Of a stretch of DNA of 64,000 nucleotides, positions 1-64,000 are shown in pieces. The stretch's first letter is position 1. The number at the start of each line of letters is the position of its first letter. Source of the stretch: Actinocorallia populi (GTDB lineage: Bacteria; Actinomycetota; Actinomycetes; Streptosporangiales; Streptosporangiaceae); assembly GCF_002995495.1 (NCBI RefSeq), contig NZ_PVZV01000001.1:992001-1056000 (forward strand), given 5' to 3'. The notes beneath the pieces are model-generated. The model saw nothing but the letters and a program-made list of their open reading frames with translations, was not told the origin of the DNA and ran no database searches. A program made the position numbers and the translations under genes.

Positions 1-531
1 GATCGCGACGACCAGGGCCCAGCCGATGTGCAGGGAGGGCATGGCGGCGAACTGGTTGGCCAGGCCCTCGGTGTCGACCTCGCCGTAGGGGGAGGGGCCG
101 ACGAGGCGGCCGGTGTCGATGAGGCCGAAGCCCGGGACCATGCGGGGCGGGGCCAGAGGGAAGGCCAGGTGCAGCAGGAGGGCCGTGCCGGTGAGCACGG
201 TCAGGGTGCGGCGCACCCAGACGTAGTGCGCGGGGTGGCGGCTGAACATCCAGACGAGGAACACGATCGTCGCGGGGAAGTGGACGGTGGTGTAGAAGAC
301 GTTGGCGGCCTTCTGCAGGACCTCGCCGTGCAGGATCAGCGCCTGGACGGACGCCTCGTGGGGCAGGTGGGCCGCGCGTTCCCAGCTCCAGACCCGGGTG
401 GCGTTGGCGAAGGCGTCGCTCAGGTTGCCGTCGGCCAGCAGCCGCCCCAGCCGGTACACGCCGTACAGGACGGTGATGAGGGCGAGTTCGGCGAGGACCC
501 TCGGACGGGAGGCGGGGGGCGCCTGCTGCAC
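1..531 (-). CDS. PAP2-superfamily membrane phosphatase, 3' end cut by window
   Basis: The visible 177 codons start at a GTG preceded by an AGGAAA-like ribosome site and run off the window edge. Hydrophobic segments lie near residues 13-30, 83-97 and 108-125. The stretch around residues 128-136 (APPRMVPGF) and the PSLHIGW motif near residue 166, with catalytic-type His168, are those of PAP2 proteins related to inositol phosphorylceramide synthase. The expected role is removal or transfer of a lipid-linked phosphate at the cytoplasmic membrane. The second catalytic His and the last helices would lie outside the window. The substrate is not predictable. The gene lies downstream of the MMPL gene but a strong terminator separates them. 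Confidence 0.8.
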   Translation of the reverse strand, partial: MQQAPPASRPRVLAELALITVLYGVYRLGRLLADGNLSDAFANATRVWSWERAAHLPHEASVQALILHGEVLQKAANVFYTTVHFPATIVFLVWMFSRHPAHYVWVRRTLTVLTGTALLLHLAFPLAPPRMVPGFGLIDTGRLVGPSPYGEVDTEGLANQFAAMPSLHIGWALVVAI

Positions 532-598
532 GGCACTTTCCTTTCTGGACCGACCGCCCGAAGCCGGAACCGGCGCTCGCCGGTGGCGGGCGTGGGAA

Positions 599-632
599 GG
601 CGGGTCCCGCCGTGGGGGTGGCGGGACCCGCC
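599..632 (-). terminator. Intrinsic terminator of the TetR/MMPL operon
   Basis: Perfect 13-bp arms (GGCGGGTCCCGCC at 599-611 and GGCGGGACCCGCC at 620-632) enclose an 8-nt loop. It sits just after the MMPL stop codon. There is no long U-tract, as is usual in high-GC actinobacteria. Confidence 0.75.
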
Positions 633-643
633 GGGGGCGGGGC

Positions 644-2818
644 TTAGCGGGGGGCTCCGGCGGGTTCGGGAAGGCGGGGTTCGGGGGCGTCGAGGGCGCG
701 GCGGAGTTTCTCGCCCTCGATGTCGAGGTCGGGCAGGGCGCGGTCCAGGGGGCGGGGGAGCCACCAGGCGGCCTTGCCCAGGAGCGCCATCACCGCGGGG
801 ACCAGGGTCATGCGGACGATGAAGGCGTCGATGAAGACGCCGACGGCCAGGGCGAAGCCGATGGACTTGATGATGGGGTCGGGGGTGAGCACGAAGCCGG
901 CGAACACCGCGATCATGATGAGGGCGGCGGCGGTGACGACGCGGGCGTTGTGGCCCAGGCCGTTGACGGTGGCCTGGCGGGGGGAGTCGCCGTGGACGAA
1001 GTCCTCGCGCATCCGGGAGACGAGGAACACCTCGTAGTCCATGGCCAGCCCGAACAGGATGCCGATCAGGATGATGGGCAGGAAGCTGACCAGGGGGCCG
1101 GGGGTGTCCACGCCGACCAGCCCGGCGAGGTGGCCCTGCTGGAAGACCAGGACGGTGAGGCCGAAGGTGGAGCCGACGGTCAGCAGGAACCCGGCCGCCG
1201 CCTTGACGGGCACCAGCACCGAGCGGAAGACCAGCATCAGCAGCAGGACCGACAGGCCCACCACCAGCAGCAGGTAGACCGGCAGGGCGTCGGCGAGCTT
1301 GGCGGAGATGTCGATGCCGATCGCGGTGACGCCGGTCAGCGCGACCTCGGCGCCTCGCACGTCGGCGACCCGGTCGCGGATGGCGTGGACGGTGTCCTCG
1401 GTCGCGGTGTCGGTGGGGCCGGTGGCCGGGATGACGGCGACCAGCGCCGTGGTCCCCGCCTCGTTGAACTGGGCGGGCGCGACGGCCTGCACGCCCTTGA
1501 CGCCGCCGATGAGAGCGGTGGTCCGTTCGGCGGCCGCGCGGGTGGCGGCGGCGTCGCCGCCGGAGACCACGGCGACCAGCCGCCCGTTGAAGCCCTCGCC
1601 GAACCCTTCGCTGGTCAGGTCGTAGGCCTTGCGCTGGGGGGTGTCCTCGGCCGCGGTGCCGGCGTCGGGCAGGGCCAGGTGCATGTCGGTCACCGGGAGG
1701 GCCAGCGCGCCCAGCGCCAGCACTCCGGCCAGCAGGACGGGCACGCGCACCCGGATGACGAAACGCCCCCACCGGTAGCCGAAGGGCTCCTTGCCGTGCG
1801 CGGCCGCGGCGGCCCCGGCGCCGGTGCGCCGCTTGCGGGGGAGGATCCTGGCCCCGGCGAAGGCGAGCACCGCGGGCAGCAGGGTCAGCGCCACCAGCAC
1901 GGCCACCGTGACGGTGGCGGCCGCGGCCAGGCCCATGGCGGTCAGGAACGGGATGCCGACGACGGCCAGGCCCGCCAGGGCGATGACCACGGTGGCGCCG
2001 GCGAACACGACGGCCGACCCGGCGGTGCCGATCGCCCGTCCGGCGGCGTCCCGCGCCTCCAGCCCCTCCAGCAGGTTCTGCCGGTAGCGGGAGGTGATGA
2101 ACAGCGAGTAGTCGATGCCGACGGCCAGTCCCAGCATCAGCGCGAGCACCGGGCTGGCGTCGTTGAGCTCCACCACGCCGGTCAGCGCGTACAACCCGGC
2201 CATGCCGACGCCGACGCCGACCAGGGCGTTGAGCAGCGTCATCCCGGCGGCCACCAGCGAACCGAAGGTGATGACCAGGACGACGGCGGCGACGAGCACG
2301 CCGATCGCCTCGGCCGCCCCGCCGAAGTGGGTCTCCTGGACGATCTCGCCGCCGACCTCCACCCGCAGCCCCTGGCCGTCGCGGGCGATGTCCTTGTAGG
2401 CGGTGCGCTGCTCGGCGGTGATGTCGGCGACCTTGCCGGCGAACTGCACCTGGACCAGGGCGTACCGGCCGTCGGGCGACACGGAGCGGGCCTGGAAGGG
2501 GTCGACGGCGGCGGTCACGCCGGGGATCGCGGCGGCCTTCCGGACGATGGGCGCGACCTGGTCGGGGGTCAGCTTCCGGTCCTGCGGGGCGGCGATGACG
2601 ATCGTCCCGGTGGTGCCCGTGGCCTGCGGGAACTGCGTCCCCAGCGCGTCCATGGCCCGTTGGGACTCGGTGCCGGGCATGCGGAACTCGGCGGTGGTCG
2701 CGCCGCTGAAGGCGGCCGCCGCCCCGCCCATCAGCCCGAGCAGCAGCAGCCAGATCGCCACGACGAGGCCGCGGTGCCCGAAGCACCATCGGCCCAGCCG
2801 GTACAGCAGGGTCGCCAT
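644..2818 (-). CDS. MMPL-family RND transporter
   Basis: The 724-residue protein has the family layout: an N-terminal helix (about residues 18-38), a large extracytoplasmic domain, a block of helices (about 165-330), a second soluble domain and a second helix block ending near residue 690. MMPL proteins export lipids, siderophores or drugs using the proton gradient. The ATG lies 48 bp downstream of a TetR gene on the same strand, and a near-perfect operator lies upstream of both genes. This arrangement suggests a ligand-inducible efflux pump controlled by that repressor. No lipid-biosynthesis gene is adjacent, so drug or lipid efflux cannot be told apart. Confidence 0.9.
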   Translation of the reverse strand: MATLLYRLGRWCFGHRGLVVAIWLLLLGLMGGAAAAFSGATTAEFRMPGTESQRAMDALGTQFPQATGTTGTIVIAAPQDRKLTPDQVAPIVRKAAAIPGVTAAVDPFQARSVSPDGRYALVQVQFAGKVADITAEQRTAYKDIARDGQGLRVEVGGEIVQETHFGGAAEAIGVLVAAVVLVITFGSLVAAGMTLLNALVGVGVGMAGLYALTGVVELNDASPVLALMLGLAVGIDYSLFITSRYRQNLLEGLEARDAAGRAIGTAGSAVVFAGATVVIALAGLAVVGIPFLTAMGLAAAATVTVAVLVALTLLPAVLAFAGARILPRKRRTGAGAAAAAHGKEPFGYRWGRFVIRVRVPVLLAGVLALGALALPVTDMHLALPDAGTAAEDTPQRKAYDLTSEGFGEGFNGRLVAVVSGGDAAATRAAAERTTALIGGVKGVQAVAPAQFNEAGTTALVAVIPATGPTDTATEDTVHAIRDRVADVRGAEVALTGVTAIGIDISAKLADALPVYLLLVVGLSVLLLMLVFRSVLVPVKAAAGFLLTVGSTFGLTVLVFQQGHLAGLVGVDTPGPLVSFLPIILIGILFGLAMDYEVFLVSRMREDFVHGDSPRQATVNGLGHNARVVTAAALIMIAVFAGFVLTPDPIIKSIGFALAVGVFIDAFIVRMTLVPAVMALLGKAAWWLPRPLDRALPDLDIEGEKLRRALDAPEPRLPEPAGAPR

Positions 2819-2866
2819 GAGGGAACGCGCCTTTCCTTCGTTGATCGTTGAGGGGTGCGGTGGGGG

Positions 2867-3415
2867 TCAGCCGCGGGTGCGGTCCAGCGTGCGCAGCGCG
2901 CCGGTGGTCAGCGCCTCGCGCAGGCTCTCGTCGTCGCAGGGCGGGTCGATCGCGCAGGCCAGGAAGACTCCGCTCAGGGCCATGACCGCGAAGACCCGCT
3001 CCCTGGGGTCGTCCGAGCGGCTCGCCATCGCGTCGACCAGCCGGTGCTTGACGCCTTCGATGTCCTCGAGGCCGAGGTCGGGGGGCAGGTCGCCCGGGTT
3101 GTCGAACAGCAGCTTGATCTCACGCCGGAACCGCAGGGTGAGGTCGACGAACCCGGTGACCGCGCCGACGGCGGCCTCCCGGCTGTCCAGGGCGTCCAAC
3201 CGGACGCTCAGCGCCATCGCCTCCCGGCCGACCGGCAGCAGCAGTTCGGCCAGGATCGCCTCCTTGTTGCTGAAGTGGTACAGCAGCGACGCCTTCGAGC
3301 AGTCGGCGTCGGCGGCGATGTCCGCCAGCGACGTCCCGCGGAAGCCGTGCCGGCCGAACAGGCGCAACGCCGAGGCGAGGAGCCGGTCCCGCAGGCCTGA
3401 GGAGGAGCGAGCCAT
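2867..3415 (-). CDS. TetR/AcrR-family repressor of the MMPL operon
   Basis: The 182-residue protein has an N-terminal helix-turn-helix (about residues 8-55: RLLASALRLFGRHG, then SLADIAADADCSKASLLYHF). The rest is a divergent helical ligand domain. It is the first gene of a two-gene unit with the MMPL exporter. A perfect 16-bp inverted repeat begins 13 bp upstream of the start codon, so autorepression is likely. The inducer is unknown. Confidence 0.9.
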   Translation of the reverse strand: MARSSSGLRDRLLASALRLFGRHGFRGTSLADIAADADCSKASLLYHFSNKEAILAELLLPVGREAMALSVRLDALDSREAAVGAVTGFVDLTLRFRREIKLLFDNPGDLPPDLGLEDIEGVKHRLVDAMASRSDDPRERVFAVMALSGVFLACAIDPPCDDESLREALTTGALRTLDRTRG

Positions 3416-3428
3416 GAGATCACGATAA

Positions 3429-3462
3429 CTGTCCGAACGGTCAGTCCTGACCGTTCGGACAG
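3429..3462. promoter_or_regulatory. Perfect palindromic operator upstream of TetR/MMPL
   Basis: CTGTCCGAACGGTCAG (3429-3444) is repeated exactly inverted at 3447-3462 with a 2-bp spacer. It lies immediately upstream of the TetR start and fits a TetR-dimer operator. It also lies 29 bp past the 3' end of the MFS gene, so it serves only the leftward operon. Confidence 0.8.
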
Positions 3463-3491
3463 GAAAGCGCTGTGGCCTCCATCACCGCCGC

Positions 3492-4904
3492 TCAGCCGCC
3501 CCGCCCGCGCAGGGCGAGGGCCAGGGCCAGCTGGGGCAGGGCGGCGAGGGCGAACAGCAGCCAGGAGGGCGACCACAGGGAGCCGAGCCCGTAGGCGGCG
3601 AAGACCAGCACGGCGACGACCTCCATGCCGAAGCCCGCCAGGGAGGTGACGGTCGCCCGCGAACGGTCGGCGAGCCGGTGCTGCAGCCGCGCCTCCGTGC
3701 CGGCCATCGTCCACTGGACGAGCCCGAAGGCGACCCCGATCGGCACGAACCCGAGCGGATGGCGCACCGCCGCCCCGACGGCCAGGCAGACCGCCGCGAA
3801 GGCCAGTGCGACGGACGGCCGCAGACCGCCGCGCCCCGCGCACCAGCCGCCCACCGCGTCCCCCGCCGCGGGCAGCAGCACCAGCAGGGGCACCAGGGAG
3901 GACACGCCCCCCGACGCCTCGCCGGCCAGCAACGGCAGGTATTCGTCCATCGACGAAAGCCCCGACATCAGCACGACGGCCCACAACAGCCGCCGGACCG
4001 CCGGGGCGCCCCGCACCTGCGCCAGCCCGTCCCGCAACACCACCCGAAACCCCGGCTCACCGTCCTCGTCCCCACCGCCGCCAAGTCCGAGCCCACACCC
4101 CTCACCGCCGCCGCCACGGTCATCGCCGCTGCCGCTGCCGTTGCCGTTGTTGTTGCTGCCGTCGCCGTCGCTGCTGCTGTTGCCGCAGCTGTCGCAGCCG
4201 CTGTTGCCGTGGCTGCCACTGCCGCTGTCACCGTCGCGCCCGCCGTCGTGTTCGCCGCGCCTCTCGGTGCCGTCGCGGGTCTCCTCGGTGGCTCCGGAGC
4301 GTTCGCCGGTCGTGCCGGTTGCGGTGCTGTGGCGGCGGTCGTCGTGCCGGTGTTCGGGGAGGGAGCGGGCGACCGCGGCGGTGAGCAGCGGGACGAGCAC
4401 GCTGGCGATGCCGAGGGAGAGGAAGCCGCCCGCGGCCAGGACGGGGGCGGCGACGGCGGAGGCGGCCATGGCGGCGGTGGTGCCGAGGGCGCGGGCGCGG
4501 CCGAAGACGCGGGGGTAGGAGGCGGCGGCCCCCAGCCGGGCGAGTTCCTCGTAGAGGAGCGCCTCGTGGGCTCCGGAGGCCAGCGCGCCGCCCGCGCCCC
4601 ACAGGACGAAGCCGGCCGCGAACGCCGGGTAGGACGGGAAGAACGTCCACAGGGCGTAGCCCAGGCCGGTGACCAGCGGGGCGAGGATCAGGAGCCTGCG
4701 GCGGGAGAAGACGTCGGCGAGGAGGCCGGACGGGATCTCCAGCAGGAACGAGACCGCCGACCAGAGGATGAACAGCGTCGAGATCTGCGCGGCCGACAGC
4801 CCGGTCTCGGCGAACAGCAGCGCGTAGACCGGGTACAGCAGGATGAGGTCCGTGAGGAACGCGTAGGCGTAGACCTTACGGACGAGACGGGACTCAGGTG
4901 AAGA
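3492..4904 (-). CDS. MFS transporter with expanded central linker; 5' end unresolved
   Basis: The open frame codes for a recognisable major-facilitator protein: first helix near VYAYAFLTDLILLYPVYALL, an MFS motif-A-like GLLADVFSRRR loop between helices 2 and 3, and a C-terminal half ending at 3492. Homology clearly extends to about codon 10. However, an in-frame TGA lies at 4905-4907, and the frame has no ATG, GTG or TTG until the ATG at 4469, which would delete the first four or more helices. An in-frame GTG at 4920-4922 precedes the TGA by five codons. The gene may use a non-standard start, carry a nonsense mutation, or contain a sequence error. About 100 residues between helices 6 and 7 are low-complexity Gly/Ser/Asp/Asn/Arg. 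The substrate is unknown. Confidence 0.65.
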   Translation of the reverse strand, partial: SSPESRLVRKVYAYAFLTDLILLYPVYALLFAETGLSAAQISTLFILWSAVSFLLEIPSGLLADVFSRRRLLILAPLVTGLGYALWTFFPSYPAFAAGFVLWGAGGALASGAHEALLYEELARLGAAASYPRVFGRARALGTTAAMAASAVAAPVLAAGGFLSLGIASVLVPLLTAAVARSLPEHRHDDRRHSTATGTTGERSGATEETRDGTERRGEHDGGRDGDSGSGSHGNSGCDSCGNSSSDGDGSNNNGNGSGSGDDRGGGGEGCGLGLGGGGDEDGEPGFRVVLRDGLAQVRGAPAVRRLLWAVVLMSGLSSMDEYLPLLAGEASGGVSSLVPLLVLLPAAGDAVGGWCAGRGGLRPSVALAFAAVCLAVGAAVRHPLGFVPIGVAFGLVQWTMAGTEARLQHRLADRSRATVTSLAGFGMEVVAVLVFAAYGLGSLWSPSWLLFALAALPQLALALALRGRGG

Positions 4905-4942
4905 TCAATGTCGTCGGTTCACACACCCACCCTAGCCGGAGG

Positions 4943-4980
4943 GGGCCGTCCGGTCCCGTCCTTTTCCGGGCGGACGGCCC
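4943..4980 (-). terminator. Intrinsic terminator after the cupin gene
   Basis: Perfect 10-bp arms GGGCCGTCCG (4943-4952) and CGGACGGCCC (4971-4980) enclose an 18-nt loop. The hairpin lies between the cupin stop codon and the 5' end of the MFS frame on the same strand, so the two genes are probably separate transcription units. Confidence 0.6.
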
Positions 4981-5007
4981 GGTCGGCCGGTTCCGCGGGT
5001 CCCGGGG

Positions 5008-5415
5008 TCAGGAGCCCATCTGGTCGGCGGCCGAGAGGTGCTCGACCGTGATCCCGGTGTCGGTGAACGTCCGGGTCACCGTGCCCGAGGTGTAGACCCA
5101 CAGGATCCGCAGCGGCGTCCGCCCGACGTTGCGGAACAGGTGCGGTACGGGGGAGGGGATGTAGGTGGTGTCGAACCGGCGCAACCGGGTGACGGAGCCC
5201 TCCACCATGACCTCGGCCTCGCCTTCCAGGATGGTGACGTGTTCGTCGCAGTTGTGGGAGTGCATCGGCGCACCGCTGCCCACGGGGTAGACGCTCATCC
5301 CGCTGGTGATCCTGTTCTCGCCGCGGGCGGAGGGCGTCGTGATCAGCGGGGTGGTGCGGATGGAGCCGCCGCGGTCCAGCAGCGGGACCTCGGCGGCCTT
5401 GATGATCACGGTCAT
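5008..5415 (-). CDS. Small cupin-domain protein
   Basis: A 135-residue single-domain cupin. The ATG at 5415 is chosen because a strong GGAGGAG site sits just upstream; an in-frame start 51 bp further upstream lacks one. Cupin motif 1 is complete (H52, H54, E58, then Gly after six residues) and motif 2 contributes H92 with N96, so a 3-His/1-Glu metal site is intact. Such proteins can be small dioxygenases, isomerases or ligand sensors. It is divergent from the catabolic genes starting at 5606 and may act in the same pathway. Confidence 0.85.
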
Positions 5416-5605
5416 GTTCTCTCCTCCTGGGCGGGGTTCCGCAGGGTTCGAGGTTAAAACGGACACGAAGCATCTACCGCCCCAAGACGTTCAGGTTTAC
5501 CTTGCACTGAGCGGTATGTGATCCAGGTCGCCTCCCGGGTACGGTCGAGCGCTATCGTCCCTCCCGAGTGCTCGGGATCACACAGGCAGAAGGTTCCAGC
5601 AGGTC

Positions 5606-6193
5606 ATGAGACTTCCGATCATCCAGCCCGAGGACATGAACGAACGGCAGAAGGAGGTCGGCGCCCGTATCGCCGGCCGCCGGGGCGCGGTCCGCGGGCC
5701 CTTCCAGGTCTGGCTCCGGAGTCCGGAGCTGTGCGACCGGGTGGAGGCCCTGGGGGCGTTCGTCCGGTTCGAGTCGAGCCTGCCGTTGCGGTTGCGCGAG
5801 TTGTCGCTGCTGATGGCGGCACGGCACTGGGACGCCCAGTACTCCTGGAACGCCCATGTGGACAAGGCGGTCGAGGCGGGCATCCCCGCGGCGGCCGTCC
5901 AGGCGATCGCCGAGCGCCGCGAGCCGGTCTTCGACCGGGAGGAGGACGAGGCCTTCTACCGGTTCTGCCACGAGCTCCTCGAGGAGCACTTCGTCCAAGA
6001 GGAGACCTTCCGCCGGGCGGAGGGCCACTTCGGGGCGCAGGGCCTGGTGGACGCGGTCGGCTCGCTGGGCAACTTCAGCATGCTCGGCATGTGCCTCAAC
6101 GCCTTCCAGGTGGACCTTCAGCCCGACCGCGTTCCCCCCTTCCCCGACATCCGCGGCTACGAGCGGGTGGCCGAGGAGGGGATCGGGAGCTGA
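5606..6193 (+). CDS. Carboxymuconolactone decarboxylase-like protein
   Basis: The 195-residue helical protein carries the family core near residues 63-85 (ELSLLMAARHWDAQYSWNAH). The Glu and the final His are conserved. The AhpD-type CxxC pair is absent, so thiol peroxidase activity is unlikely and the gamma-carboxymuconolactone-decarboxylase side of the family is favoured. It is followed 59 bp later by a binding lipoprotein and then a LysR gene, all on the same strand, ahead of a ring-cleavage-type operon. The actual reaction is not established. Confidence 0.8.
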   Translation: MRLPIIQPEDMNERQKEVGARIAGRRGAVRGPFQVWLRSPELCDRVEALGAFVRFESSLPLRLRELSLLMAARHWDAQYSWNAHVDKAVEAGIPAAAVQAIAERREPVFDREEDEAFYRFCHELLEEHFVQEETFRRAEGHFGAQGLVDAVGSLGNFSMLGMCLNAFQVDLQPDRVPPFPDIRGYERVAEEGIGS

Positions 6194-6252
6194 CGCTCGC
6201 GGGCGTCCCGGCGCCCGCCTCACCCCGCAGAATCCGAAAGGAGGCATCCCCC

Positions 6253-7191
6253 ATGCCTTCTGCTCGTCTCCGTCCCCTCGGCGTGCTGGCCGCCGTGGCG
6301 GGCTGCCTGGTCCTCGGCGCCTGCGGCTCGGCCGGAGCCGGCGACGGGCCGGTCAGGCTCGGTTTCGTCAACGGCGCCAACGCCGAGTTCCACTCCTGCC
6401 TGCTGAAGTCCGTCACCAGGGAGGCGAAGGCGGCCGGAGCCGCGCTGTTCACCGCCAACTCCCATCAGGACCCGGGGGCGGAACTGGCCAACATCCAGGA
6501 CATGCTCTCTCGGAAGGTGGACGCGCTGATCGTGCAGACGGTCGACGTGGACCGCCTGAAGGACGGCATCGCCAGGGCGAAGGGCGCGGGAGTCCCGGTC
6601 TTCCTGACGTCCGTGGCCCCGGCCGATCCCGGCGACGTCCTGGGGGCGGCCGTCGTGGACCTGAGGCGGGTCGGCGGGCTCGACGCGGAGTGGGTCGCCG
6701 GGGACGCCCGGGGGCGGAAGGCCGAAGCGGGGGTGATCGCCGGAGCCCCGGGCGCGGCCTCCGACCTGCTGGTGTCGGGCTTCCGGGAGGCGCTGCCCGG
6801 CAATGTGCGGCTGGCCGCCGAACAGCCCGGCATGTTCAACCGGGTGAAGGCGCGGGAGGCCGCCGAGAAGATGATCAAGGATCATCCCGGTCTCGACTAC
6901 GTGTTCGCCGCCAACGAGGAGATGGCCTTCGGCGCGCTGGACGCGTTCCGGGCGGCGAAGGCGAAGGTCGAGATCGTCACGGTCAACGGCACCGCGGAAG
7001 GCCTCGCGGCGGTGAAGGACGGGCGCTTCGCCGCCACCGTCGCCAACTCGCCCACCACCACCGGGCAGCTGGCGGTGCGCAACACGCTCGCGTTGTTGCG
7101 GGGCGGGCCCGCGGACCGGATCGCCCAGGTGCCGGTGCGCCTGATCACCTCCGAAAACCTGGCCGAAGCGCCTCAGTACTGCCTGGACTAG
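6253..7191 (+). CDS. Sugar-type ABC substrate-binding lipoprotein (orphan)
   Basis: A 312-residue periplasmic-binding-protein type I (ribose/rhizopine-like, Peripl_BP_4) protein. The ATG at 6253 follows a GAAAGGAGG site and opens a lipoprotein signal with lipobox LGAC and acylated Cys24. Features typical of the fold include the hinge segments near DMLSRKVDALIVQTVD and ANEEMAFGALDAFRAA. No permease or ATPase gene is adjacent, so it must work with a transporter elsewhere or act as a sensor. Its position between a catabolic gene and a LysR gene suggests it captures the pathway substrate. Confidence 0.85.
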   Translation: MPSARLRPLGVLAAVAGCLVLGACGSAGAGDGPVRLGFVNGANAEFHSCLLKSVTREAKAAGAALFTANSHQDPGAELANIQDMLSRKVDALIVQTVDVDRLKDGIARAKGAGVPVFLTSVAPADPGDVLGAAVVDLRRVGGLDAEWVAGDARGRKAEAGVIAGAPGAASDLLVSGFREALPGNVRLAAEQPGMFNRVKAREAAEKMIKDHPGLDYVFAANEEMAFGALDAFRAAKAKVEIVTVNGTAEGLAAVKDGRFAATVANSPTTTGQLAVRNTLALLRGGPADRIAQVPVRLITSENLAEAPQYCLD

Positions 7192-7209
7192 CGGAAAGTC
7201 GGATAAATC

Positions 7210-8121
7210 ATGGATCGTCTGCTCGTCATGCGCAGCTTCGTCACCGTCGCGAAGGTCGGCAGCTTCAGCGGGGCCGCCAAGATACTGGGCACCTCGGGGT
7301 CGCTCATCTCCCGCCACGTGGCGGACCTGGAGAAGCAGGTCGGGGTCCGGCTGGTCAACCGCACCGCGCGGTCGGTCAGCCTGACCGAGCCCGGCGTGCG
7401 CTACAGCCGGTTCGCCCAGCGGATCCTCGAGGAGATCGACGACGAGGACGCCGGCATCGCCGAGATGCACGACCGCCCCGAGGGCTCGTTGTCGATCATC
7501 TGTCCCAAGTGGATCGGCGGCCTCGACCTGGGGGATGCCATCGCGGCGTTCTCGGTGGCGCATCCCAAGATCACGGTGCGGTTCGAGCTCGGCGGGATGT
7601 CCGACCGCACGTACGACTTCCTGGACAGCGGGTTCGACGTCGCGTTCCACACGCGCGACCTGCGGGACTCCAGCGTGCGGTTGAAGAAGATCGCCTCGCT
7701 GCCGTTCGTGTTGTGCGCGGCGGAGTCCTACATCGGCAGGCACGGGCTGCTGACCGACCCCAACGACCTGGCGCACCACGACTGCCTCGTGCACGTCAAC
7801 GACCCGGTGTGGCGGATCGGCCACGGGCACGCCAGCACGCTGCACAAGATCCGCAACATCGCGTTCCTGTCGAACTCCTACATCGCCCTGCAGAAGGCCG
7901 CCGTGCACGGGCGGGGCATCGCGCTGGTCCCGCACCGCCCGGCCTACGACGACCTCATGAGCGGCGCCCTGCGGCCGCTGCTGCCGGAGCTGCCCGTTCC
8001 GGCCCGGTCGCTGTACGCCATCTTCGGGCCGGCGCAGCAGGCGCCGAAGAAGGTCGAGGTCTTCCTGGACTTCCTGACGCGCTGGTTTTCGGACAACCCG
8101 ATTCCCTCGTTTCAGATGTAG
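7210..8121 (+). CDS. LysR-family transcriptional regulator
   Basis: The 303-residue protein has the N-terminal winged helix-turn-helix (residues about 1-60: FVTVAKVGSFSGAAKILGTS, then LISRHVADLEKQVGVRL) followed by a periplasmic-binding-like co-inducer domain (about 90-295). It starts 18 bp after the binding lipoprotein and lies directly upstream of the dioxygenase operon on the same strand. It is the obvious candidate activator of that operon, acting at the sites around 8148-8213, with a pathway intermediate as co-inducer. Confidence 0.9.
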   Translation: MDRLLVMRSFVTVAKVGSFSGAAKILGTSGSLISRHVADLEKQVGVRLVNRTARSVSLTEPGVRYSRFAQRILEEIDDEDAGIAEMHDRPEGSLSIICPKWIGGLDLGDAIAAFSVAHPKITVRFELGGMSDRTYDFLDSGFDVAFHTRDLRDSSVRLKKIASLPFVLCAAESYIGRHGLLTDPNDLAHHDCLVHVNDPVWRIGHGHASTLHKIRNIAFLSNSYIALQKAAVHGRGIALVPHRPAYDDLMSGALRPLLPELPVPARSLYAIFGPAQQAPKKVEVFLDFLTRWFSDNPIPSFQM

Positions 8122-8147
8122 CGGAGAGTGACGGCGATCCGCCCCGT

Positions 8148-8162
8148 GCAAGTAAGGTTTGC
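8148..8162. promoter_or_regulatory. Candidate LysR box upstream of the dioxygenase operon
   Basis: GCAA-N7-TTGC (GCAAGTAAGGTTTGC) is a short interrupted dyad of the T-N11-A type that LysR proteins bind. It begins 37 bp upstream of the proposed -35 hexamer at 8185, close to where an activator site is expected. The assignment rests on position and symmetry only. Confidence 0.4.
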
Positions 8163-8184
8163 GACTTTCGCGGTGCTTGAGGTG

Positions 8185-8213
8185 TTGGTTATGGCTTGTC
8201 AGCTTCCTAGGAT
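8185..8213 (+). promoter_or_regulatory. Sigma-70-type promoter of the dioxygenase operon
   Basis: TTGGTT (8185-8190) and TAGGAT (8208-8213) are separated by 17 bp. Transcription would start near 8220, giving a leader of about 50 nt before the GTG at 8270. Confidence 0.5.
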
Positions 8214-8269
8214 CGACATGTGCCGGTGACGGAGGTCACGCTCCGGTACTGACGAGGAGGGTGACGGCA

Positions 8270-9187
8270 GTGGGTATCCAGCGCATCGAATCGGTCATCT
8301 ACCGTGTCGACGACCTCGCGGAGTGTGTGCGCTTCTTCGAGGACTTCGGACTCGACCCGGTCGAGCGCGACGAGACCCGTGCCGTCTTCGCCACCCTCGC
8401 CGGGCAGACCTTCCACCTCGACACCTCGCCCCGCGACGACCTCCCGCCGCCCCTGGAGCCCGGCCCCACGATCCGCGAGGTGGTCTGGGGCGTCGACACC
8501 GCCGCGGAACTCGACGCCCTCGTCGCCGCGGTGGGGGCCGACCGCGAGGTGCGGCTCGGCGACGACGGCGTCCACCACACCGTGGACGAGACGGGCTTCG
8601 GCCTCGGGCTCACCCTGGCCGGTGAGAACGGGCACGAGCCGGCCGTGCCGCGCGCGGTCAACACGACGGGGCACGTCACCCGCTGGAACACCGGGCTGTC
8701 CTCCGTCGGGAAGGTCCGGCCCCTGCGCATGTGCCATGTCGCGCTCAACATCCCCAAGGAGGGCCGGGAGGAGGCCGTCGGCTTCTACACCGAGCGGCTG
8801 GGGTTCATCCCCACCGACGTGGTCAAGCCGATGGGCGTGTTCATGCGGTGCGAGGGCGACGCCGACCAGCACAACTTCCTGCTGTGCCACCGGCCGGACC
8901 GGGCCGGCGCCAATCACGTCTCGTTCGAGGTGCCCGGCTTCGACGACGTCATCGAGGGCGGCAACCACATGATCGCCCAGGGCTGGCAGGAGGCGCGGAG
9001 GCTGGGCCGGCACACGATCGGTTCGAACGTCTTCAGGTTCATCCACGCACCCTGCGGAGGCCGCGTGGAGTACGCGGCCGACATGGACCGCGTCGATGAC
9101 GCCTACGGCACGCGCGTCCACGAGACGGCACCGCCCCACCACATCTGGACGCTGCGCACCTCCCGAGAGAAGAACAATGACAACTGA
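8270..9187 (+). CDS. Two-domain VOC extradiol ring-cleavage dioxygenase
   Basis: The GTG at 8270 is chosen because GAGGAGG lies 9 bp upstream; the 305-residue product then begins directly with the first VOC repeat. Two glyoxalase-fold domains are visible (about 1-125 and 150-290). The second carries the iron-ligand set of type I extradiol dioxygenases: H156 (MCHVALN), H216 (ANHVSFE) and E267 (GRVEYAA). The family opens catechol rings next to the hydroxyl pair. It is the first gene of a seven-gene operon, and its 3' end overlaps the aldehyde dehydrogenase start by 11 bp, as expected for coupled translation. The aromatic substrate is unknown. Confidence 0.85.
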   Translation: MGIQRIESVIYRVDDLAECVRFFEDFGLDPVERDETRAVFATLAGQTFHLDTSPRDDLPPPLEPGPTIREVVWGVDTAAELDALVAAVGADREVRLGDDGVHHTVDETGFGLGLTLAGENGHEPAVPRAVNTTGHVTRWNTGLSSVGKVRPLRMCHVALNIPKEGREEAVGFYTERLGFIPTDVVKPMGVFMRCEGDADQHNFLLCHRPDRAGANHVSFEVPGFDDVIEGGNHMIAQGWQEARRLGRHTIGSNVFRFIHAPCGGRVEYAADMDRVDDAYGTRVHETAPPHHIWTLRTSREKNNDN

Positions 9188-10622
9188 CGCATATCCCCCC
9201 GTACAGCTGTTCATCGGCGGTGAGTGGGGCCCGGGGGAGACCGGGCGGACCGCGCCGGTGCTCGACCCCGCCACCGAAGAGGTGATCGGCCGGGTCCCGC
9301 TGGCCACGACCGGCGATCTCGACCGCGCCCTCGCGGCCGCCGCCGAGGGCTTCGCCGTCTGGCGTGCGGTGCCGATCGCGCAGCGGGCCGGCATCCTGCG
9401 CGACGCCGCCGACCGCCTGACGGCCCGCGCCGACCGGGTCGCCCGGATCATGACCCTGGAGCAGGGCAAGCCGTTCGGCGAGGCACGCGGCGAGGCGCTG
9501 CGCGTGGCCGACGCCCTGCGCTGGGACGCCGAGGACGCACGCCGCGCCTACGGCCGGGTCATCCCCTCGGCCTCCGACACCCTCCTGACGGTCCGCCGCG
9601 AGCCGATCGGGCCCGTCGCCGCCTTCACCCCGTGGAACTTCCCCGCGGGTTCCCCGATGCGCAAGATCGCCGCCGCGCTCTCGGCCGGCTGCTCGATCGT
9701 CATCAAGGCCTCGGAGGAGACGCCCGGCACGGTCTGCCAGATCGTGCGCTGCTTCGAGGAGGCCGGGGTCCCGGCCGGCGTGCTCAACCTGGTCTTCGGC
9801 GATCCCGCCGAGGTCTCCGCGCATCTGATCGCCTCGCCCGTCACCCGGCTGGTCGCCTTCACCGGCTCCGTTCCGGTCGGCAGGCTGCTGGCCGCCCAGG
9901 CCGGTGCGGCGATGAAGCCCTCCCTCATGGAACTGGGCGGGCACGCCCCGGTGATCGTCTGCGAGGACGCCGACCCGGTGACCGCGGCCCGCCGCGCCGC
10001 CGCCGCGAAGTTCGTCAACGCAGGCCAGGTGTGCACCTCGCCGAGCCGCTTCCTGGTACACGAGAGCGTCTACGAGCGGTTCGTCGAGGAGTTCGTCCAG
10101 GCGGCCGAGTCCGTGACCGTGGGCGGCGGCCTCGAAGAGGGCGTGAAGATGGGGCCGCTGGCCAACGAGCGCCGGCTGAAGGCCATGGCGGATCTCGTGG
10201 CCGACGCGGTGGACCGCGGGGCCAAGGTCCTGTGCGGCGGCGCGCGACTGGACCGCCGCGGCTACTTCTTCCCGCCGACCGTGCTCACGGACGTCCCGGC
10301 GGACGCCCGGATCATGGTGGAGGAGCCGTTCGGTCCGGTCGTGCCGATCGTGTCCTTCAGCGACCTGGACGAGGCGCTGAAGACGGCGAACCGCCTGCCC
10401 TACGGACTGGCGGCCTACGGGTTCACCCGCTCCTCGGCCACCGCGGAGAGGCTCGTCCAGGGCTTCGAGGCGGGAATCCTGTCGATCAACCACTGCGGAG
10501 GCTCGGTCCACGAGGCGCCGTCCGGCGGCTTCAAGGACAGCGGCTACGGACGGGAGGGCGGCCCCGAGGGGCTGGACGCCTACCTCGTCACCAAGCGCGT
10601 CTCCCACCTGCTCAAGGACTGA
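9177..10622 (+). CDS. NAD(P)-dependent aldehyde dehydrogenase, SSADH-like
   Basis: A 481-residue protein of standard family length. The general base Glu252 (MELGG) and nucleophile Cys286 (GQVCTS) are present, as is the cofactor-loop segment around FTGSVPVGR. The similarity is to succinate-semialdehyde and hydroxymuconic-semialdehyde dehydrogenases. Its position immediately behind the extradiol dioxygenase suggests it oxidises the ring-opened semialdehyde or a later aldehyde. The ATG at 9177 lies inside the preceding gene. Confidence 0.9.
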   Translation: MTTDAYPPVQLFIGGEWGPGETGRTAPVLDPATEEVIGRVPLATTGDLDRALAAAAEGFAVWRAVPIAQRAGILRDAADRLTARADRVARIMTLEQGKPFGEARGEALRVADALRWDAEDARRAYGRVIPSASDTLLTVRREPIGPVAAFTPWNFPAGSPMRKIAAALSAGCSIVIKASEETPGTVCQIVRCFEEAGVPAGVLNLVFGDPAEVSAHLIASPVTRLVAFTGSVPVGRLLAAQAGAAMKPSLMELGGHAPVIVCEDADPVTAARRAAAAKFVNAGQVCTSPSRFLVHESVYERFVEEFVQAAESVTVGGGLEEGVKMGPLANERRLKAMADLVADAVDRGAKVLCGGARLDRRGYFFPPTVLTDVPADARIMVEEPFGPVVPIVSFSDLDEALKTANRLPYGLAAYGFTRSSATAERLVQGFEAGILSINHCGGSVHEAPSGGFKDSGYGREGGPEGLDAYLVTKRVSHLLKD

Positions 10623-10629
10623 CGCGCCG

Positions 10630-11415
10630 ATGAGATTCTGCCGCATCGCCCTCGACGGGGGGCCGCGCTGGGGCCGGGTGGACGGCGACGCCGTCCACCT
10701 CCTGGACGGCTCGCCCATCGAGGGCGGACAGAGCGAGACGGGCAGGGCCGTGCCGCTGGACTCGGCGGTGTTCCTGCCACCCGTCATCCCGCCGGTCTTC
10801 TACGCCGTCGGACTCAACTACAAGAGCCACGTGGAGCACGCCCGAGCCCGCGGCCACCAGGGCGCGAAGCTCCCCGAACGGCCCGAGGTCGGCTACCGGG
10901 CCAACAACGCCCTCACCGGCCACGGCTCGCCGATCGTCAGGCCCGCCGGAGTCGAGGGGCGGTTCGAGGCCGAAGGCGAGGTCGTCGCGGTCATCGGGCG
11001 CACCCTGCGCAACGCCTCCTACGCCGAGGCGCGCGAGGGGGTCTTCGGCTGGACGATCGGCAACGACGTCAGCGCCCGCGCCTGGCAGCACGCGGACCGC
11101 TCGTTCTGGCGCAGCAAGAACAGCGACACCTTCAAGCCCATGGGCCCGTGGATCGAGACCGACGTCGATCCGCTCGCCCAGACCACGACGATGCGCGTCA
11201 ACGGCGAGGTGGGACGGGCCTTCCCCACCGGCGCGATGATCTTCGACCCGTACGAGTACATCGTCGAGACGACCAGGTACATCACGATGCACCCGGGCGA
11301 CGTCCTGTGGATGGGCGCGGACGGCACCTGCCAGATGGAGCCGGGCGACACCGTCGAGATCGAGATAAGCGGGATCGGCGTTCTGTCCAATCCCGTGCAC
11401 GCCGCAACAGCATGA
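10630..11415 (+). CDS. Fumarylacetoacetate hydrolase-family enzyme
   Basis: A 261-residue FAH-fold protein starting 7 bp after the aldehyde dehydrogenase. The metal-binding E-x-E segment (FEAEGEVVAVIG) and the downstream NDVSAR motif are intact. The family hydrolyses, hydrates or decarboxylates 2-oxo-acid ring-cleavage products such as 2-oxopent-4-enoate or 2-hydroxyhexa-2,4-dienedioate. In this operon it would follow dehydrogenation of the ring-opened product. Confidence 0.85.
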   Translation: MRFCRIALDGGPRWGRVDGDAVHLLDGSPIEGGQSETGRAVPLDSAVFLPPVIPPVFYAVGLNYKSHVEHARARGHQGAKLPERPEVGYRANNALTGHGSPIVRPAGVEGRFEAEGEVVAVIGRTLRNASYAEAREGVFGWTIGNDVSARAWQHADRSFWRSKNSDTFKPMGPWIETDVDPLAQTTTMRVNGEVGRAFPTGAMIFDPYEYIVETTRYITMHPGDVLWMGADGTCQMEPGDTVEIEISGIGVLSNPVHAATA

Positions 11416-11434
11416 CCGCACGAAAGGCACGGCG

Positions 11435-11815
11435 ATGAGCAACGCACCCAACGCACCCAAGTACATCCACCACGTGAACTTCCCGACGACCGACGTCGAG
11501 CGGACCAAGGAGTGGTACGCCAAGGTCTTCGGCCTCAAGCCGATCACCCCCAAGAGCAACACCAAGGTGCTGCTGATGACCCGCGGCAACTTCGACCTGC
11601 ACTTCACGCCGGTCGAGGAGATGGACCGCATGGCCCCCTACCACTTCGCCATCGAGGTGGAGGACTGGGACGGCTTCCTGGCCCATCTCAAGGAGCTCGG
11701 CATCCGGCACACCCGGCCGATCGAGCGGCCGGAGAACCAGTCGAAGTTCTGCTACATCCACGACCCCGACCACACGATGATCGAACTCGTGTACCACGGC
11801 CGCCGTCCGGCCTGA
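11435..11815 (+). CDS. Single-domain VOC-family protein
   Basis: A 126-residue glyoxalase/bleomycin-resistance-fold protein with one beta-alpha-beta-beta-beta repeat pair. Candidate metal ligands are His near residue 10 (IHHVNFP), His near residue 70 (YHFAIEV) and Glu near residue 120 (TMIELVY). It may be a second dioxygenase, an isomerase or an epimerase. An AAAGGCACGGCG segment precedes the ATG. It is the fourth gene of the operon. Confidence 0.8.
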   Translation: MSNAPNAPKYIHHVNFPTTDVERTKEWYAKVFGLKPITPKSNTKVLLMTRGNFDLHFTPVEEMDRMAPYHFAIEVEDWDGFLAHLKELGIRHTRPIERPENQSKFCYIHDPDHTMIELVYHGRRPA

Positions 11816-11841
11816 CCCCGTCCACGCAAGGAGGACAACCC

Positions 11842-12624
11842 ATGGGCGTCGCACTCTCCGACGGCACCGTCAGGATCTACTACGAGGTGCACGGCTCGGG
11901 CCCGGCGATCGCGCTGATCCACGGCTCCGGCGGCCACCACGCCGCCTGGTGGCAGCAGGTCGCGGCCCTGCGCGACCGCTACACGCTCATCACCATCGAC
12001 CTGCGCGGCTTCGGCAACTCCGACTCCTCGATGCCGGAGTTCGACGGCCAGGACTTCCCCGGCGACGTCCTGGCCGTCCTGGACGCCGAGGACCTCACCG
12101 ACGTGCTCGTCTTCGGGCAGTCCATCGGCGCGGTCGCGGCGCTGCGGGCCGGCCTGGCCCGTCCCGAGCGGATCAGCGGTGTGGCGCTCGGCCACTCCCT
12201 CGGCGGCATCAGCGACCCCGAGCTGTCGGAGCTGGTGGCGGCCGACCGCGCCGAGGCCGTCAGGCTGCCGGTCATCGACCGCCTGCTGAGCAGGGACTTC
12301 CAGCAGAACCGGAAGGACATGACCTTCCTGTTCCAGCAGCAGGGCACCTTCAACGTCGCCAAGATGGCCGACCTGCGCAACCTGACCGTCGGCGGCCCGT
12401 CGATCGAGGAGGTCGCCGCGTCCGGTCTGGACGTCACCTTCCTCGCCGGCGAGAAGGACGCGGTCATCAGCCCCGCGACCGTCAGGAAGGCGCACGAGCT
12501 CGTCAAGGGCTCGCACCTGGAGCTCATCCCGGACGCCCCGCACTCCATGTACTGGGAGCGCCCCGACCTGTTCAACGCCGCGCTCGTCCGCATCCGCGAG
12601 CGCCTCTCCGCCAAGAAGGCATGA
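11842..12624 (+). CDS. Alpha/beta hydrolase
   Basis: The ATG at 11842 follows GGAGGACAACC and gives a 260-residue protein. The oxyanion-hole motif (LIHGSGGHH), the nucleophile elbow GQSIGA, the acid in LAGEKDAV and the catalytic His in PDAPHSMYW are all visible. Enzymes of this type cleave C-C bonds in meta-cleavage products or hydrolyse enol-lactones and esters. Its stop codon overlaps the start of the next gene (ATGA). The operon position favours a ring-fission-product hydrolase. Confidence 0.88.
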   Translation: MGVALSDGTVRIYYEVHGSGPAIALIHGSGGHHAAWWQQVAALRDRYTLITIDLRGFGNSDSSMPEFDGQDFPGDVLAVLDAEDLTDVLVFGQSIGAVAALRAGLARPERISGVALGHSLGGISDPELSELVAADRAEAVRLPVIDRLLSRDFQQNRKDMTFLFQQQGTFNVAKMADLRNLTVGGPSIEEVAASGLDVTFLAGEKDAVISPATVRKAHELVKGSHLELIPDAPHSMYWERPDLFNAALVRIRERLSAKKA

Positions 12625-13082
12625 CCGTGAAACTCACCCTGGCAGAAGCAGAGGACATCATCGACGCCGCGCTGCGCAGCGGCAGGAGCGTCGGCAAGGC
12701 GTTCAGCATCGCGGTGGTGGACGCCGGCGGCTTCCTGCTGTCGGTCAAGCGCGTGGACGGCGCCCGTCCGCTCACCCCGAACATCGCCATCTCCAAGGCC
12801 TACACCTCCGCCGTCATGGAGCGGCCCAGCAACATGCTGAAGGGCTGGGCGAACAGCAATCCCGGCTTCTTCGCCCAGCTCTCCACGATGGGATCCCAGC
12901 CCATCGTGGCGACCGACGGCGGCGTCACGATCAAGCGCGGCGGAGAGATCCTCGGCGGGCTCGGCGTCTCGGGCGGCACCCCCGAGGAGGACCAGAAGGC
13001 GTGCGAAGAGGCACTCGGCTCCCTCGGTTACGAGCTGGAGTTCCCGGCCTGGGGCGTTCCCGGCAAGCAGCAGGAGAAGTAG
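12621..13082 (+). CDS. GlcG/HbpS-family protein
   Basis: A 153-residue protein of the GlcG/HbpS fold, with the typical N-terminal helix (LAEAEDIIDAALRSG), the AVVDAGGFLLSV strand and the Gly-rich ILGGLGVSGGTPEEDQ segment. Members bind haem or occur beside glycolate and propanediol catabolic genes, where their function is unclear. It overlaps the preceding hydrolase by 4 bp, so it belongs to the operon. There is no signal peptide, unlike secreted HbpS. Confidence 0.85.
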   Translation: MTVKLTLAEAEDIIDAALRSGRSVGKAFSIAVVDAGGFLLSVKRVDGARPLTPNIAISKAYTSAVMERPSNMLKGWANSNPGFFAQLSTMGSQPIVATDGGVTIKRGGEILGGLGVSGGTPEEDQKACEEALGSLGYELEFPAWGVPGKQQEK

Positions 13083-13084
13083 AC

Positions 13085-14125
13085 ATGGCCGACACATACA
13101 AGTTCCGGATCGACCACCACGGCAGCCTGGTCCGCCCCGTCGAGGTCCTGAACGCCCGCACCCGGCACGCCGCGGGCGAACTCGACGACGGCGGCCTGCG
13201 CGCCGCCGAGGACGAGGCGATCGCCGAGGTCGTCAAGTACCAGCGCAAGCTCCGCCTCTCGGTCGTCACCGACGGCGACTTCCGCGGTGAGGACTTCCGC
13301 AGCACGGTCCTGAACGCCGTCAGCGGCTTCCGTCGCACCGACGGCACCGACGACCACGACCGCCCCCGGTGGGTAGCCGACGGCGAGCTGAAGGCCGGGA
13401 AGCCGCTCGTCGCGATCGACCCCGCCGTGGCCGCAGAACTGACCAAGACGGCGGCCCCCAAGGCGTCCCTCCCATCCCCGGCGTTCCTGGCCGCCACCTG
13501 CTTCGACCCCGGCGGCGCCTACCGGAGCCCGGTCGAGCTCGGCGAGGTCCTGGCCCGGATCGTCCGCGACGAGATCCAGCAGCTCATCTCCCGCGGCGTC
13601 CGCCTCGTCCAGCTGAACAACTTCCGCTACGCCTCCTACCTGTTCTCCCGAGGCGGCCAGCCCCTGACCCTGGAAGAGGCCGTCGCGATCGACTCCCTCG
13701 CGGTGGACCTGGAAGACAGGCCAGAGAACGTCCGGATCGGCCTCTGCCCCACCCACAAGGCCGCGGAGACCGCGGACGGCGAGGCCGCCGCCCGCCTGTT
13801 CGCGGACCTGCCGGTCGACCGATGGGTCCTGCCCTACGCCCACGGCACCGAGGCCGAGGCGGCTCTGCTCCGCGCCGTCCCCGCCGACCGCGACGCCGCC
13901 CTGGGCATCGTCGACGCGTCCGTCGCCGAACTCGAGGACGTCGAGACGATCATGCAGCGCATGGACGCCGCAGCCGAGCTGAAGGACATCGAGGACATCG
14001 CGGTCACCCCGAACGCCGGCTTCTCCGACGTGGCGGGCCGCCCCGCGATCCCCGCCGACGCCCAGCGCCGCAAACTGGTCCACGTGGAGACCATCGCCCG
14101 CATGTGCTGGGGCAACGAACTGTAG
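13085..14125 (+). CDS. MetE-like (cobalamin-independent methionine synthase C-terminal fold) protein lacking the zinc site
   Basis: A 346-residue TIM-barrel protein related to short MetE-type methyltransferases and starting 3 bp after the HbpS-like gene. The usual zinc motifs are altered: the family H-x-C element reads G219-L-C221, the family Glu position appears to be Pro250 (VLPYAHG), and the (S/N)PxCG element reads TPNAGF with Ala311 at the Cys. The usual QLDE-type motif reads QLNNF. It therefore probably does not transfer methyl groups to homocysteine. It closes the operon and is followed by a terminator. A role in the catabolic pathway is inferred. Confidence 0.8.
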   Translation: MADTYKFRIDHHGSLVRPVEVLNARTRHAAGELDDGGLRAAEDEAIAEVVKYQRKLRLSVVTDGDFRGEDFRSTVLNAVSGFRRTDGTDDHDRPRWVADGELKAGKPLVAIDPAVAAELTKTAAPKASLPSPAFLAATCFDPGGAYRSPVELGEVLARIVRDEIQQLISRGVRLVQLNNFRYASYLFSRGGQPLTLEEAVAIDSLAVDLEDRPENVRIGLCPTHKAAETADGEAAARLFADLPVDRWVLPYAHGTEAEAALLRAVPADRDAALGIVDASVAELEDVETIMQRMDAAAELKDIEDIAVTPNAGFSDVAGRPAIPADAQRRKLVHVETIARMCWGNEL

Positions 14126-14136
14126 GAACCCTCACC

Positions 14137-14170
14137 GAAGCGCCCGGATCGACTCCGACCCGGGCGCTTC
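14137..14170 (+). terminator. Intrinsic terminator of the dioxygenase operon
   Basis: Perfect 11-bp arms GAAGCGCCCGG (14137-14147) and CCGGGCGCTTC (14160-14170) with a 12-nt loop. It lies 11 bp after the MetE-like stop codon, between convergent transcription units, and can serve both strands. Confidence 0.8.
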
Positions 14171-14234
14171 ACCGTGCGGAACGAGGCCGCGATCCCCGGC
14201 CGCGGCGGGAACCCCAAGCCGATGGCGAAGGCGC

Positions 14235-14504
14235 TCATCCCGCCCAGAGGACACTCGCGATCACGACGCGCCGGTCGGGGTCCTGCAGGTGTTCGATGAT
14301 GACGTAGTGGGCCATGCCGCAGCCGCTGGCGAACGCCATGACACGGGAATTGTCCGCTTTCGGGTTGTCGGGACGGTACGGGTCGCCTGTCCAGGGGTCG
14401 AGTTCGAGGGCGGCTCTCATTTCCAGGTAGGAGATCACCGCGTCCGAGGGGAGAGCGATCAGGACGCCGAGGGCGTCGTCGGTCTCTTCTACGCGGTAGG
14501 TCAC
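14235..14504 (-). CDS. RelE/ParE-like small protein, putative toxin of a type II pair
   Basis: The GTG at 14504 overlaps the TGA of the upstream gene (GTGA) and gives an 89-residue protein. The pattern, with an N-terminal strand (TYRVEET), a helix (LEMRAALELDPW), DPYRPDNP, and C-terminal strands (GMAHYVIIE, RRVVIASVLW), resembles compact RelE-type proteins paired with DUF6247 proteins in actinomycetes. Catalytic residues are not certain. Translational coupling to the upstream gene supports a two-gene module. Confidence 0.6.
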   Translation of the reverse strand: MTYRVEETDDALGVLIALPSDAVISYLEMRAALELDPWTGDPYRPDNPKADNSRVMAFASGCGMAHYVIIEHLQDPDRRVVIASVLWAG

Positions 14505-14830
14505 CGGCCTTCCGCCAGGCGCCGGCGGAGGATCTCGCCCGCGTCCACGGTCGGGACGTGCTCGCCTCGGTTCAGTTCGTCGATCGTGCTCAGCGTTCTG
14601 CGGTGCCTGTCCTGGTCCATGGAGAAGACCGCGATCCGCCACCAGGTCTCGATGAATTCGTGTACCGGTACGAGGTCGCCGTCTCTGATCGCGGTGGTCA
14701 TGACTTCTTCGTACAGGCGGTCGAAGTCCGCCCGTTCTTCAGGGATCAGGAAGGCCCGAAAGTCCTTGGGGTTCTTTTCGGGCCACTTCCGCGAAGGCCC
14801 GGGAACGGGTTCGATCGGCTGTGCGGTCAT
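14501..14830 (-). CDS. DUF6247-like protein, putative antitoxin
   Basis: The ATG at 14830 is taken as the start of a 109-residue soluble, charged protein with the pattern ERADFDRLYEEV followed by LVPVHEFIETWWRIAVF. This resembles DUF6247 proteins, which occur directly upstream of small RelE-like genes in Streptosporangiales. The antitoxin-first order with a 4-bp overlap is typical of type II systems. Assignment to the DUF is from memory of the pattern, not a search. Confidence 0.6.
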   Translation of the reverse strand: MTAQPIEPVPGPSRKWPEKNPKDFRAFLIPEERADFDRLYEEVMTTAIRDGDLVPVHEFIETWWRIAVFSMDQDRHRRTLSTIDELNRGEHVPTVDAGEILRRRLAEGR

Positions 14831-14877
14831 AACACGATGGTAGTTCGCCCGCGCCGCGGCATCGGGTCGATCCCGGA

Positions 14878-15165
14878 TCAGAGGACGTCGAGGAACGTGA
14901 CGGTGCGGTCCGTCAGTTTGGGGAAGATCGTTCCGAGGACGTGCTCGGTGAAGTGCGGGGTCTGCTTGTGGGCCTCGAAACCGGCCTGGTCGGTGTACTG
15001 CTCGTAGAGCGTGAAGACGTTCTCCTCCGCGGGGTCCACGTGCACGATGTAGGCGAGGTTCGCGGGTTCCTCCAGGGTGCGCTCGCGCATCTCCAGCAGG
15101 GTCCGGCGGACGAGTCCGGCGTCGTGGGGAGCGACCCGGTAACGGGCGATCACGGCGTAGGGCAT
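14878..15165 (-). CDS. Antibiotic biosynthesis monooxygenase (ABM)-family protein, quinol-monooxygenase-like
   Basis: A 95-residue single-domain ferredoxin-like protein. The N-terminal strand (YAVIARYRVAPHDAGLV), the NLAYIVHVDPAEENVFTLYEQY segment and the HKQTPHFTEH helix are diagnostic of cofactor-free ABM/YgiN-type monooxygenases, which oxidise quinols or polyphenols. It stands alone, divergent from the aldehyde dehydrogenase at 15334, and may share its promoter region. A role in aromatic turnover fits the neighbourhood. Confidence 0.85.
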   Translation of the reverse strand: MPYAVIARYRVAPHDAGLVRRTLLEMRERTLEEPANLAYIVHVDPAEENVFTLYEQYTDQAGFEAHKQTPHFTEHVLGTIFPKLTDRTVTFLDVL

Positions 15166-15333
15166 GGGTTTCCTCTCGGGGCGTATCCGCAGGTGACGGG
15201 TTGATTCCACCATGCGGGACCGGGTCCGCAGGGTGCGGAGGACGCAAGCAATGCATGCCGCAGGGGCCGTGGTCGGCGCCGTTCGCCGCTCCCTATCGTG
15301 GGCATCTCTCATCCTGTATCGAAGGAGAACTCC

Positions 15334-16785
15334 ATGCCCGTGCAGCAGACGGAGACCCTTACGGGAGGACGCTGGGCGGGGGCCGAGACGTGGGTGGACG
15401 TGTTCGACCCCACCGACGTCCGCGAGCCCGTCGCCCGTGTGCCCGCCCTGAGCGCAGAGGCCGTCCGGGACGCCTACGGCGCCGCCGCGGAAGGCTTCGC
15501 CGTCTGGCGCGGTATGTCGCCGTTCGAGCGCGCCGGGATTCTCTTCGCGGCCGCGGCGCTGCTGCGTGAGCGTGCCGAGGCCGTCGCCGCGGACGTGAGC
15601 GCGGAGAACGGCAAGACCCTGGCGGAGGCCACCGGCGAGGCGCTCAAGGCCGCCGACTTCCTCGAGTACTACGCGGGCACCGCCCGTGAGGGTTACGGAG
15701 CCCTCCTGCACGACGTGCGGCCCGGCACCAAGGCCGGCTTCCAGCGCGAGCCCCTCGGCGTCGTCCTGGCGATCACGCCTTGGAATGATCCACTGCTGAC
15801 CCCGGCGCGCAAGCTCGCCCCGGCCCTGGCCGCCGGCAACTCCGCGGTGCTCAAGCCGGCGACGGAGACACCGCTGTCGGCGCTGCACCTCGCGCGCGCC
15901 CTGCACGACGCCGGGCTGCCCGCCGGGGTCCTGAACGTCATCACCGGGCGGACCTCGGAGATCTCCGAGGCGCTGCTGTCCGACCCGCGGATCGCCGCGG
16001 TGACCTTCACCGGCGGCAACGCCGTCGGCGAGCGACTGCGGGTCCGGTTCGCCGAACGCAACGTGCGCTTCCAGGGCGAGCTGGGCGGCAAGAACGCCAC
16101 GGTCGTTCTCGCCGACGCCGACCTGGAGGCCGCCGCGGCGGCCGTCGTCGCCGCCTCGTTCGGGCAGGCCGGGCAGCGCTGCACCGCCACCAGCCGGGTC
16201 CTCGTCGAGCGCTCCGTGCACGACGCGTTCGTCGGGCTGCTGTGCGAGAAGGCCGCCGCGCTGCCCGTCGGATCCGGCCGCGACGCCGCGACCAGGGTCG
16301 GGCCGCTGGTCAGCCCGTCCCACCGCAAGAGCGTCCTGAAGGACATCGACACCGCCGTGGCGCAGGGAGCCGAGGTCGTGCTCGGCGGCGGCGCCCCCGA
16401 AGGCGACGCCTACGCCCACGGCTGCTACGTCGCCCCGACGATCCTCACCGGGGTCGCCCCCGAGATGGACGTCTGGCGCGTGGAGGTCTTCGGGCCGGTC
16501 CTGGCCGTCCGGCCCGTCGACGGGTTCGACCAGGCCGTCGCCGAGGTCAACGACTCCGTCTACGGCCTGGCCGCCGCGGTCTTCACCGGGGACCTCGGCG
16601 CCGCCCACCGGTTCATCGACGCCGTCGAGGCCGGGCAGGTCGCGGTCAACACCACCACCTCCGGCTGGGACGTGCACCACCCGTTCGGCGGGTTCCGCGA
16701 CTCCGGCTCGCCCTTCAAGGAGCAGGGCTCGGAGGCGCTGCGCTTCTACACCCGGGTCAAGACGTTCGCGATCCACCATGGCTGA
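15334..16785 (+). CDS. Aldehyde dehydrogenase family protein
   Basis: A 483-residue protein. The ATG at 15334 follows a GAAGGAGAA site; an in-frame start 36 bp upstream does not. The base-Glu motif GELGGKN and the nucleophile motif GQRCTATS are present. It resembles vanillin/benzaldehyde or semialdehyde dehydrogenases more than its neighbour at 9177. The 3' end overlaps the next gene by 8 bp, so the two are co-translated. Confidence 0.88.
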   Translation: MPVQQTETLTGGRWAGAETWVDVFDPTDVREPVARVPALSAEAVRDAYGAAAEGFAVWRGMSPFERAGILFAAAALLRERAEAVAADVSAENGKTLAEATGEALKAADFLEYYAGTAREGYGALLHDVRPGTKAGFQREPLGVVLAITPWNDPLLTPARKLAPALAAGNSAVLKPATETPLSALHLARALHDAGLPAGVLNVITGRTSEISEALLSDPRIAAVTFTGGNAVGERLRVRFAERNVRFQGELGGKNATVVLADADLEAAAAAVVAASFGQAGQRCTATSRVLVERSVHDAFVGLLCEKAAALPVGSGRDAATRVGPLVSPSHRKSVLKDIDTAVAQGAEVVLGGGAPEGDAYAHGCYVAPTILTGVAPEMDVWRVEVFGPVLAVRPVDGFDQAVAEVNDSVYGLAAAVFTGDLGAAHRFIDAVEAGQVAVNTTTSGWDVHHPFGGFRDSGSPFKEQGSEALRFYTRVKTFAIHHG

Positions 16786-17983
16786 GGAGACCGTCGGCAT
16801 CATCGGCGCCGGAATCGTCGGGCTCGCGATCGGCAGGGAGATCACCCTGCGGCGGCCCGGAACCCGCGTCGTCGTCTTCGAGAAGGAGGACCGGGTCGCG
16901 GTCCACCAGACCGGCCACAACTCCGGTGTCGTCCACGCGGGCATCTACTACACGCCCGGCAGCCTCAAGGCCGAGCTGTGCACGCGCGGCGCGGCGATGA
17001 TCCGCGAGTACTGCCGGGAACGGGAGCTGCCGTTCGACGAGTGCGGCAAGCTCGTCGTCGCCGTCACCCCGCAGGACGTCGAGCGGATGGACGCCCTGGC
17101 CGCCCGTGCGGGCGACAACCACGTCCCGGGGCTGCGGCGCGTCGGCCCCGAGGAGATCCGCGAGATCGAGCCGCACTGCACCGGCCTGGCGGCCCTGCAC
17201 TCGCCGCGCACCGCGATCACCGACTACGTGCGGATCACCGAGTCGTTCGGCGACGACGTCGTCGGGGCCGGAGGCGAGATCAGGCTGTCGTTCCCGGTCA
17301 CCCGGATCACCGAGGTGACGGGCGGGATCGAGGTCGCCTCCGGGGACGAGGCGGTCAGGGTCGACCGGCTGATCATCTGCGCGGGCATCCAGTCGGACCT
17401 CGTCGCCGGCCTGGCGGGCGATGACCCCGGCCCCCGGATCGTCCCGTTCCGCGGCGAGTACATGTTGATCCGTCCGGAGAAGGCCGATCTGATCCGCGGC
17501 CTCATCTACCCGGTCCCCGACCCCCGCTACCCGTTCCTCGGCGTGCACTTCACCCGCCGGGTGGACGGCACCGTGGACGTCGGCCCCAACGCGGTGCTCG
17601 CGTTCGCGCGCGAGGGGTACCGCCTCTCCGACGTCTCCGTAAGCGACCTGGTCCAGATGGCGCGCTGGACCGGCACCTGGAAGATGGCGGCGCGGCATTG
17701 GCGGACCGGCGTCAAGGAAATGCGCGGCTCCCTTTCCAAAAAGGCTTTCATGAAGTCCGCACGGAATTATGTCGCCGAGATCGGACCGGAGGACGTCCAC
17801 CCGGGCGGCGCGGGCGTGCGCGCCCAGGCGCTCGACCGCGACGGCACTCTCGTCGAGGACTTCCGCATCCACCGGCTCGGCCGGATCACGGCCGTGCGGA
17901 ACGCCCCCTCACCTGCGGCGACGTCCTCCATGGCGATCGCCGAGTACGTGCTGGACACCATCGACGGCAAACGGGGCGGCTGA
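16778..17983 (+). CDS. lhgO: L-2-hydroxyglutarate oxidase (LhgO) family FAD enzyme
   Basis: A 401-residue DAO-superfamily flavoprotein. The FAD dinucleotide motif (IGAGIVGLAIG, residues 8-18), the HQTGHNSGVVHAGIYY segment typical of LhgO/L2HGDH, and the C-terminal GAGVRAQALD motif are all visible. LhgO oxidises L-2-hydroxyglutarate to 2-oxoglutarate and passes electrons to the quinone pool. Overlap with an aldehyde dehydrogenase suggests that aldehyde and hydroxy acid are successive intermediates. A related 2-hydroxy acid as substrate is possible. Confidence 0.85.
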   Translation: MAEETVGIIGAGIVGLAIGREITLRRPGTRVVVFEKEDRVAVHQTGHNSGVVHAGIYYTPGSLKAELCTRGAAMIREYCRERELPFDECGKLVVAVTPQDVERMDALAARAGDNHVPGLRRVGPEEIREIEPHCTGLAALHSPRTAITDYVRITESFGDDVVGAGGEIRLSFPVTRITEVTGGIEVASGDEAVRVDRLIICAGIQSDLVAGLAGDDPGPRIVPFRGEYMLIRPEKADLIRGLIYPVPDPRYPFLGVHFTRRVDGTVDVGPNAVLAFAREGYRLSDVSVSDLVQMARWTGTWKMAARHWRTGVKEMRGSLSKKAFMKSARNYVAEIGPEDVHPGGAGVRAQALDRDGTLVEDFRIHRLGRITAVRNAPSPAATSSMAIAEYVLDTIDGKRGG

Positions 17984-18102
17984 CCGTCAAGTGTCGCCGC
18001 GTGCAACAAGCGATTGCGCGCTGAGGGCTCCTTAAGGCCACTTCCGGCCTATAGCGTACGTCGCATCCGATAAGGCGAAAATCAAAAGAAAGGACGCCCG
18101 AA

Positions 18103-18963
18103 ATGTTTGTCGTCGATTCCCAGGTCCATGTCTGGAAGGAAGAGACCCCCGACCGTCCCTGGGTTCCGGGCGCCCGCGAGCGGATCCGGTTGAACGGCCA
18201 CCGCGAGGACCCGTTCAGCTACGAGGAGTGCCTGGCCCTGATGGACGAGGCCGGCGTCAACCGCGCGCTGATCCTGCCGCCCTCCTGGGAGGGCAACCGC
18301 ATCGACTACTCCCTCGAGGCGTGCGAGGCGCACCCGGACCGCTTCGGCATCATGGCCCGCGTCCCGCAGGACGACCCGGTCGAGGGCACGGCCATGCTGC
18401 GGGACTTCGCCCAGAACCCCTACGTCAAGGGCACCCGGCTGACCTTCCACCGGCCGCAGGACCGCAACTGGATGATCGACGGCACCAACGACTGGTACTG
18501 GCCGGTCGCCGAGGAGCTCGGCATCCCCACCATGGTGCACGCCCCGATCTGGAAGCGGGAGCTCGGCGAGATCGCCGCCCGGCACCCGAACCTGAAGATC
18601 ATCATCGACCACATGGGCATCATGGCCCGCTGCGTCGACGACGCGATCGGCTACTGGGTGCAGGAGACCGCCGACCTGCACGAGCACCCCAACGTCTACG
18701 TCAAGGTCTCGGCGATCCCCGGCTACTCCACGCACCCGTTCCCCAACCTCAACATCGAGAAGTACGTGCGCGAGATGGTCGACCGGATGGGGCCCGAGCG
18801 CTGCTTCTGGGGCACCGACCTGACCCGCCTCATGGGGCACGGCCTGACCTACACCGACACGATCGAGCAGTTCACCAAGCACTTCGACCTCAGCGCCGAG
18901 GAACTGGAGTGGATCATGGGCCGGGGCATCTGCGAGGTGCTCGACTGGCCGGTAGAGGGCTGA
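18103..18963 (+). CDS. Amidohydrolase 2 (PF04909-type) metal-dependent hydrolase
   Basis: A 286-residue TIM-barrel protein opening with a Dxx-VHVW metal segment (VVDSQVHVW). Later ligands are His in MVHAPIWK, His in IIDHMGIM and Asp in FWGTDLTR. The family includes pyrone dicarboxylate lactonase and ACMSD-type decarboxylases. It starts a new unit 119 bp after lhgO, with the ThDP enzyme 10 bp downstream. A lactonase or decarboxylase step on a dicarboxylate intermediate is the likeliest reading. Confidence 0.85.
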   Translation: MFVVDSQVHVWKEETPDRPWVPGARERIRLNGHREDPFSYEECLALMDEAGVNRALILPPSWEGNRIDYSLEACEAHPDRFGIMARVPQDDPVEGTAMLRDFAQNPYVKGTRLTFHRPQDRNWMIDGTNDWYWPVAEELGIPTMVHAPIWKRELGEIAARHPNLKIIIDHMGIMARCVDDAIGYWVQETADLHEHPNVYVKVSAIPGYSTHPFPNLNIEKYVREMVDRMGPERCFWGTDLTRLMGHGLTYTDTIEQFTKHFDLSAEELEWIMGRGICEVLDWPVEG

Positions 18964-18973
18964 GAAGGGCGCC

Positions 18974-20683
18974 ATGACACACCGCACCGACGGCGGAGAC
19001 GCCGTCATCGCCGCGTTCAACGCGATCGGGTCCGACTACGTCTTCTCCTCGCCGGGCTCGGAATGGGCGCCGGTCTGGGAGTCGCTGGCCAGGCGCCACC
19101 GCGACGGGCTGCCCTGCCCGAAGTACCTCGACCTGACGCACGAGACCGTGGCCGTCGGCATGGCCACCGGCTACGGGCTCCTCACCCGCCGGGCCCAGGG
19201 CGTGCTGCTGCACGCGGGCCCCGGTCTCCTGCAGGGCGCGTGCGCGGTCCACGGCGCGCTCCTGGCGGGAGTGCCGATGGTCGTCTCCTCGTCGGAGTCC
19301 GTCACCTACGGCGACGGACCCGGGCCCGACCCGGGCGGTCAGTGGTACCGCAACCTGTCGGTCGTGGGCGGCCCGCACCAGATGGCGCAGCCCTTCGTGA
19401 AGTGGGCCAACCAGGTCGGCAGCGTCTCGACCCTCACCGGCATGGTGACCCGCTCGGCCGAACTCGCCGAGCGGGCTCCGGCCGGACCCGCCTACCTCAA
19501 CATCCCGCTCGAGATCCTGCTCGAACCCTGGGCGGAGCACGAGCTCAAGCCGGTCGCGCGCAGGGGCTCGACGGTCAGCGCGCCCGACGAGATCGCGGCG
19601 GTGCTCGACCTGCTGTCCCGGGCGGCGAACCCGGTGATCGTCACCGAGACGACCGGCCGCGAGGCCGGTGGCATGGAGGCGCTGGTCGCCTTCGCCGAGG
19701 CGGCGCGGATCCCGGTCGTCGAGCCCAACTCGGCGGTGTGCGCGAACTTCCCCCGCACGCACGAGCTGCACGCGGGCAGCGACATCGGCCCGTTCGTCGA
19801 GGGAGCGGACGCGGCGGACCTCATCCTGCTGGTCAACTGCCGTGCGCCGTTCTACCCGCCCAGCCGGAGGCCGGCGAAGGCGAAGATCGTCGTCATCGAC
19901 GAGGTGCCGCAGCGCCCGCACATCGCCTACCAGGTGCTCTTCGCCGACCACTACCTGGAAGGCGGCGTCGCGGCCACCCTCCGGGAGATGGCCCGGCTGA
20001 CCCGCGAGGCGGCGCCGGACGAGGCGCTGCTGGAGCGGCGGAGCCGGGCGCAGCTGACCCGCCGCCGGGCCGAGACCCGGGCGATCGAGGCGGCCGAGGA
20101 GCGCGCGGCGAACGCCGACGGGCTCGACCCGGTCACGGTGGCCGCCGCGCTGCGCGAGGTGATCGAGGGCGAGGACGCGATCGTGGTCGACGAGACGATC
20201 ACCCACAGCAGGGTCGTCCAGCGCCACCTGAAGAACGACGAGCCCGACTCGTACTTCTACGTGCAGGGCGGCCTCGGCCAGGGCATCGCGGTCGCGCTGG
20301 GCGTCAAGCTCGCCGCTCCCGAGCGGCCCGTCGTCCTGACGGTCGGCGACGGGGCGTTCCTCTACAACCCCGTCATCCCGTCGCTCGACGCCGCGAAAAC
20401 CAACGGGCTCCCGCTGCTGATCGTGGTCTTCAACAACCGCAAGTACCTCTCCATGAAGCTGAACCACCTGCGCTTCTACCCCGAGGGCGCGGCGGTCGAC
20501 ACCGGGGAGTTCCTCGGCGTGGACCTCGGCGGCCAGCCCGAGCTGGCGCGCTTCGCCGAGCCGTTCGGCATGCACGGCGAGGCCGTGGAGAAGGCCGCCG
20601 AGCTGGCGCCCGCGCTGGAGCGCGCGCTGCGGGCGGTCCAGGGCGGCACGACCGCGATCGTCAACATCTCCGTTTCCCGCTGA
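18974..20683 (+). CDS. Thiamine-diphosphate-dependent enzyme, acetolactate-synthase-like
   Basis: A 569-residue protein with the three ThDP-family domains: N-terminal pyrimidine-binding domain with Glu in LTHETVAVG, central domain (about 190-320), and C-terminal pyrophosphate domain with GDGAFLYN followed by the NN near residue 490. It could decarboxylate or ligate a 2-oxo acid. Quinone-like substitutions in the active-site region cannot be judged by eye. It lies between the amidohydrolase and the Ldh-type dehydrogenase in one operon. Confidence 0.85.
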   Translation: MTHRTDGGDAVIAAFNAIGSDYVFSSPGSEWAPVWESLARRHRDGLPCPKYLDLTHETVAVGMATGYGLLTRRAQGVLLHAGPGLLQGACAVHGALLAGVPMVVSSSESVTYGDGPGPDPGGQWYRNLSVVGGPHQMAQPFVKWANQVGSVSTLTGMVTRSAELAERAPAGPAYLNIPLEILLEPWAEHELKPVARRGSTVSAPDEIAAVLDLLSRAANPVIVTETTGREAGGMEALVAFAEAARIPVVEPNSAVCANFPRTHELHAGSDIGPFVEGADAADLILLVNCRAPFYPPSRRPAKAKIVVIDEVPQRPHIAYQVLFADHYLEGGVAATLREMARLTREAAPDEALLERRSRAQLTRRRAETRAIEAAEERAANADGLDPVTVAAALREVIEGEDAIVVDETITHSRVVQRHLKNDEPDSYFYVQGGLGQGIAVALGVKLAAPERPVVLTVGDGAFLYNPVIPSLDAAKTNGLPLLIVVFNNRKYLSMKLNHLRFYPEGAAVDTGEFLGVDLGGQPELARFAEPFGMHGEAVEKAAELAPALERALRAVQGGTTAIVNISVSR

Positions 20684-20702
20684 GCACAGACCGGAGCCAC
20701 CC

Positions 20703-21755
20703 ATGCCACCGACGAAAGTCGTGATCCCCGCCGCCGAGCTGAAGAGCTTCGTGGCCGAGCTCTTCACCCGGGCGGGCACCGGCGCCGAGCACGCCGAGAC
20801 CATCAGTGACGTGCTGATCTGGGCGAGCCTGCGCGGCGTCGACTCCCACGGCGTCGCCCGCGTCCCCCGCTACCTGGAGCTGCTGGAGTCCGGCGAGGCC
20901 AACCCCGCGCCCGACGTCAGGCTCGCCTCCACTGTGCCGGGCGTCGCGCTCCTGGACGCCGACCGGGCCCCCGGTCCCGTCGCCCTCACCGCGGCCGCGC
21001 ACGAGGCGATCGCGCGGGCACGCGCCAACGGCATCGGCGCGGTCGGCGTGCGCCGCACCGTGCACACCGGCGCCATCGGCTACTACACCACCCTCATCGC
21101 GGAGGCGGGCCTCACCGGCATCGCGTTCGTGGCGGGCATGCCCAACATGGGTTACACCGGCGTCAAGGGCGCGGCGGTGGCGACGAGCCCGCTCGCGATC
21201 GCCGTCCCCGCGCCGGGCCGTCCGCCGGTGCTGCTCGACATGGCCACCGCGACGATCGCGCTGGGCAAGATCGCCCAGTACCGGAACGCCGGCAGGGAGC
21301 TGCCGGAGGGCGCCGCGGCCACCGCCGACGGCACCCCCACCACCGACCCGGATCTCGCCGAGATGCCGCTGCCGATGGCGGGCGCCAAGGGCGCGGGCAT
21401 GTCCCTGGTCTTCGAGCTGCTCACCAGCGTCATGGTCGGCGCGCCGATCCTCTCCTCGTTCCACGGCGACGACCCGCAGGGCAGGGTCCACCGGCAGAAC
21501 GCCCTGATCATCGCGGTCGACCCCGCCGCGTTCGGGGCCGGCGAGGCGTTCGCCGACTCGGTCGCCGCCACCGTCGACACGCTCAAGGGCCTGCCCCGGG
21601 CGGACGAGGACACCGAGGTCCGCTACCCCGGCGAGGGCGGCTCCGCGATCGCGGCCACCCGGGCGGCCGAGGGCGTCCCGGTGGGTCCGAAGGTGTGGAA
21701 GGGGCTCGTCGAGGCCGCCGGGAAGCTGGGCGTGAAGGTCCCCGGCGAGGCCTGA
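20703..21755 (+). CDS. Malate/L-lactate dehydrogenase (Ldh)-family oxidoreductase
   Basis: A 350-residue protein of the Ldh2/MdH2 fold (PF02615), not the classical Rossmann type. Diagnostic segments are RGVDSHGVARVPRYLE near residues 40-60, the GAVGVRRTVHTGAIGYYT block, and AGAKGAGMSLVFELL near 240. The family reduces 2-oxo acids with NAD(P)H (sulfolactate, ureidoglycolate, delta-1-piperideine-2-carboxylate and others). It starts 19 bp after the ThDP gene. Confidence 0.88.
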   Translation: MPPTKVVIPAAELKSFVAELFTRAGTGAEHAETISDVLIWASLRGVDSHGVARVPRYLELLESGEANPAPDVRLASTVPGVALLDADRAPGPVALTAAAHEAIARARANGIGAVGVRRTVHTGAIGYYTTLIAEAGLTGIAFVAGMPNMGYTGVKGAAVATSPLAIAVPAPGRPPVLLDMATATIALGKIAQYRNAGRELPEGAAATADGTPTTDPDLAEMPLPMAGAKGAGMSLVFELLTSVMVGAPILSSFHGDDPQGRVHRQNALIIAVDPAAFGAGEAFADSVAATVDTLKGLPRADEDTEVRYPGEGGSAIAATRAAEGVPVGPKVWKGLVEAAGKLGVKVPGEA

Positions 21756-21789
21756 TCCAAAAGCGTCCAGGCCCAGGAAGGGACCACAG

Positions 21790-22677
21790 ATGACAGAAGC
21801 TCCAGACCGTCCGGGACGGCAGGGCCGTCCGGGAGGGCGTCCGGGCGGCGGGCAGGGGAGAGGGCGCCGGGTCACCCGGTCGGAGGTCCAGCGGGTCGAA
21901 CGACTCACTCCGCGCCTGCTCCGCATCGTGCTGGGCGGTCCGGGCCTGGCGGACTTCAGCGCGGGCGAGTACACCGACCACTACATCAAACTGCTGCTCC
22001 CCGTCCCGGGCGTGATCTATCCGGAGCCCTTCGACCTGCAGCGCATCCGTGCCGACCTCCCTCGGGAGGAGTGGCCCGCCATGCGCACCTACACCGTGCG
22101 CCGGTGGGACGCCGGGAGGCGCGAGCTGACCGTCGATCTCGTCCACCACGGTGACGAAGGACCGGCCGGGCCCTGGGCCGCCGGGCTGCAGCCGGGCGAC
22201 GTGGTCCGTTTCGCCGGACCGGGGGGAGGCTACGCTCCCGGCGCGGACGCCGACTGGCATCTGCTGGCGGGCGACGAGAGCGCCCTCCCCGCCATCGCGG
22301 CGACGCTGGAGCGGCTGCCGCGAGGCGCCCGGGCCCTGGCCTTCATCGAGGTGGCGGGGCCGGAGGAGGAGCTGGAACTGGAGTCCTCCGGAGACGCGGT
22401 GATCACCTGGGTGCACCGCGGCGACGCTCCCGTGGGCGAGGCCCTCGTCCGGGCGGTCCGCGGGCTGGACTTCCCCGCGGGCGAGCCGCAGGCGTTCGTC
22501 CACGGGGAGGCGGGCTTCGTCAGGGAGCTGCGCCGGCTGCTGCTCATCGAGCGCGGCCTCCCGCGGGACCGCGTCTCCATCTCGGGCTACTGGCGGCTCG
22601 GCCAGAACGAGGACGGCTGGCAGGCCGCCAAGCGCGAGTGGAACCGCCGGGTCGAGGAGGAGCAGGGGGGAGCCTGA
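21790..22677 (+). CDS. Siderophore-interacting FAD-binding protein
   Basis: A 295-residue ViuB/SIP-type flavoprotein. The FAD motif RTYTVRRWD, the nucleotide-binding segment LLAGDESALPAIAATLERLP and the C-terminal GYWRLGQNEDGW signature are all present. SIPs reduce ferric siderophores in the cytoplasm. It lies 34 bp after the Ldh gene and before a terminator, so it is co-transcribed with catabolic genes. It may supply iron for the dioxygenase or act as a flavin reductase for a pathway enzyme. A disordered 28-residue Arg/Gly/Pro N-terminus is unusual. Confidence 0.88.
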   Translation: MTEAPDRPGRQGRPGGRPGGGQGRGRRVTRSEVQRVERLTPRLLRIVLGGPGLADFSAGEYTDHYIKLLLPVPGVIYPEPFDLQRIRADLPREEWPAMRTYTVRRWDAGRRELTVDLVHHGDEGPAGPWAAGLQPGDVVRFAGPGGGYAPGADADWHLLAGDESALPAIAATLERLPRGARALAFIEVAGPEEELELESSGDAVITWVHRGDAPVGEALVRAVRGLDFPAGEPQAFVHGEAGFVRELRRLLLIERGLPRDRVSISGYWRLGQNEDGWQAAKREWNRRVEEEQGGA

Positions 22678-22721
22678 TCCGAGCGGTTCCGGCGGGACAC
22701 GGGATCTCCACCGAACCGGCG

Positions 22722-22757
22722 GGCCCCGGCCGTCTCGCCCTCGAGACCGCCGGGGCC
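22722..22757 (+). terminator. Intrinsic terminator after the siderophore-interacting protein
   Basis: 15-bp arms with a single mismatch (left 22722-22736, right 22743-22757, GGCCCCGGC opposite GCCGGGGCC) and a 6-nt loop. It is placed between the end of the catabolic block and the molybdoenzyme gene. Confidence 0.7.
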
Positions 22758-22802
22758 TGCCGCTTTAATGGAGGACGGGCGTGGACGAGTCAGGAGAGAG
22801 CC

Positions 22803-25082
22803 ATGGGTGCGGTCGAGGACAGGGACGAGGGGCGCCTTTCCGTCAGCGCGCCCAAGGAGTGGGCGGCCGGGGTGCCGGGGGTGGCGCACGCCCTGGGGTA
22901 CGCGCTGGGGCAGACGTCGGTGCGGCGGGCGGCGCTGACGCTGCTGAACGTCAACCAGGACGAGGGGCTGGACTGCCCGGGCTGCGCCTGGCCGGAGCCG
23001 GGCAGGCGGCACCTGAACGAGTACTGCGAGAACGGCGCCAAGCACGTCGCGGACGAGGCGACGACGCGGCGGGTGACCCCCGACTTCTTCCGGAGCCACG
23101 CGGTCTCGGAGCTGGACGGGAAGTCCGACCAGTGGCTCAACCGGCAGGGGCGGCTGACCGAGCCGATGGTCAAGCGGCCCGGTTCGGACCATTACGAGCC
23201 GATCGGGTGGGACGAGGCGCTCGGGCTGGTGGCCGGGGAACTGCGCCGTCTGGACGGCCCGGACGAGGCGCTGTTCTACACCTCGGGACGCCTGGGCAAC
23301 GAGGCGGCCTTTCTGCTGCAGCTGTTCGCGCGGGCGTTCGGGACCAACAACCTGCCGGACTGCTCGAACATGTGCCACGAGTCCAGCGGTTCGGCGCTGA
23401 ACCAGACGCTGGGCACGGGCAAGGGCAGCGTGAGCCTGGACGACCTCCACGAAGCCGATCTGGTCTTCGTGGTGGGCCAGAATCCGGGCACCAACCACCC
23501 GCGGATGCTCTCGGCGCTGGAGGAGACCAAGCGCCGCGGCGGCCGGGTCGTCGCGGTCAACCCGCTGCCCGAGGCGGGGCTGATGCGGTTCAAGCACCCG
23601 CAGAAGGTGCGGGGCGTGCTGGGGAAGGGCACCCAGATCGCGGACGTGTTCCTGCAGATCCGTCCCGGCGGCGACCTCGCCCTGTTCCAGGCGCTGAACC
23701 TGCTGCTGCTCCAGGCCGAGGACGCCGCTCCCGGCACCGTCCTGGACCGGGAGTTCATCACCGCCCACACCACCGGGTTCGCCGAGTTCGCCGAGCACGC
23801 CCGCCTCACGACGTGGCCGGACGTGCTGGAGGCCACCGGGCTGACCCGCGAGCAGATCGAGGACGTGCACGCCCGGGTCCTGGCGAGCAAGAAGATCATC
23901 GTGTGCTGGGCGATGGGGTTGACCCAGCACAAGCACGGCGTTCCGACGATCCGGGAGATCGTGAACTTCCTGCTGATGCGCGGCGGCCTCGGCCGCCCCG
24001 GCGCGGGGGTGTGCCCGGTGCGCGGCCACAGCAACGTCCAGGGCGACCGGACGATGGGCATCTGGGAGAAGCCTCCCGCGTGGTTCCTGAAAGCCCTGGA
24101 GAAGGAGTTCGGTTTCACCCCGCCGGCCGGGCACGGCATGGACACCGTGGAGGCGATCAGGGCGATGCGCGACGGGAGGGCGAAGGTCTTCCTGGGGGTG
24201 GGCGGCAACTTCGTGCGCGCCACGCCCGACAGCGAGGTCACCGAGGCGGCGCTGCGCTCCTGCCGGCTGACCGTGCAGATCTCGACCAAGCTCAACCGCT
24301 CCCACACCGTCTGCGGCGACACGGCACTGATCCTGCCGACGCTGGGCCGCAGCGACCGGGACGTCCGCGACGGCGTCGAGCGGTTCGTGACGGTCGAGGA
24401 CTCCATGAGCCAGGTCCACACGTCCCGGGGCAAGCTGCCGCCCGCGTCGGAGCACCTGCTGAGCGAGGTGTCGATCATCGCCCGCCTCGCCCGGCTGACC
24501 CTGGCGGACGGGCCCGAGCTGCCGTGGGAGGAGTTCGAGGCCGACTACGACGCCGTCCGCGACCGGATCTCCCGCGTCGTCCCGGGTTTCGAGGACTTCA
24601 ACGCCCGGGTCCGCGAGCCCGGCGGTTTCCGGCTGCCCAACCCCGTGAACGACCACGTCTTCAACACCCCGCAGGGCAAGGCCGTCTTCACCCGCAACGC
24701 CTTCACGATGCTGAAGGCGCCCCGGGGGCACCTGATCCTGCAGACCCTGCGCTCGCACGACCAGTGGAACACCGTCCCCTACACGGAGAACGACCGCTAC
24801 CGGGGCATCAAGGGCTCGCGCCGCGTGGTGATGGTCAACCCGCTGGACCTGGCGGACCTGGGCATCGCCGACGGCGGCCGGGTCGACCTGGTCGGCGTCT
24901 GGGAGGACGGGGTCGAGCGGCGTGCCCCCGGCTTCACCGTGGTCTCCTACCCGACGACGCCGGGCTCGGCCGCCGCCTACTACCCCGAGACCAACGTCCT
25001 GGTGCCCCTCGACAGCGTCGCCGACGTCAGCAACACCCCGACGTCCAAGGCCGTCGTGGTCCGGCTGGAAGCGGCGTCCTGA
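22803..25082 (+). CDS. FdhF/YdeP-type molybdopterin oxidoreductase (formate-dehydrogenase-like)
   Basis: A 759-residue single-subunit molybdoenzyme of the FdhF/YdeP group. The start chosen is the ATG at 22803. The N-terminal DCPGCAWPE cluster and the likely Mo-ligand Cys in NMCHESSG (a Cys where some formate dehydrogenases have selenocysteine) are visible, followed by the bis-MGD domains and the C-terminal molydopterin-dinucleotide domain (about 630-755). FdhD follows with a 1-bp overlap, which confirms a sulfurated Mo-bisPGD cofactor. No iron-sulfur or membrane subunit is adjacent, so the electron acceptor is unknown. True formate activity is unproven. Confidence 0.88.
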   Translation: MGAVEDRDEGRLSVSAPKEWAAGVPGVAHALGYALGQTSVRRAALTLLNVNQDEGLDCPGCAWPEPGRRHLNEYCENGAKHVADEATTRRVTPDFFRSHAVSELDGKSDQWLNRQGRLTEPMVKRPGSDHYEPIGWDEALGLVAGELRRLDGPDEALFYTSGRLGNEAAFLLQLFARAFGTNNLPDCSNMCHESSGSALNQTLGTGKGSVSLDDLHEADLVFVVGQNPGTNHPRMLSALEETKRRGGRVVAVNPLPEAGLMRFKHPQKVRGVLGKGTQIADVFLQIRPGGDLALFQALNLLLLQAEDAAPGTVLDREFITAHTTGFAEFAEHARLTTWPDVLEATGLTREQIEDVHARVLASKKIIVCWAMGLTQHKHGVPTIREIVNFLLMRGGLGRPGAGVCPVRGHSNVQGDRTMGIWEKPPAWFLKALEKEFGFTPPAGHGMDTVEAIRAMRDGRAKVFLGVGGNFVRATPDSEVTEAALRSCRLTVQISTKLNRSHTVCGDTALILPTLGRSDRDVRDGVERFVTVEDSMSQVHTSRGKLPPASEHLLSEVSIIARLARLTLADGPELPWEEFEADYDAVRDRISRVVPGFEDFNARVREPGGFRLPNPVNDHVFNTPQGKAVFTRNAFTMLKAPRGHLILQTLRSHDQWNTVPYTENDRYRGIKGSRRVVMVNPLDLADLGIADGGRVDLVGVWEDGVERRAPGFTVVSYPTTPGSAAAYYPETNVLVPLDSVADVSNTPTSKAVVVRLEAAS

Positions 25083-25903
25083 TGGGGAGGGTGACCGCCC
25101 GCCGCCCGGTCCTGCGCGTCCGCGACGGGCAGGTGACCCACCGCTCCGACACCCTGACGGTGGAGGAGCCCATGGAGCTGCGGGTCGGCGGCAGGGCGCT
25201 GACGGTGACCATGCGCACCCCCGGCGACGACTTCGACCTCGCCGCCGGGTTCCTGGTGGGCGAGGGCGTCGTGCGCACCGCGGCGGACATCGCGGGCATC
25301 CGCTACTGCGCGGGCGCGGCCGACGACGGCTCCAACACCTACAACATCGTGGACGTCGTCCTGGCCGACGGCGTCCCGCCGCCCGACGCCTCGCTGGAGC
25401 GCAACTTCTACACGACGTCCTCGTGCGGCCTGTGCGGGAAGTCCAGCCTGGAGGCCATCGCCACCACCGCCCCCTGGAACCTCGCCGAAGACCCGCTGCG
25501 CGTCGCCCCCGAAACGCTGGCCGTGCTGCCCGACCGGCTGCGTGAGGCGCAGCGCGTCTTCGACCGTACCGGCGGCCTGCACGCCGCCGGGCTCTTCACC
25601 CCCGAAGGCGAGCTGGTCTGCGTCCGTGAGGACGTCGGCCGCCACAACGCCGTGGACAAGGCCGTCGGCCACGCCCTGCGCTCCGGCCGCCTTCCGCTGC
25701 GGGAGACGATCCTCATGGTCAGCGGCAGGGCCTCCTTCGAACTCGTCCAGAAGGCCGTCATGGCGGGCATCCCCCTGCTCGCCGCGGTCTCGGCCCCGTC
25801 CTCCCTGGCCGTCGACCTGGCCGCCGACCAGGGCCTGACCCTGGTCGGCTTCCTTCGGGGCTCCTCCATGAACGTCTACACCGGTTCGGCCGTCACCGTC
25901 TGA
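25082..25903 (+). CDS. fdhD: Formate dehydrogenase accessory sulfurtransferase FdhD
   Basis: A 273-residue FdhD. The persulfide-carrying C115-x-x-C118 pair sits in TSSCGLCGK, and the VREDVGRHNAVDK and MVSGRASFELVQKA motifs are conserved. FdhD moves sulfur from a cysteine desulfurase to the Mo-bisPGD cofactor. The start codon shares a base with the molybdoenzyme stop (TGATG), so the two are translationally coupled. Confidence 0.95.
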   Translation: MGRVTARRPVLRVRDGQVTHRSDTLTVEEPMELRVGGRALTVTMRTPGDDFDLAAGFLVGEGVVRTAADIAGIRYCAGAADDGSNTYNIVDVVLADGVPPPDASLERNFYTTSSCGLCGKSSLEAIATTAPWNLAEDPLRVAPETLAVLPDRLREAQRVFDRTGGLHAAGLFTPEGELVCVREDVGRHNAVDKAVGHALRSGRLPLRETILMVSGRASFELVQKAVMAGIPLLAAVSAPSSLAVDLAADQGLTLVGFLRGSSMNVYTGSAVTV

Positions 25904-25934
25904 CCGGCGGCGGCCGTTCCGGTGCCGTCCCGCG

Positions 25935-27224
25935 TCAGTGGGCGACGGGGCAGCCGCCGCTGCCGCCCTGGACGGGGGTGAAGCGGGCGGGCATGCTCTG
26001 GATCGCCGCGACGAACGCGGAGGGGTTGCGCTTGGGGAGGGCGTCGGGGTCGGAGACCTCGATGTCGGGGAGGCGGCGGAAGAGCTCCTCGAAGACGACC
26101 TTGATCTCCATCCGGGCCAGGTTGGCGCCCATGCAGTAGTGGGTGCCGATGCCGAAGCCGACGTGGGGGTTGGGGCTGCGGTCGATGCGGAACTCGTCCG
26201 GCTTGTCGAAGGCCTCCTCGTCGCGGTTGGCCGACTGGTACAGGAGCAGGACGCGGTCTCCGGGCTTGAGGTCGACGCCGCTGAGGGTGATGGGGGCGGT
26301 GACCGTCCGGAGGAAGTTGAGGACCGGGCTGGTCCAGCGGACGATCTCGTCCACGGCGCTGTCGATGAGCTCCGGGTTGGTGCGCAGGAGCTCCCGCTGC
26401 TCGGGGAAGAGGGTGAAGGCGCGCAGACCGCCCGCGATCGCGTTACGGGTCGTCTCGTTCCCGGCGACCATGAGGAGGACGCAGAACATCAGGAGCTCCT
26501 GGTCGGACAGCTCCTCCATGCCGGTCGTCTCGTTGAGCTGCGTCCGCAGCTCCTCGCTGTGGTCGAGCTTGCCCTCGTCGAACGCCGCGGTCAGCAGCGA
26601 CAGCAGGTCCGTGCCCGGCTCCGTCTGCTGCCTGCGCTGCTGGACGGCCTCGCTGACGACCGTCGTGTACTCCACGAAGGCCTCGGTGGCCCGCAGGAGC
26701 ACCGGGCTCTCGAAGTCGCTCTGGCCTTCTCCGGACATCATCGCGTCGGACCACTCGTAGAGCTTGTCGCACAGGTCGCGGTCGAGCCCGAGCAGCTCGG
26801 CGATGACGATGAGCGGCACGTGCCGGGCGAGGTCGGCGACGAAGTCGATCTCGCCGGAGGTCTCGACCTTGTCGATCACGTCGTTGGTCAGCTCGCGCAC
26901 GTGGTCGGTGAGCTGCCTGACCTGCCGGGGGGTGAACCCGCGGGAGAGCAGGCGGCGCTGGCGCGAGTGCTCGGGATCGTCCATGGCCACGATCGACAGG
27001 GGGACCATGTTGATCGGCCGTACGCCCTGCGCGGCGCTGAAGTGCTCGTTGTCCCGCGACGCCGTCACCACGTCGGCATGCCGCGAGAGCACGTAGAGGT
27101 CGTTGTCCTTGTCGTACCGGACGGGCTGCTCGCGCCTGAGCCAGGCGTAGAAGTCCCAAGGGTCGTCATACAGCGCCGGGTCTGTCACCGACTGAGTCTC
27201 ATACGAAGCCACGTCATGCACCAT
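25935..27224 (-). CDS. Cytochrome P450
   Basis: A 429-residue bacterial P450. The I-helix AGNETTR, the ExxR motif in DEIVRW and the haem-binding GIGTHYCMGANLAR (Cys364) are intact. The sequence is of the CYP124/125/142-like type by general look. The ATG at 27224 is chosen because longer in-frame starts run through the divergent operator. No ferredoxin or reductase gene is adjacent. A TetR gene diverges from it, and the shared operator overlaps the P450 start, indicating repression by that regulator. Confidence 0.92.
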   Translation of the reverse strand: MVHDVASYETQSVTDPALYDDPWDFYAWLRREQPVRYDKDNDLYVLSRHADVVTASRDNEHFSAAQGVRPINMVPLSIVAMDDPEHSRQRRLLSRGFTPRQVRQLTDHVRELTNDVIDKVETSGEIDFVADLARHVPLIVIAELLGLDRDLCDKLYEWSDAMMSGEGQSDFESPVLLRATEAFVEYTTVVSEAVQQRRQQTEPGTDLLSLLTAAFDEGKLDHSEELRTQLNETTGMEELSDQELLMFCVLLMVAGNETTRNAIAGGLRAFTLFPEQRELLRTNPELIDSAVDEIVRWTSPVLNFLRTVTAPITLSGVDLKPGDRVLLLYQSANRDEEAFDKPDEFRIDRSPNPHVGFGIGTHYCMGANLARMEIKVVFEELFRRLPDIEVSDPDALPKRNPSAFVAAIQSMPARFTPVQGGSGGCPVAH

Positions 27225-27247
27225 ACAAATTTTGGATGATGTATGAC
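27213..27247. promoter_or_regulatory. Imperfect palindrome between P450 and TetR genes
   Basis: GTCATGCACCATA and GATGATGTATGAC form an inverted repeat (10 of 13 positions) centred at 27230 in an AT-rich pocket. It covers the P450 start codon and lies 27 bp upstream of the TetR start. It is a probable operator for both genes. Confidence 0.55.
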
Positions 27248-27273
27248 AAGGGTGGAGATGCCACACTGGGCCC

Positions 27274-27882
27274 ATGGCCGGCAGAGGATGGAAAGGCAGT
27301 CCGCCGCACACCGAGGCGGAGGCGAGGCAGCGCATTCTGGAGGCGGCGAACCGCTGCCTGGAGCGCTACGGGCCCGTCAAGACGAGCCTGTCCGACGTGG
27401 CCGCGGAACTGGGCGTGACCCGGCAGACGGTCTACCGCCACTTCCCCAGCACCACCGACCTGCTGCTGGCGAGCGCGGAGTCGGCGGCCGAACCCTTCAT
27501 CGAGCGCCTCGCCGAGCACTGCTCCACCCGCGAGGACCCGGGCGAGATCGTGGTCGCGGCGATCGTCTACGTCCTGGAGCACCTGCCACAGGACCCCCGC
27601 CTGTCCCTCCTGCTGGCCCCGGAACGCGCCGACCTCCTGGCCGTCGGCATCACCTCCCCGACCGCGATCGGGTTCGGGCGGACCATGCTGCGCCGCTTCC
27701 CCGTCGACTGGGAGGCCTTGGGCTACGGCGACGAGGACCTGGCCGAGCTCGCCGAGCACCTGCTCCGCGTCATCCAGTCCCTGGTGACTGCCCCGGGCGT
27801 CCCGCCCCGCTCACCGGAGGAGCTCACCCGCTACCTCACCCGCTGGGTCGCCCCCGCGGTCCCGGTACCGGTGAACGGCTGA
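27274..27882 (+). CDS. TetR-family regulator divergent from the P450
   Basis: A 202-residue protein with a TetR helix-turn-helix at about residues 18-62 (RILEAANRCLERYG, then SLSDVAAELGVTRQTVYRHF). The C-terminal domain is helical and ligand-specific. It probably represses the P450 and itself through the shared dyad. It is followed 102 bp later by an LLM oxidoreductase. Confidence 0.9.
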   Translation: MAGRGWKGSPPHTEAEARQRILEAANRCLERYGPVKTSLSDVAAELGVTRQTVYRHFPSTTDLLLASAESAAEPFIERLAEHCSTREDPGEIVVAAIVYVLEHLPQDPRLSLLLAPERADLLAVGITSPTAIGFGRTMLRRFPVDWEALGYGDEDLAELAEHLLRVIQSLVTAPGVPPRSPEELTRYLTRWVAPAVPVPVNG

Positions 27883-27984
27883 GCGCGCACGCCTCACGCC
27901 GCGAAGCACGACGGTCCCGGTGGGATGGGAACGCCTGGGTAGGTTGTTGATCACGGCACAGACAGGTCCCAGGAAGGATGACCC

Positions 27985-28845
27985 ATGGAGCTTTCCGGCG
28001 TCGGCGTGTGGAGCCAGCAGCTGCGTTACGGAGACAAGGGCCAGGCCGCGGAGGCGGCCGCGGAGCTCGAGGAGCTGGGCTACAGCGCGTTGTGGATACC
28101 GGACGTCGGAGGCCCCGTCTTCGACGCGGTCGGCAACCTGCTGGGGGCGACCCGGCGGGCGGTCGTCGCGACCGGCATCCTCAACCTGTGGATGCACACC
28201 CCGGAGGAGGCCGCGGACGCCCACGCGTCGCTGACCGCCGAGCACGGCGACCGCTTCCTGATGGGCATCGGCGTGAGCCACGCCCCGCTGGTCGACCAGA
28301 AGGAGGCGGGCCGCTACCGCAAGCCGCTGGCGGCGATGACGGCCTTCCTCGACGGCCTCGACCGGGCGGAGCGCCCCGTTCCCGCCGGGAGCCGCGTCCT
28401 GGCCGCCCTCGGCCCCAAGATGCTCGCCCTCGCCGCCGAGCGCTCCGGGGGCGTCCACCCCTACCTCGTCACCCCCGACCACACCAGGACGGCCCGCGAG
28501 ACCCTCGGCGAGGGGCCGCTCGTCCTCCCCGAGCAGACGGTGGTCCTGTGCTCGACCCGGGAGGAGGCGCGGGAGGTCGGCGTCGGCTGGCTGCGCAACT
28601 ACCTGGCCCTGCCCAACTACGCCAACAACCTGCTCCGCCTCGGCTTCTCCGCCGAGGACCTGGAGTCGGTGAGCGACCCCCTCTTCGACGCCCTGATCGC
28701 CTGGGGCGACGAGGAGGCGATCCGGCGCAGGGTGGACGAGCACCGGGCGGCCGGCGCCGACCACGTCTGCCTCCAGGTCCTCACCGCGGACTCCAACGCC
28801 TTCCCGCGGGAGGAATGGCGCCGCATCGCCGCCGCGCTTCCGTAG
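27985..28845 (+). CDS. LLM-class (F420-dependent-type) oxidoreductase
   Basis: A 286-residue luciferase-like TIM-barrel protein. Typical segments are GVGVWSQQLRYGD at the N-terminus, ELEELGYSALWIPDVGG, the non-prolyl-cis region FLMGIGVSHAPLVD, and a C-terminal LQVLTADSNAFP. The length fits the TIGR03620-like F420 subgroup. The cofactor could be F420 or FMN and the substrate is unknown. A lone gene, convergent with the transpeptidase. Confidence 0.85.
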   Translation: MELSGVGVWSQQLRYGDKGQAAEAAAELEELGYSALWIPDVGGPVFDAVGNLLGATRRAVVATGILNLWMHTPEEAADAHASLTAEHGDRFLMGIGVSHAPLVDQKEAGRYRKPLAAMTAFLDGLDRAERPVPAGSRVLAALGPKMLALAAERSGGVHPYLVTPDHTRTARETLGEGPLVLPEQTVVLCSTREEAREVGVGWLRNYLALPNYANNLLRLGFSAEDLESVSDPLFDALIAWGDEEAIRRRVDEHRAAGADHVCLQVLTADSNAFPREEWRRIAAALP

Positions 28846-28869
28846 CGGGCGGGGCCGCCGGTCCCCCTC

Positions 28870-30507
28870 CTACAGGGAGTTGAGGAACTTCGCGGCGATG
28901 GGGGCGGCGGCCTCGGCTCCGGCGCCGCCGTCCTCGACGATGACGGAGAAGGCCATGTCGCCCTTGTAGCCGATGAACCAGGAGTGGGCGGGCGGCTCCT
29001 CGCCGGAGCCGAACTCGGCGGTGCCGGTCTTGCCCGCGGTCCCGGCGGGGAAGTCGACGGCGTGGGCGGTGCCCTCGGAGACGACGGCGGGCATCAGGAC
29101 GCGCAGCGCCTTGCGGACGGCGGGGTCGAGCGGGTGGTCGGGCTCGGGCTTCTTTCCGCCCGCGTCGAGCGCCTGGCCCGCCAGCCCCCGGGAGACCAGC
29201 CTGGGAGAGCGCCAGGTGCCGTCGGCGGCGGCCGCGGCGACCGAGGCCATGTTGAGCGGGCTGGTGAGCACCTCGCCCTGGCCGAACGCGGCGGAGGCCA
29301 GCGCGGTGTCGTCCTTGACGGCGGGGAACGCCGCCCGCACCGCCGGGAGGCCCGCGATGATCGGCACGTTGAAGCCGAACTGGGAGGTGACCGCCGCCAG
29401 CTTCTTCTCGCCCAGCCTGTCGACGGCAAGATCGGCGAACGTGGTGTTGCAGGAGTGGGCGAACGCCTCCCGGAACGGGATGCTGCCGAACTTCTCGTAC
29501 CCGGCGTTCTTGAAGGTGCGGCCGTTGATCGTCGTCGTGGCGGGGCAGTCCACCTTGCTGGCGACGCCGAGCCCGCCCGCGACCAGCGCCGCCGCCGTCA
29601 CGACCTTGAAGGTGGAGCCGGGCGGGTACTGGCCCATGAGCGCGCGGTTGTAGCCGCCGGGCTTGTTGACGACGGCGAGGATCTCGCCGGTCGAGGGCCG
29701 GACGACGACCATCGAGGCGTTCTTCTTCGCGGTCGAGAGCGCCGTTCCGGCGGCCTGCTGGACGCGCGGTTCGATGGTGGTCTTCAGCGGCTCGCCCTCC
29801 CGGCCGCCGAAACGCTGGAGCGTCTTGACCGGCTCGTCCTTCGCGTCGACGATCCGCACGACCGTGGCGGGCGTGCCGGCCAGCCGCTTCTCGTACTGGC
29901 GGTTGAGCCCGTCGAGGCCGACCGGGTCGTCCTTGCGGTAGGGGGCGCCGAACTCGGCGGCGGCCTTGTCGGTGGCGGGGCCGACCGGCCCGAGCAGCTG
30001 CTGCACCGATCCGGAGGAGCTGCCGCGCAGGTCGGAGCCGTTGGCGGCGGTGATCGCCGCGCGGTCGGGGAAGGCGCGGGCGGAGCTGAGCCGCTGGCCG
30101 TCCCGCAGGTCGGGGTGGAGCACGGACGGGGTCCAGCGGACCCGCCACCCGGCGTCGTTCTTGACGAACGAGAACATGCCGTCGTACTTCCACTTCTGAC
30201 CCTGCCCGAGGGTGAGCTCGGCCCGGTAGAGGGCCTTGGCGTCCTCGCCCTCGCCGACGCCGGCCAGGCTGAGGCGCTGGTCGACGACGCCCAGGTCGGT
30301 CCACGTGCGGGTGAGCAGGGCCGGGAGGTCGGCGGGGCCGCCCGCGGTGAGCGCCGCCATCGCGGCGGCGTCGCGGCGCTGCCAGGCGTCGAGGAACCGC
30401 TCGGTGACCGGCTTGGGCCCCTCGTCCCTGTTCACCGCCCAGAAGACCCCGGCGCCCACGGCCAGGACCGTCGGTACGGCCACCGCTGCCACTACGGTTC
30501 GGCGCAT
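28870..30507 (-). CDS. MecA-N-domain penicillin-binding transpeptidase
   Basis: From the ATG at 30507 (preceded by AAGGAGAG) the product is 545 residues: one N-terminal membrane helix (about 4-24), an NTF2-like MecA_N domain (about 32-135), a PBP-dimer-type domain, and the transpeptidase domain. The active-site motifs are complete: S298-x-x-K301, S352-x-N354 and K493-T-G. It cross-links peptidoglycan outside the membrane. PBPs of this layout are often low-affinity for beta-lactams. The divergent LysR gene and the lactamase-like gene behind it support a cell-wall stress or beta-lactam response. Confidence 0.92.
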   Translation of the reverse strand: MRRTVVAAVAVPTVLAVGAGVFWAVNRDEGPKPVTERFLDAWQRRDAAAMAALTAGGPADLPALLTRTWTDLGVVDQRLSLAGVGEGEDAKALYRAELTLGQGQKWKYDGMFSFVKNDAGWRVRWTPSVLHPDLRDGQRLSSARAFPDRAAITAANGSDLRGSSSGSVQQLLGPVGPATDKAAAEFGAPYRKDDPVGLDGLNRQYEKRLAGTPATVVRIVDAKDEPVKTLQRFGGREGEPLKTTIEPRVQQAAGTALSTAKKNASMVVVRPSTGEILAVVNKPGGYNRALMGQYPPGSTFKVVTAAALVAGGLGVASKVDCPATTTINGRTFKNAGYEKFGSIPFREAFAHSCNTTFADLAVDRLGEKKLAAVTSQFGFNVPIIAGLPAVRAAFPAVKDDTALASAAFGQGEVLTSPLNMASVAAAAADGTWRSPRLVSRGLAGQALDAGGKKPEPDHPLDPAVRKALRVLMPAVVSEGTAHAVDFPAGTAGKTGTAEFGSGEEPPAHSWFIGYKGDMAFSVIVEDGGAGAEAAAPIAAKFLNSL

Positions 30508-30590
30508 CCGCGTCTCTCCTTCCCCCTGAGGAGCCACCAGAACAGCAGAAGATTCGCGATATGTCCAAGATGGGTATCACTCACGGATTG

Positions 30591-30606
30591 ATATCCGACT
30601 GGATAT
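30591..30606. promoter_or_regulatory. LysR-type operator in the PBP/LysR intergenic region
   Basis: ATATCC-GACT-GGATAT is a perfect 6-bp inverted repeat, 11 bp upstream of the LysR ATG, in an AT-rich pocket. A second GATA...TATC half-site pair lies just upstream (about 30558-30578). The TATACT at 30604-30609 could be a -10 box giving a nearly leaderless LysR mRNA. Confidence 0.55.
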
Positions 30607-30617
30607 ACTCCCTGGCC

Positions 30618-31556
30618 ATGAACCTGGTGGGGCATCTCGAGTGCTTCGTCGTGGTCGCCGAAGAACTGCACTTCGGCCGGGCCGCGGAGCGGCTCGGCAT
30701 GGCCCAGCCGCCGCTCAGCCAGCGTATCCAGCGGCTGGAGAAGGAGCTCGACACCCGCCTGTTCGACCGTTCCAGCCGCCGCGTCGCGCTCACCGCGTCC
30801 GGCCGGCTGCTGCTGGAGGAGGCCCGCGACCTCCTCGTGCGGGTCGACCGGATCCGCGCGGTCGCCGAACGGGCCGGAGAACGCGACGTGCTGCGCGTCG
30901 GCGTCCCCGAGGACCTCGACGGCGCCGTGATCGCCGCCCTCCTCGGCACGTTCCGCGACGTCCGGCCCGACCTGCCCCTGGACCTGCGTCCCGCCCCGAC
31001 CGAGGAGCACCTGCGCGCGCTGGCCGACGGCACGCTCGACGCCGGGGTGCTCCGCCACCCGTGCGACACCGCGGGCCTGTCCCTCGGCCCGATGCTCGGC
31101 CAGCCCCTGGGCGTCCTGCTGCCCGACGGCTCCCCGCCGGCCGCCGCGCCCGAGCTGCGCCTGGCCGACCTGGAGGGCCACGACCTCGTGGTGTCCCGCC
31201 GCGAGATGCCCCCCGCCGCGCTGGAGGACCTGCTGGCCTCCTGCGCCCGGCACGGGTTCGTCCCGGGCGCCGTCCACGAGTCCCCGCACCCCCAGTTCAC
31301 CCTGGGCCTCGTGCTCGCGGGCACCGCCGTGGCCCTCGTCCCGCGCGCGCCCGCCGCCCCCGGCACGGTGTGGCGGCCCCTGCTGGGCGACCCGCTCCTG
31401 CAGCGGACGTCCTGCGCCTGGCGTTCCGGAGCCCCGCCCGAGGGGCCCCTCGCCGACCTCATCGAGGTGACCACCCGAGTCCTGCGTACAGAGGCCGCCA
31501 TGACCCCCGTCCACCAGCGCGTCGTCCTCCGCCCGTCGTCGGGGTTCCTCGCATGA
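30618..31556 (+). CDS. LysR-family regulator, AmpR-like context
   Basis: The ATG at 30618 begins the canonical winged-helix domain (ECFVVVAEELHFGRAAERLG, then LSQRIQRLEKELDTRLF). The product is 312 residues with a co-inducer domain from about residue 88. It diverges from the transpeptidase and precedes a class A beta-lactamase-like gene, the arrangement expected of a regulator of beta-lactam or wall-damage response. Start sites further upstream would run through the operator. Confidence 0.9.
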   Translation: MNLVGHLECFVVVAEELHFGRAAERLGMAQPPLSQRIQRLEKELDTRLFDRSSRRVALTASGRLLLEEARDLLVRVDRIRAVAERAGERDVLRVGVPEDLDGAVIAALLGTFRDVRPDLPLDLRPAPTEEHLRALADGTLDAGVLRHPCDTAGLSLGPMLGQPLGVLLPDGSPPAAAPELRLADLEGHDLVVSRREMPPAALEDLLASCARHGFVPGAVHESPHPQFTLGLVLAGTAVALVPRAPAAPGTVWRPLLGDPLLQRTSCAWRSGAPPEGPLADLIEVTTRVLRTEAAMTPVHQRVVLRPSSGFLA

Positions 31557-31635
31557 GCCCTCGCCCTCCCCTCCGCGTCGCGGTAGCCTCGACCGTGCCC
31601 GCAGCCCGACCTCCGTCCCGCAGCGGGGGTGCGGC

Positions 31636-32517
31636 GTGACGGCGGTGATCGAGGGCGCGTTCCGCGAGGCCGGAGTCGTCGGCTGGCTGCACGCGGTCGA
31701 CCTGGACTCCGGCCGCGAGATCGGCGTGCGCCCCGACGAGAGCGTGGTGCTCGCCTCGGTCTTCAAGGTCCCGCTCCTGGTCGCGTTCTTCCGCCGCGCG
31801 GCGGCGGGCGAACTCGACCCGGTGGAGCAGGTGGCGCTTCCCCCCGGCGCCAGGGTGGCCGGCGGGACCGGGACGTCGGTGCTGCTCGACGAGATCCGCA
31901 TGTCGCTGCGCGACCTGGCCTGCATGATGATCACGGTCAGCGACAACACGGCGGCCGACACCGTCCTGGAACGCGTCGGCCTCGACCACGTCAACCGGAC
32001 CCTCACCGACCTGGGCCTGGTCCGGACCCGCGTGACGGGGAGCGCGGGCGACCTGCACGCCTCCCTGATGGCCGACGCCGGGGTCACCGACCCGGCGGAC
32101 CTGTGGACGCGGCTCACCGACCCCGGGGTGGCCGGACGCCTGTCCGCGCTCGACCCCGCCGTCTCCAGCCGCGGCACCCCCCGCGAACTGACCCGTCTCC
32201 TGGCCGCGATCTGGCGCGACGAGGCAGCCCCCGCCCCCGAGTGCGCCCAGATGCGCCGCATGCTGGGCCTCCAGATCTGGCCGCACCGCCTCGCCTCCGG
32301 CTTCCCCTACGACGACGTCCTCGTCAGCGGCAAGACCGGCACCCTGCTGACCCTGCGCAACGAGATAGGCGTGGTCGAGTACCCCGACGGCGGCCGCTAC
32401 GCCCTGGCCGTCTTCACCCGCGCCCGCAGCACCGCCGCCACCCATCCCCGCGCCGACGCCGCCATCGGCACCGCCGCCCGCCTCGCCGTCCAGGAACTCC
32501 GCGGCTGGGCGTCCTGA
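31636..32517 (+). CDS. Class A beta-lactamase-like serine hydrolase
   Basis: A 293-residue protein of the beta-lactamase2 fold. Motifs S41-V-F-K44, S102-D-N104 and K233-T-G are intact. The omega-loop ExxLN with Glu166 cannot be found in the expected region (residues 140-185), and there is no signal peptide. It is therefore unlikely to be an efficient secreted beta-lactamase and may be a cytoplasmic esterase or amidase of the same fold. It starts 80 bp after the LysR gene. Confidence 0.8.
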   Translation: MTAVIEGAFREAGVVGWLHAVDLDSGREIGVRPDESVVLASVFKVPLLVAFFRRAAAGELDPVEQVALPPGARVAGGTGTSVLLDEIRMSLRDLACMMITVSDNTAADTVLERVGLDHVNRTLTDLGLVRTRVTGSAGDLHASLMADAGVTDPADLWTRLTDPGVAGRLSALDPAVSSRGTPRELTRLLAAIWRDEAAPAPECAQMRRMLGLQIWPHRLASGFPYDDVLVSGKTGTLLTLRNEIGVVEYPDGGRYALAVFTRARSTAATHPRADAAIGTAARLAVQELRGWAS

Positions 32518-32658
32518 CCCGCCGTGCCCGCGCCGGCGGACGTTGAAGTTCTCGTGGCAGACGGGTGAACGATGCGTGCGAGGTCTTTTTCGGAACGATT
32601 CCCTGGTTCAAGATCGGTGACGGCAGGACTCGTTATCCACTCGAGATGAGAGGGAATA

Positions 32659-33042
32659 ATGAAGAAACTGGTCAAGGCCGCCGTGGTGGGAATCGGCGCC
32701 GCCGCGATGACTTTCACCCTCGCCCAGCCGGCGTCGGCCAATTCGTTCTCGGCCTCGGTCGGGGACGGCACCGTCAGCTACAACGACGGGACCGACAGCT
32801 TCTGCGCGCAGGCCTACAACACCGAGGGCGCCCGCTGGGTGCAGGTGACGCTGGTCCCGATCAGCCGGTCCGGCCCCAGCCCCTCCTGGCGGGACAACAA
32901 CAACTACTACGGCCACTCCGGCAGCACCTGCCGGAGCCTGGCCACGGCCTACGAGGACACCCACTACCGCGCCGACATCAAGTCCTACTGGGGTGAGCGG
33001 GGCACCGTGGTGACCCATTCCTCGCGCTACTTCTACAGCTGA
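32659..33042 (+). CDS. Small secreted protein of unknown function
   Basis: The 127-residue product has a clear Sec signal (KKLVKAAVVGIGAAAMTF, cleavage near ASA-N at residue 28). The mature part is about 100 residues, rich in Tyr, Ser, Asn and aromatic residues, with two Cys (near 49 and 92) that could form a disulfide. The ATG is preceded by AGAGGGAATA. I do not recognise the family. The 141-bp gap upstream is comparatively AT-rich and may hold its own promoter. Confidence 0.8.
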   Translation: MKKLVKAAVVGIGAAAMTFTLAQPASANSFSASVGDGTVSYNDGTDSFCAQAYNTEGARWVQVTLVPISRSGPSPSWRDNNNYYGHSGSTCRSLATAYEDTHYRADIKSYWGERGTVVTHSSRYFYS

Positions 33043-33063
33043 TCCCTTATCTCGTACGCGCCG

Positions 33064-33101
33064 TGTCCCCCGGGTCCGCCATAAAGGCCGCCGGGGGATA
33101 C
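33064..33101. terminator. Bidirectional terminator-like hairpin between convergent genes
   Basis: TCCCCCGG (33066-33073) and CCGGGGGA (33091-33098) form a perfect 8-bp stem, extendable by two further base pairs past one mismatch, with a 17-nt loop. It lies between the convergent ends of the secreted protein and the TetR gene. Confidence 0.5.
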
Positions 33102-33144
33102 GGCCGTTTCACGGTAAACTTTTCCCCGCCGCCGGACCTGCGAT

Positions 33145-33819
33145 TCAGGACGGATTTCCGTACGCCTCGGGCCGCCCTTTCGCGATGTACTGGCGGCATT
33201 CTCCGGTGAAGACGGCGGCGAGTTCGGCGTCGATGATCGACGCAGTGAGGGCGGTCGCGGGGATTTTGTTCACGCCCGAGGGATCGCGGTAGACCTGCAT
33301 CGCCAGACCCTCCGCGACGGCGGCGAGGCGGACGGCCGCGGGCCACGGGTCGAGGTCCGGCGCGACCTCCCCGCACTCCTTCCCGTTGTGGACCGCCTGG
33401 GCGAGGTCGTCGCGCAGCGCCCGCGCGGTCTCGGCGTCGACGTCGGCGAGCTCGGGGACGTCCAGGGCGCGTCCGGCGAACGCCCTGGCGACGCGGAACT
33501 CGGTGCGGCGCGTCTCGTCCAGGGGGACGAGTTCGGCCATCGCCTCGGCCAGGACCCGGGAGATGGGCTGGTGGTGCCGGATCCCGGCGCTTATCCGTTC
33601 TTCGATCCGGCCCCGGATGCGCGCGCTGGCGTACCTGAACGCGTGCAGGAGCATCGCGTCCTTGGTGCGGAAGTAGTGCTGCACCAGGCCGACCGAGATC
33701 CCCGCGGATCCGGCCGTGCGGGCGACGGTGACGGCGTCGAGCCCGCCTTCGGAGATGAGTTCGCAGACCGCCACGGCGATCTGCCGCCGGCGTTCCTCGT
33801 GATCGGCTGTCCTCGGCAC
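33145..33819 (-). CDS. TetR-family regulator, BetI-type C-terminal domain
   Basis: A 224-residue protein with an N-terminal helix-turn-helix (QIAVAVCELISEGG, then TVARTAGSAGISVGLVQHYF) and a helical C-terminus of the BetI-like type. It diverges from the serine hydrolase at 33892 with a perfect operator between them, so it likely represses that gene and itself. Confidence 0.9.
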   Translation of the reverse strand: MPRTADHEERRRQIAVAVCELISEGGLDAVTVARTAGSAGISVGLVQHYFRTKDAMLLHAFRYASARIRGRIEERISAGIRHHQPISRVLAEAMAELVPLDETRRTEFRVARAFAGRALDVPELADVDAETARALRDDLAQAVHNGKECGEVAPDLDPWPAAVRLAAVAEGLAMQVYRDPSGVNKIPATALTASIIDAELAAVFTGECRQYIAKGRPEAYGNPS

Positions 33820-33836
33820 TTGATGACCATACCGCG

Positions 33837-33854
33837 ATACGGTAAAAACCGTAT
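33837..33854. promoter_or_regulatory. Perfect operator between TetR and serine hydrolase genes
   Basis: ATACGGT-AAAA-ACCGTAT is a perfect 7-bp inverted repeat with a 4-bp spacer. A further TACCG half-site lies immediately to the left (about 33829-33834). It starts 18 bp upstream of the TetR start and ends 37 bp before the hydrolase TTG. Confidence 0.75.
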
Positions 33855-33891
33855 GAGCATATGGTTATTCGAGTCGCCACGAGGAGTCATC

Positions 33892-35412
33892 TTGCGAGAC
33901 CGCCTGCGGCACGCCGCCGCGAGCGTGGCAGCCCTCCTGTTCTGCCTGCTGTTCTGCGTCCCCGTCGCGTCGGCGTCCACCGGCTCCGACCGGTACGCCG
34001 CCATCGACGCTTACGTCCGGGACCGGATGGAGGCCACGCACGTACCCGGGCTCTCCTACGCCGTGGTCGGTCCCGACGGCCCGCTCCACCAGCGCTCCTG
34101 GGGCACCGACGGGCGCGGCGGGCCCGTCACGGCCGGCACCCCGTTCCTGTGGGGGTCGGTCGCCAAGCCCGTCGCGGCGACCGGCGTCATGGCCCTCGTC
34201 CAGGACGGGCGGCTCGGCCTGGACGACAGGGTCGTCGACCACCTGCCCGGCTTCCGCTTCGGCGGCACCGCGCACGCCGCCGAGGTCACGGTCCGCCACC
34301 TGCTCGACCAGACCGCGGGCCTCCCCGCGTCGGCCACCTTCGCGGTCGCCGACTGCCTGAGCGCGGACTGCCCCCGCCCGGCCGAGCGCATCGGCGCCCT
34401 GGACGACGTGCGGCCGCTCGGCCCGCCCGGCACCGCGTACGCCTACACGAGCGCCAACTACCTGGTGCTGGCCGCCGTGGTCGAGGCGGTCACCGGACTG
34501 CCCTTCGCCGAACACCTCCGCCGCGCCGTCCTCGACCCCGCGGGCATGGACGGCGCCATCGCGGACGCGGCGTCGGCGCGGAAGCGGGACCTGCCGCCGG
34601 GGCACCAGCTCCTGTGGGGCCTCCCGTCCGCGATCGCGGACGGGTACGACGACCACGGCGCGAGCTACGGCTACCTGGGCGGCGACCTGAACGACCTGGC
34701 CGCCTTCGCGTCGTTGCAGCTCCGGTCGGGCAGGACCGCCGACGGGGGAACCGTCCTGACCCCGCAGTCCGTACGGCTCATGCGCCGAGAGGGCGAGCTC
34801 CGCCCCACCGGCGCAGGCACCGGCTACGGGCTGGGCTGGCGGGTCGGCGGCCTGGACGCGCCGCTCGACGGCGCCGTCTGGCACACGGGGGCGACCTTCG
34901 GCTACTCGGCGATGATCTTCCTGCTGCCGGAGCAGGGCACCGCGCTCGTCCTCCACCAGAACCTGCACGGCCTCTTGCACGACGGAGCGGTCATGCAGGC
35001 CGGCTTCGGAGCCGCCAGGCTCCTGGCGGGCGGCGACCCGCCCGCCGCGCCGTCCGCGTCCCCCTACCACCTGGCCGTCTGGGGGACCACCGTCCTGGCC
35101 CTGGCGTTGACCGCGGCGGCCGTCCGCTCGGCCTTCCTCCTCCGCCGTCCCTCCCTCGCCTCTCCGCCGCGCCGCGCCGCCGTGGCCGCGGCCTGGATCC
35201 TGGCGGGCGCGCTCCCCTGGATCGTCGCGGTGCCCCTCGTCGTCCAGATGGGCCCCGGTCACCTGTGGAACTGGTTCCCCGACATCTCCACGGCCCTGTG
35301 CGCCGGAGCCGTCGCGGGCGCCGCCACCGCGGCCCTGCGCCTGGTCCGTGCCGTCCGCGGTGCTTCTGGTCGGCAGGCGTTCCGAACGACAGGGGGTGAT
35401 GGCGCGTCATAA
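33892..35412 (+). CDS. Secreted/membrane serine hydrolase of the beta-lactamase class C (PF00144) family
   Basis: The TTG at 33892 is chosen because GAGGAG lies 5 bp upstream and it opens directly with a signal peptide (residues 1-28, ASA cleavage). An ATG at 33853 would overlap the operator and lacks a ribosome site. The 506-residue product has S89-V-A-K92, a YTSANY motif and WHTGATFG in place of KTG. Three C-terminal hydrophobic segments (about 395-500) anchor it, as in D-aminopeptidase/esterase-type homologues. Its substrate is unknown. Confidence 0.85.
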   Translation: MRDRLRHAAASVAALLFCLLFCVPVASASTGSDRYAAIDAYVRDRMEATHVPGLSYAVVGPDGPLHQRSWGTDGRGGPVTAGTPFLWGSVAKPVAATGVMALVQDGRLGLDDRVVDHLPGFRFGGTAHAAEVTVRHLLDQTAGLPASATFAVADCLSADCPRPAERIGALDDVRPLGPPGTAYAYTSANYLVLAAVVEAVTGLPFAEHLRRAVLDPAGMDGAIADAASARKRDLPPGHQLLWGLPSAIADGYDDHGASYGYLGGDLNDLAAFASLQLRSGRTADGGTVLTPQSVRLMRREGELRPTGAGTGYGLGWRVGGLDAPLDGAVWHTGATFGYSAMIFLLPEQGTALVLHQNLHGLLHDGAVMQAGFGAARLLAGGDPPAAPSASPYHLAVWGTTVLALALTAAAVRSAFLLRRPSLASPPRRAAVAAAWILAGALPWIVAVPLVVQMGPGHLWNWFPDISTALCAGAVAGAATAALRLVRAVRGASGRQAFRTTGGDGAS

Positions 35413-35482
35413 GAGCTGCCGGATGCCCATCCGAGCTGCTCCCCGGCGGTTCGCCGGGGAGGACTTACTCGAGGAGATGACG

Positions 35483-35971
35483 ATGAGACGTGGACTCGCC
35501 GCGGTGCTGACGGGCGCGCTGGTGCTCTCGCCGATCGTTGCGGTCCCGGCGGCGGCCGCCGGGCCGAAGCTGGGCCCGCTCGGATACGGCAAGCTCAAGA
35601 TCGGCCAGACCAAGAAGCAGGCGCGCCGGACCGGCACGATCGTCCTGGAGCGCAGCGACGGAGGGTGCACCGGCTTCGACCTGAAGGCCTACCGCACCCC
35701 CGATGACGAGGTCGGGGGCTACATCTCCAAGAAGCACGGCGTGGTCGCGATCTTCGCGGCCAAGGGGATGCGCACACCGCGGGGCATCGGCATCGGCGCG
35801 ACCATGGCGCAGGTGAAGAAGAAGTACCCGGGCATGCGCGAGGAGATCAACCACTGGTGGGCCCCGGCCTCCGGGGGCAAGAAGAAGACCCAGTACTGGT
35901 TCATGTTCGACCAGCGGAACAAGCTGTCCCAGCTGGGTCTGGTCTCTCCGAAGCAGGACTGCTTCAACTGA
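35483..35971 (+). CDS. Small secreted basic protein of unknown function
   Basis: The ATG at 35483 is 6 bp after GAGGAG and is preferred to the ATG at 35477, which abuts it. The product of 162 residues begins with a Sec signal (about 1-27, AAA cleavage). The mature protein is Lys-rich, has two widely spaced Cys (SDGGCTGFDL and KQDCFN at the end) and two Trp in an NHWWAP motif. Short repeats of the GYGKLKIGQTKKQA and GIGIGATMAQVKKKY type suggest two copies of a small fold. Family not recognised. Confidence 0.75.
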   Translation: MRRGLAAVLTGALVLSPIVAVPAAAAGPKLGPLGYGKLKIGQTKKQARRTGTIVLERSDGGCTGFDLKAYRTPDDEVGGYISKKHGVVAIFAAKGMRTPRGIGIGATMAQVKKKYPGMREEINHWWAPASGGKKKTQYWFMFDQRNKLSQLGLVSPKQDCFN

Positions 35972-35985
35972 CCCCGGGCGGGCGC

Positions 35986-36837
35986 TTAGGCGTCCACCTT
36001 GACCGGGGTGTCGAGCTGCCGGGGGGCCGGCCGGTCCGGGCCCCCGGCGGCCCGCCCGTGGGTGGCGTAGAGCGTGAGGCCCACGAAGGTCAGGCCGCCG
36101 ACCAGGTTGCCCAGGACGGTCGGGATCTCGTTCCACACGAGGTAGTCCATGACGGAGAAGTCGCCGCCGAGCATCAGGCCGGACGGGAACAGGTACATGT
36201 TCACGATCGAGTGCTCGAAGCCCATGTAGAAGAAGAGCAGGATGGGCATCCACATGGCGATCACCTTGCCCGAGACGGACGTCGACATCATCGCGGCGAC
36301 GACGCCGGTGGAGACCATCCAGTTGCACAGGACCGCGCGCACGAACAGGGTCAGCATCCCGGCGGCACCGTGCTCGGCGTAACCGACCGTCCGGCCCTCC
36401 CCGATCGTGCCGATCTGCCGGCCGACCTCGTTGGGGTCCATGGAGAAGCCGACCGTGAAGATCACCGCCATCATGACCGCGACGGTGATCGCGCCGGCGA
36501 AGTTGCCGGCGAAGACCAGCCCCCAGTTGCGCAGGACCGAACGCACCGTGACGCCCGGCCGCCTGTCGATCAGCGCGAGGGGCGTCAACGTGAAGACCCC
36601 GGTCAGCAGGTCGAATCCCATCAGGTACAGCAGGCAGAAGCCGATCGGGAAGAGCACCGCGCCGAGCAGCGCCTCACCCGTCTGCACGGTGACCGTGACC
36701 GCGAACGCCGCCGACAGCGCCAGGACGGCACCCGCCATGTAGGCGCGGATCAGCGTATCTCGGGTGGACATGAAGGCCTTGGCCTCGCCTGAGTCGATCA
36801 TCTTCTTCACGAAGTCGGGCGGGTTCACATAGGACAC
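35986..36837 (-). CDS. Formate/nitrite transporter (FocA/NirC) family channel
   Basis: A 283-residue protein with six membrane segments. The signature GFEHSIVNMYLFPSG near residues 208-222 and the N-terminal PPDFVKKMIDSGEAKA are typical of FNT pentameric channels for formate, nitrite or hydrosulfide. A formate-dehydrogenase-like enzyme lies 11 kb away, so a link is possible but not shown. A hairpin (36865-36883) lies in its 5' region. Confidence 0.92.
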   Translation of the reverse strand: MSYVNPPDFVKKMIDSGEAKAFMSTRDTLIRAYMAGAVLALSAAFAVTVTVQTGEALLGAVLFPIGFCLLYLMGFDLLTGVFTLTPLALIDRRPGVTVRSVLRNWGLVFAGNFAGAITVAVMMAVIFTVGFSMDPNEVGRQIGTIGEGRTVGYAEHGAAGMLTLFVRAVLCNWMVSTGVVAAMMSTSVSGKVIAMWMPILLFFYMGFEHSIVNMYLFPSGLMLGGDFSVMDYLVWNEIPTVLGNLVGGLTFVGLTLYATHGRAAGGPDRPAPRQLDTPVKVDA

Positions 36838-37139
36838 GGGGCACTCCTTCGCCGGGGGTGGGAGGCCCGCGGACTCCGCGGGCGCTCACTGGCACTCCGG
36901 AGTCTGTGCAGCGAAGATTTCCGTTGTGTGACACGGCTGGGAGCATCAAGTCACGTCGGTTTCACGCCCCCGCCGCCCCCCTGTTAGGGACGGGGCCCGC
37001 GTGCCTCGTCGCGGTCCTCGCCGTGACCGGCGGCCTGCGGGGCCAGGAGCGCTCCGGCAGCGGCCGGTTCTCCACCGCGAACTGCCCGTACTCCCCGCTC
37101 CTCGCCCCGGGCATCCCGTGACCGGCCGGAGACCGGGGC
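36838..37139. other. 302-bp intergenic region between focA-like gene and phosphotransferase remnant
   Basis: It contains a hairpin GCCCGCGG-ACT-CCGCGGGC (36865-36883) in the untranslated leader of the FNT gene and a less GC-rich stretch near 36905-36950 that could hold its promoter. A short plus-strand frame ends at 37121 and has one hydrophobic stretch, but it has no convincing start or homologue. I do not call a gene here. Confidence 0.5.
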
Positions 37140-37928
37140 TCAGGTGAGGGCGTCGATCGCGGCGGGGGTGTCGAAGTCCAGGTAGGCGGCGGCGTAGCGC
37201 TGCACGAGGGCCAGGCAGACCTCGTCGCGTTGCCAGGCGTCGTGGCTGAACGTGGCGAGCCAGACCGCCAGGCCGTGGGCGGCGGAGGCGCGGTAGCGCA
37301 GCCAGGCGTCGTCGCGGGTGGGGCGTTCGCCGGACGGGACGTCGAGGGCGTTGCGGTACTCCTCCAGGAGGTCGGCTTCGCTCGCGCGGCGGTCTTCGAC
37401 GGTGAGGGCGCCCTGGAGGAAGTAGCCGACGTCGAGGGACCAGTTTCCCCGGCGCAGGACCTGCCGGTCGAGGAAGCCGACGCCGCCGCCGGGCAGCACG
37501 TAGGTGTTGCCGATGTGCGGGTCGCCGTGCAGGAGGGTCCGCGGGCCGTGGGCGAGGGTGCCGATGTAGCGGGTCCACAGGTCTTCGACGAGCTTCTCCC
37601 GGGTGAGGGCCCGCACCTCGGGAGCGATCGTGTCGCCCGCCTTGCGGAGCGCGCGCGGGATGCCGTGGCCCATGTTCTGCCAGGCGACGAACGGCTGCAC
37701 CCAGCCGAGGCCCGGGTGGTCGTCGAACCTGCCGCCCCAGAACGCGCTGCGCAGGCGCGCGAGTCCTCGCAGGCCGCTCGCCGCCTGGTCGGCCGTCAGC
37801 GGTCTGGTGGAGTCGCGGGGGTCGCAGCCCCGGGCGGCCAGATCCTCCATCACCATGATGAAGTCGAGGTTCGGCTCGTCGATGACGGCGGCGTAGACCT
37901 CGGGGTGCGCGACGGGCAGGGGGAGGCG
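37140..37928 (-). pseudogene. 5'-truncated phosphotransferase (APH/ecdysteroid-kinase-like)
   Basis: The C-terminal two-thirds of an aminoglycoside-phosphotransferase-fold kinase. Visible are the hinge (FIMVMEDLAARGCDPRD), the catalytic loop HGDPHIGNTY and the metal-site strand GVGFLDRQVLRRGNWSLDVGYF. Family similarity begins abruptly at RLPLPVAHPEVY, inside the terminator hairpin that follows the DUF305 gene. The N-lobe with the P-loop and ATP-Lys (roughly 90 residues) is missing. The first usable ATG, at 37856, would give 238 residues without an ATP site. I read this as a remnant left when another segment was joined at the hairpin. A short functional protein cannot be excluded. Confidence 0.65.
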
Positions 37929-37947
37929 CCTCGGCGCCTCCCCCTGC
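37916..37947 (-). terminator. Strong terminator after the DUF305 gene
   Basis: Perfect 15-bp arms (GCAGGGGGAGGCGCC at 37916-37930, GGCGCCTCCCCCTGC at 37933-37947) meet with only a 2-bp nominal loop. It lies 14 bp after the DUF305 stop and overlaps the broken 5' end of the phosphotransferase remnant. Confidence 0.8.
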
Positions 37948-37960
37948 TCCACCGGGGCGT

Positions 37961-38623
37961 CTACTCGCCCAGCAGCTTCTTCATCTGGTCGATCTCGGTG
38001 GACTGGCCGGTGATGATGGCGGCGGCGAGGTCCTTGGCGGGAGCGTAGGCGCCCTGCTCCTTCTCGGTGGTGGCCATGGTGACGGCGCCCTGGTGGTGGG
38101 CGATCATCATCTCCAGGAACCGGGTGTCGAACGCGGCGCCCGACAGCCCCGCCAGCTCGGTCATGTCGGCCTCGCTCATCATGCCGGGCATGCCGCCGTG
38201 CTCGCCCGCGCCGTGGTCGGCGCCGTGGTCCATGCCCGGCATGTCCTCGGCGGGGACCTCCTCGCCCCAGGCGGTGAGCCATCCGGACATCGTGGTGATC
38301 TCCGGGTCCTGGGCCTTCTTGATCTGCACGGCGAGGTCCTTGACGGCCTGGGACCCGGCGCGTCCGGGTGCGAGGTCGGCCATGGTCACGGCCTGCCGGT
38401 GGTGGGGGATCATGCCCTGGGCGAAGGCCACGTCCTGGTCGTTGTGCTGTCCGGCGGCGGCCGGGGACGACGCCGGCGGGGTCGCGGGGTGCCCGCTGGC
38501 GGAGGCCGCGGGGTGGTGGTCGGCGGTGCCGTCGCCGCCGCAGGCGGCGGTCCCGAGCACGAGGACGGCGGGAAGGACGGCCACGGCGGCGGCACGGCGA
38601 ACGGGGAAGCGCTTGATGATCAT
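37961..38623 (-). CDS. DUF305-domain lipoprotein, Met/His-rich
   Basis: A 220-residue protein with a lipoprotein signal (Cys28 in GTAACGG). Two DUF305 modules are marked by FAQGMIPHHRQAVTMA (about 68-83) and FLEMMIAHHQGAVTMA (about 168-185). Between them is a Met/His cluster (MPGMDHGADHGAGEH, then GGMPGMM). Such proteins are four-helix ferritin-like folds, often tied to copper handling. It is exported and lipid-anchored on the outer face. A DUF6153 protein, also His-rich, lies upstream on the same strand. Confidence 0.9.
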   Translation of the reverse strand: MIIKRFPVRRAAAVAVLPAVLVLGTAACGGDGTADHHPAASASGHPATPPASSPAAAGQHNDQDVAFAQGMIPHHRQAVTMADLAPGRAGSQAVKDLAVQIKKAQDPEITTMSGWLTAWGEEVPAEDMPGMDHGADHGAGEHGGMPGMMSEADMTELAGLSGAAFDTRFLEMMIAHHQGAVTMATTEKEQGAYAPAKDLAAAIITGQSTEIDQMKKLLGE

Positions 38624-38712
38624 GTGAGTGCGGCTCCTGGGTCTGCATGGAGAAGAGGAAGGCGTGCCGCCGGAGCGGCACCGGTTCCCGAAGCGGTCGG
38701 GTACCGGGGCCT

Positions 38713-39168
38713 CTAGATCCGCAGGAGTTGTAGACGCGCCAGGTCGGGAGGCGCCCGTTCCGCCGAGGTGCGCTGCAGGGCCGTCACCGCGGTGGCCGCG
38801 GGAGCATGGGGGCGGAAGGGCGGAGCGGGGGGCAGGTGGGCGGTGCCGACGCCGGTGGCGGCGCAGTCGGCGACGGAATGACCGGCGTGGTCTCCGGAGG
38901 AGTGGTGCGAGCAGGGCGAATCGGCCGCCGCCCTCTCCTCGGGCGCGGCGAGCCGGCCGCCGTCCGGCCGCTGAGCCGTCGCGGCGTGGGCCGAGTGGCT
39001 CGCCTGCCGCATGCCGTCCGCGGCCGCCGCGGGCGCGGCGGCGGGAAGGGCCGACGCCGTCAGGCCGTGCATGCCGACCAGACCGGCCGTCACCAGCAGG
39101 GCCAGCAGGACGAACACGCCTCCCGTGGGGAGCGTGTTCACCTGCCGCCGGTTTCCGGTCACCGCCAC
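38713..39168 (-). CDS. DUF6153-like single-pass protein, His-rich
   Basis: A 151-residue protein with one helix (about 17-40, GVFVLLALLVTAGLVGMHGL) and a long extracellular part containing CSHHSSGDHAGHS and a second Cys (ADCAAT). The pattern matches DUF6153, which in actinobacteria accompanies DUF305 and copper genes. It lies 89 bp upstream of the DUF305 gene. Metal binding is inferred from the His cluster. Confidence 0.7.
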   Translation of the reverse strand: MAVTGNRRQVNTLPTGGVFVLLALLVTAGLVGMHGLTASALPAAAPAAAADGMRQASHSAHAATAQRPDGGRLAAPEERAAADSPCSHHSSGDHAGHSVADCAATGVGTAHLPPAPPFRPHAPAATAVTALQRTSAERAPPDLARLQLLRI

Positions 39169-39195
39169 AGCCTATTCACCGTGCCGGGGAGTCCG

Positions 39196-40035
39196 TCAGG
39201 GGAGAGGGGGGAAGACCGGGCCGCCGCCGAACATCTTCCGGGGGGAGACGGGCGTTCCGCCGTCGGGTTCGGAGAGGCCGTATTCCACCGCGGCCTCCGC
39301 GCTGATGACCACCTGCCCGGTGCGGAGGTGGACGCCGGGGTCGGCGGCCAGGGCGGCTATCACCCTTCCCTGGAGCTCGGGCGTCTCGGTGTCCTTGATG
39401 GAGACGCCGAAGACCCTCTCCCTGCCGCTGGCCAGCAGCCGCTCGGTGCGGATCAGGCCGGGCCACAGGGACACCACCGTGACCCCGTGGTCGCGCAGCT
39501 CCAGAGCGGTGTCGTGGGTCATCTTGTCCAGGCCGGCCTTGGAGATGCCGTACAGGGCGGAGTGCAGGTAGGCGCGGGTGCCCACCGACGAGATGTTGAC
39601 GATCATCCCGGCTCCCCGCGCGACCATCGCCGGGGCGGCGGCGCGGCTCGCCACGTAGTGGGCGCGCAACCCGATCCCGATGAGCGGGTCCCAGTCCGAC
39701 ACGGGGCGCTCCCAGAAGGGTTCGGGCCGTTCGTGGTCCATGTCCGCGGGGGCGGCCCAGGCGTTGTTCACCAGCAGGTCCAGCCGCCCGTGCTCCTCCT
39801 CGACGCCCCGGACCAGCGCTTCGACCCGGGCGTCGTCGGCGTGGTCGCACACGACCGCCCGCCCGCGCCCGCCGGCCTCCCGCACCCGTTCGACCGTCCG
39901 GGCCAGCCGCTTCTCGTTCCGGCCGGAGACGACCACCGTCCACCCGGCCTCGCCCAGGCCGACGGCGATGCCCTCCCCGACGCCGCGGCTCCCGCCGGTG
40001 ACCAGCGCGATCCGTCCTTCACCCGAGGTGCTCAC
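39196..40035 (-). CDS. Short-chain dehydrogenase/reductase
   Basis: A 279-residue classical SDR starting at a GTG that overlaps the previous stop (GTGA). The cofactor motif TGGSRGVGEG (about 14-23), the NNAWA segment, and the catalytic Ser (NISSVG), Tyr and Lys (YGISKAG) are present. The C-terminus is longer than usual (extra GGGPVFPPLP tail). Substrate unknown; it forms an operon with the SnoaL-like and membrane proteins upstream. Confidence 0.9.
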   Translation of the reverse strand: MSTSGEGRIALVTGGSRGVGEGIAVGLGEAGWTVVVSGRNEKRLARTVERVREAGGRGRAVVCDHADDARVEALVRGVEEEHGRLDLLVNNAWAAPADMDHERPEPFWERPVSDWDPLIGIGLRAHYVASRAAAPAMVARGAGMIVNISSVGTRAYLHSALYGISKAGLDKMTHDTALELRDHGVTVVSLWPGLIRTERLLASGRERVFGVSIKDTETPELQGRVIAALAADPGVHLRTGQVVISAEAAVEYGLSEPDGGTPVSPRKMFGGGPVFPPLP

Positions 40036-40547
40036 GCGTGACTCCCTTGGAAAGAGGTTCCTTCGGGCAGCGGACGGACCATCTCCCACAACACCGTCAC
40101 ACGGGACGACCGGATCCTCCACCGCCCGTCTTCCAGCTCGTAGCGGTCGTCGTACTCGATGGCGCTGACCTTCTCGGTCCGCGCGACCCGGTCGACCTGC
40201 CGGAACCGCAGGCTCCATGCGCCCTCGGCGCGCCCCTCGCCGAGCAGCTCGATCACCGGGTTCGCCGCGTGGTGCATGTCGAGGACGATGTACCGCCCGT
40301 CCCCGTCCCGCCCCAGCGCGATCCTCTTGAAGACCTCGGTGAGCGCGGCGGCCCCTTCGAAGGCCCCGAGCGGCCCGTAGTCGAGGACCGCCCCTTCGGC
40401 GACGAAGCACGCCCGGAACGCCTCCGCGTCCTTGCGGTCGCACGCCCGCAGGTACCGGTGCTTGACCGTCTTGATCCGCTCGATCGCCTCGAGCGCCGCG
40501 ACGCGCTCCTCCACACTGCGGGCCGCCTCGCCCGAGATCGACTCCAT
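40032..40547 (-). CDS. SnoaL-like / NTF2-fold protein
   Basis: A 171-residue protein with the long N-terminal helix (ERVAALEAIERIKTVKHRYL) and the ACDRKDAEAF segment of SnoaL_4 proteins. The fold serves as ring-hydroxylating-dioxygenase beta subunits, dehydratases and cyclases. It starts 11 bp after the membrane-protein gene and overlaps the SDR by 4 bp, so the two enzymes probably act together. Confidence 0.85.
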   Translation of the reverse strand: MESISGEAARSVEERVAALEAIERIKTVKHRYLRACDRKDAEAFRACFVAEGAVLDYGPLGAFEGAAALTEVFKRIALGRDGDGRYIVLDMHHAANPVIELLGEGRAEGAWSLRFRQVDRVARTEKVSAIEYDDRYELEDGRWRIRSSRVTVLWEMVRPLPEGTSFQGSHA

Positions 40548-40558
40548 GCCCCCAGACG

Positions 40559-41455
40559 CTAGGGCTCCTCGGCCCCTGCCGCCACCCCTCCTCTCGCCCA
40601 GCGGAACCGCCCCTCGCGTCCCCACCGCGTCTTCCCGCCCGGCTTGAAGACGGACAGTGCCACCGCCGTCCACAGCAGGGCGACGAAGCACGCCATGCAG
40701 ACCACCAGGGCGAGGCCGACGCCGCCCGGGTCGGCGGCGGGGTCCTCGGTCCTGAGCTTCAGCTGCTCGATCCATCCGCTCTCGACCGTGGCGGCGACCG
40801 GGAGGCTCAACGCGATGAGGAGCTTGAGCAGCACCCACCAGTGCCTGACCAGCCCCCAGGGCGTGCCGAGGGAGACCACGACGCCGGTGATGAGGGCCGC
40901 GAACACGCTCGGGATGACGATGGCCAGGTCGAACAGGTGCATGATCTCGTACGCGCCGTGCCGGATCACGGGGTCGTCGGTGGTGGCGCCGGCGACGGCC
41001 AAGGTCAACATCCCCAGGGAAAGGCCGAGCCAGCCGACGCTGATGCCGACGTGCAGGGCCAGCCAGACCTTGCGGGAACGGCGCTTCAATCGGGGGAAAC
41101 GCGGCTTCAGCCTCACGGCGATCAGCGTGGAGAGGGCCATTCCGGCGAACGGCACCTTGTGGGCGAGGAGAAAGAGGAACTGGGCCGGGATGAAGAGCAG
41201 GTGGAAGACGATCAGAATCCGCCTGGCGCGTGCGGCCGCCCGCGGTATGCCGAGTGCCCGGCCGCAGCCGGTCGAAAGGACCGCGGCCAGCGCGTAACCG
41301 ACCACGCCGGCCGTCTGGAAGAGCGCGTGCGGGGCGTCCTCCCTGAGCAGGATCAGCGTCCCGGCGACGACGGAGAACACAGCGAAGGCGAAATGTGTGA
41401 TCTGTTGCGCGCGTACGCCCGGAGCCACCTGGCCGGGCCGTGTCTTGAGGTGCAT
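40559..41455 (-). CDS. Multi-pass membrane protein (DUF2269-like)
   Basis: A 298-residue protein with about eight hydrophobic segments in two clusters. The first cluster (about 20-120) and the second (about 130-275, with HVGISVGWLGLSLGMLTLAV and GLVRHWWVLLKLLIALSL) are joined by a basic loop (RLKPRFPRLKRRSRK). The second half looks like DUF2269/CopD-like integral proteins. It heads a three-gene operon. Function unknown. Confidence 0.75.
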   Translation of the reverse strand: MHLKTRPGQVAPGVRAQQITHFAFAVFSVVAGTLILLREDAPHALFQTAGVVGYALAAVLSTGCGRALGIPRAAARARRILIVFHLLFIPAQFLFLLAHKVPFAGMALSTLIAVRLKPRFPRLKRRSRKVWLALHVGISVGWLGLSLGMLTLAVAGATTDDPVIRHGAYEIMHLFDLAIVIPSVFAALITGVVVSLGTPWGLVRHWWVLLKLLIALSLPVAATVESGWIEQLKLRTEDPAADPGGVGLALVVCMACFVALLWTAVALSVFKPGGKTRWGREGRFRWARGGVAAGAEEP

Positions 41456-41511
41456 TCACCCAGGTTCGCCAGACGGGAACGGGCGGGGCATCGACCGATA
41501 CACGCTTTCGG

Positions 41512-41562
41512 ATCGGTAGAAGGGCGACGGTTTCCGGTGCCCGCGTACGACTTTCTACCGAT
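41512..41562. promoter_or_regulatory. Widely spaced perfect inverted repeat upstream of a two-component system
   Basis: ATCGGTAGAA (41512-41521) and TTCTACCGAT (41553-41562) are exact inverted copies, 41 bp apart centre to centre (about four helical turns). They lie 35 bp before the kinase ATG and 56 bp before the divergent membrane-protein gene. A looping or dual-site regulator is possible. Confidence 0.45.
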
Positions 41563-41597
41563 GCCGGAAAATCGTTGCGCGGTTAGTGTGAACGTTC

Positions 41598-42740
41598 ATG
41601 GGACTGCGGTCGCGGCTCACGTCGTACGGGCGCCCGGCGATCGAGGCGGCGCTGCCGCTCGCCATCGCCGTGAGCACGGCGTCCAGTGACATCGACGCGG
41701 CCCGGGCGGGCGGCTACAACCTGGCGTACTTCGACTGGGACCCGTCGCCCGGCATCGCGATCCCGTTCGGCCTGCTGGTCGGCGCCGCCGTCTGGGGCAG
41801 AAGGCGCCGACCGGTGCTGTTCGTGGTGCTGGCGCTGGCCGCCTGGGTCGTCCTCTCCGCGTTCGTCGCCCTCATGCTCGCGCAGTACACCCTGGCGGAG
41901 CGGACCGCCTCACGGCCGAAGATCGCCGTCAGCACGTTCGTCGGCGCCGTCGTCGTGGCCATCCCGCTCTGGCGGGTGGGCGGCCCCGACGCCGCCGTCC
42001 CGCCCGCCGCGGCGATCTGCCTCGCCCCGGCGCTGCTCGGCCTGTACGTCGGCACCCGGCGCGAGCTGATCGCCAGGGTCCGCGAGCGCGCCGAACGGGC
42101 CGAACGCGAGCAGCACCGGCGCGTCCTGCAGGCGCGCAGCGACGAACGCGCCCAGATCGCCCGGGACATGCACGACGTCGTCACGCACCGGGTGGCGTTG
42201 ATGGTGCTGCACGCCACGGCCCTGGAGGCGGCGCAGGGCCGGGACGCCGTCGAGATCGGCGCGCGGATCGGCGCCATCGGACGCGAGGCGCTGGGCGAGC
42301 TCCGCTCCCTGGTGGAGGTCCTGCGCACCGGTGACGTCGCGCTCGTCCCGCAACCGGGCCTGGCCGATCTGGAGGACCTGGTCGCGGCGTCCCGCCGCAC
42401 CGGAACGCCGGTGGAGTTCGAGATGGTCGACGCCTCCCGCGGCGAGCGCGTTCCCGTCCTGGTCGAGCACGCCGTCTACCGGGTCGTCCAGGAGGCGCTG
42501 AGCAACGCGCACAAGCACGCCGCCGGCGCGAGGACGCGGGTCCGGGTCGAACGGGTCCCCGGCGCCCTCCGGCTCTCGGTGACCAACGGCCGGGGCCGCT
42601 CCGGCGCCCCCGGCCTGCCGGGCGGCGGGCACGGGCTGCTCGGCATCGCCGAGCGGATCAGGCTCATCGGCGGCGAGCTGACCGCGCGCCCCGTGCCGGG
42701 CGGGGGCTTCGAGATCAGAGCCGAGGTGCCGCTGGGATGA
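41598..42740 (+). CDS. NarL-type sensor histidine kinase
   Basis: A 380-residue protein with an N-terminal block of about five membrane helices (residues 10-155), a basic coiled linker (RERAERAEREQHRR), the HisKA_3 box with acceptor His in QIARDMHDVVTHRV, and a C-terminal HATPase domain with GGGHGLLGIAERIRL. It overlaps the response-regulator gene by 4 bp. The lack of an extracellular domain suggests membrane-state sensing. Confidence 0.92.
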   Translation: MGLRSRLTSYGRPAIEAALPLAIAVSTASSDIDAARAGGYNLAYFDWDPSPGIAIPFGLLVGAAVWGRRRRPVLFVVLALAAWVVLSAFVALMLAQYTLAERTASRPKIAVSTFVGAVVVAIPLWRVGGPDAAVPPAAAICLAPALLGLYVGTRRELIARVRERAERAEREQHRRVLQARSDERAQIARDMHDVVTHRVALMVLHATALEAAQGRDAVEIGARIGAIGREALGELRSLVEVLRTGDVALVPQPGLADLEDLVAASRRTGTPVEFEMVDASRGERVPVLVEHAVYRVVQEALSNAHKHAAGARTRVRVERVPGALRLSVTNGRGRSGAPGLPGGGHGLLGIAERIRLIGGELTARPVPGGGFEIRAEVPLG

Positions 42741-43387
42741 TCCGCGTCCTGATCGCCGACGACGAGTGGATGGTCCGCGCCATGTTGCGCACCATCATGG
42801 AGACCGAGCCCGACATCACCGTGGTCGGTGAGGCGACCGACGGCGAGGCGGCGCTGCGCGAGGCCCGGTCCCGGAACCCGGACGTGATCCTGATGGACAT
42901 CCGCATGCCGCGGACCGACGGGCTGACCGCCACCGAACGCCTCGCCCGCCTTCCCGAGGCGCCGCGCGTCGTCGTGCTCACCACGTTCGATCTGGACGAG
43001 TACGTCCGGGCCGCGCTGTGCCACGGAGCGGCGGGCTTCCTGCTGAAGGACGCCTCGGCCCAGGAGATGATCACCGCGGTGCGCAGCGCGGCGCGCGGCG
43101 ACGCGGTGCTCTCGCCCAGGGTGACCCGTCGCCTGCTGAGCCGCGTCACCCGCGAGGACGCGGTGCGCGCCGAGGCCGAGCGGCGCCTCGCCGTGCTCAC
43201 CGCCAAGGAACGCGAGGTCCTGGTCGCCGTCGGCGGGGGGCTGACCAACGCCGACATCGCCGCCGCGCTCCACATGAGCGAGGCCACGGTGAAGACCCAT
43301 GTCGGCCGCATCCTCGCCAAGCTCTCCCTCGCCAACCGGGTCCAGGCCGCCATCCTGGCCCACCAGGCCGGACTGCTCTGCCCCTGA
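42737..43387 (+). CDS. NarL/LuxR-family response regulator
   Basis: A 216-residue protein with a receiver domain (acidic pair D8/D9, phospho-acceptor D54, K104) and a C-terminal LuxR helix-turn-helix (LTAKEREVLVAVGGGLTNAD, then SEATVKTHVGRILAKL). It is translationally coupled to the kinase. A likely target is its own region or the divergent operon. Confidence 0.93.
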   Translation: MIRVLIADDEWMVRAMLRTIMETEPDITVVGEATDGEAALREARSRNPDVILMDIRMPRTDGLTATERLARLPEAPRVVVLTTFDLDEYVRAALCHGAAGFLLKDASAQEMITAVRSAARGDAVLSPRVTRRLLSRVTREDAVRAEAERRLAVLTAKEREVLVAVGGGLTNADIAAALHMSEATVKTHVGRILAKLSLANRVQAAILAHQAGLLCP

Positions 43388-43412
43388 GCCGCCCGGCCGG
43401 GCGCGGGGCGGC

Positions 43413-44093
43413 TCAGAGGTTCGCCAAGTCCGCGGCCCGGAAGCCCGCGGGGGTGCGGATGCTCTCGGGGGGAAGGGTGTTGGGGGCCAGGAGGAGGCCG
43501 CCGATGGCGTCGAGGACGAAGCGGCTCAGGCTCTCCCAGGTGGCGTGGGCGTTGCGGCCTTCGGACAGTTCGAGTTCGAATCCGGCGCTGATCCGAAAGA
43601 GCAGCGGGCGCACCAGGCGCCAGCGCATCCACATGATCTCCGGGGGGATGTCCGCCGCCGTCCGCGCCACGGCCCGGACCGCCGGGCCGGTGTGCGGGCC
43701 GGCGAGTTCGGGGAGGACCTGCTCCTCCAGCGCGGGATCGGCCAATGCCTGGGTGACGAAGCGCGAGTAGTAGGTGGGCGGGCCCAGGCGGTCCAGGTGG
43801 ATGAGGGTGGGCAGCAGCACGCAGGCGAGGTGCTCGCGCGGGTCGGACGAGCCGGCGGCCTCCTGCGCCATCGCGCGGCCGATCTCGTCGGTGTGCCTGC
43901 GGTGCTCCCGGATGATCTCCAGGACGAGGCCGAGCTTCGTGCCGAAGTGGTAGGCGACGGCCGAGTGGTTGGCCGCGCCCGCCTCCTCGGCGATCCGGCG
44001 GGCGGAGACCCCGGGGCCGTGCAGGGCGATCAGGCGCTCGCCCGTCGCCAGCAGCTGCTCGCGGGTGGATGCCTTCTCCGTCATGGCCGCCAT
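43413..44093 (-). CDS. TetR-family regulator of the tandem membrane-protein genes
   Basis: A 226-residue protein with a TetR helix-turn-helix (REQLLATGERLIALHG, then SARRIAEEAGAANHSAVAYHF). It diverges from two paralogous membrane-protein genes with two operator-like dyads between them. It likely represses both directions. Confidence 0.9.
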   Translation of the reverse strand: MAAMTEKASTREQLLATGERLIALHGPGVSARRIAEEAGAANHSAVAYHFGTKLGLVLEIIREHRRHTDEIGRAMAQEAAGSSDPREHLACVLLPTLIHLDRLGPPTYYSRFVTQALADPALEEQVLPELAGPHTGPAVRAVARTAADIPPEIMWMRWRLVRPLLFRISAGFELELSEGRNAHATWESLSRFVLDAIGGLLLAPNTLPPESIRTPAGFRAADLANL

Positions 44094-44141
44094 CCTCCCA
44101 TCTGTGAGAACCGTCTCTCCGGCGCGGCTGCGGCCCGAGTG

Positions 44142-44159
44142 TTAAGTCAGATGGCTTAA
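44142..44159. promoter_or_regulatory. Operator 1 of a twin pair
   Basis: TTAAGTC-AGAT-GGCTTAA is an 18-bp dyad with one mismatch between arms. It shares its sequence pattern with the site at 44174-44191, 32 bp away (about three turns). It lies in the TetR/membrane-protein intergenic region. Confidence 0.7.
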
Positions 44160-44173
44160 TCTTATACCCATAT

Positions 44174-44191
44174 TTAAGTCGATTGACTTAA
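44174..44191. promoter_or_regulatory. Operator 2 of a twin pair
   Basis: TTAAGTC-GATT-GACTTAA is a perfect 7-bp inverted repeat with a 4-bp spacer, the consensus form of the site at 44142. It ends 32 bp upstream of the membrane-protein ATG, so binding here would block its promoter. Confidence 0.75.
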
Positions 44192-44223
44192 GCGACGTCC
44201 GTGACGCGAGGGAGACCGATCTG

Positions 44224-45330
44224 ATGCAGGCGACGGACACCGTCCCCGCCGAGGGGGAGCAGGAGGCGGGCCCGGCGGGGCGGCGCCAGCCCCCCAAAGC
44301 GGTCATGTACTTCTTCATCGGGCTCATCCCGTTCATCCTGGTGATGATGCTCGTCACCGTTTACACCTCGGCGATGCACCAGCCCACGCCCCGCGACCTG
44401 CCCGTCGCGGTGATCGGCACCGGGCAGCAGGCGACCGGGCTCGCCGGTCAGCTCAACGCCGCCGAGGGATCGCCGGTCGAGGTCCGCACCGTCGGCAGCG
44501 TGTCCGAGGCGCGGAGCCTCCTGGAGAGCCGGGAGATCGGCGCGGCCTTCCAACTGCCGTCCACGCCCGAAGGCGCCGCCACGCTCTACACCGCGCAGGC
44601 CGCCGGCATGGGCCAGGCGTCGATGGCACAGGCGGTCTTCACCGGGATCGCCGCCCGGCAGAACCTGCCGGTGGACCACCGCGAGATCGCGCCGCTGCCG
44701 CCCGAGGACGGCATGGGCGTCTCCGCCATGATGATCGTCACCGGCTGGATCCTGGCCGGGTACATGATCGTCACCATGGTCGTCCAGGGCGCCCCCGAGC
44801 TGTTCACCCTGCGGCGGATGCCGGTGTACCTCGGGGCCTGGGCCGCGCTGATGAGTTTCATGGTGTGGCTGATCGCCGACCCGGTCGTCGGGGCGGTGGG
44901 CGGTCACGCCTGGGAGATGCTCGCGCTCGGCTGGGCGACGATCTTCGCGGTCGGGCTGGCGCAGAGCTTCATCGCCCGCCTGGTCGGCGGGCTCGGCTCC
45001 GTCCTCGGCGTGTTCGTCCTCATGTACCTGGGTGTCCCGGCCTCCAACCTGGGCCTGCCGGTGAAGGCGATGCCCGCCTTCTTCGAGTGGCTGCACGGCG
45101 TCCTGCCGACGCCCGCCGCCGGAGAGGCGCTGCGCGCCGTCCTGTACTTCGGCGGCGACGGGGTGAGCGGGCACCTGCTGGTCCTCGCGCTGTGGGGCGC
45201 GGTCTCCGTCGCGGGCTCCGTGGCCCTGGACTCGGCGCGCAACCGGCGCAAGCCCGCACCCGGTCCGGGCGAAGGCGACAAGGCGGTCGCGGACGAGCCC
45301 GCCGCTCCGGCCATGCCCGTCCCGGCCTGA
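44224..45330 (+). CDS. ABC-2/DUF3533-like membrane protein, copy 1
   Basis: A 368-residue protein. After a short cytoplasmic tail comes helix 1 (about 28-50), an extracytoplasmic domain (about 55-165: HQPTPRDLPVAVIGTG, then EIAPLPPEDGMGVS), and about five further helices ending with a WLHGVLPTPAAGEALR segment. The layout is that of YhgE/Pip and DUF3533 ABC-2-type permeases. There is no ATPase nearby. It is probably regulated by the TetR at 43413. It is a paralogue of the next gene. Confidence 0.75.
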   Translation: MQATDTVPAEGEQEAGPAGRRQPPKAVMYFFIGLIPFILVMMLVTVYTSAMHQPTPRDLPVAVIGTGQQATGLAGQLNAAEGSPVEVRTVGSVSEARSLLESREIGAAFQLPSTPEGAATLYTAQAAGMGQASMAQAVFTGIAARQNLPVDHREIAPLPPEDGMGVSAMMIVTGWILAGYMIVTMVVQGAPELFTLRRMPVYLGAWAALMSFMVWLIADPVVGAVGGHAWEMLALGWATIFAVGLAQSFIARLVGGLGSVLGVFVLMYLGVPASNLGLPVKAMPAFFEWLHGVLPTPAAGEALRAVLYFGGDGVSGHLLVLALWGAVSVAGSVALDSARNRRKPAPGPGEGDKAVADEPAAPAMPVPA

Positions 45331-45386
45331 CCCGCACCCGTATACCCCGTACCGAGCTTCCCCGTCTTCTTCCCCAGAGGTTTCGC

Positions 45387-46478
45387 ATGTCCTCCACCAG
45401 CGGCCAGCATGCCGCCGTCTCCCGGAAGGGCGCATCGCCCGCCGCCAGGTATGTCCTGGTCGGGCTGTTCCCGTTCCTCATGGTCGTGATGATGGTCGGC
45501 GTCATGCTGACGGCCATGCACCAGCCCGAACCCCACCGGATGCCGCTCGCCGTCGTCGCCTCGACCGCCGCCGAGGCCGAGCTCACCACCTCCCGGCTGG
45601 CCGAAGCGACCGGCGAGGCCTTCGACCTGCGCACCGTCGGCACCGAGGCCGAGGCCAGGGACCTGGTCCTGGAACGCGAGGTGGCCGGCGCCTACGCGGG
45701 GCCGTCCGTGCGCGGCAGGGGCCAGGCCGTCGTCTACGTCGCGGGCGCTGCGGGCGCGAGCCAGTCGCAGACCATCACCGGCGTCCTCACCGGCTTCACC
45801 GCCCCGCAGGGCGTCACGCTCCGCACCGAGGACATCGCCCCGCTGCCCCCCGCCGACGGCGCCGGCATCTCCACGCTCTACCTGACCCTCGGCTGGATCC
45901 TCTCCGGCGCGATCTTCGTCCTGGTCATCGGGGCCGCGGCGCCCCAGCTGATGCGGCCGCGCACCTTCGCGGCGGTCGCCGCGGGCTGGGCGGTGTTCAT
46001 GGGCTTCGCCGTCTGGCTGGCGGTCGGGCCGGTCATCGGCGCGATCGACGGGCACGCCGAGCTCATCGGCGTCGGCGCCCTGGCCTCCTTCACCGGCGCC
46101 CTGGTCACGGCCTTCTTCGCCCGCCTGCTCGCCCCGCTCGCGGTGAACCCGGCACTCGCCCAGATCGCGGGCGTCCCGGCGATCGGCCTCCTGGTCATCC
46201 TGGGCGTCCCGTCCAGCGGCGGCGCGGTCTCGATCTGGATGGAGCCCTCGTTCTTCCAGTGGCTGCACGGCGTCCTGCCGATGCCCGCCGTCCTGGAGAC
46301 CGCCCGCTCCATCCTCTACTTCGACGCCCGCACCCTGGGCGGCCACATGACCGTCCTGCTGGTCTGGCTCGTCGCGGCCCTGATCCTCAACTTCGTCCCC
46401 CTCAGCGGAAAGACCCCCGCCGAGCCCTCATCGGAAGGGGAGGGACTCCCGTCCCGGCCCGCCCCCGTCCCCGCCTGA
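45387..46478 (+). CDS. ABC-2/DUF3533-like membrane protein, copy 2
   Basis: A 363-residue protein with the same architecture as its upstream neighbour: helix 1 (about 20-42), extracytoplasmic domain (HQPEPHRMPLAVVAST, then DIAPLPPADGAGIS), and a C-terminal helix block with QWLHGVLPMPAVLETAR. Shared motifs at the same relative positions show tandem duplication followed by divergence. The pair may form a heterodimeric export or integrity module. The ATG lies 56 bp after the first gene. Confidence 0.75.
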   Translation: MSSTSGQHAAVSRKGASPAARYVLVGLFPFLMVVMMVGVMLTAMHQPEPHRMPLAVVASTAAEAELTTSRLAEATGEAFDLRTVGTEAEARDLVLEREVAGAYAGPSVRGRGQAVVYVAGAAGASQSQTITGVLTGFTAPQGVTLRTEDIAPLPPADGAGISTLYLTLGWILSGAIFVLVIGAAAPQLMRPRTFAAVAAGWAVFMGFAVWLAVGPVIGAIDGHAELIGVGALASFTGALVTAFFARLLAPLAVNPALAQIAGVPAIGLLVILGVPSSGGAVSIWMEPSFFQWLHGVLPMPAVLETARSILYFDARTLGGHMTVLLVWLVAALILNFVPLSGKTPAEPSSEGEGLPSRPAPVPA

Positions 46479-46497
46479 CGGCGGCCGCACCACGGGG

Positions 46498-47958
46498 CTA
46501 CGGGTGGGAGACGCAGGTGGTGCCGTTCGCCCGGACGTCGGGCTCGGCGGGATGGCGCCAGCGGCATACGGCCGTGAGGTCGGTCGTCTTCGAACCGTTG
46601 CCCCGGCAGGTGAGAGTCCCGTTGTAGTAGAAGTACAGGGAGTAACCCTGGGACGTGCAGTACCGGGCCATGTCCGGCCCGGTGACGGTGCCGAGCGTCC
46701 TCGGATCCGACGGAGGGGGCTGGCTCGACGGGGAGGGCGGCCTCGGGGGGCTCGGCTTCTCGGTGGCCGGCGGCCTCGTGCCGCTGGGCCTGGGCGCGTC
46801 GTCCGGATCCCGGGGGCTGTTCCGGTTCTTCGGGGTCCTGGACGTACGGGGGGTCTGCGTGGGGGAGGGCATCGCGACGGCCTGCTGCCCCTCGGAGACG
46901 GTGGGATCCGGCGGCGGGAGGACCTTGCCGGAGAGGTCCCGCGGCGTCTCGGCGGGCTTCTCCGTTCGAAGGGCCGGGACGGCGGAGAAGACGGCTGCGA
47001 CGAGCGCCAGCACGCCCAGTGCGGCGGCTCCGAGCCGGAGACGCCGCCCGCACTTCTCCGGGGACGCGGGTTCTGGCCCGTCGGGCCGCTCCGGCCCGTC
47101 GTCGCGGGTTTCGGGAGGCGGGCCGCCACCGGTGTGCCAGACGGGCGCCGGGAGGGCGCGAAGGCGGTCGCCGACCTCGACGGCGGTGGGGCGCAGGGCG
47201 GGGTCCTTCTCCAGGCAGGCGCGGATGATCGACTCCAGCCGGCCGTCCATGCCGTCCAGGTCCGGTTCGCCGTGGAGGATCGTGTACATGACGGCGGAGA
47301 CCGACGCGCCGCCGAAGGCGTTCCTGCCCGTGGCGGCGTAGGCCATGGTCGCGCCCCAGGCGAACAGGTCGGCCTCCGGGCCGGACCCGTCCCCCCGGAG
47401 GTGCTCGGGCGCCGTGTAGCCGGGCGTCCCCACGGCCTGGCTGCCGGTGAGCGACTGGCTGAGATCCAGGGCACGGGCGATCCCGAAGTCGATCACCACC
47501 GGGCCGTCCGGGCCGAGTATCACGTTGCCCGGCTTGAAGTCGCGGTGGACCACACCGGCCCGGTGGATCGCGGCCAGCGCCGTCACGGTGTTGAGGGCCA
47601 GCCGTTCGAGTGCCGCCCCGCCGCGGACGCCGGTGTCGCGCACCGAGGCCAGCAGGGACGGGCCGTCGACGAATTCGCTGACGATGTAGGGCTGCTCGTT
47701 CAGGACGCCGCTGCCGAGCACCTGGGCCGTGCAGAACGGCGCCACCCGCTTGGCGAGCTCCACCTCGTCCAGGAAGCGGGCGCGGGCGCCGTCGTCGGTG
47801 ATCAGGTGCGCGTGCAGGAGCTTGACCGCCGCGCGCCGGCCGCTCTCGTCGGCGCCGAGGTAGACGGTGCCCTGGCCGCCGGCCCCGAGCCGGCCTTCGA
47901 TCAGGTAGGGGCCCACGCTCGCCGGGTCCGTCGGCAGGAGCGGTGACGGTTCGCCCAC
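46498..47958 (-). CDS. Receptor-type serine/threonine protein kinase
   Basis: A 486-residue PknB-like kinase. The kinase domain (about 18-275) has the Gly-loop GAGGQG, K46, catalytic D140 in HRDFKPGN and D157 of DFG. One membrane helix lies near 310-330. The extracellular part is a Pro/Ser/Thr-rich linker followed by a compact C-terminal module with three Cys (ARYCTSQGY, TLTCRGNG, AVCRW) and a fourth near the end (TTCVSH), suggesting two disulfides. It carries no PASTA repeats. The ligand of the module is unknown. Confidence 0.92.
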   Translation of the reverse strand: MGEPSPLLPTDPASVGPYLIEGRLGAGGQGTVYLGADESGRRAAVKLLHAHLITDDGARARFLDEVELAKRVAPFCTAQVLGSGVLNEQPYIVSEFVDGPSLLASVRDTGVRGGAALERLALNTVTALAAIHRAGVVHRDFKPGNVILGPDGPVVIDFGIARALDLSQSLTGSQAVGTPGYTAPEHLRGDGSGPEADLFAWGATMAYAATGRNAFGGASVSAVMYTILHGEPDLDGMDGRLESIIRACLEKDPALRPTAVEVGDRLRALPAPVWHTGGGPPPETRDDGPERPDGPEPASPEKCGRRLRLGAAALGVLALVAAVFSAVPALRTEKPAETPRDLSGKVLPPPDPTVSEGQQAVAMPSPTQTPRTSRTPKNRNSPRDPDDAPRPSGTRPPATEKPSPPRPPSPSSQPPPSDPRTLGTVTGPDMARYCTSQGYSLYFYYNGTLTCRGNGSKTTDLTAVCRWRHPAEPDVRANGTTCVSHP

Positions 47959-48018
47959 GCGCCCTCCAGAGGTTCTGAGCGCAATGATCCTATCCGCAGC
48001 CCGTGTCGTCGCGGCGCC

Positions 48019-49734
48019 TCATCCCCGCCCCGCCGGCGTCGTGGAAACGTCCCAGAAACCGGCGTAGCGGCCGCCGCGGCGCAGCAGCTCGTCGTGGCCG
48101 CCCTCCTCCACGATCCGGCCGCCGTCCAGGAAGACGATGCGGTCGGCACGCCGGACGGTCCGCAGCCGGTGCGCGACCATCACCACCGTGCGGCCCGCCA
48201 TCAGGCGCTCGACACCCTCCTGTACGGCCGCCTCGTTCACCGGGTCCAGCGCGGAGGTCACCTCGTCCAGCAGCACGACGGGCGCGTTCTTCAGCAGCGC
48301 CCGCGCGATCGAGACGCGCTGGCGCTCGCCGCCCGACAGCAGCGCGCCACCCTCACCGACGTGCGCCGCCCAGCCGCCGGGCAGCCGTTCGACCACCTCG
48401 TCCAGCCGTGCCGCGGCCGCCGCCGCCCTTACCTCGGCCTCGTCGGCGTCGGGGCGGCCCAGGCGCACGTTCTCCTCGATCGTGCCGTCGAAGAGGTAGA
48501 CGTCCTGGAAGACGATCGCGATCCGCGACATCAGCGCCTCGGTGCTGATGTCGCGCACGTCCACGCCGCCCACGCGGACCGCGCCCCCGTCCACGTCGTG
48601 GAACCGCGCGAGCAGCTGCAGCAGGGTGCTCTTGCCCGCGCCCGACGGTCCGACGACGGCGAGCCGCTGCCCCTCCGGAACGGACAGCGACAGGTCGTCG
48701 ATCACCGTGCGGCCGCTCTGCCGGAAGGTGACGGACGCGAACTCCACACCGTGGCCCTGCGGCCGGACCGGCTCGGAAGGCTCCGGCAGCGGCTCGGTGC
48801 GCAGCAGGGCGTCGAGCCTCATCAGCTCGGAACGGGCACCGCGGAGCCGGCCACCGAGGTCCGAGAGCGACAGCATCGGGTCGGCGCAGCGGGCGGCGAG
48901 CACCAGGATCGCCAGGAGCTCGGCCACTCCGATGTTCCCGCCGAGCGCCAGATGGGCGCCCAGGGCCAGCATCGCGGTGAACGTCGCCTGCACGGTGAGG
49001 GCCAGGCCCAGCACGCCGGGCAGCGCCGCCAGCGTGGAGCGGCGGGACGCGCGCCGCAGTTCGCGCAGCGAGTCGTCGAGCGTCTGGAACCGTTCGGCGG
49101 TGCGGCCTCCGGCCCGCAGCACCGGCTGGGCCTGGAGGTACTCGATGACACGCCCGGTCGCCTCGTGCCCGCGTTCGTGGCGCTCCGCGTCGGTGGCCTC
49201 CATCGCGCGCCCCGCCCTGGCCTGGACCACCGCCACGAGCGGCACGGCGACCAGCGCGGCCAGCCCCATCCGCCAGTCGAAGGCGAGCAGCACGCCGACG
49301 ATCACCAGAGGCGTCACACAGGCGGAGATGAACGGCGCCAGGAGATGCGCGATCACGCCCATCGCCTGCAGGACGCCACCGGAGGCCAGGGCGGACACCT
49401 CCCCGACCCTCCCGCCGCCGTACCAGCCGAGAGGCAACCGGGCCAGGTGGTCGCCGAGGCGGTGGTACATGCCGTGCAGCAGTGTGGTCCCGGCGTGGAA
49501 ACCGGACCGGTCGCTGACGTAGCGCAGCACCGCGTAGCCCGCGACCACCGCGCCGAACGCGGCCAGCCACGGCCAGGCGTCCGCGGGCGTGCTCCCGAAC
49601 AGCTCCCGCAGCACGGGAAAGAGCAGCGCGCAGGACAGGCCCTCGACCACCGCGGTGACCGTCATCAGGGCCACGGTGCGCCGCACCGGCGGGGCGTACT
49701 CGTGTCCCAGCACGCGCAGCAGCATGCGGATCAT
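48019..49734 (-). CDS. ABC exporter half-transporter (ATPase fused to permease), second of a pair
   Basis: A 571-residue type-I exporter half: six membrane helices (about 15-300) and an ATPase domain with Walker A GPSGAGKST, signature LSGGERQRVSIARALL and Walker B VVLLDEVTSAL. Its start overlaps the stop of the partner half-transporter by 4 bp, so the two probably form a heterodimer. The pair resembles IrtAB/YbtPQ-type siderophore or peptide exporters/importers. Confidence 0.9.
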   Translation of the reverse strand: MIRMLLRVLGHEYAPPVRRTVALMTVTAVVEGLSCALLFPVLRELFGSTPADAWPWLAAFGAVVAGYAVLRYVSDRSGFHAGTTLLHGMYHRLGDHLARLPLGWYGGGRVGEVSALASGGVLQAMGVIAHLLAPFISACVTPLVIVGVLLAFDWRMGLAALVAVPLVAVVQARAGRAMEATDAERHERGHEATGRVIEYLQAQPVLRAGGRTAERFQTLDDSLRELRRASRRSTLAALPGVLGLALTVQATFTAMLALGAHLALGGNIGVAELLAILVLAARCADPMLSLSDLGGRLRGARSELMRLDALLRTEPLPEPSEPVRPQGHGVEFASVTFRQSGRTVIDDLSLSVPEGQRLAVVGPSGAGKSTLLQLLARFHDVDGGAVRVGGVDVRDISTEALMSRIAIVFQDVYLFDGTIEENVRLGRPDADEAEVRAAAAAARLDEVVERLPGGWAAHVGEGGALLSGGERQRVSIARALLKNAPVVLLDEVTSALDPVNEAAVQEGVERLMAGRTVVMVAHRLRTVRRADRIVFLDGGRIVEEGGHDELLRRGGRYAGFWDVSTTPAGRG

Positions 49735-51503
49735 CGGTGTTCCTCTCCTCGCGTTTCGGTACCGTCGGCGGCCGCCGCCCGGTGGACGTGCCAGAGCTCG
49801 GCGAACTTTCCGTTCCGTGCCAGCAGCTCGGCGGGCGCGCCGCGTTCGACGATCGCCCCGTTCTCCAGCACCACGACGGTGTCGGCGTCGGCGATCGTCT
49901 CCAGGCGGTGGGCGATGACCAGGACCGTCCGGCCGTCCGCCCGTGCCGCCAGGGACCGGCGGACCGCCTGCTCGGTCCGCGGGTCGGCGAAGGCCGTCGC
50001 CTCGTCGAGCACGAGGACGGGCGTGTCGGCGAGCAGCGCGCGGGCGATGGAGATCCGCTGCGCCTCGCCGCCCGACAACCGCACCTCTTCGTCGAGCACC
50101 GTCTCGTAACCGTGCGGCAGTTCGAGGATCCGGTCGTGGACGTTCGCGAGCCGGGCGGCGCGCTCGACGTCCGCGCGGTCGGCGTGCGGCGCCGCCAGCG
50201 CGATGTTCTCCGCGACCGACGCGCGCAGCAGGCGGACGTCCTGGAAGACGAACGAGACCGCCCGGTACAGCTCCCGGCTCCCGATCTCGCGCAGATCGGC
50301 GCCGCCCAGGAGCACCGAGCCCTCGGCCGGGTCGAAGAACCGCGGCAGCAGCTGGACCAGGGTGGACTTCCCGCTCCCCGACGGCCCGACGACCGCGGTG
50401 ACCGTCCCCGGTTCGAGCACCAGGTCGATCCCGCGCAGCACCTCGTGACCGGCTTCGTAACCGAACCGGACACCGCGCAGCTCCACCCGGTGCCCGCGCG
50501 GCGCGACCGGGTGGGCGGGCTCCGGCAGCGGCTCCACCGCGAGCACGTCCCGGATCCGGCCGACCGCACGTCGTGCGGCCTGCATGTCGTCGAAGCCGTG
50601 GCCGAGAGCCGCCACCGGGGCGGTCAGCCCCAGCCCCAGCAGAAGGAAGGGCAGCAGATCGGCGGCGGGCATGCCGCCGCCCGTGATGAGCGCCGCGCCT
50701 CCGGTCAGCACGACCAGCAGCACGAACGGCGGCGAAATGACCACCTGCATCCCCGCGGCGATCCCGGAGAGCCCGCGCACCATCCGGTAGAAGGAGTCGA
50801 CGAACTCGTCCACGGCCGTGCGGAACGCGCGGTGGGCGCGCTCGGTCCCGCCGAAGGCCTTGACCACCGCGATGCCCTGGACGAACTCGACGACGGAGTT
50901 CGAGATCCGCCCCATGCCCGCGTCGAACTCCTCCTGCTCGCGCAGCCGGGCGGGAGTCATCATCAGGGGCACCAGCGCCACCGCCAGCACCACCGGGATC
51001 AGCGTGATCAGGGTCATGCGCCAGTCGACGGTGAACAGGTAGGCCAGCGACACCAGCGGCACCACGAACGCGGACACGAGCTCGCCGGGCGTGTGGGCGA
51101 TGAACGGGTGCACGGCGCTCACGTCCGCGCCGACGACCTTCGCCAGCTCACCGGTCCGGCGCCGGGAGAACCACCCGATCGGCACGAGCCCCAGCCGTTC
51201 GGCCAGCAGCCGCCGGAACGACAGCTGCACCCGGTCGTCGAGAAGATGCCCGATCCCGGACGAGGCCGCCGTGAACACCAGCCGTGCGAACAGGCCCGCC
51301 GCCCCCGCGACCACGACGAGCCGCACATGACCGTGATCGAGCGGCCCGGGCGCCAGCAGCGCACGCCCCAGCTCGACGACCGCCAGCAGCGGCGCCAGCC
51401 CCGCGATGGCACCGATGACCTGAAAGACCACCAGGGCCGCGAAGCCCCGGACGTGCGGACGCAGCAGCCCCGCCGCGCCCCGCCCCTTCACGGCGGCGTT
51501 CAT
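49731..51503 (-). CDS. ABC exporter half-transporter, first of a pair
   Basis: A 590-residue exporter half with six helices (about 15-310) and an ATPase domain carrying Walker A GPSGSGKST, signature LSGGEAQRISIARALL and the Walker B VLVLDEATAF. It overlaps the upstream esterase gene by 4 bp and the downstream half-transporter by 4 bp. The coupled esterase makes a role in siderophore or ester-natural-product transport plausible. Confidence 0.9.
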   Translation of the reverse strand: MNAAVKGRGAAGLLRPHVRGFAALVVFQVIGAIAGLAPLLAVVELGRALLAPGPLDHGHVRLVVVAGAAGLFARLVFTAASSGIGHLLDDRVQLSFRRLLAERLGLVPIGWFSRRRTGELAKVVGADVSAVHPFIAHTPGELVSAFVVPLVSLAYLFTVDWRMTLITLIPVVLAVALVPLMMTPARLREQEEFDAGMGRISNSVVEFVQGIAVVKAFGGTERAHRAFRTAVDEFVDSFYRMVRGLSGIAAGMQVVISPPFVLLVVLTGGAALITGGGMPAADLLPFLLLGLGLTAPVAALGHGFDDMQAARRAVGRIRDVLAVEPLPEPAHPVAPRGHRVELRGVRFGYEAGHEVLRGIDLVLEPGTVTAVVGPSGSGKSTLVQLLPRFFDPAEGSVLLGGADLREIGSRELYRAVSFVFQDVRLLRASVAENIALAAPHADRADVERAARLANVHDRILELPHGYETVLDEEVRLSGGEAQRISIARALLADTPVLVLDEATAFADPRTEQAVRRSLAARADGRTVLVIAHRLETIADADTVVVLENGAIVERGAPAELLARNGKFAELWHVHRAAAADGTETRGEEHR

Positions 51504-52483
51504 CGTCCATCCGCCTTCGGCGACCCCGTCGCAGGGTGCAGGCGGCCGCGCAGAAAGGCGAGGATCTCGCGACGTGCGGGCTTGGCGGCCGGGATCAGTC
51601 CGGGCACGCTGAGAAAGGCGTGGACGGCTTTCGGACAGCGGACCAGCCGGGCGTCGGTGCCGTCGGCGCGGAGCCGCTCGGCATACCGGGCTCCCTGATC
51701 CTCAAGGAGATCCAGCGCGCCGGTGACGACGAGCGCCGGAGGCAGGCCGGAGAGGTCCTCGGACCACAGGGGTGACACGCTGCGCGCGTCGAGGCCCTCC
51801 GGCAGGCTCAGCCTGCGGGCCGCGAGCAGCTTGGGCAGCGAGATCCCGGGATTGCCGGCGTTCGCGGTGATCGAGGGGTAGTCGGCCAGGGCGTCGGTCC
51901 AGTCCGTGACCGGGCAGGTCAGCGCCTGCGCGTGGATCGGCGGGCCGTCCTTGCGGGCGCGCAGCGTGATGAGCGCGGCGATCGTGCCGCCGGCGCTCTC
52001 GCCGAGGACCGCGACGGCCGCCGGATCGACGCCCCAGCCGCCGGGGTCCTCGAGGATCCGGACGAGCGTGTCGTAGCCGTCGTCGAACGGCTCCGGCAGC
52101 CGGTGCCGGGGGGCGAGGCGGTAGTCCACCGACACGACGACCGCCGGGCAGCGGGCCGCGAGGCGGCTGTTGAGCCAGTCGTTCTGCTCGGGGGTTCCCG
52201 CGATGAAGCCACCGCCGTGGAACGAGAGGATCAGCGGCAGCCTCGCGGCGGCGCTCACCGGACGGTGCACGCGCAGCCTCAGGCGGCGGCCGGGAAGGTC
52301 GATCGTGCGTTCCTCGATACGGGCGCGGCGGTCGGGCGGACCGGTGAGGATCCTTGCCGTACGCGACGACTGCAGGCGGGCGGCCTTCTCGCGGAGGGCG
52401 ATCGCCTGCTCGCCGGTGAGAGCCGTCCAGTCCTGGTCGTCCTTGAGGATGAGGCGGGCGCGCAGCGGAGCCTTTTCTCGCAT
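51500..52483 (-). CDS. HSL-family alpha/beta-hydrolase (esterase)
   Basis: A 327-residue hormone-sensitive-lipase-type esterase. The oxyanion HGGGF motif (about residue 89), nucleophile GESAGG (about 162), acid in ALDLLEDQG and His in KAVHAFLSV are all present. No signal peptide, so it acts inside the cell. In the operon with the ABC pair it might cleave an imported ester siderophore, or detoxify an exported compound. Confidence 0.88.
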   Translation of the reverse strand: MREKAPLRARLILKDDQDWTALTGEQAIALREKAARLQSSRTARILTGPPDRRARIEERTIDLPGRRLRLRVHRPVSAAARLPLILSFHGGGFIAGTPEQNDWLNSRLAARCPAVVVSVDYRLAPRHRLPEPFDDGYDTLVRILEDPGGWGVDPAAVAVLGESAGGTIAALITLRARKDGPPIHAQALTCPVTDWTDALADYPSITANAGNPGISLPKLLAARRLSLPEGLDARSVSPLWSEDLSGLPPALVVTGALDLLEDQGARYAERLRADGTDARLVRCPKAVHAFLSVPGLIPAAKPARREILAFLRGRLHPATGSPKADGR

Positions 52484-52513
52484 GATGTCCTTCGGGTTCG
52501 AGGGGTGCCGGGG

Positions 52514-53959
52514 TCAGTCCGCGTGCCGCTTCTCCAGGCGGCCGCCTGTCCGGTGCAGGACGGTGAGGGCGATGAGGGCGGCGGAGGCCAGGAGCGCGGC
52601 GCCGAGGGTCAGGCCGAGCGCGTAGCCGTCATTGAGGGTCTGGGGCGTGGCGGCCGGGCCGGTGCGGTGGTGGGCCGCGGTGCCGAGGGCGGCGAGCCCG
52701 AGGGAGGCGCCGATCTGGCGTGAGCTGTTGAGCAGGGCCGAGGCGGTGCCGGTCTCGTGGGAGGCGACGCCCAGGGTGGCGATGGAGGCCAGGGGGCTGA
52801 GGCAGAGCCCGAACCCGACGCCGGCGGTGATCGAGGGGCCGAGCACGTCGGCGGCGAAGGAGCCGTCCGGGCTGATCATGCCGAACCAGGCGAACCCGGC
52901 CGCGGTCAGGAGGGCGCCCGCGGTCAGGAGGGTGCGGGGCGCGAAGCGGTAGCCGAGCCTGACGGCGAGCACGGAGCCGGCGACCACGCCGAGGGCGAAC
53001 GGCAGGAACATGAGCCCGGTCGGTGCGGGCCCGTTCCCGAGCACCTGCTGCAGGTAGAGGGACAGGAAGTAGAAGGAGGAGGCCATGGCCGCGCCGACCA
53101 GGAGGACGGCGGCGTTCGCGCCGGCGACCGAGCGGTTGGCGAACAGGCCGAGCCGGACGAGCGGCTCCCGGGTGGTGGTCCGCTCGACGAGGAGGAAGGC
53201 GGCCAGCAGCGCGGCGGCGGCGGCCAGGGTCGTCAGGGTGACCGGTGAGGTCCACGCGTACCGGTCGGTGCGCACGACGCCGAACACCAGCAGGGTCATG
53301 CCCGCGGTGGCCAGGACGGCGCCGAGCACGTCCGGGCGGCCGCGGCGGGCCGGAGCCGGGTCGGCGGCGACGCCCCGCCAGGCCAGGGCCAGCGCGCACG
53401 CGGCCATCGGCACGTTCACGAACATCACCCAGCGCCAGCCGGCGTACTGGGTGAGCACACCGCCGATCAGGACTCCGAGGGCGCCTCCGGCGGCGTTCGT
53501 CGCGCTCCACACGCCGAAGGCGCGGATGCGGGCCCTGCCCTCGGGGAAGGTTGCGGCCAGCAGCGCCAGCGCGGCCGGGGCCAGGGCGGCGGCTCCGACG
53601 CCCTGCGCGGCGCGGGCGGCCACCAGGTGGCCGGGTTCCTGGGCGAGGCCGCCGACGAGGGAGGCGAGGCCGAACAGGCCGAGCCCCAGCAGCAGGACCC
53701 GTTTGCGGCCGTACCGGTCGGCGGCGTTGCCTCCCAGGAGGAGCAGCCCGCCGAAGGTGAGCGCGTAGGCGTGGATCACCCAGGTCAGGCCCGCCGTGCC
53801 GAAGCCCAGACCGGCGGCGATCTGCGGGAGCCCGACGTTCACGACCGACAGGTCCAGCGACACCATGAACTGCACGACGGCCACCGCGGCGAGCGTGGCT
53901 CCCGGCCGGACACCCGGGCTCGGCGAGCGTGTTCCGTCCTTGTCTTGGATCGTGTGCAT
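52514..53959 (-). CDS. DHA2-type MFS drug exporter
   Basis: From the ATG at 53959 the product is 481 residues with about 14 helices. The N-terminal motif LDLSVVNVGLPQIAAGLG and the GGNAADRYGRKRVLL loop are typical of EmrB/QacA-like transporters, which exchange protons for drugs. Longer in-frame starts (to 54079) lack membrane or family features. It is 30 bp upstream of the esterase gene and probably heads the operon. Confidence 0.88.
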   Translation of the reverse strand: MHTIQDKDGTRSPSPGVRPGATLAAVAVVQFMVSLDLSVVNVGLPQIAAGLGFGTAGLTWVIHAYALTFGGLLLLGGNAADRYGRKRVLLLGLGLFGLASLVGGLAQEPGHLVAARAAQGVGAAALAPAALALLAATFPEGRARIRAFGVWSATNAAGGALGVLIGGVLTQYAGWRWVMFVNVPMAACALALAWRGVAADPAPARRGRPDVLGAVLATAGMTLLVFGVVRTDRYAWTSPVTLTTLAAAAALLAAFLLVERTTTREPLVRLGLFANRSVAGANAAVLLVGAAMASSFYFLSLYLQQVLGNGPAPTGLMFLPFALGVVAGSVLAVRLGYRFAPRTLLTAGALLTAAGFAWFGMISPDGSFAADVLGPSITAGVGFGLCLSPLASIATLGVASHETGTASALLNSSRQIGASLGLAALGTAAHHRTGPAATPQTLNDGYALGLTLGAALLASAALIALTVLHRTGGRLEKRHAD

Positions 53960-54123
53960 GCTGGACAAGGTGACATTCGGGCAGGTCGCGGGGCATCGTG
54001 CGGCGGGCGGCTTCTCCGCCTGCCACCCGGGAGGCAGGAACGAAACACCTACATCGTGGGGAGTAGTGGCATATTCCACCTTCGATGGAGGGTTTCCGAC
54101 ATGCGGCGTTCTAACCTGAGGCG

Positions 54124-55257
54124 ATGAGCTTCATGGGATGGCGTCCGCTCGCCCAGGACGGGCTGCTCGCCGCGGCGATGGCCGTCCTGGTGGCGGTCGT
54201 CGTGTGCACCACGCCGCACGCGGGCGCACTGGAACTCGCGGCGGCCCTCGCCGGTTCCGCCGCGCTCGTCGCCTGGCGGCGGGCGCCCCTCGTGGCGCTG
54301 GCCGCCGGCACGGCCTGCATGCTCGTGGTCACGACCCGCGTCCAGGCGGGCCCGGCGGCCGCCTTCCCCGTGATGGTGGCGGTCTTCGCCGCGACCCGGT
54401 CCGGGCGCGGCCCCGCCGCCGCCCTGGCGGTCGCGGTCTTCCTCGGCGCCGACCTGGCGAAGAACCCGCCCGGCATCGACGGGATCCTCCAGCACCTTCC
54501 GAACGCCGTCCTGATGCTCGGCTGGTTCCTGGCGGCCGGCGTGGCGGCGATGGTGGCCCGGCACCGGCAGGCGTACCTGGAGGAGGCCGAACGCCGGGCC
54601 GCCGAAGCCGAACGCACCCGCGAGGAGACGGCCCTGCGCCGCGCGAGCGAGGAGCGGCTGCGCATCGCCCGGGAGCTGCACGACTCGCTCACCCACAGCA
54701 TCTCGGTCATCAAGGTCCAGGCCGGAGTGGCCGTCCACCTGGCACGCAGCCGCGGCGAGGACGCGCCTCCCGCCCTCCTGGCCATCCAGGAGGCGAGCGG
54801 CGACGCCATGCGCGAGCTGCGCGCCACCCTGGAGGTGCTGCGCGACTCTTCCGACGGCGAGACCGCGGCCAGCGGCCTCGACCGTCTCGACGACCTGGTG
54901 GAACGGGCGCGCTCCACCGGGCTGGCGACCACGGTGATGGTCTCCGGCCCGCGGCGGGAACTGCCGTCCGAGGTGGACCGGGCCGCGTACCGGATCGTCC
55001 AGGAGGCGCTCACCAATGCCTCCCGGCATGCCGGGGAGGCGGTCGTGGCGGTACGCGTCGAGTACGCGGACGACGCGCTGACCGTGCAGGTCGACGACGA
55101 CGGTGAAGCCGACCCGGCCAGGCCCCCCGTGCCCGGCACGGGGATGCTCGGCATGCGCGAACGCGTCACGGCGCTCGGCGGACGGCTGCGGGCGGGACCC
55201 CGCCCCGAAGGCGGCTTCACCGTCCGCGCCGAGCTCCCCCTGGGCGGGCCGTCGTGA
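54124..55257 (+). CDS. NarL-type sensor histidine kinase
   Basis: A 377-residue protein. Four short hydrophobic segments (about 10-140) are followed by a coiled region (RRAAEAERTREETALRRASE), the HisKA_3 box RIARELHDSLTHSISV, and an ATPase domain with GTGMLGMRERVTALGG. It is coupled by a 4-bp overlap to its response regulator and diverges from the MFS/ABC operon, which it may control. Confidence 0.92.
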   Translation: MSFMGWRPLAQDGLLAAAMAVLVAVVVCTTPHAGALELAAALAGSAALVAWRRAPLVALAAGTACMLVVTTRVQAGPAAAFPVMVAVFAATRSGRGPAAALAVAVFLGADLAKNPPGIDGILQHLPNAVLMLGWFLAAGVAAMVARHRQAYLEEAERRAAEAERTREETALRRASEERLRIARELHDSLTHSISVIKVQAGVAVHLARSRGEDAPPALLAIQEASGDAMRELRATLEVLRDSSDGETAASGLDRLDDLVERARSTGLATTVMVSGPRRELPSEVDRAAYRIVQEALTNASRHAGEAVVAVRVEYADDALTVQVDDDGEADPARPPVPGTGMLGMRERVTALGGRLRAGPRPEGGFTVRAELPLGGPS

Positions 55258-55913
55258 TCCGCGTGCTGCTCGTGGACGACCAGGCGCTCATCCGCGGCGG
55301 GTTCCGCGCCCTGCTGGAGAACGAGGCGGACATCGAGGTGGTGGCCGAGGCGGCGAACGGCGAGCAGGGCGTCGCGCTGGCCCGCGAACACCTCCCCGAC
55401 GTCGCGCTCGTCGACGTCCAGATGCCGGTGATGGACGGCATCGAGGCGACGCGGCTGATCGCCGCCGACGAGCGGCTGGCCGGCGTCCACGTGGTGATCC
55501 TCACCAACTACGGCCTCGACGAGTACGTCTTCAACGCCCTGCGCGCCGGCGCCTGCGGCTTCATGGTCAAGGACACCGAGCCCGCCGACCTGCTGCAGGG
55601 CGTCCGCGTCGCCGCCCGCGGCGACGCCCTGCTGTCCCCCGCGATCACCCGCCGCCTCATCGGCGAGTACGTCGCACGCCGCCCCGGACCCGTCCCCGAG
55701 GCCCTGGACATCCTGACCAACCGCGAACGCGAGGTCACCGCCCTGGTGGCCCGCGGCCTGTCCAACGACGAGATCGCCGCCCACATGGTGATCAGCCCGG
55801 CCACCGCGAAGACCCACGTCAGCAGGGCGATGACCAAGCTGGGCGCCAGGGACCGCGCCCAGCTCGTGGTCTTCGCCTACGAGTCGGGCCTCGTCACCCC
55901 GCGGCGCGGCTGA
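55254..55913 (+). CDS. NarL/LuxR-family response regulator
   Basis: A 219-residue protein: receiver domain (D8/D9, acceptor D54, K106) and LuxR helix-turn-helix (LTNREREVTALVARGLSNDE, then SPATAKTHVSRAMTKL). It is the partner of the upstream kinase. Its position opposite the MFS/esterase/ABC operon makes that operon a candidate target. Confidence 0.93.
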   Translation: MIRVLLVDDQALIRGGFRALLENEADIEVVAEAANGEQGVALAREHLPDVALVDVQMPVMDGIEATRLIAADERLAGVHVVILTNYGLDEYVFNALRAGACGFMVKDTEPADLLQGVRVAARGDALLSPAITRRLIGEYVARRPGPVPEALDILTNREREVTALVARGLSNDEIAAHMVISPATAKTHVSRAMTKLGARDRAQLVVFAYESGLVTPRRG

Positions 55914-56028
55914 CCCGTGCGGGCGGCCCGGCCGCCTCCGGCGCGGCCTTATCGCGTATCGTTCGCAAGAGCGCATTGATGTCGACTACGGTGCCGGAGA
56001 CCGCGGCGCCTCGGGTCATGGGGGCGCG

Positions 56029-56502
56029 GTGAAGACTCGGGGGGAACCGCCGGTGCGGCCGGTGGTGGTCGAGGTGGTGGTCCTGCGCGCCGTGCCGGAG
56101 GGCGGGCTGGCGTACCGGTCGGCGCGGGGCGGCCTCCTGCCGGACGAGGACCCGGTGCGGGCGGCGCGGCGGCTGGCCGGAGCCGGCGAATGGGTGCACT
56201 CGACGAGCTGGCGGTACACCGACGAGGGGCATGTGGTGCTGACGTTCGCGGTGGCGCCCGAACCGGAGGAGTGGCGGCCGGCGAAGCCCCTGGCCGAGAC
56301 GGGGATCGCGCGGGGTCCCCTGCCGGGGCGTCCGGCGCCCGACGCCGTCTCCGTCGAACAGGTCGCGGCCCACGCCGTCCGGCACCTGGCGTTCCTCGCG
56401 GCGCACGATCCCGTGGCGGGCGGCTTCCTCGCCGGACACCCGCTGCTGGCGCGGGCCCTGGAGGCCTGGCCGGGCGGGGTGGCCGGACAGTTGACCGGCT
56501 GA
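56029..56502 (+). CDS. Conserved hypothetical protein
   Basis: A 157-residue soluble protein starting at GTG 56029. The N-terminal VVVEVVVLRAVPEGGLAYRSARGG, the GEWVHSTSWRY centre and the VLTFAVAPEPE strand suggest a Nudix-like or small alpha/beta fold, but no Nudix box is visible. I do not recognise a characterised homologue. It lies 48 bp before the S51-like gene on the same strand and may be co-transcribed. Confidence 0.7.
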   Translation: MKTRGEPPVRPVVVEVVVLRAVPEGGLAYRSARGGLLPDEDPVRAARRLAGAGEWVHSTSWRYTDEGHVVLTFAVAPEPEEWRPAKPLAETGIARGPLPGRPAPDAVSVEQVAAHAVRHLAFLAAHDPVAGGFLAGHPLLARALEAWPGGVAGQLTG

Positions 56503-56549
56503 CCCCCCGGACACTGGTCAACCGGCGTGTCCGGTGATGTCGTCTTCTC

Positions 56550-57803
56550 ATGGGACACGCACCGGATTCCGGCTCCGCGCCTCGGCGCGTCATCGCCGTG
56601 CTCGGATCGGGCGAGACCAGCCCGACGATGGTCACCCTGCACCGTGAGCTCGTCGCCCGGTTCGGAGACGAGCCACCCGCCGCCGTCCTGCTGGAGACGC
56701 CCTACGGCTTCCAGGAGAACGTCGCCGACATCAGCGCCCGCGCCCGCTCCTACTTCGCGCGCAGCGTCGGGCTCACCGTGGAGGTCGCCACCGGGCTGCG
56801 CGGCGTACAGGACGCCGGTTCCGGAGCCGGGCTCGCCGCGCTGCGCGCCGCCGACTGGGTGTTCTCCGGGCCGGGCAGCCCCACCTACGCCCTCGCGCAC
56901 TGGCGCGGCTCGCCCGTCGCCGACACCCTGCGTGACCACGTCCGGCTGGGGCGGGCCATGCTCGTCTTCGCGTCCGCGGCCGCGTGCACGCTGGGGTCCC
57001 GCGCCCTGCCGGTCTACGAGATCTACAAGGCCGGAAGCCCGCCCCACTGGATTGCCGGCCTCGACCTGCTGGCGCCCCTCGGTCTCGACGTCGCGGTGAT
57101 CCCGCACTACGACAACGCCGAGGGCGGCACCCACGACACCCGCTACTCCTACCTGGGCGAACGGCGCCTGCGCGTCCTGGAGGCCGAACTCCCCGAGGAC
57201 GCGGCCGTCCTGGGCGTCGACGAGCACACCGCCGTCGTCATCGACCGCGACGCCGGCACCGTCGACGTCCGGGGACGCGGCGGTCTCACGATCCGCAAGC
57301 AGGGCCACAGCACGGTCATCCCCGCAGGGCGGCGCGTCTCCCTGACCGAACTCCGGGATCTCGCCAAGGACGGGGAGTCCGTCCGGCTCCACCGCGCCGA
57401 ACCCGCGCCGACGGCGCCTTCCCCACTGCCTTCGTCTCTCCCCGACCTCGTACGGGCGGCGGAAGAGCGCTTCGACGCCGCCGCCGCCCGTCATGACGCG
57501 CCGGCGATGGTCGAGGCGGTCCTCGCACTCGACAGGACCATCGCCGAATGGGCCGACGACACCGAGGAGGACGAAGGCGCGGACTGGGCCCGCACCGTCA
57601 ACCACAGTCTCATCGTCCGGCTGGGCAAGGCCGCCGAACGTCCCGGCGGCGACCTGGACGAGGCCGTGAGGCTCCTTCTCGCCGCCCGCGCGGAACTCCG
57701 CGACTCCGGCCGGTTCGCCGCCGCGGACCTGATCCGCGCCGCGCTCGCCGCCGTAAACGTCACGGTGGAGGACACTCCCGACGGAACGCGCTGGCACCGC
57801 TGA
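56550..57803 (+). CDS. Peptidase S51-like (cyanophycinase/PepE-type) protein fused to a CysRS C-terminal-like module
   Basis: A 417-residue protein in two parts. Residues about 12-290 have an S51-type fold: VIAVLGSGETSP, the SGPGSPTYAL turn, and a nucleophile-elbow-like FASAAACT with Ser142. Residues about 305-417 are helical and end in ADLIRAALAAVNVTVEDTPD followed by GTRWHR, the pattern of the C-terminal anticodon-side domain of cysteinyl-tRNA synthetase. No aminoacylation domain is present. The combination could act on cysteine- or mycothiol-linked compounds or on tRNA, but this is speculation. Confidence 0.75.
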   Translation: MGHAPDSGSAPRRVIAVLGSGETSPTMVTLHRELVARFGDEPPAAVLLETPYGFQENVADISARARSYFARSVGLTVEVATGLRGVQDAGSGAGLAALRAADWVFSGPGSPTYALAHWRGSPVADTLRDHVRLGRAMLVFASAAACTLGSRALPVYEIYKAGSPPHWIAGLDLLAPLGLDVAVIPHYDNAEGGTHDTRYSYLGERRLRVLEAELPEDAAVLGVDEHTAVVIDRDAGTVDVRGRGGLTIRKQGHSTVIPAGRRVSLTELRDLAKDGESVRLHRAEPAPTAPSPLPSSLPDLVRAAEERFDAAAARHDAPAMVEAVLALDRTIAEWADDTEEDEGADWARTVNHSLIVRLGKAAERPGGDLDEAVRLLLAARAELRDSGRFAAADLIRAALAAVNVTVEDTPDGTRWHR

Positions 57804-57912
57804 GGAGCGGGCGCGTCGAGGTCTCCGGCTCCGGGGGAACGGCCGTCCGCACCGGCGGGACCGACGAGGCCGAGGGCACCGCCTTCGAGGAGCGCTCGGC
57901 CGATCGGAGAGA

Positions 57913-57924
57913 CTTACCGTGTAC
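57913..57924. promoter_or_regulatory. Single TAC-N3-GTA operator upstream of the TetR gene
   Basis: CTTACCGTGTAC matches the CTTAC-N3-GTAY repeat found four times at 58746-58811. It lies 27 bp before the chosen TetR start at 57952, so autoregulation is likely. Confidence 0.6.
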
Positions 57925-57951
57925 GGACAGAGTGCGCCGGAGAGGATGATC

Positions 57952-58659
57952 ATGACCCCGTGGACCGACGCGGAGGAGACCGGCGAGCAGCCCCGCATCC
58001 CGCTGAGCCGGAGGCGGGTGCTGCGCGCCGCCGTGGCGATCGCCGACCGCGACGGCCTCCCTTCGCTCACGATGCGCCGCCTCGCCCAGGAGCTCGGGGT
58101 CGAGGCGATGTCGCTGTACCACCACGTCGCCAACAAGGAGGCGGTCCTCGACGGCGTCATCGAGGTGGTCCTCGGTGAGATCCTCGAAGCGGTGGACAAG
58201 GTCGAGGCGCCGTCACCCGAGGAGGACTGGCGAGCGGCGCTGCGCGCGCGGATCCTCGCGGCCCGCGAGGTCTTCCTGCGCCACCGATGGGCTCCACGGG
58301 TACTGGAGGCGCGCACCACCACGAGCCCGGCGGTCATCGGCTACTACGACGGAGTGGTGGGGATCCTCCGGGCGGGCGGGTTCTCCTTCGACCTGGCGCA
58401 CCGCGCGCTGCACGTCCTGGGCAGCCGCGCCCTCGGCTTCACCCAGGAACTGTTCGACCCCGACGGCGCCGAGACCGCGGACTCCGCCGCGACGATGGAG
58501 CAGATGGCCGACCGGTTCCCGCACATCGTGGGGATGATGGCGGACGCCGTCCACGACGATCCGGACGGGACCCTGGGCTTCTGCGACGACCAGTTCGAGT
58601 TCGAGTTCGGGCTCGACCTGATCCTCGAGGGACTGGAACGGCGCCGGACGGCCGCATGA
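57952..58659 (+). CDS. TetR-family regulator (TetR_C-type)
   Basis: A 235-residue protein with a helix-turn-helix (RRVLRAAVAIADRDG, then SLTMRRLAQELGVEAMSLYHH) and a long C-terminal domain of the tetracycline-repressor-like TetR_C type. The ATG at 57952 is favoured because GAGAGG ends 6 bp before it; the GTG at 57919 falls inside the operator copy. It very likely binds the five CTTAC-N3-GTA sites and controls the quinone-reductase-like gene at 58850. Confidence 0.88.
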   Translation: MTPWTDAEETGEQPRIPLSRRRVLRAAVAIADRDGLPSLTMRRLAQELGVEAMSLYHHVANKEAVLDGVIEVVLGEILEAVDKVEAPSPEEDWRAALRARILAAREVFLRHRWAPRVLEARTTTSPAVIGYYDGVVGILRAGGFSFDLAHRALHVLGSRALGFTQELFDPDGAETADSAATMEQMADRFPHIVGMMADAVHDDPDGTLGFCDDQFEFEFGLDLILEGLERRRTAA

Positions 58660-58745
58660 GGCCGTCCGGGCACGCCTGAACCCGCCGGACGTGTCGTTAC
58701 TTTTCGTCATTCGACGAGTCGATTTCCGTGACGCCCCTTGACTGA

Positions 58746-58811
58746 CTTACGCCGTACTATAACCTTACTGCGTATGAGCGACTTACGTTGTATGGAAACC
58801 TTACGCCGTAC
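58746..58811. repeat. Four tandem operator repeats at exact 18-bp spacing
   Basis: Near-palindromic 12-mers start at 58746 (CTTACGCCGTAC), 58764 (CTTACTGCGTAT), 58782 (CTTACGTTGTAT) and 58800 (CTTACGCCGTAC). Each contains TAC-N3-GTA and the 6-bp gaps differ in sequence. They fill the promoter region of the gene at 58850: TTGACT at 58738 and TATAAC at 58758 flank the first copy. They are read as a multi-site TetR operator. Confidence 0.85.
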
Positions 58812-58849
58812 GACGGAGAGTCGGACCTCCGAGGGAAGGAAATCCCCCC

Positions 58850-59827
58850 ATGAAAGCCTGGACCTGGGAGCGTTACGGCCCGCCCGACGTCCTGACCCTC
58901 CGGGACGTCGACGAGCCCGGCATCGCCCGCGACGAGGTGCTGGTGCGCGTGCGAGCGGCCTCCGTCAACCCCTACGACTGGCGCCACCTGCGGGCCGACC
59001 CGCACCTGGTGCGGCTGAGCATCGGCCTGCGGCGGCCGAAGGCCGGCCTGGTCCTCGGTGCCGACCTGGCCGGCGTCGTGGAACGGGTGGGCGAAGAGGT
59101 GACCGGGCTCCGTCCCGGAGACGAGGTCTTCGGAGAGGTGCCGCTGGGCGCGTTCGCCGAGGCCGTCGCCGTCTCGCCGAGAACGCTGGCCGTCAAACCC
59201 GCCGGCCTCTCCTTCGAACGGGCGGCCGCCGTGTCGATGGCCGCGCACACCGCGTTGCAGGGGCTGCGGGACGAGGGGAGGATCGCACCGGGACAGCGCG
59301 TCCTCATCAACGGGGCCTCCGGCGGAATCGGCACGTTCGCCGTCCAACTCGCCAAGGTGCTCGGCGCCGAGGTCACCGGCGTCTGCAGCACCCGCAACCT
59401 CGAACTGGTCAGGTCCCTGGGCGCCGACGACGTCGTGGACTACACCGGCGAGGACTTCACAGAACGGGATGAGCGGTACGACCTGCTCATGGACATCGTG
59501 GGCGACCGGTCGCTGGCGGGGCTCCGGCGCGTCCTGACCCCGCGGGGAACGCTCGTGATCGTCGGCGGCATCGCCTCCACCAGCCGGCTGCTCGGCCCCG
59601 CGGCGCAGATGCTCCGCGGGGCCCTCGCCTCCCGCTTCGTCGGCCACCGCATCGCCTCCGTCGCCTGGAAGCCCAACGCCGGAGACCTGCGGTTCCTGGC
59701 GGAACTCATGGAGGAGGGGCGGATCACGCCCGTCATCGACCGGACCTACCCCTTCACCGAGCTCCCCGAGGCGCTGCGCCACCTCGAACGGCGACACGCA
59801 CGCGGCAAGATCGCCATCACCTTCTGA
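58850..59827 (+). CDS. Medium-chain NADPH:quinone reductase-like oxidoreductase
   Basis: A 325-residue zinc-free MDR protein. The N-terminal RAASVNPYDWRHLR, the AGVVERVGEEVTGLRPGDEVFG segment and the nucleotide-binding GASGGIGTFAVQLAK are typical of quinone-oxidoreductase-like enzymes, which reduce quinones or enones with NADPH. GAAGGAAA precedes the ATG. The four-repeat operator upstream indicates tight control by the TetR at 57952, probably in response to an electrophile. Confidence 0.9.
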   Translation: MKAWTWERYGPPDVLTLRDVDEPGIARDEVLVRVRAASVNPYDWRHLRADPHLVRLSIGLRRPKAGLVLGADLAGVVERVGEEVTGLRPGDEVFGEVPLGAFAEAVAVSPRTLAVKPAGLSFERAAAVSMAAHTALQGLRDEGRIAPGQRVLINGASGGIGTFAVQLAKVLGAEVTGVCSTRNLELVRSLGADDVVDYTGEDFTERDERYDLLMDIVGDRSLAGLRRVLTPRGTLVIVGGIASTSRLLGPAAQMLRGALASRFVGHRIASVAWKPNAGDLRFLAELMEEGRITPVIDRTYPFTELPEALRHLERRHARGKIAITF

Positions 59828-59953
59828 CCGACTCCGCACGGGCGTCCTGCGCCGCCCGGAGGCGTCGTTTACCCGCCGATGGCGTTGTGCCGGAACGATG
59901 CCGGAAATCGGCAGGGAGACGCACTGATCGTCGGATCGTTTCGAGGAGATGCC

Positions 59954-61762
59954 GTGGGTGTCATGCCGTCGCCGGGGGACCGGACCGATTTCGAGAACGC
60001 GGACAAGGGGTTCGTGGGGACCACGTCCCAGGAGGCGATCACGGACGCGGAGGGACGGGTGGTCTGGGATTTCGGGGCTTACGCCTTCCTGGACGGGCCG
60101 TGTCCCGAGACGGCGAACCCGAGCCTGTGGCGGCAGTCCCAGCTCACCGCCAGGCACGGCCTCTACCAGGTGGCCGCGGGGGTCTACCAGGTGCGCGGGT
60201 TCGACCTGTCGAACGTCTCCTTCATCGAGGGCGAGCAGGGCGTCATCGTCATCGACCCGCTCCTGTCCACCGAGTGCGCGGCGGCCGCGGTCGCGCTCTA
60301 CCGGGAGCATCGCGGAGACCGCCCGGTGAGCGCGGTGGTCTACACCCACTCCCATGCCGACCATTTCGGCGGGGTCCGGGGGGTGGTCCCCGAAGGAGCG
60401 GACATCCCGGTCATCGCCCCCGCCGGGTTCCTGGAGCACGCGGTCTCGGAGAACGTGTACGCCGGTACCGCCATGAACCGGCGGTCTCTTTACATGTACG
60501 GCGCCGCGCTGCCCAAGAGCGCCGTCGGCCAGATCGGCGCGGGCCTCGGCCAGACCACCTCCACGGGGACGATCTCGCTGATCGAGCCCACCCTGTCGAT
60601 CACCGAGACCGGCCAGGAGGAGGTCGTCGACGGCGTGCGCATCGTCTTCCAGCTCACCCCGGGCACCGAGGCGCCGGCCGAGATGAACTTCCACCTGCCC
60701 GAGCATCGCGTGCTGTGCATGGCGGAGAACGCCACCCACAACCTGCACAACGTGCTGACGCTGCGCGGCGCGCTGGTGCGCGACCCGCGGGTGTGGGCGC
60801 GCTACCTCACCGAGGCGATCGAGATGTTCACCGCCGACTCCGACGTCCTGTTCGCCTCGCACCACTGGCCGACCTGGGGCACGCGGGAGCTCACCGCCTT
60901 CCTGTCCCAGCAGCGCGACCTGTACGCCTACCTGCACGACCAGACGCTGCGGCTGCTCAACCGCGGCTGCACCGGCACCGAGATCGCCGAGATGATCGAG
61001 CTCCCGCCGGAGCTGGAGCGCGCCTGGCACGCCCGCGGCTACTACGGGTCGGTGTCCCACAACGTCAAGGCGATCTACCAGCGGTACATGGGCTGGTTCG
61101 ACGGCAACCCCGCCCACCTGTGGGAGCTGCCCCCCGAGGAGTCGGCGCGCAGGCACGTGGAGCTGATGGGCGGCGCGCAGGCCGTCCTGTCCAAGGCCGA
61201 GGAGGCCTTCGAGGCGGGGGAGTGGCGGTGGGCCGCCCAGATCCTCAACTACGCCGTGTTCGCCGATCCGTCCCACACCGCGGCCAGGGAGCTGCTGGCG
61301 AAGGTCTACGACAGGCTCGGCCAGGGCAGCGAGAACGGCACATGGCGGAACTTCTACCTGCAGGGCGCCGCCGAGCTGCGCGGGAACAAGCCGCAGAACA
61401 CCCTCGACACCACCAGCCCGGACGTCGTCCGCGCCCTGAGCGTCGAGCAGGTCTTCGACTCCCTGGCCGTCCGCGTCGACGGCCCCCGCGCCTGGGGGAC
61501 CCGCCTGAGCATCGACTGGAACCTCACCGACCTCAAGGAGGAGATCAGGACCAGCCTGGCCAACGGCGTCCTCACCCAGAGCGGGACGCACGACGGTACC
61601 CCGGCGGACCTCACGGTGACCCTGACCAAGCCGCAACTGCTCGGACTGCTCGCCACCGGCGGCCTGGACGGCGCCCAGACCTCCGGGGACCCCCAGGCGC
61701 TTACCACGCTGATGGGACTCCTCGATGCGGGCGACCGCGATTTCGACATCGTCACCCCGTGA
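59954..61762 (+). CDS. Alkyl sulfatase, SdsA1/BDS1-type metallo-beta-lactamase-fold enzyme
   Basis: From the GTG at 59954 (GAGGAG just upstream) the product is 602 residues. The zinc site begins with H132-x-H134-A-D136-H137 in YTHSHADHFGG. A dimerisation domain (about 375-500) and a C-terminal SCP2-like domain (about 490-600) follow, as in SdsA1. The family hydrolyses primary or secondary alkyl sulfates such as SDS, releasing alcohol. There is no signal peptide. The alcohol and aldehyde produced could feed nearby dehydrogenases, though no operon is formed. Confidence 0.92.
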   Translation: MGVMPSPGDRTDFENADKGFVGTTSQEAITDAEGRVVWDFGAYAFLDGPCPETANPSLWRQSQLTARHGLYQVAAGVYQVRGFDLSNVSFIEGEQGVIVIDPLLSTECAAAAVALYREHRGDRPVSAVVYTHSHADHFGGVRGVVPEGADIPVIAPAGFLEHAVSENVYAGTAMNRRSLYMYGAALPKSAVGQIGAGLGQTTSTGTISLIEPTLSITETGQEEVVDGVRIVFQLTPGTEAPAEMNFHLPEHRVLCMAENATHNLHNVLTLRGALVRDPRVWARYLTEAIEMFTADSDVLFASHHWPTWGTRELTAFLSQQRDLYAYLHDQTLRLLNRGCTGTEIAEMIELPPELERAWHARGYYGSVSHNVKAIYQRYMGWFDGNPAHLWELPPEESARRHVELMGGAQAVLSKAEEAFEAGEWRWAAQILNYAVFADPSHTAARELLAKVYDRLGQGSENGTWRNFYLQGAAELRGNKPQNTLDTTSPDVVRALSVEQVFDSLAVRVDGPRAWGTRLSIDWNLTDLKEEIRTSLANGVLTQSGTHDGTPADLTVTLTKPQLLGLLATGGLDGAQTSGDPQALTTLMGLLDAGDRDFDIVTP

Positions 61763-61816
61763 CGGTGCTCCCGTGGAGCCCGGCCCGTGTCCTGCGGCCT
61801 CCGCCGGGAAACGGTG

Positions 61817-62812
61817 ATGCTGGCCGAGCTGCGTGACCGGCTGGTGCCGGCGGCGCAGCGGCGGACGCTCGAGGAGCTCACCGAGGACCTCGACCTGCGC
61901 GCCGGCGACCGCGCGTCCCGGTACTCGGCCTTCTGGACGCTGCTGGTCCTGTCGGCGGTGATCGCGGCGACGGGGGTGATGTCGGACTCCACGGCGACCG
62001 TCATCGGCGCCATGATCATCGCTCCGCTGTCGACGCCGATCATGGGGATGGCGCTCGGCCTGGTGAAGCGCTCGAGCACCGGCGCCGGCTGGTTCGTCCT
62101 GGGCGGCGTGGCCGCGGTGGTCGCCGTGGGCCTGGTGGCCTCGCTGGCGATCCCCGGCTCCTACGAGCTGCTGTCCAACGGCCAGATCGCCGGACGCACC
62201 TCACCCGGCCTGGCCGACCTCATCGCCGCGATGGCCACCGGCCTGGCCGGAGCCATCGCCCTGGCGCGCCGCGACGTCGCCGCGATCCTGCCCGGCGTCG
62301 CGATCGCGATCTCCCTGGTGCCGCCGCTGGTCGTGGCCGGGGTGTGCCTGGGAGGCGGGGCGCCCGTGCTGGCGTCGGGCGCCCTGGTGCTGTTCCTGTC
62401 CAACATGCTCTCGCTCGTGCTGGCCGGAACGTTCGTGTTCGCCGCCCTGGGCTACACCGGCCTGCCGCGGGGCGGCGCCTCCCGCTCCCGCGCCGTGCTG
62501 GCGCTGTGCGGCCTCGGCGCCGTCATCGCCGCCGTGCTGGTCGCGAGCACGGTCGCCACCTACCTGTTCGCCTCCTGGGAGAGCGAGGTGAAACAGGCGG
62601 CGGCCCGGTGGCTCGCAGGCGATCCGGGCGCCGAGGTCATCGATGTCCAGCGCCACGCGGTGACCTTCCACATCACCGTCCGCACTCCCGGCGAGCCGCC
62701 TCCCGTCTCCGACCTGCTCGCCCGGTTGCACGGAGTCGTCCCCGACGGCGTGCCGATCGTGGTCGAGACGGTGCGGGGACGCGTGATCACCGTCGGCCGT
62801 GTCGGCTCCTAG
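61817..62812 (+). CDS. DUF389 integral membrane protein
   Basis: A 331-residue protein with about six to seven helices (residues 35-250), including the characteristic DSTATVIGAMIIAPLSTPIMG segment, and a soluble C-terminal domain of about 80 residues. DUF389 proteins are widespread and uncharacterised; a transporter or channel role is assumed. The ATG at 61817 is the best start, though an earlier one at 61787 is possible. It lies 54 bp after the sulfatase. Confidence 0.85.
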   Translation: MLAELRDRLVPAAQRRTLEELTEDLDLRAGDRASRYSAFWTLLVLSAVIAATGVMSDSTATVIGAMIIAPLSTPIMGMALGLVKRSSTGAGWFVLGGVAAVVAVGLVASLAIPGSYELLSNGQIAGRTSPGLADLIAAMATGLAGAIALARRDVAAILPGVAIAISLVPPLVVAGVCLGGGAPVLASGALVLFLSNMLSLVLAGTFVFAALGYTGLPRGGASRSRAVLALCGLGAVIAAVLVASTVATYLFASWESEVKQAAARWLAGDPGAEVIDVQRHAVTFHITVRTPGEPPPVSDLLARLHGVVPDGVPIVVETVRGRVITVGRVGS

Positions 62813-63088
62813 CCGGCTGGCCGGTGCTCCTGCCCCCGCCGTCGCGCGGCTCTCCCGCAAGGCGCTGGACACCCCGGCAAATCTCGGCAAAAACACCGCA
62901 AATGGTCGCCGGTGACAGGCCGGACAGGCACGGCGGGGTAGGGAACAGGGCAACGGCGGATCCGCCGCCGCTGCCGTTCGGCACGACACGCACCACCGCT
63001 GAGGAGGCGCGAGACATTCCCTGAGGGCGACCCGCTCCGCCTTCATCCGCACACCGACGACGTCCCTTCCCGGCAAGGAGATCCGCTG

Positions 63089-64000
63089 ATGCGTGGAGCA
63101 GTTCTGTACGGCCCCGGCGACGTCCGCGTCGAGGACCGCCCCGACCCGCGGATCATCGAGCCGACCGACGCAGTCATCCGCCTGCCGGCCACCTGCATCT
63201 GCGGTTCGGACCTGTGGCCGTACCGGGGCGTGGAGAAGATCGACGGGCCGGTGCCGATGGGGCACGAGTACGTCGGGATCGTGGAGGAGGTCGGCGACGG
63301 CGTCCGCGCCCTCGAGCCGGGCCAGTTCGTGGTCGGCTCGTTCTGGGCCTCGGACGACACCTGCGAGATCTGCCGCGCGGGCTACCAGAGCTCGTGCGTC
63401 CACCGCGTGCTCATGGGCACCATCGGCACCCAGGCCCAGTTCGCCCGCATCCCGCTGGCCGACGGCACCCTGGTCGCCACGCCCGAGCCGCCGCCGGCCG
63501 ACCTGGTGCCGAGCCTGCTGGCCGCCTCCGACGTGCTGGGCACCGGCTGGTTCGGCGCCGTGGCCGCCGACGCCGGCCCCGGCAGGACCGTCGCGGTCGT
63601 CGGCGACGGCGCGGTCGGCCTGTGCGGCGTGCTGGCCGCCGCACGGCTCGGCGCCGAGCGGATCATCGCGATGAGCCGCCACGCCGACCGCCAGAACCTC
63701 GCCCTGGCCTTCGGCGCCACCGACATCGTCACCGAACGCGGCGAGGAGGGCGTCGCCCGGATCAAGGACATGACGCACGGCCTGGGCGCCCACAGCGTTA
63801 TTGAGGCCGTCGGCACCGCCGAATCCCTGGCGCAGGCCATCGGCTCCACCCGCCCCGGCGGCCACGTCGGCTTCGTCGGCGTCGCCCACGGCGTCCGACT
63901 GCCCGTGGAGGACCTCTTCTTCTCCCAGGTCCACCTGCACGGCGGCCCCGCACCGGTACGCCGGTTCCTGCCCGAACTGATCGAGCTGATCTGCGCCCGC
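63089..64000 (+). CDS. Zinc-dependent alcohol dehydrogenase, 3' end cut by window
   Basis: 304 codons are visible. AAGGAG precedes the ATG. The catalytic zinc site is present (C38 in ICGSD, H59 and E60 in GHEY). The structural-zinc loop has three Cys (C92, C95, C103) but Asp89 replaces the first Cys. The NAD(P)-binding motif is VVGDGAVGLCG. The enzyme probably oxidises a medium- or long-chain or glutathione/mycothiol-linked alcohol. The 276-bp region upstream (62813-63088) holds no gene I can support. Confidence 0.9.
   Translation, partial: MRGAVLYGPGDVRVEDRPDPRIIEPTDAVIRLPATCICGSDLWPYRGVEKIDGPVPMGHEYVGIVEEVGDGVRALEPGQFVVGSFWASDDTCEICRAGYQSSCVHRVLMGTIGTQAQFARIPLADGTLVATPEPPPADLVPSLLAASDVLGTGWFGAVAADAGPGRTVAVVGDGAVGLCGVLAAARLGAERIIAMSRHADRQNLALAFGATDIVTERGEEGVARIKDMTHGLGAHSVIEAVGTAESLAQAIGSTRPGGHVGFVGVAHGVRLPVEDLFFSQVHLHGGPAPVRRFLPELIELICAR

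Follow-up and report, generated by a model that had tools for sequence, protein, structure and literature searches.

The window, which is the whole 64,000-nucleotide stretch of DNA analysed here, carries four dyad-like sites at an exact 18-bp step in front of a quinone-oxidoreductase-like gene, and a similar single site in front of the TetR-family gene that precedes it. The locus raises the question of which protein binds these sites, and what their even spacing serves. The reading favoured here, with a probability of about 0.87, is that the four sites are operators of the upstream TetR_C_1 regulator built into the oxidoreductase promoter, where the bound repressor would exclude RNA polymerase until induced.

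The site array and its flanking genes

Exact matches to CTTACNNNGTAY on both strands of the window are confined to positions 57913–57924, 58746–58757, 58764–58775, 58782–58793 and 58800–58811. The first-pass annotation had placed four CTTAC-N3-GTAY sites starting at 58746, 58764, 58782 and 58800 and a fifth at 57913, and these positions are confirmed; 100 dinucleotide shuffles of the window gave a mean of 0.00 matches. The whole genome (8,251,641 bases, 25 contigs) contains the pattern six times, of which five are the window sites. A single site is unremarkable by number, because the reversed pattern gives 8 + 10 = 18 matches in the genome; the clustering and the fixed step stand out beyond chance. 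TTACN3GTA pairs 2–20 bp apart occur three times in the genome, all in this array, and once for the reversed control. The fully symmetric CTTACN3GTAAG is absent from the whole genome. The sites are best read as putative 13-bp dyads with a free central base, and neighbouring dyads at the 18-bp step do not overlap.

The regulator P0001 (57952–58659, forward strand, 235 amino acids) scores above the Pfam cut-offs for both TetR_N (1.2e-07, 31.8 bits versus 24) and TetR_C_1 (1.4e-18, 67.6 bits versus 21). The closest solved chains by sequence are 3bqy, a putative TetR regulator, followed by ActR (2opt). Identification as the tetracycline repressor TetR proper (NCBIfam NF010319) was rejected at 80.5 bits against an equivalog cut-off of 265. 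The ATG at 57952 is preferred as the start codon over the GTG at 57919 given in the open reading frame list because GGAGAGG stands 6 nt ahead of it. The fifth site, CTTACCGTGTACG (57913–57925, forward strand), ends 27 nt before this ATG and overlaps the alternative GTG. Palindromic sites are found both at the regulator's own gene and at the neighbouring one, as in TetR-type regulator loci, with imperfect palindromy in the window: the array sites match a 12-position symmetric consensus at 10–11 positions and the regulator-gene site at 9. The 120 bp before the regulator contain a CTTACN3GTA site in 34 of 55 co-directional loci and none in 21, with the duplicates L002, L003 and L004 left out of the count; 20 of the 34 carry CTTACCGTGTACGG, as in the window. 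That the regulator gene has one site only, of lower symmetry, suggests weaker autoregulation.

The presumed target gene encodes P0002, an MDR oxidoreductase of 325 amino acids (58850–59827, forward strand, start codon at 58850) with the Pfam families ADH_N, ADH_zinc_N and ADH_zinc_N_2. Its solved relatives include quinone oxidoreductases and its best NCBIfam model is quinone_pig3 (3.4e-48, under the cut-off of that model); strict identity as a PIG3-type quinone oxidoreductase (TIGR02824) was set aside at 164.3 bits against 296.8. Directly downstream, at 59879–61762, lies a gene for an alkyl-sulfatase-like protein of the metallo-beta-lactamase fold. At 56550–57803 the window encodes a 417-amino acid protein that combines a C-terminal CysS_C domain with a weak cyanophycinase match, an odd fusion.

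Register of the array with the predicted promoter

Promoters of the actinobacterial primary sigma factor follow the consensus TTGAC and then TANNNT at 16–18 bp, and the array region contains a candidate of this form, TTGACT-16-TAACCT, on the forward strand. Its −35 element TTGACT occupies 58738–58743. The −10 element TAACCT (58760–58765) lies in the linker between the first two sites, its last two bases being the first two of operator 2, and the transcription start point is inferred at about 58772. Putative operator 1 (58746–58758) falls inside the −35/−10 spacer, putative operator 2 (58764–58776) over the 3′ end of the −10 element and the inferred start point, and putative operators 3 (58782–58794) and 4 (58800–58812) in the inferred transcribed leader. 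The array and this predicted promoter are interwoven, a feature that the first-pass annotation missed. A generic sigma-70 scan based on TATAAT found no promoter in 57800–59900, and a terminator scan of the same interval found no terminator.

The register recurs among relatives. All but one of the 56 family genomes have TTGAC 2–4 nt ahead of the first site, and TANNNT follows at a spacer of 16–18 in 50 of those 55, as compared with 4 of 46 when the same frame is shifted one repeat on. Counting against the operator–promoter reading are the five genomes that lack TANNNT and the one that lacks TTGAC. A taxonomically wider set of 67 loci, which overlaps the 56 genomes and from which L002, L003 and L004 were dropped as duplicates, has TTGAC exactly 3 nt before a site in 52 loci and lacks it in 15; TANNNT is in register in 46 of the 52 and, one repeat on, in 4 of 40. 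Where the first step is 19 or 23–25 bp and TTGAC is present, the −10 element still fits the linker in nearly every case, the exception being L087. With the frames assigned by eye, the oxidoreductase start codon likely lies inside an operator in L213, where GTATG closes operator 3, and in L214, where operator 2 has an in-frame ATG at its end.

The overlap of the sites with the spacer, the −10 element and the inferred start point makes occlusion of the promoter the best reading, and a likely mode of repression. With a dimer on operator 1 the −35/−10 spacer would be occupied, and one on operator 2 would hide the start point together with the end of the −10 element; the early transcribed DNA would be covered at operators 3 and 4. 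Jointly the dimers would keep RNA polymerase off the promoter until an inducer removes the repressor; this inducer may be a quinone or another electrophile on which the oxidoreductase acts. The repressor probably holds its own gene too through one weaker site. Such a layout probably makes a tightly shut switch; binding, occupancy, repression, induction and any cooperativity are here predicted from sequence.

The repeats could instead act in the RNA leader, as a hairpin or attenuator. The inferred leader of the window (58772–58849), the one leader folded, does so at z = −2.69 with sites 3 and 4 paired, and 2 of 200 shuffles fold as well. However, repeated palindromes would be expected to pair, site 1 is upstream of the inferred start point, a similar single site precedes the regulator, and the type of site goes with the recognition helix of the regulator, as described below. 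A role in RNA in place of DNA operators is thus judged very unlikely.

Conservation of the array and its match to the regulator

Relatives for comparison came from a protein scan of contigs, from which the best 80 of 119 loci were taken, and from a second search of 120 related genomes, which gave matches in 42 and yielded 30 loci. A census of 341 family genomes with the strict DNA pattern TTGAC-N3-CTTAC-N3-GTA-N7-CTTAC-N3-GTA found it in 43, once each, and its reversed control in 0 of 341. The regulator lies within the fetched stretch in 41 of 42 strict-pattern loci, and so does the oxidoreductase, with only G050 lacking it; the 43rd match (G068, the same as L002) has both genes. The sole locus without the regulator, G333, has its array 22 bp from a contig end, and its regulator sits on another contig, at the same coordinates as in the L046 record, which ends 35 bp after the regulator. 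Conversely, at E 1e-65 or better a search with the regulator protein found matches in 67 of the 341 genomes. Identity is at least 60% in 56 of these (two matching over part of the protein and one with an internal stop), and all 43 strict-pattern genomes fall within these 56. All 56 carry sites matching at least 9 of 12 positions, three in 51 genomes and four in five, where a fixed stretch was scanned for G050 instead of the oxidoreductase upstream; none of 1120 mononucleotide-shuffled upstream regions had two or more sites. The association of array and regulator holds in both directions, in counts of related genomes that are not independent events.

Neither the repeats nor their spacing are lost in close relatives: the 56 genomes all keep three or four sites, with a first step of 18 bp in 52 genomes and of 19 bp in the other four. 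The fourth copy is present in G000, G068, G288, G356 and G357, and its CTTAC arm is intact only in the window and G068, not in G288, G356 and G357. Within the same genus, the G002 regulator is only 43% identical, and G001 retains the 18/18 register with degenerate sites. Thirty-five loci have a regulator at least 70% identical, and 32 of them, the window included, are alignable on the −35 element. The alignment was anchored on TTGAC and the first TTA with a site threshold of 8/12; it drops L002, L003 and L004 as duplicates of L039, L038 and L044, and omits L057 as well as L006 and L046, whose stretches lack the oxidoreductase. Of the aligned loci, 29 have three sites at exactly 18/18; two, the window and that of Thermomonospora echinospora, have four; and L069 has another arrangement. 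The 18/18 spacing is also seen in L057 and in the G038 locus, and L046 stops at the contig edge. Across the 32 loci the dyad arms are strongly conserved with sharp edges and the centres are free (0.04–0.38 bits), conservation drops outside the block and at each dyad centre, and the leader length ranges from 11 to 170 nt.

Several relatives depart from this arrangement. L007/L150 (G050) keeps the regulator and a three-site array, with only a short oxidoreductase-like start and a different, convergent gene behind it. Outside the 67 loci of the wider set, sixteen others match the oxidoreductase but lack a site within 300 bp of that gene, which counts against the operator reading; several of them have variant operators, and in L079 a gene intervenes. 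This gene (L079:2397-2894, between array and oxidoreductase) has a weak match to F420H(2)-dependent quinone reductase (24.7 bits versus a cut-off of 22), which hints at a regulon related to quinones. The sites keep their place beside the regulator when the next gene is exchanged, in favour of the operator reading: the pair precedes a DUF4386 gene in L010 and, in L074 from Blastococcus, a small protein reaching no Pfam family. Decay was set aside as an account of the atypical middle sites of some relatives since several share the form CTTACNNGATAAG, which may be an alternative half-site.

Residues of the recognition helix contact the bases in TetR, and the sites were compared with the helix class in 110 loci (three duplicates included), counting sites within 400 bp of the regulator. 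All eight loci with a [KT]PM helix (L015, L017, L104, L105, L106, L108, L109 and L110) have TACTTAGTA or TACTAAGTA, as against 0 of the 102 others, and both loci with a VPMALY helix (L011 and L012) have GTGTACGNCGTACAC. With the E[AP]MS helix, a CTTACGNCGTAAG-like site matching at least 10 of 12 positions is present in 82 of 97 loci: 77 of 83 where the regulator is at least 50% identical, and 5 of 14 below. The helix alone does not predict the site, as 15 of these 97 loci, nine of them below 50% identity, have no 10/12 site near the regulator; near misses include weak sites (L080) and arrays outside the stretch (L006 and L095). The predicted operator core changes along with the recognition-helix class. 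It is very probable that the adjacent TetR_C_1 regulator uses the sites as its operators. That another protein binds them and the TetR neighbour is incidental is extremely unlikely in view of the two-way association of array and regulator and of the helix–operator covariation. The same linkage, conservation and covariation support the first-pass proposal of a TetR operator array before the oxidoreductase with one site at the TetR gene.

Spacing, copy number and known systems

The spacings in the 56 genomes are 18/18 in 41, 18/14 in six, 18/18/18 in five and 19/14 in four, so that 46 genomes have a second step of 18 bp and 10 have one of 14 bp. At least two sites are present in 64 of the 67 loci of the wider set; of these, 46 have a first step of 18 bp and the other 18 one of 13, 14, 19, 23, 24, 25 or, in single cases, 33, 34 or 37 bp, and the second step, available for 48 loci, is 18 bp in 36, 14 in eight, 13 in two and 20 in two. 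With 10.5 bp per turn assumed, 18 bp rotates the next site by −103 degrees, which bears out the earlier statement that neighbours lie on different helix faces, and 14 bp by +120 degrees.

It had also been suggested that the 18-bp step lets the repressor coat the DNA cooperatively for a steep response. Adjacent dimers touching at 18 bp would fit the constancy of every step in 46 of 56 genomes while leader length varies, and the individual imperfection of the window sites; cooperative TetR-family dimer pairs are known in CprB and QacR (PMC4150764), the CprB dimers having no mutual contacts in the passage available. The first step, however, is explained without such contacts. Promoter geometry would suffice for the 18 bp between sites 1 and 2, a step attributed to the promoter because the −10 element fits the linker also at steps of 19 and 23–25 bp; it would be set by fitting the −10 into the linker. 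The second step, being 14 bp in 10 of 56 genomes, with steps of 13, 14, 19, 20 and 23–25 bp and more in other lineages, implies no universal dimer–dimer contact, and rotations from −103 to +137 degrees leave no single rigid contact to be conserved. As an explanation of the 18-bp step, cooperative coating is not supported, and an array that serves chiefly a steep response through touching dimers is possible but doubtful. The later, equal steps probably go back to an 18-bp unit that was duplicated in tandem and stayed in register. Slippage of this kind could also have been neutral, leaving extra copies of little function: copy number varies, and linkers 1 and 2 are alike in close relatives, where GATAAC and GACAAC are their commonest bases, and less alike in the window, with TATAAC and GAGCGA. 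Yet the first three sites are all kept in 31 of 32 aligned loci at the 8/12 threshold, two of them with a fourth, and the arms are conserved in every copy while the dyad centres drift, which makes purely neutral expansion improbable.

TetR-family regulators with several sites are already known from the source passages available. Tn10 TetR has tandem operators O1 and O2, 15-bp palindromes at the target and regulator promoters (PMC3511530); it shares with this locus the palindromic operators at both promoters and a TetR-type regulator (80.5 bits for P0001), and differs in having two operators against four plus one here, another operator sequence and a pump as target. For ActR of Streptomyces coelicolor, the second-best solved relative of P0001, three palindromes and three gel shifts are reported (PMC3511530), the palindromes being weaker and of other sequence in the passage available. 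The TetR-like FasR of Mycobacterium tuberculosis likewise binds three inverted repeats in one promoter region (PMC7382501), but is described there as an activator, of fas-acpS. QacR and CprB place more than one dimer cooperatively on each regulatory site (PMC4150764); according to the passage available, a single 22-bp site takes two CprB dimers, one on each side, whereas the dyads here are separate and 18 bp apart. EthR, by the title of a paper, octamerizes cooperatively on its operator. CssR was set aside as a close system on its operator TAA(G)TGN13CA(G)TTA, as given in the available part of the source (PMC8176726). The exact operator 12-mers were found in one unrelated paper only, and the matches listed in a search that left subscription papers outside included none on the motif or regulon. 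A conserved ladder of three to four copies with constant step and fixed promoter register appears in none of the passages on the compared systems.

A broader proposal, whose odds we place a little short of even, is that these loci form a natural promoter-locked operator ladder built on a fixed −35/site-1/−10 core: across actinobacteria the 13-bp TetR-type dyad would differ in copy number (2–4), in step (13–25 bp) and in the symmetry of its arms, with the recognition helix changing to match. In the literature compared, TetR-type promoters that carry three or more operators are treated case by case. Here a single regulator–target pair provides natural variants by the dozen, in promoter register and with spacing, copy number and recognition helix known; if the proposal is true, they would form an evolutionary series, already at hand, in which to measure the effect of operator number and phase on leak and steepness. 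The variants make testable why a repressor needs three or four sites and whether protein contacts or the promoter set the spacing, and the layout suggests a compact, tight switch for actinobacterial expression work.

A loose pair pattern matched 114 of 341 family genomes and was rejected as evidence, its reversed control also giving many matches. Of 29 loci taken from it (L114–L142), 26 have a TetR-like match and L115, L118 and L140 have none; seven matches are orthologue-like (63–85%), L135 is at 53%, L124 covers 34 residues only and 17 others are at 34–43%. By these loci, the dyad seems to be in wide use in this TetR subfamily. A 26-bp head-to-tail repeat containing TTACGGCGTA, at G265:C1:205390-205477, is apparently unrelated to this system.
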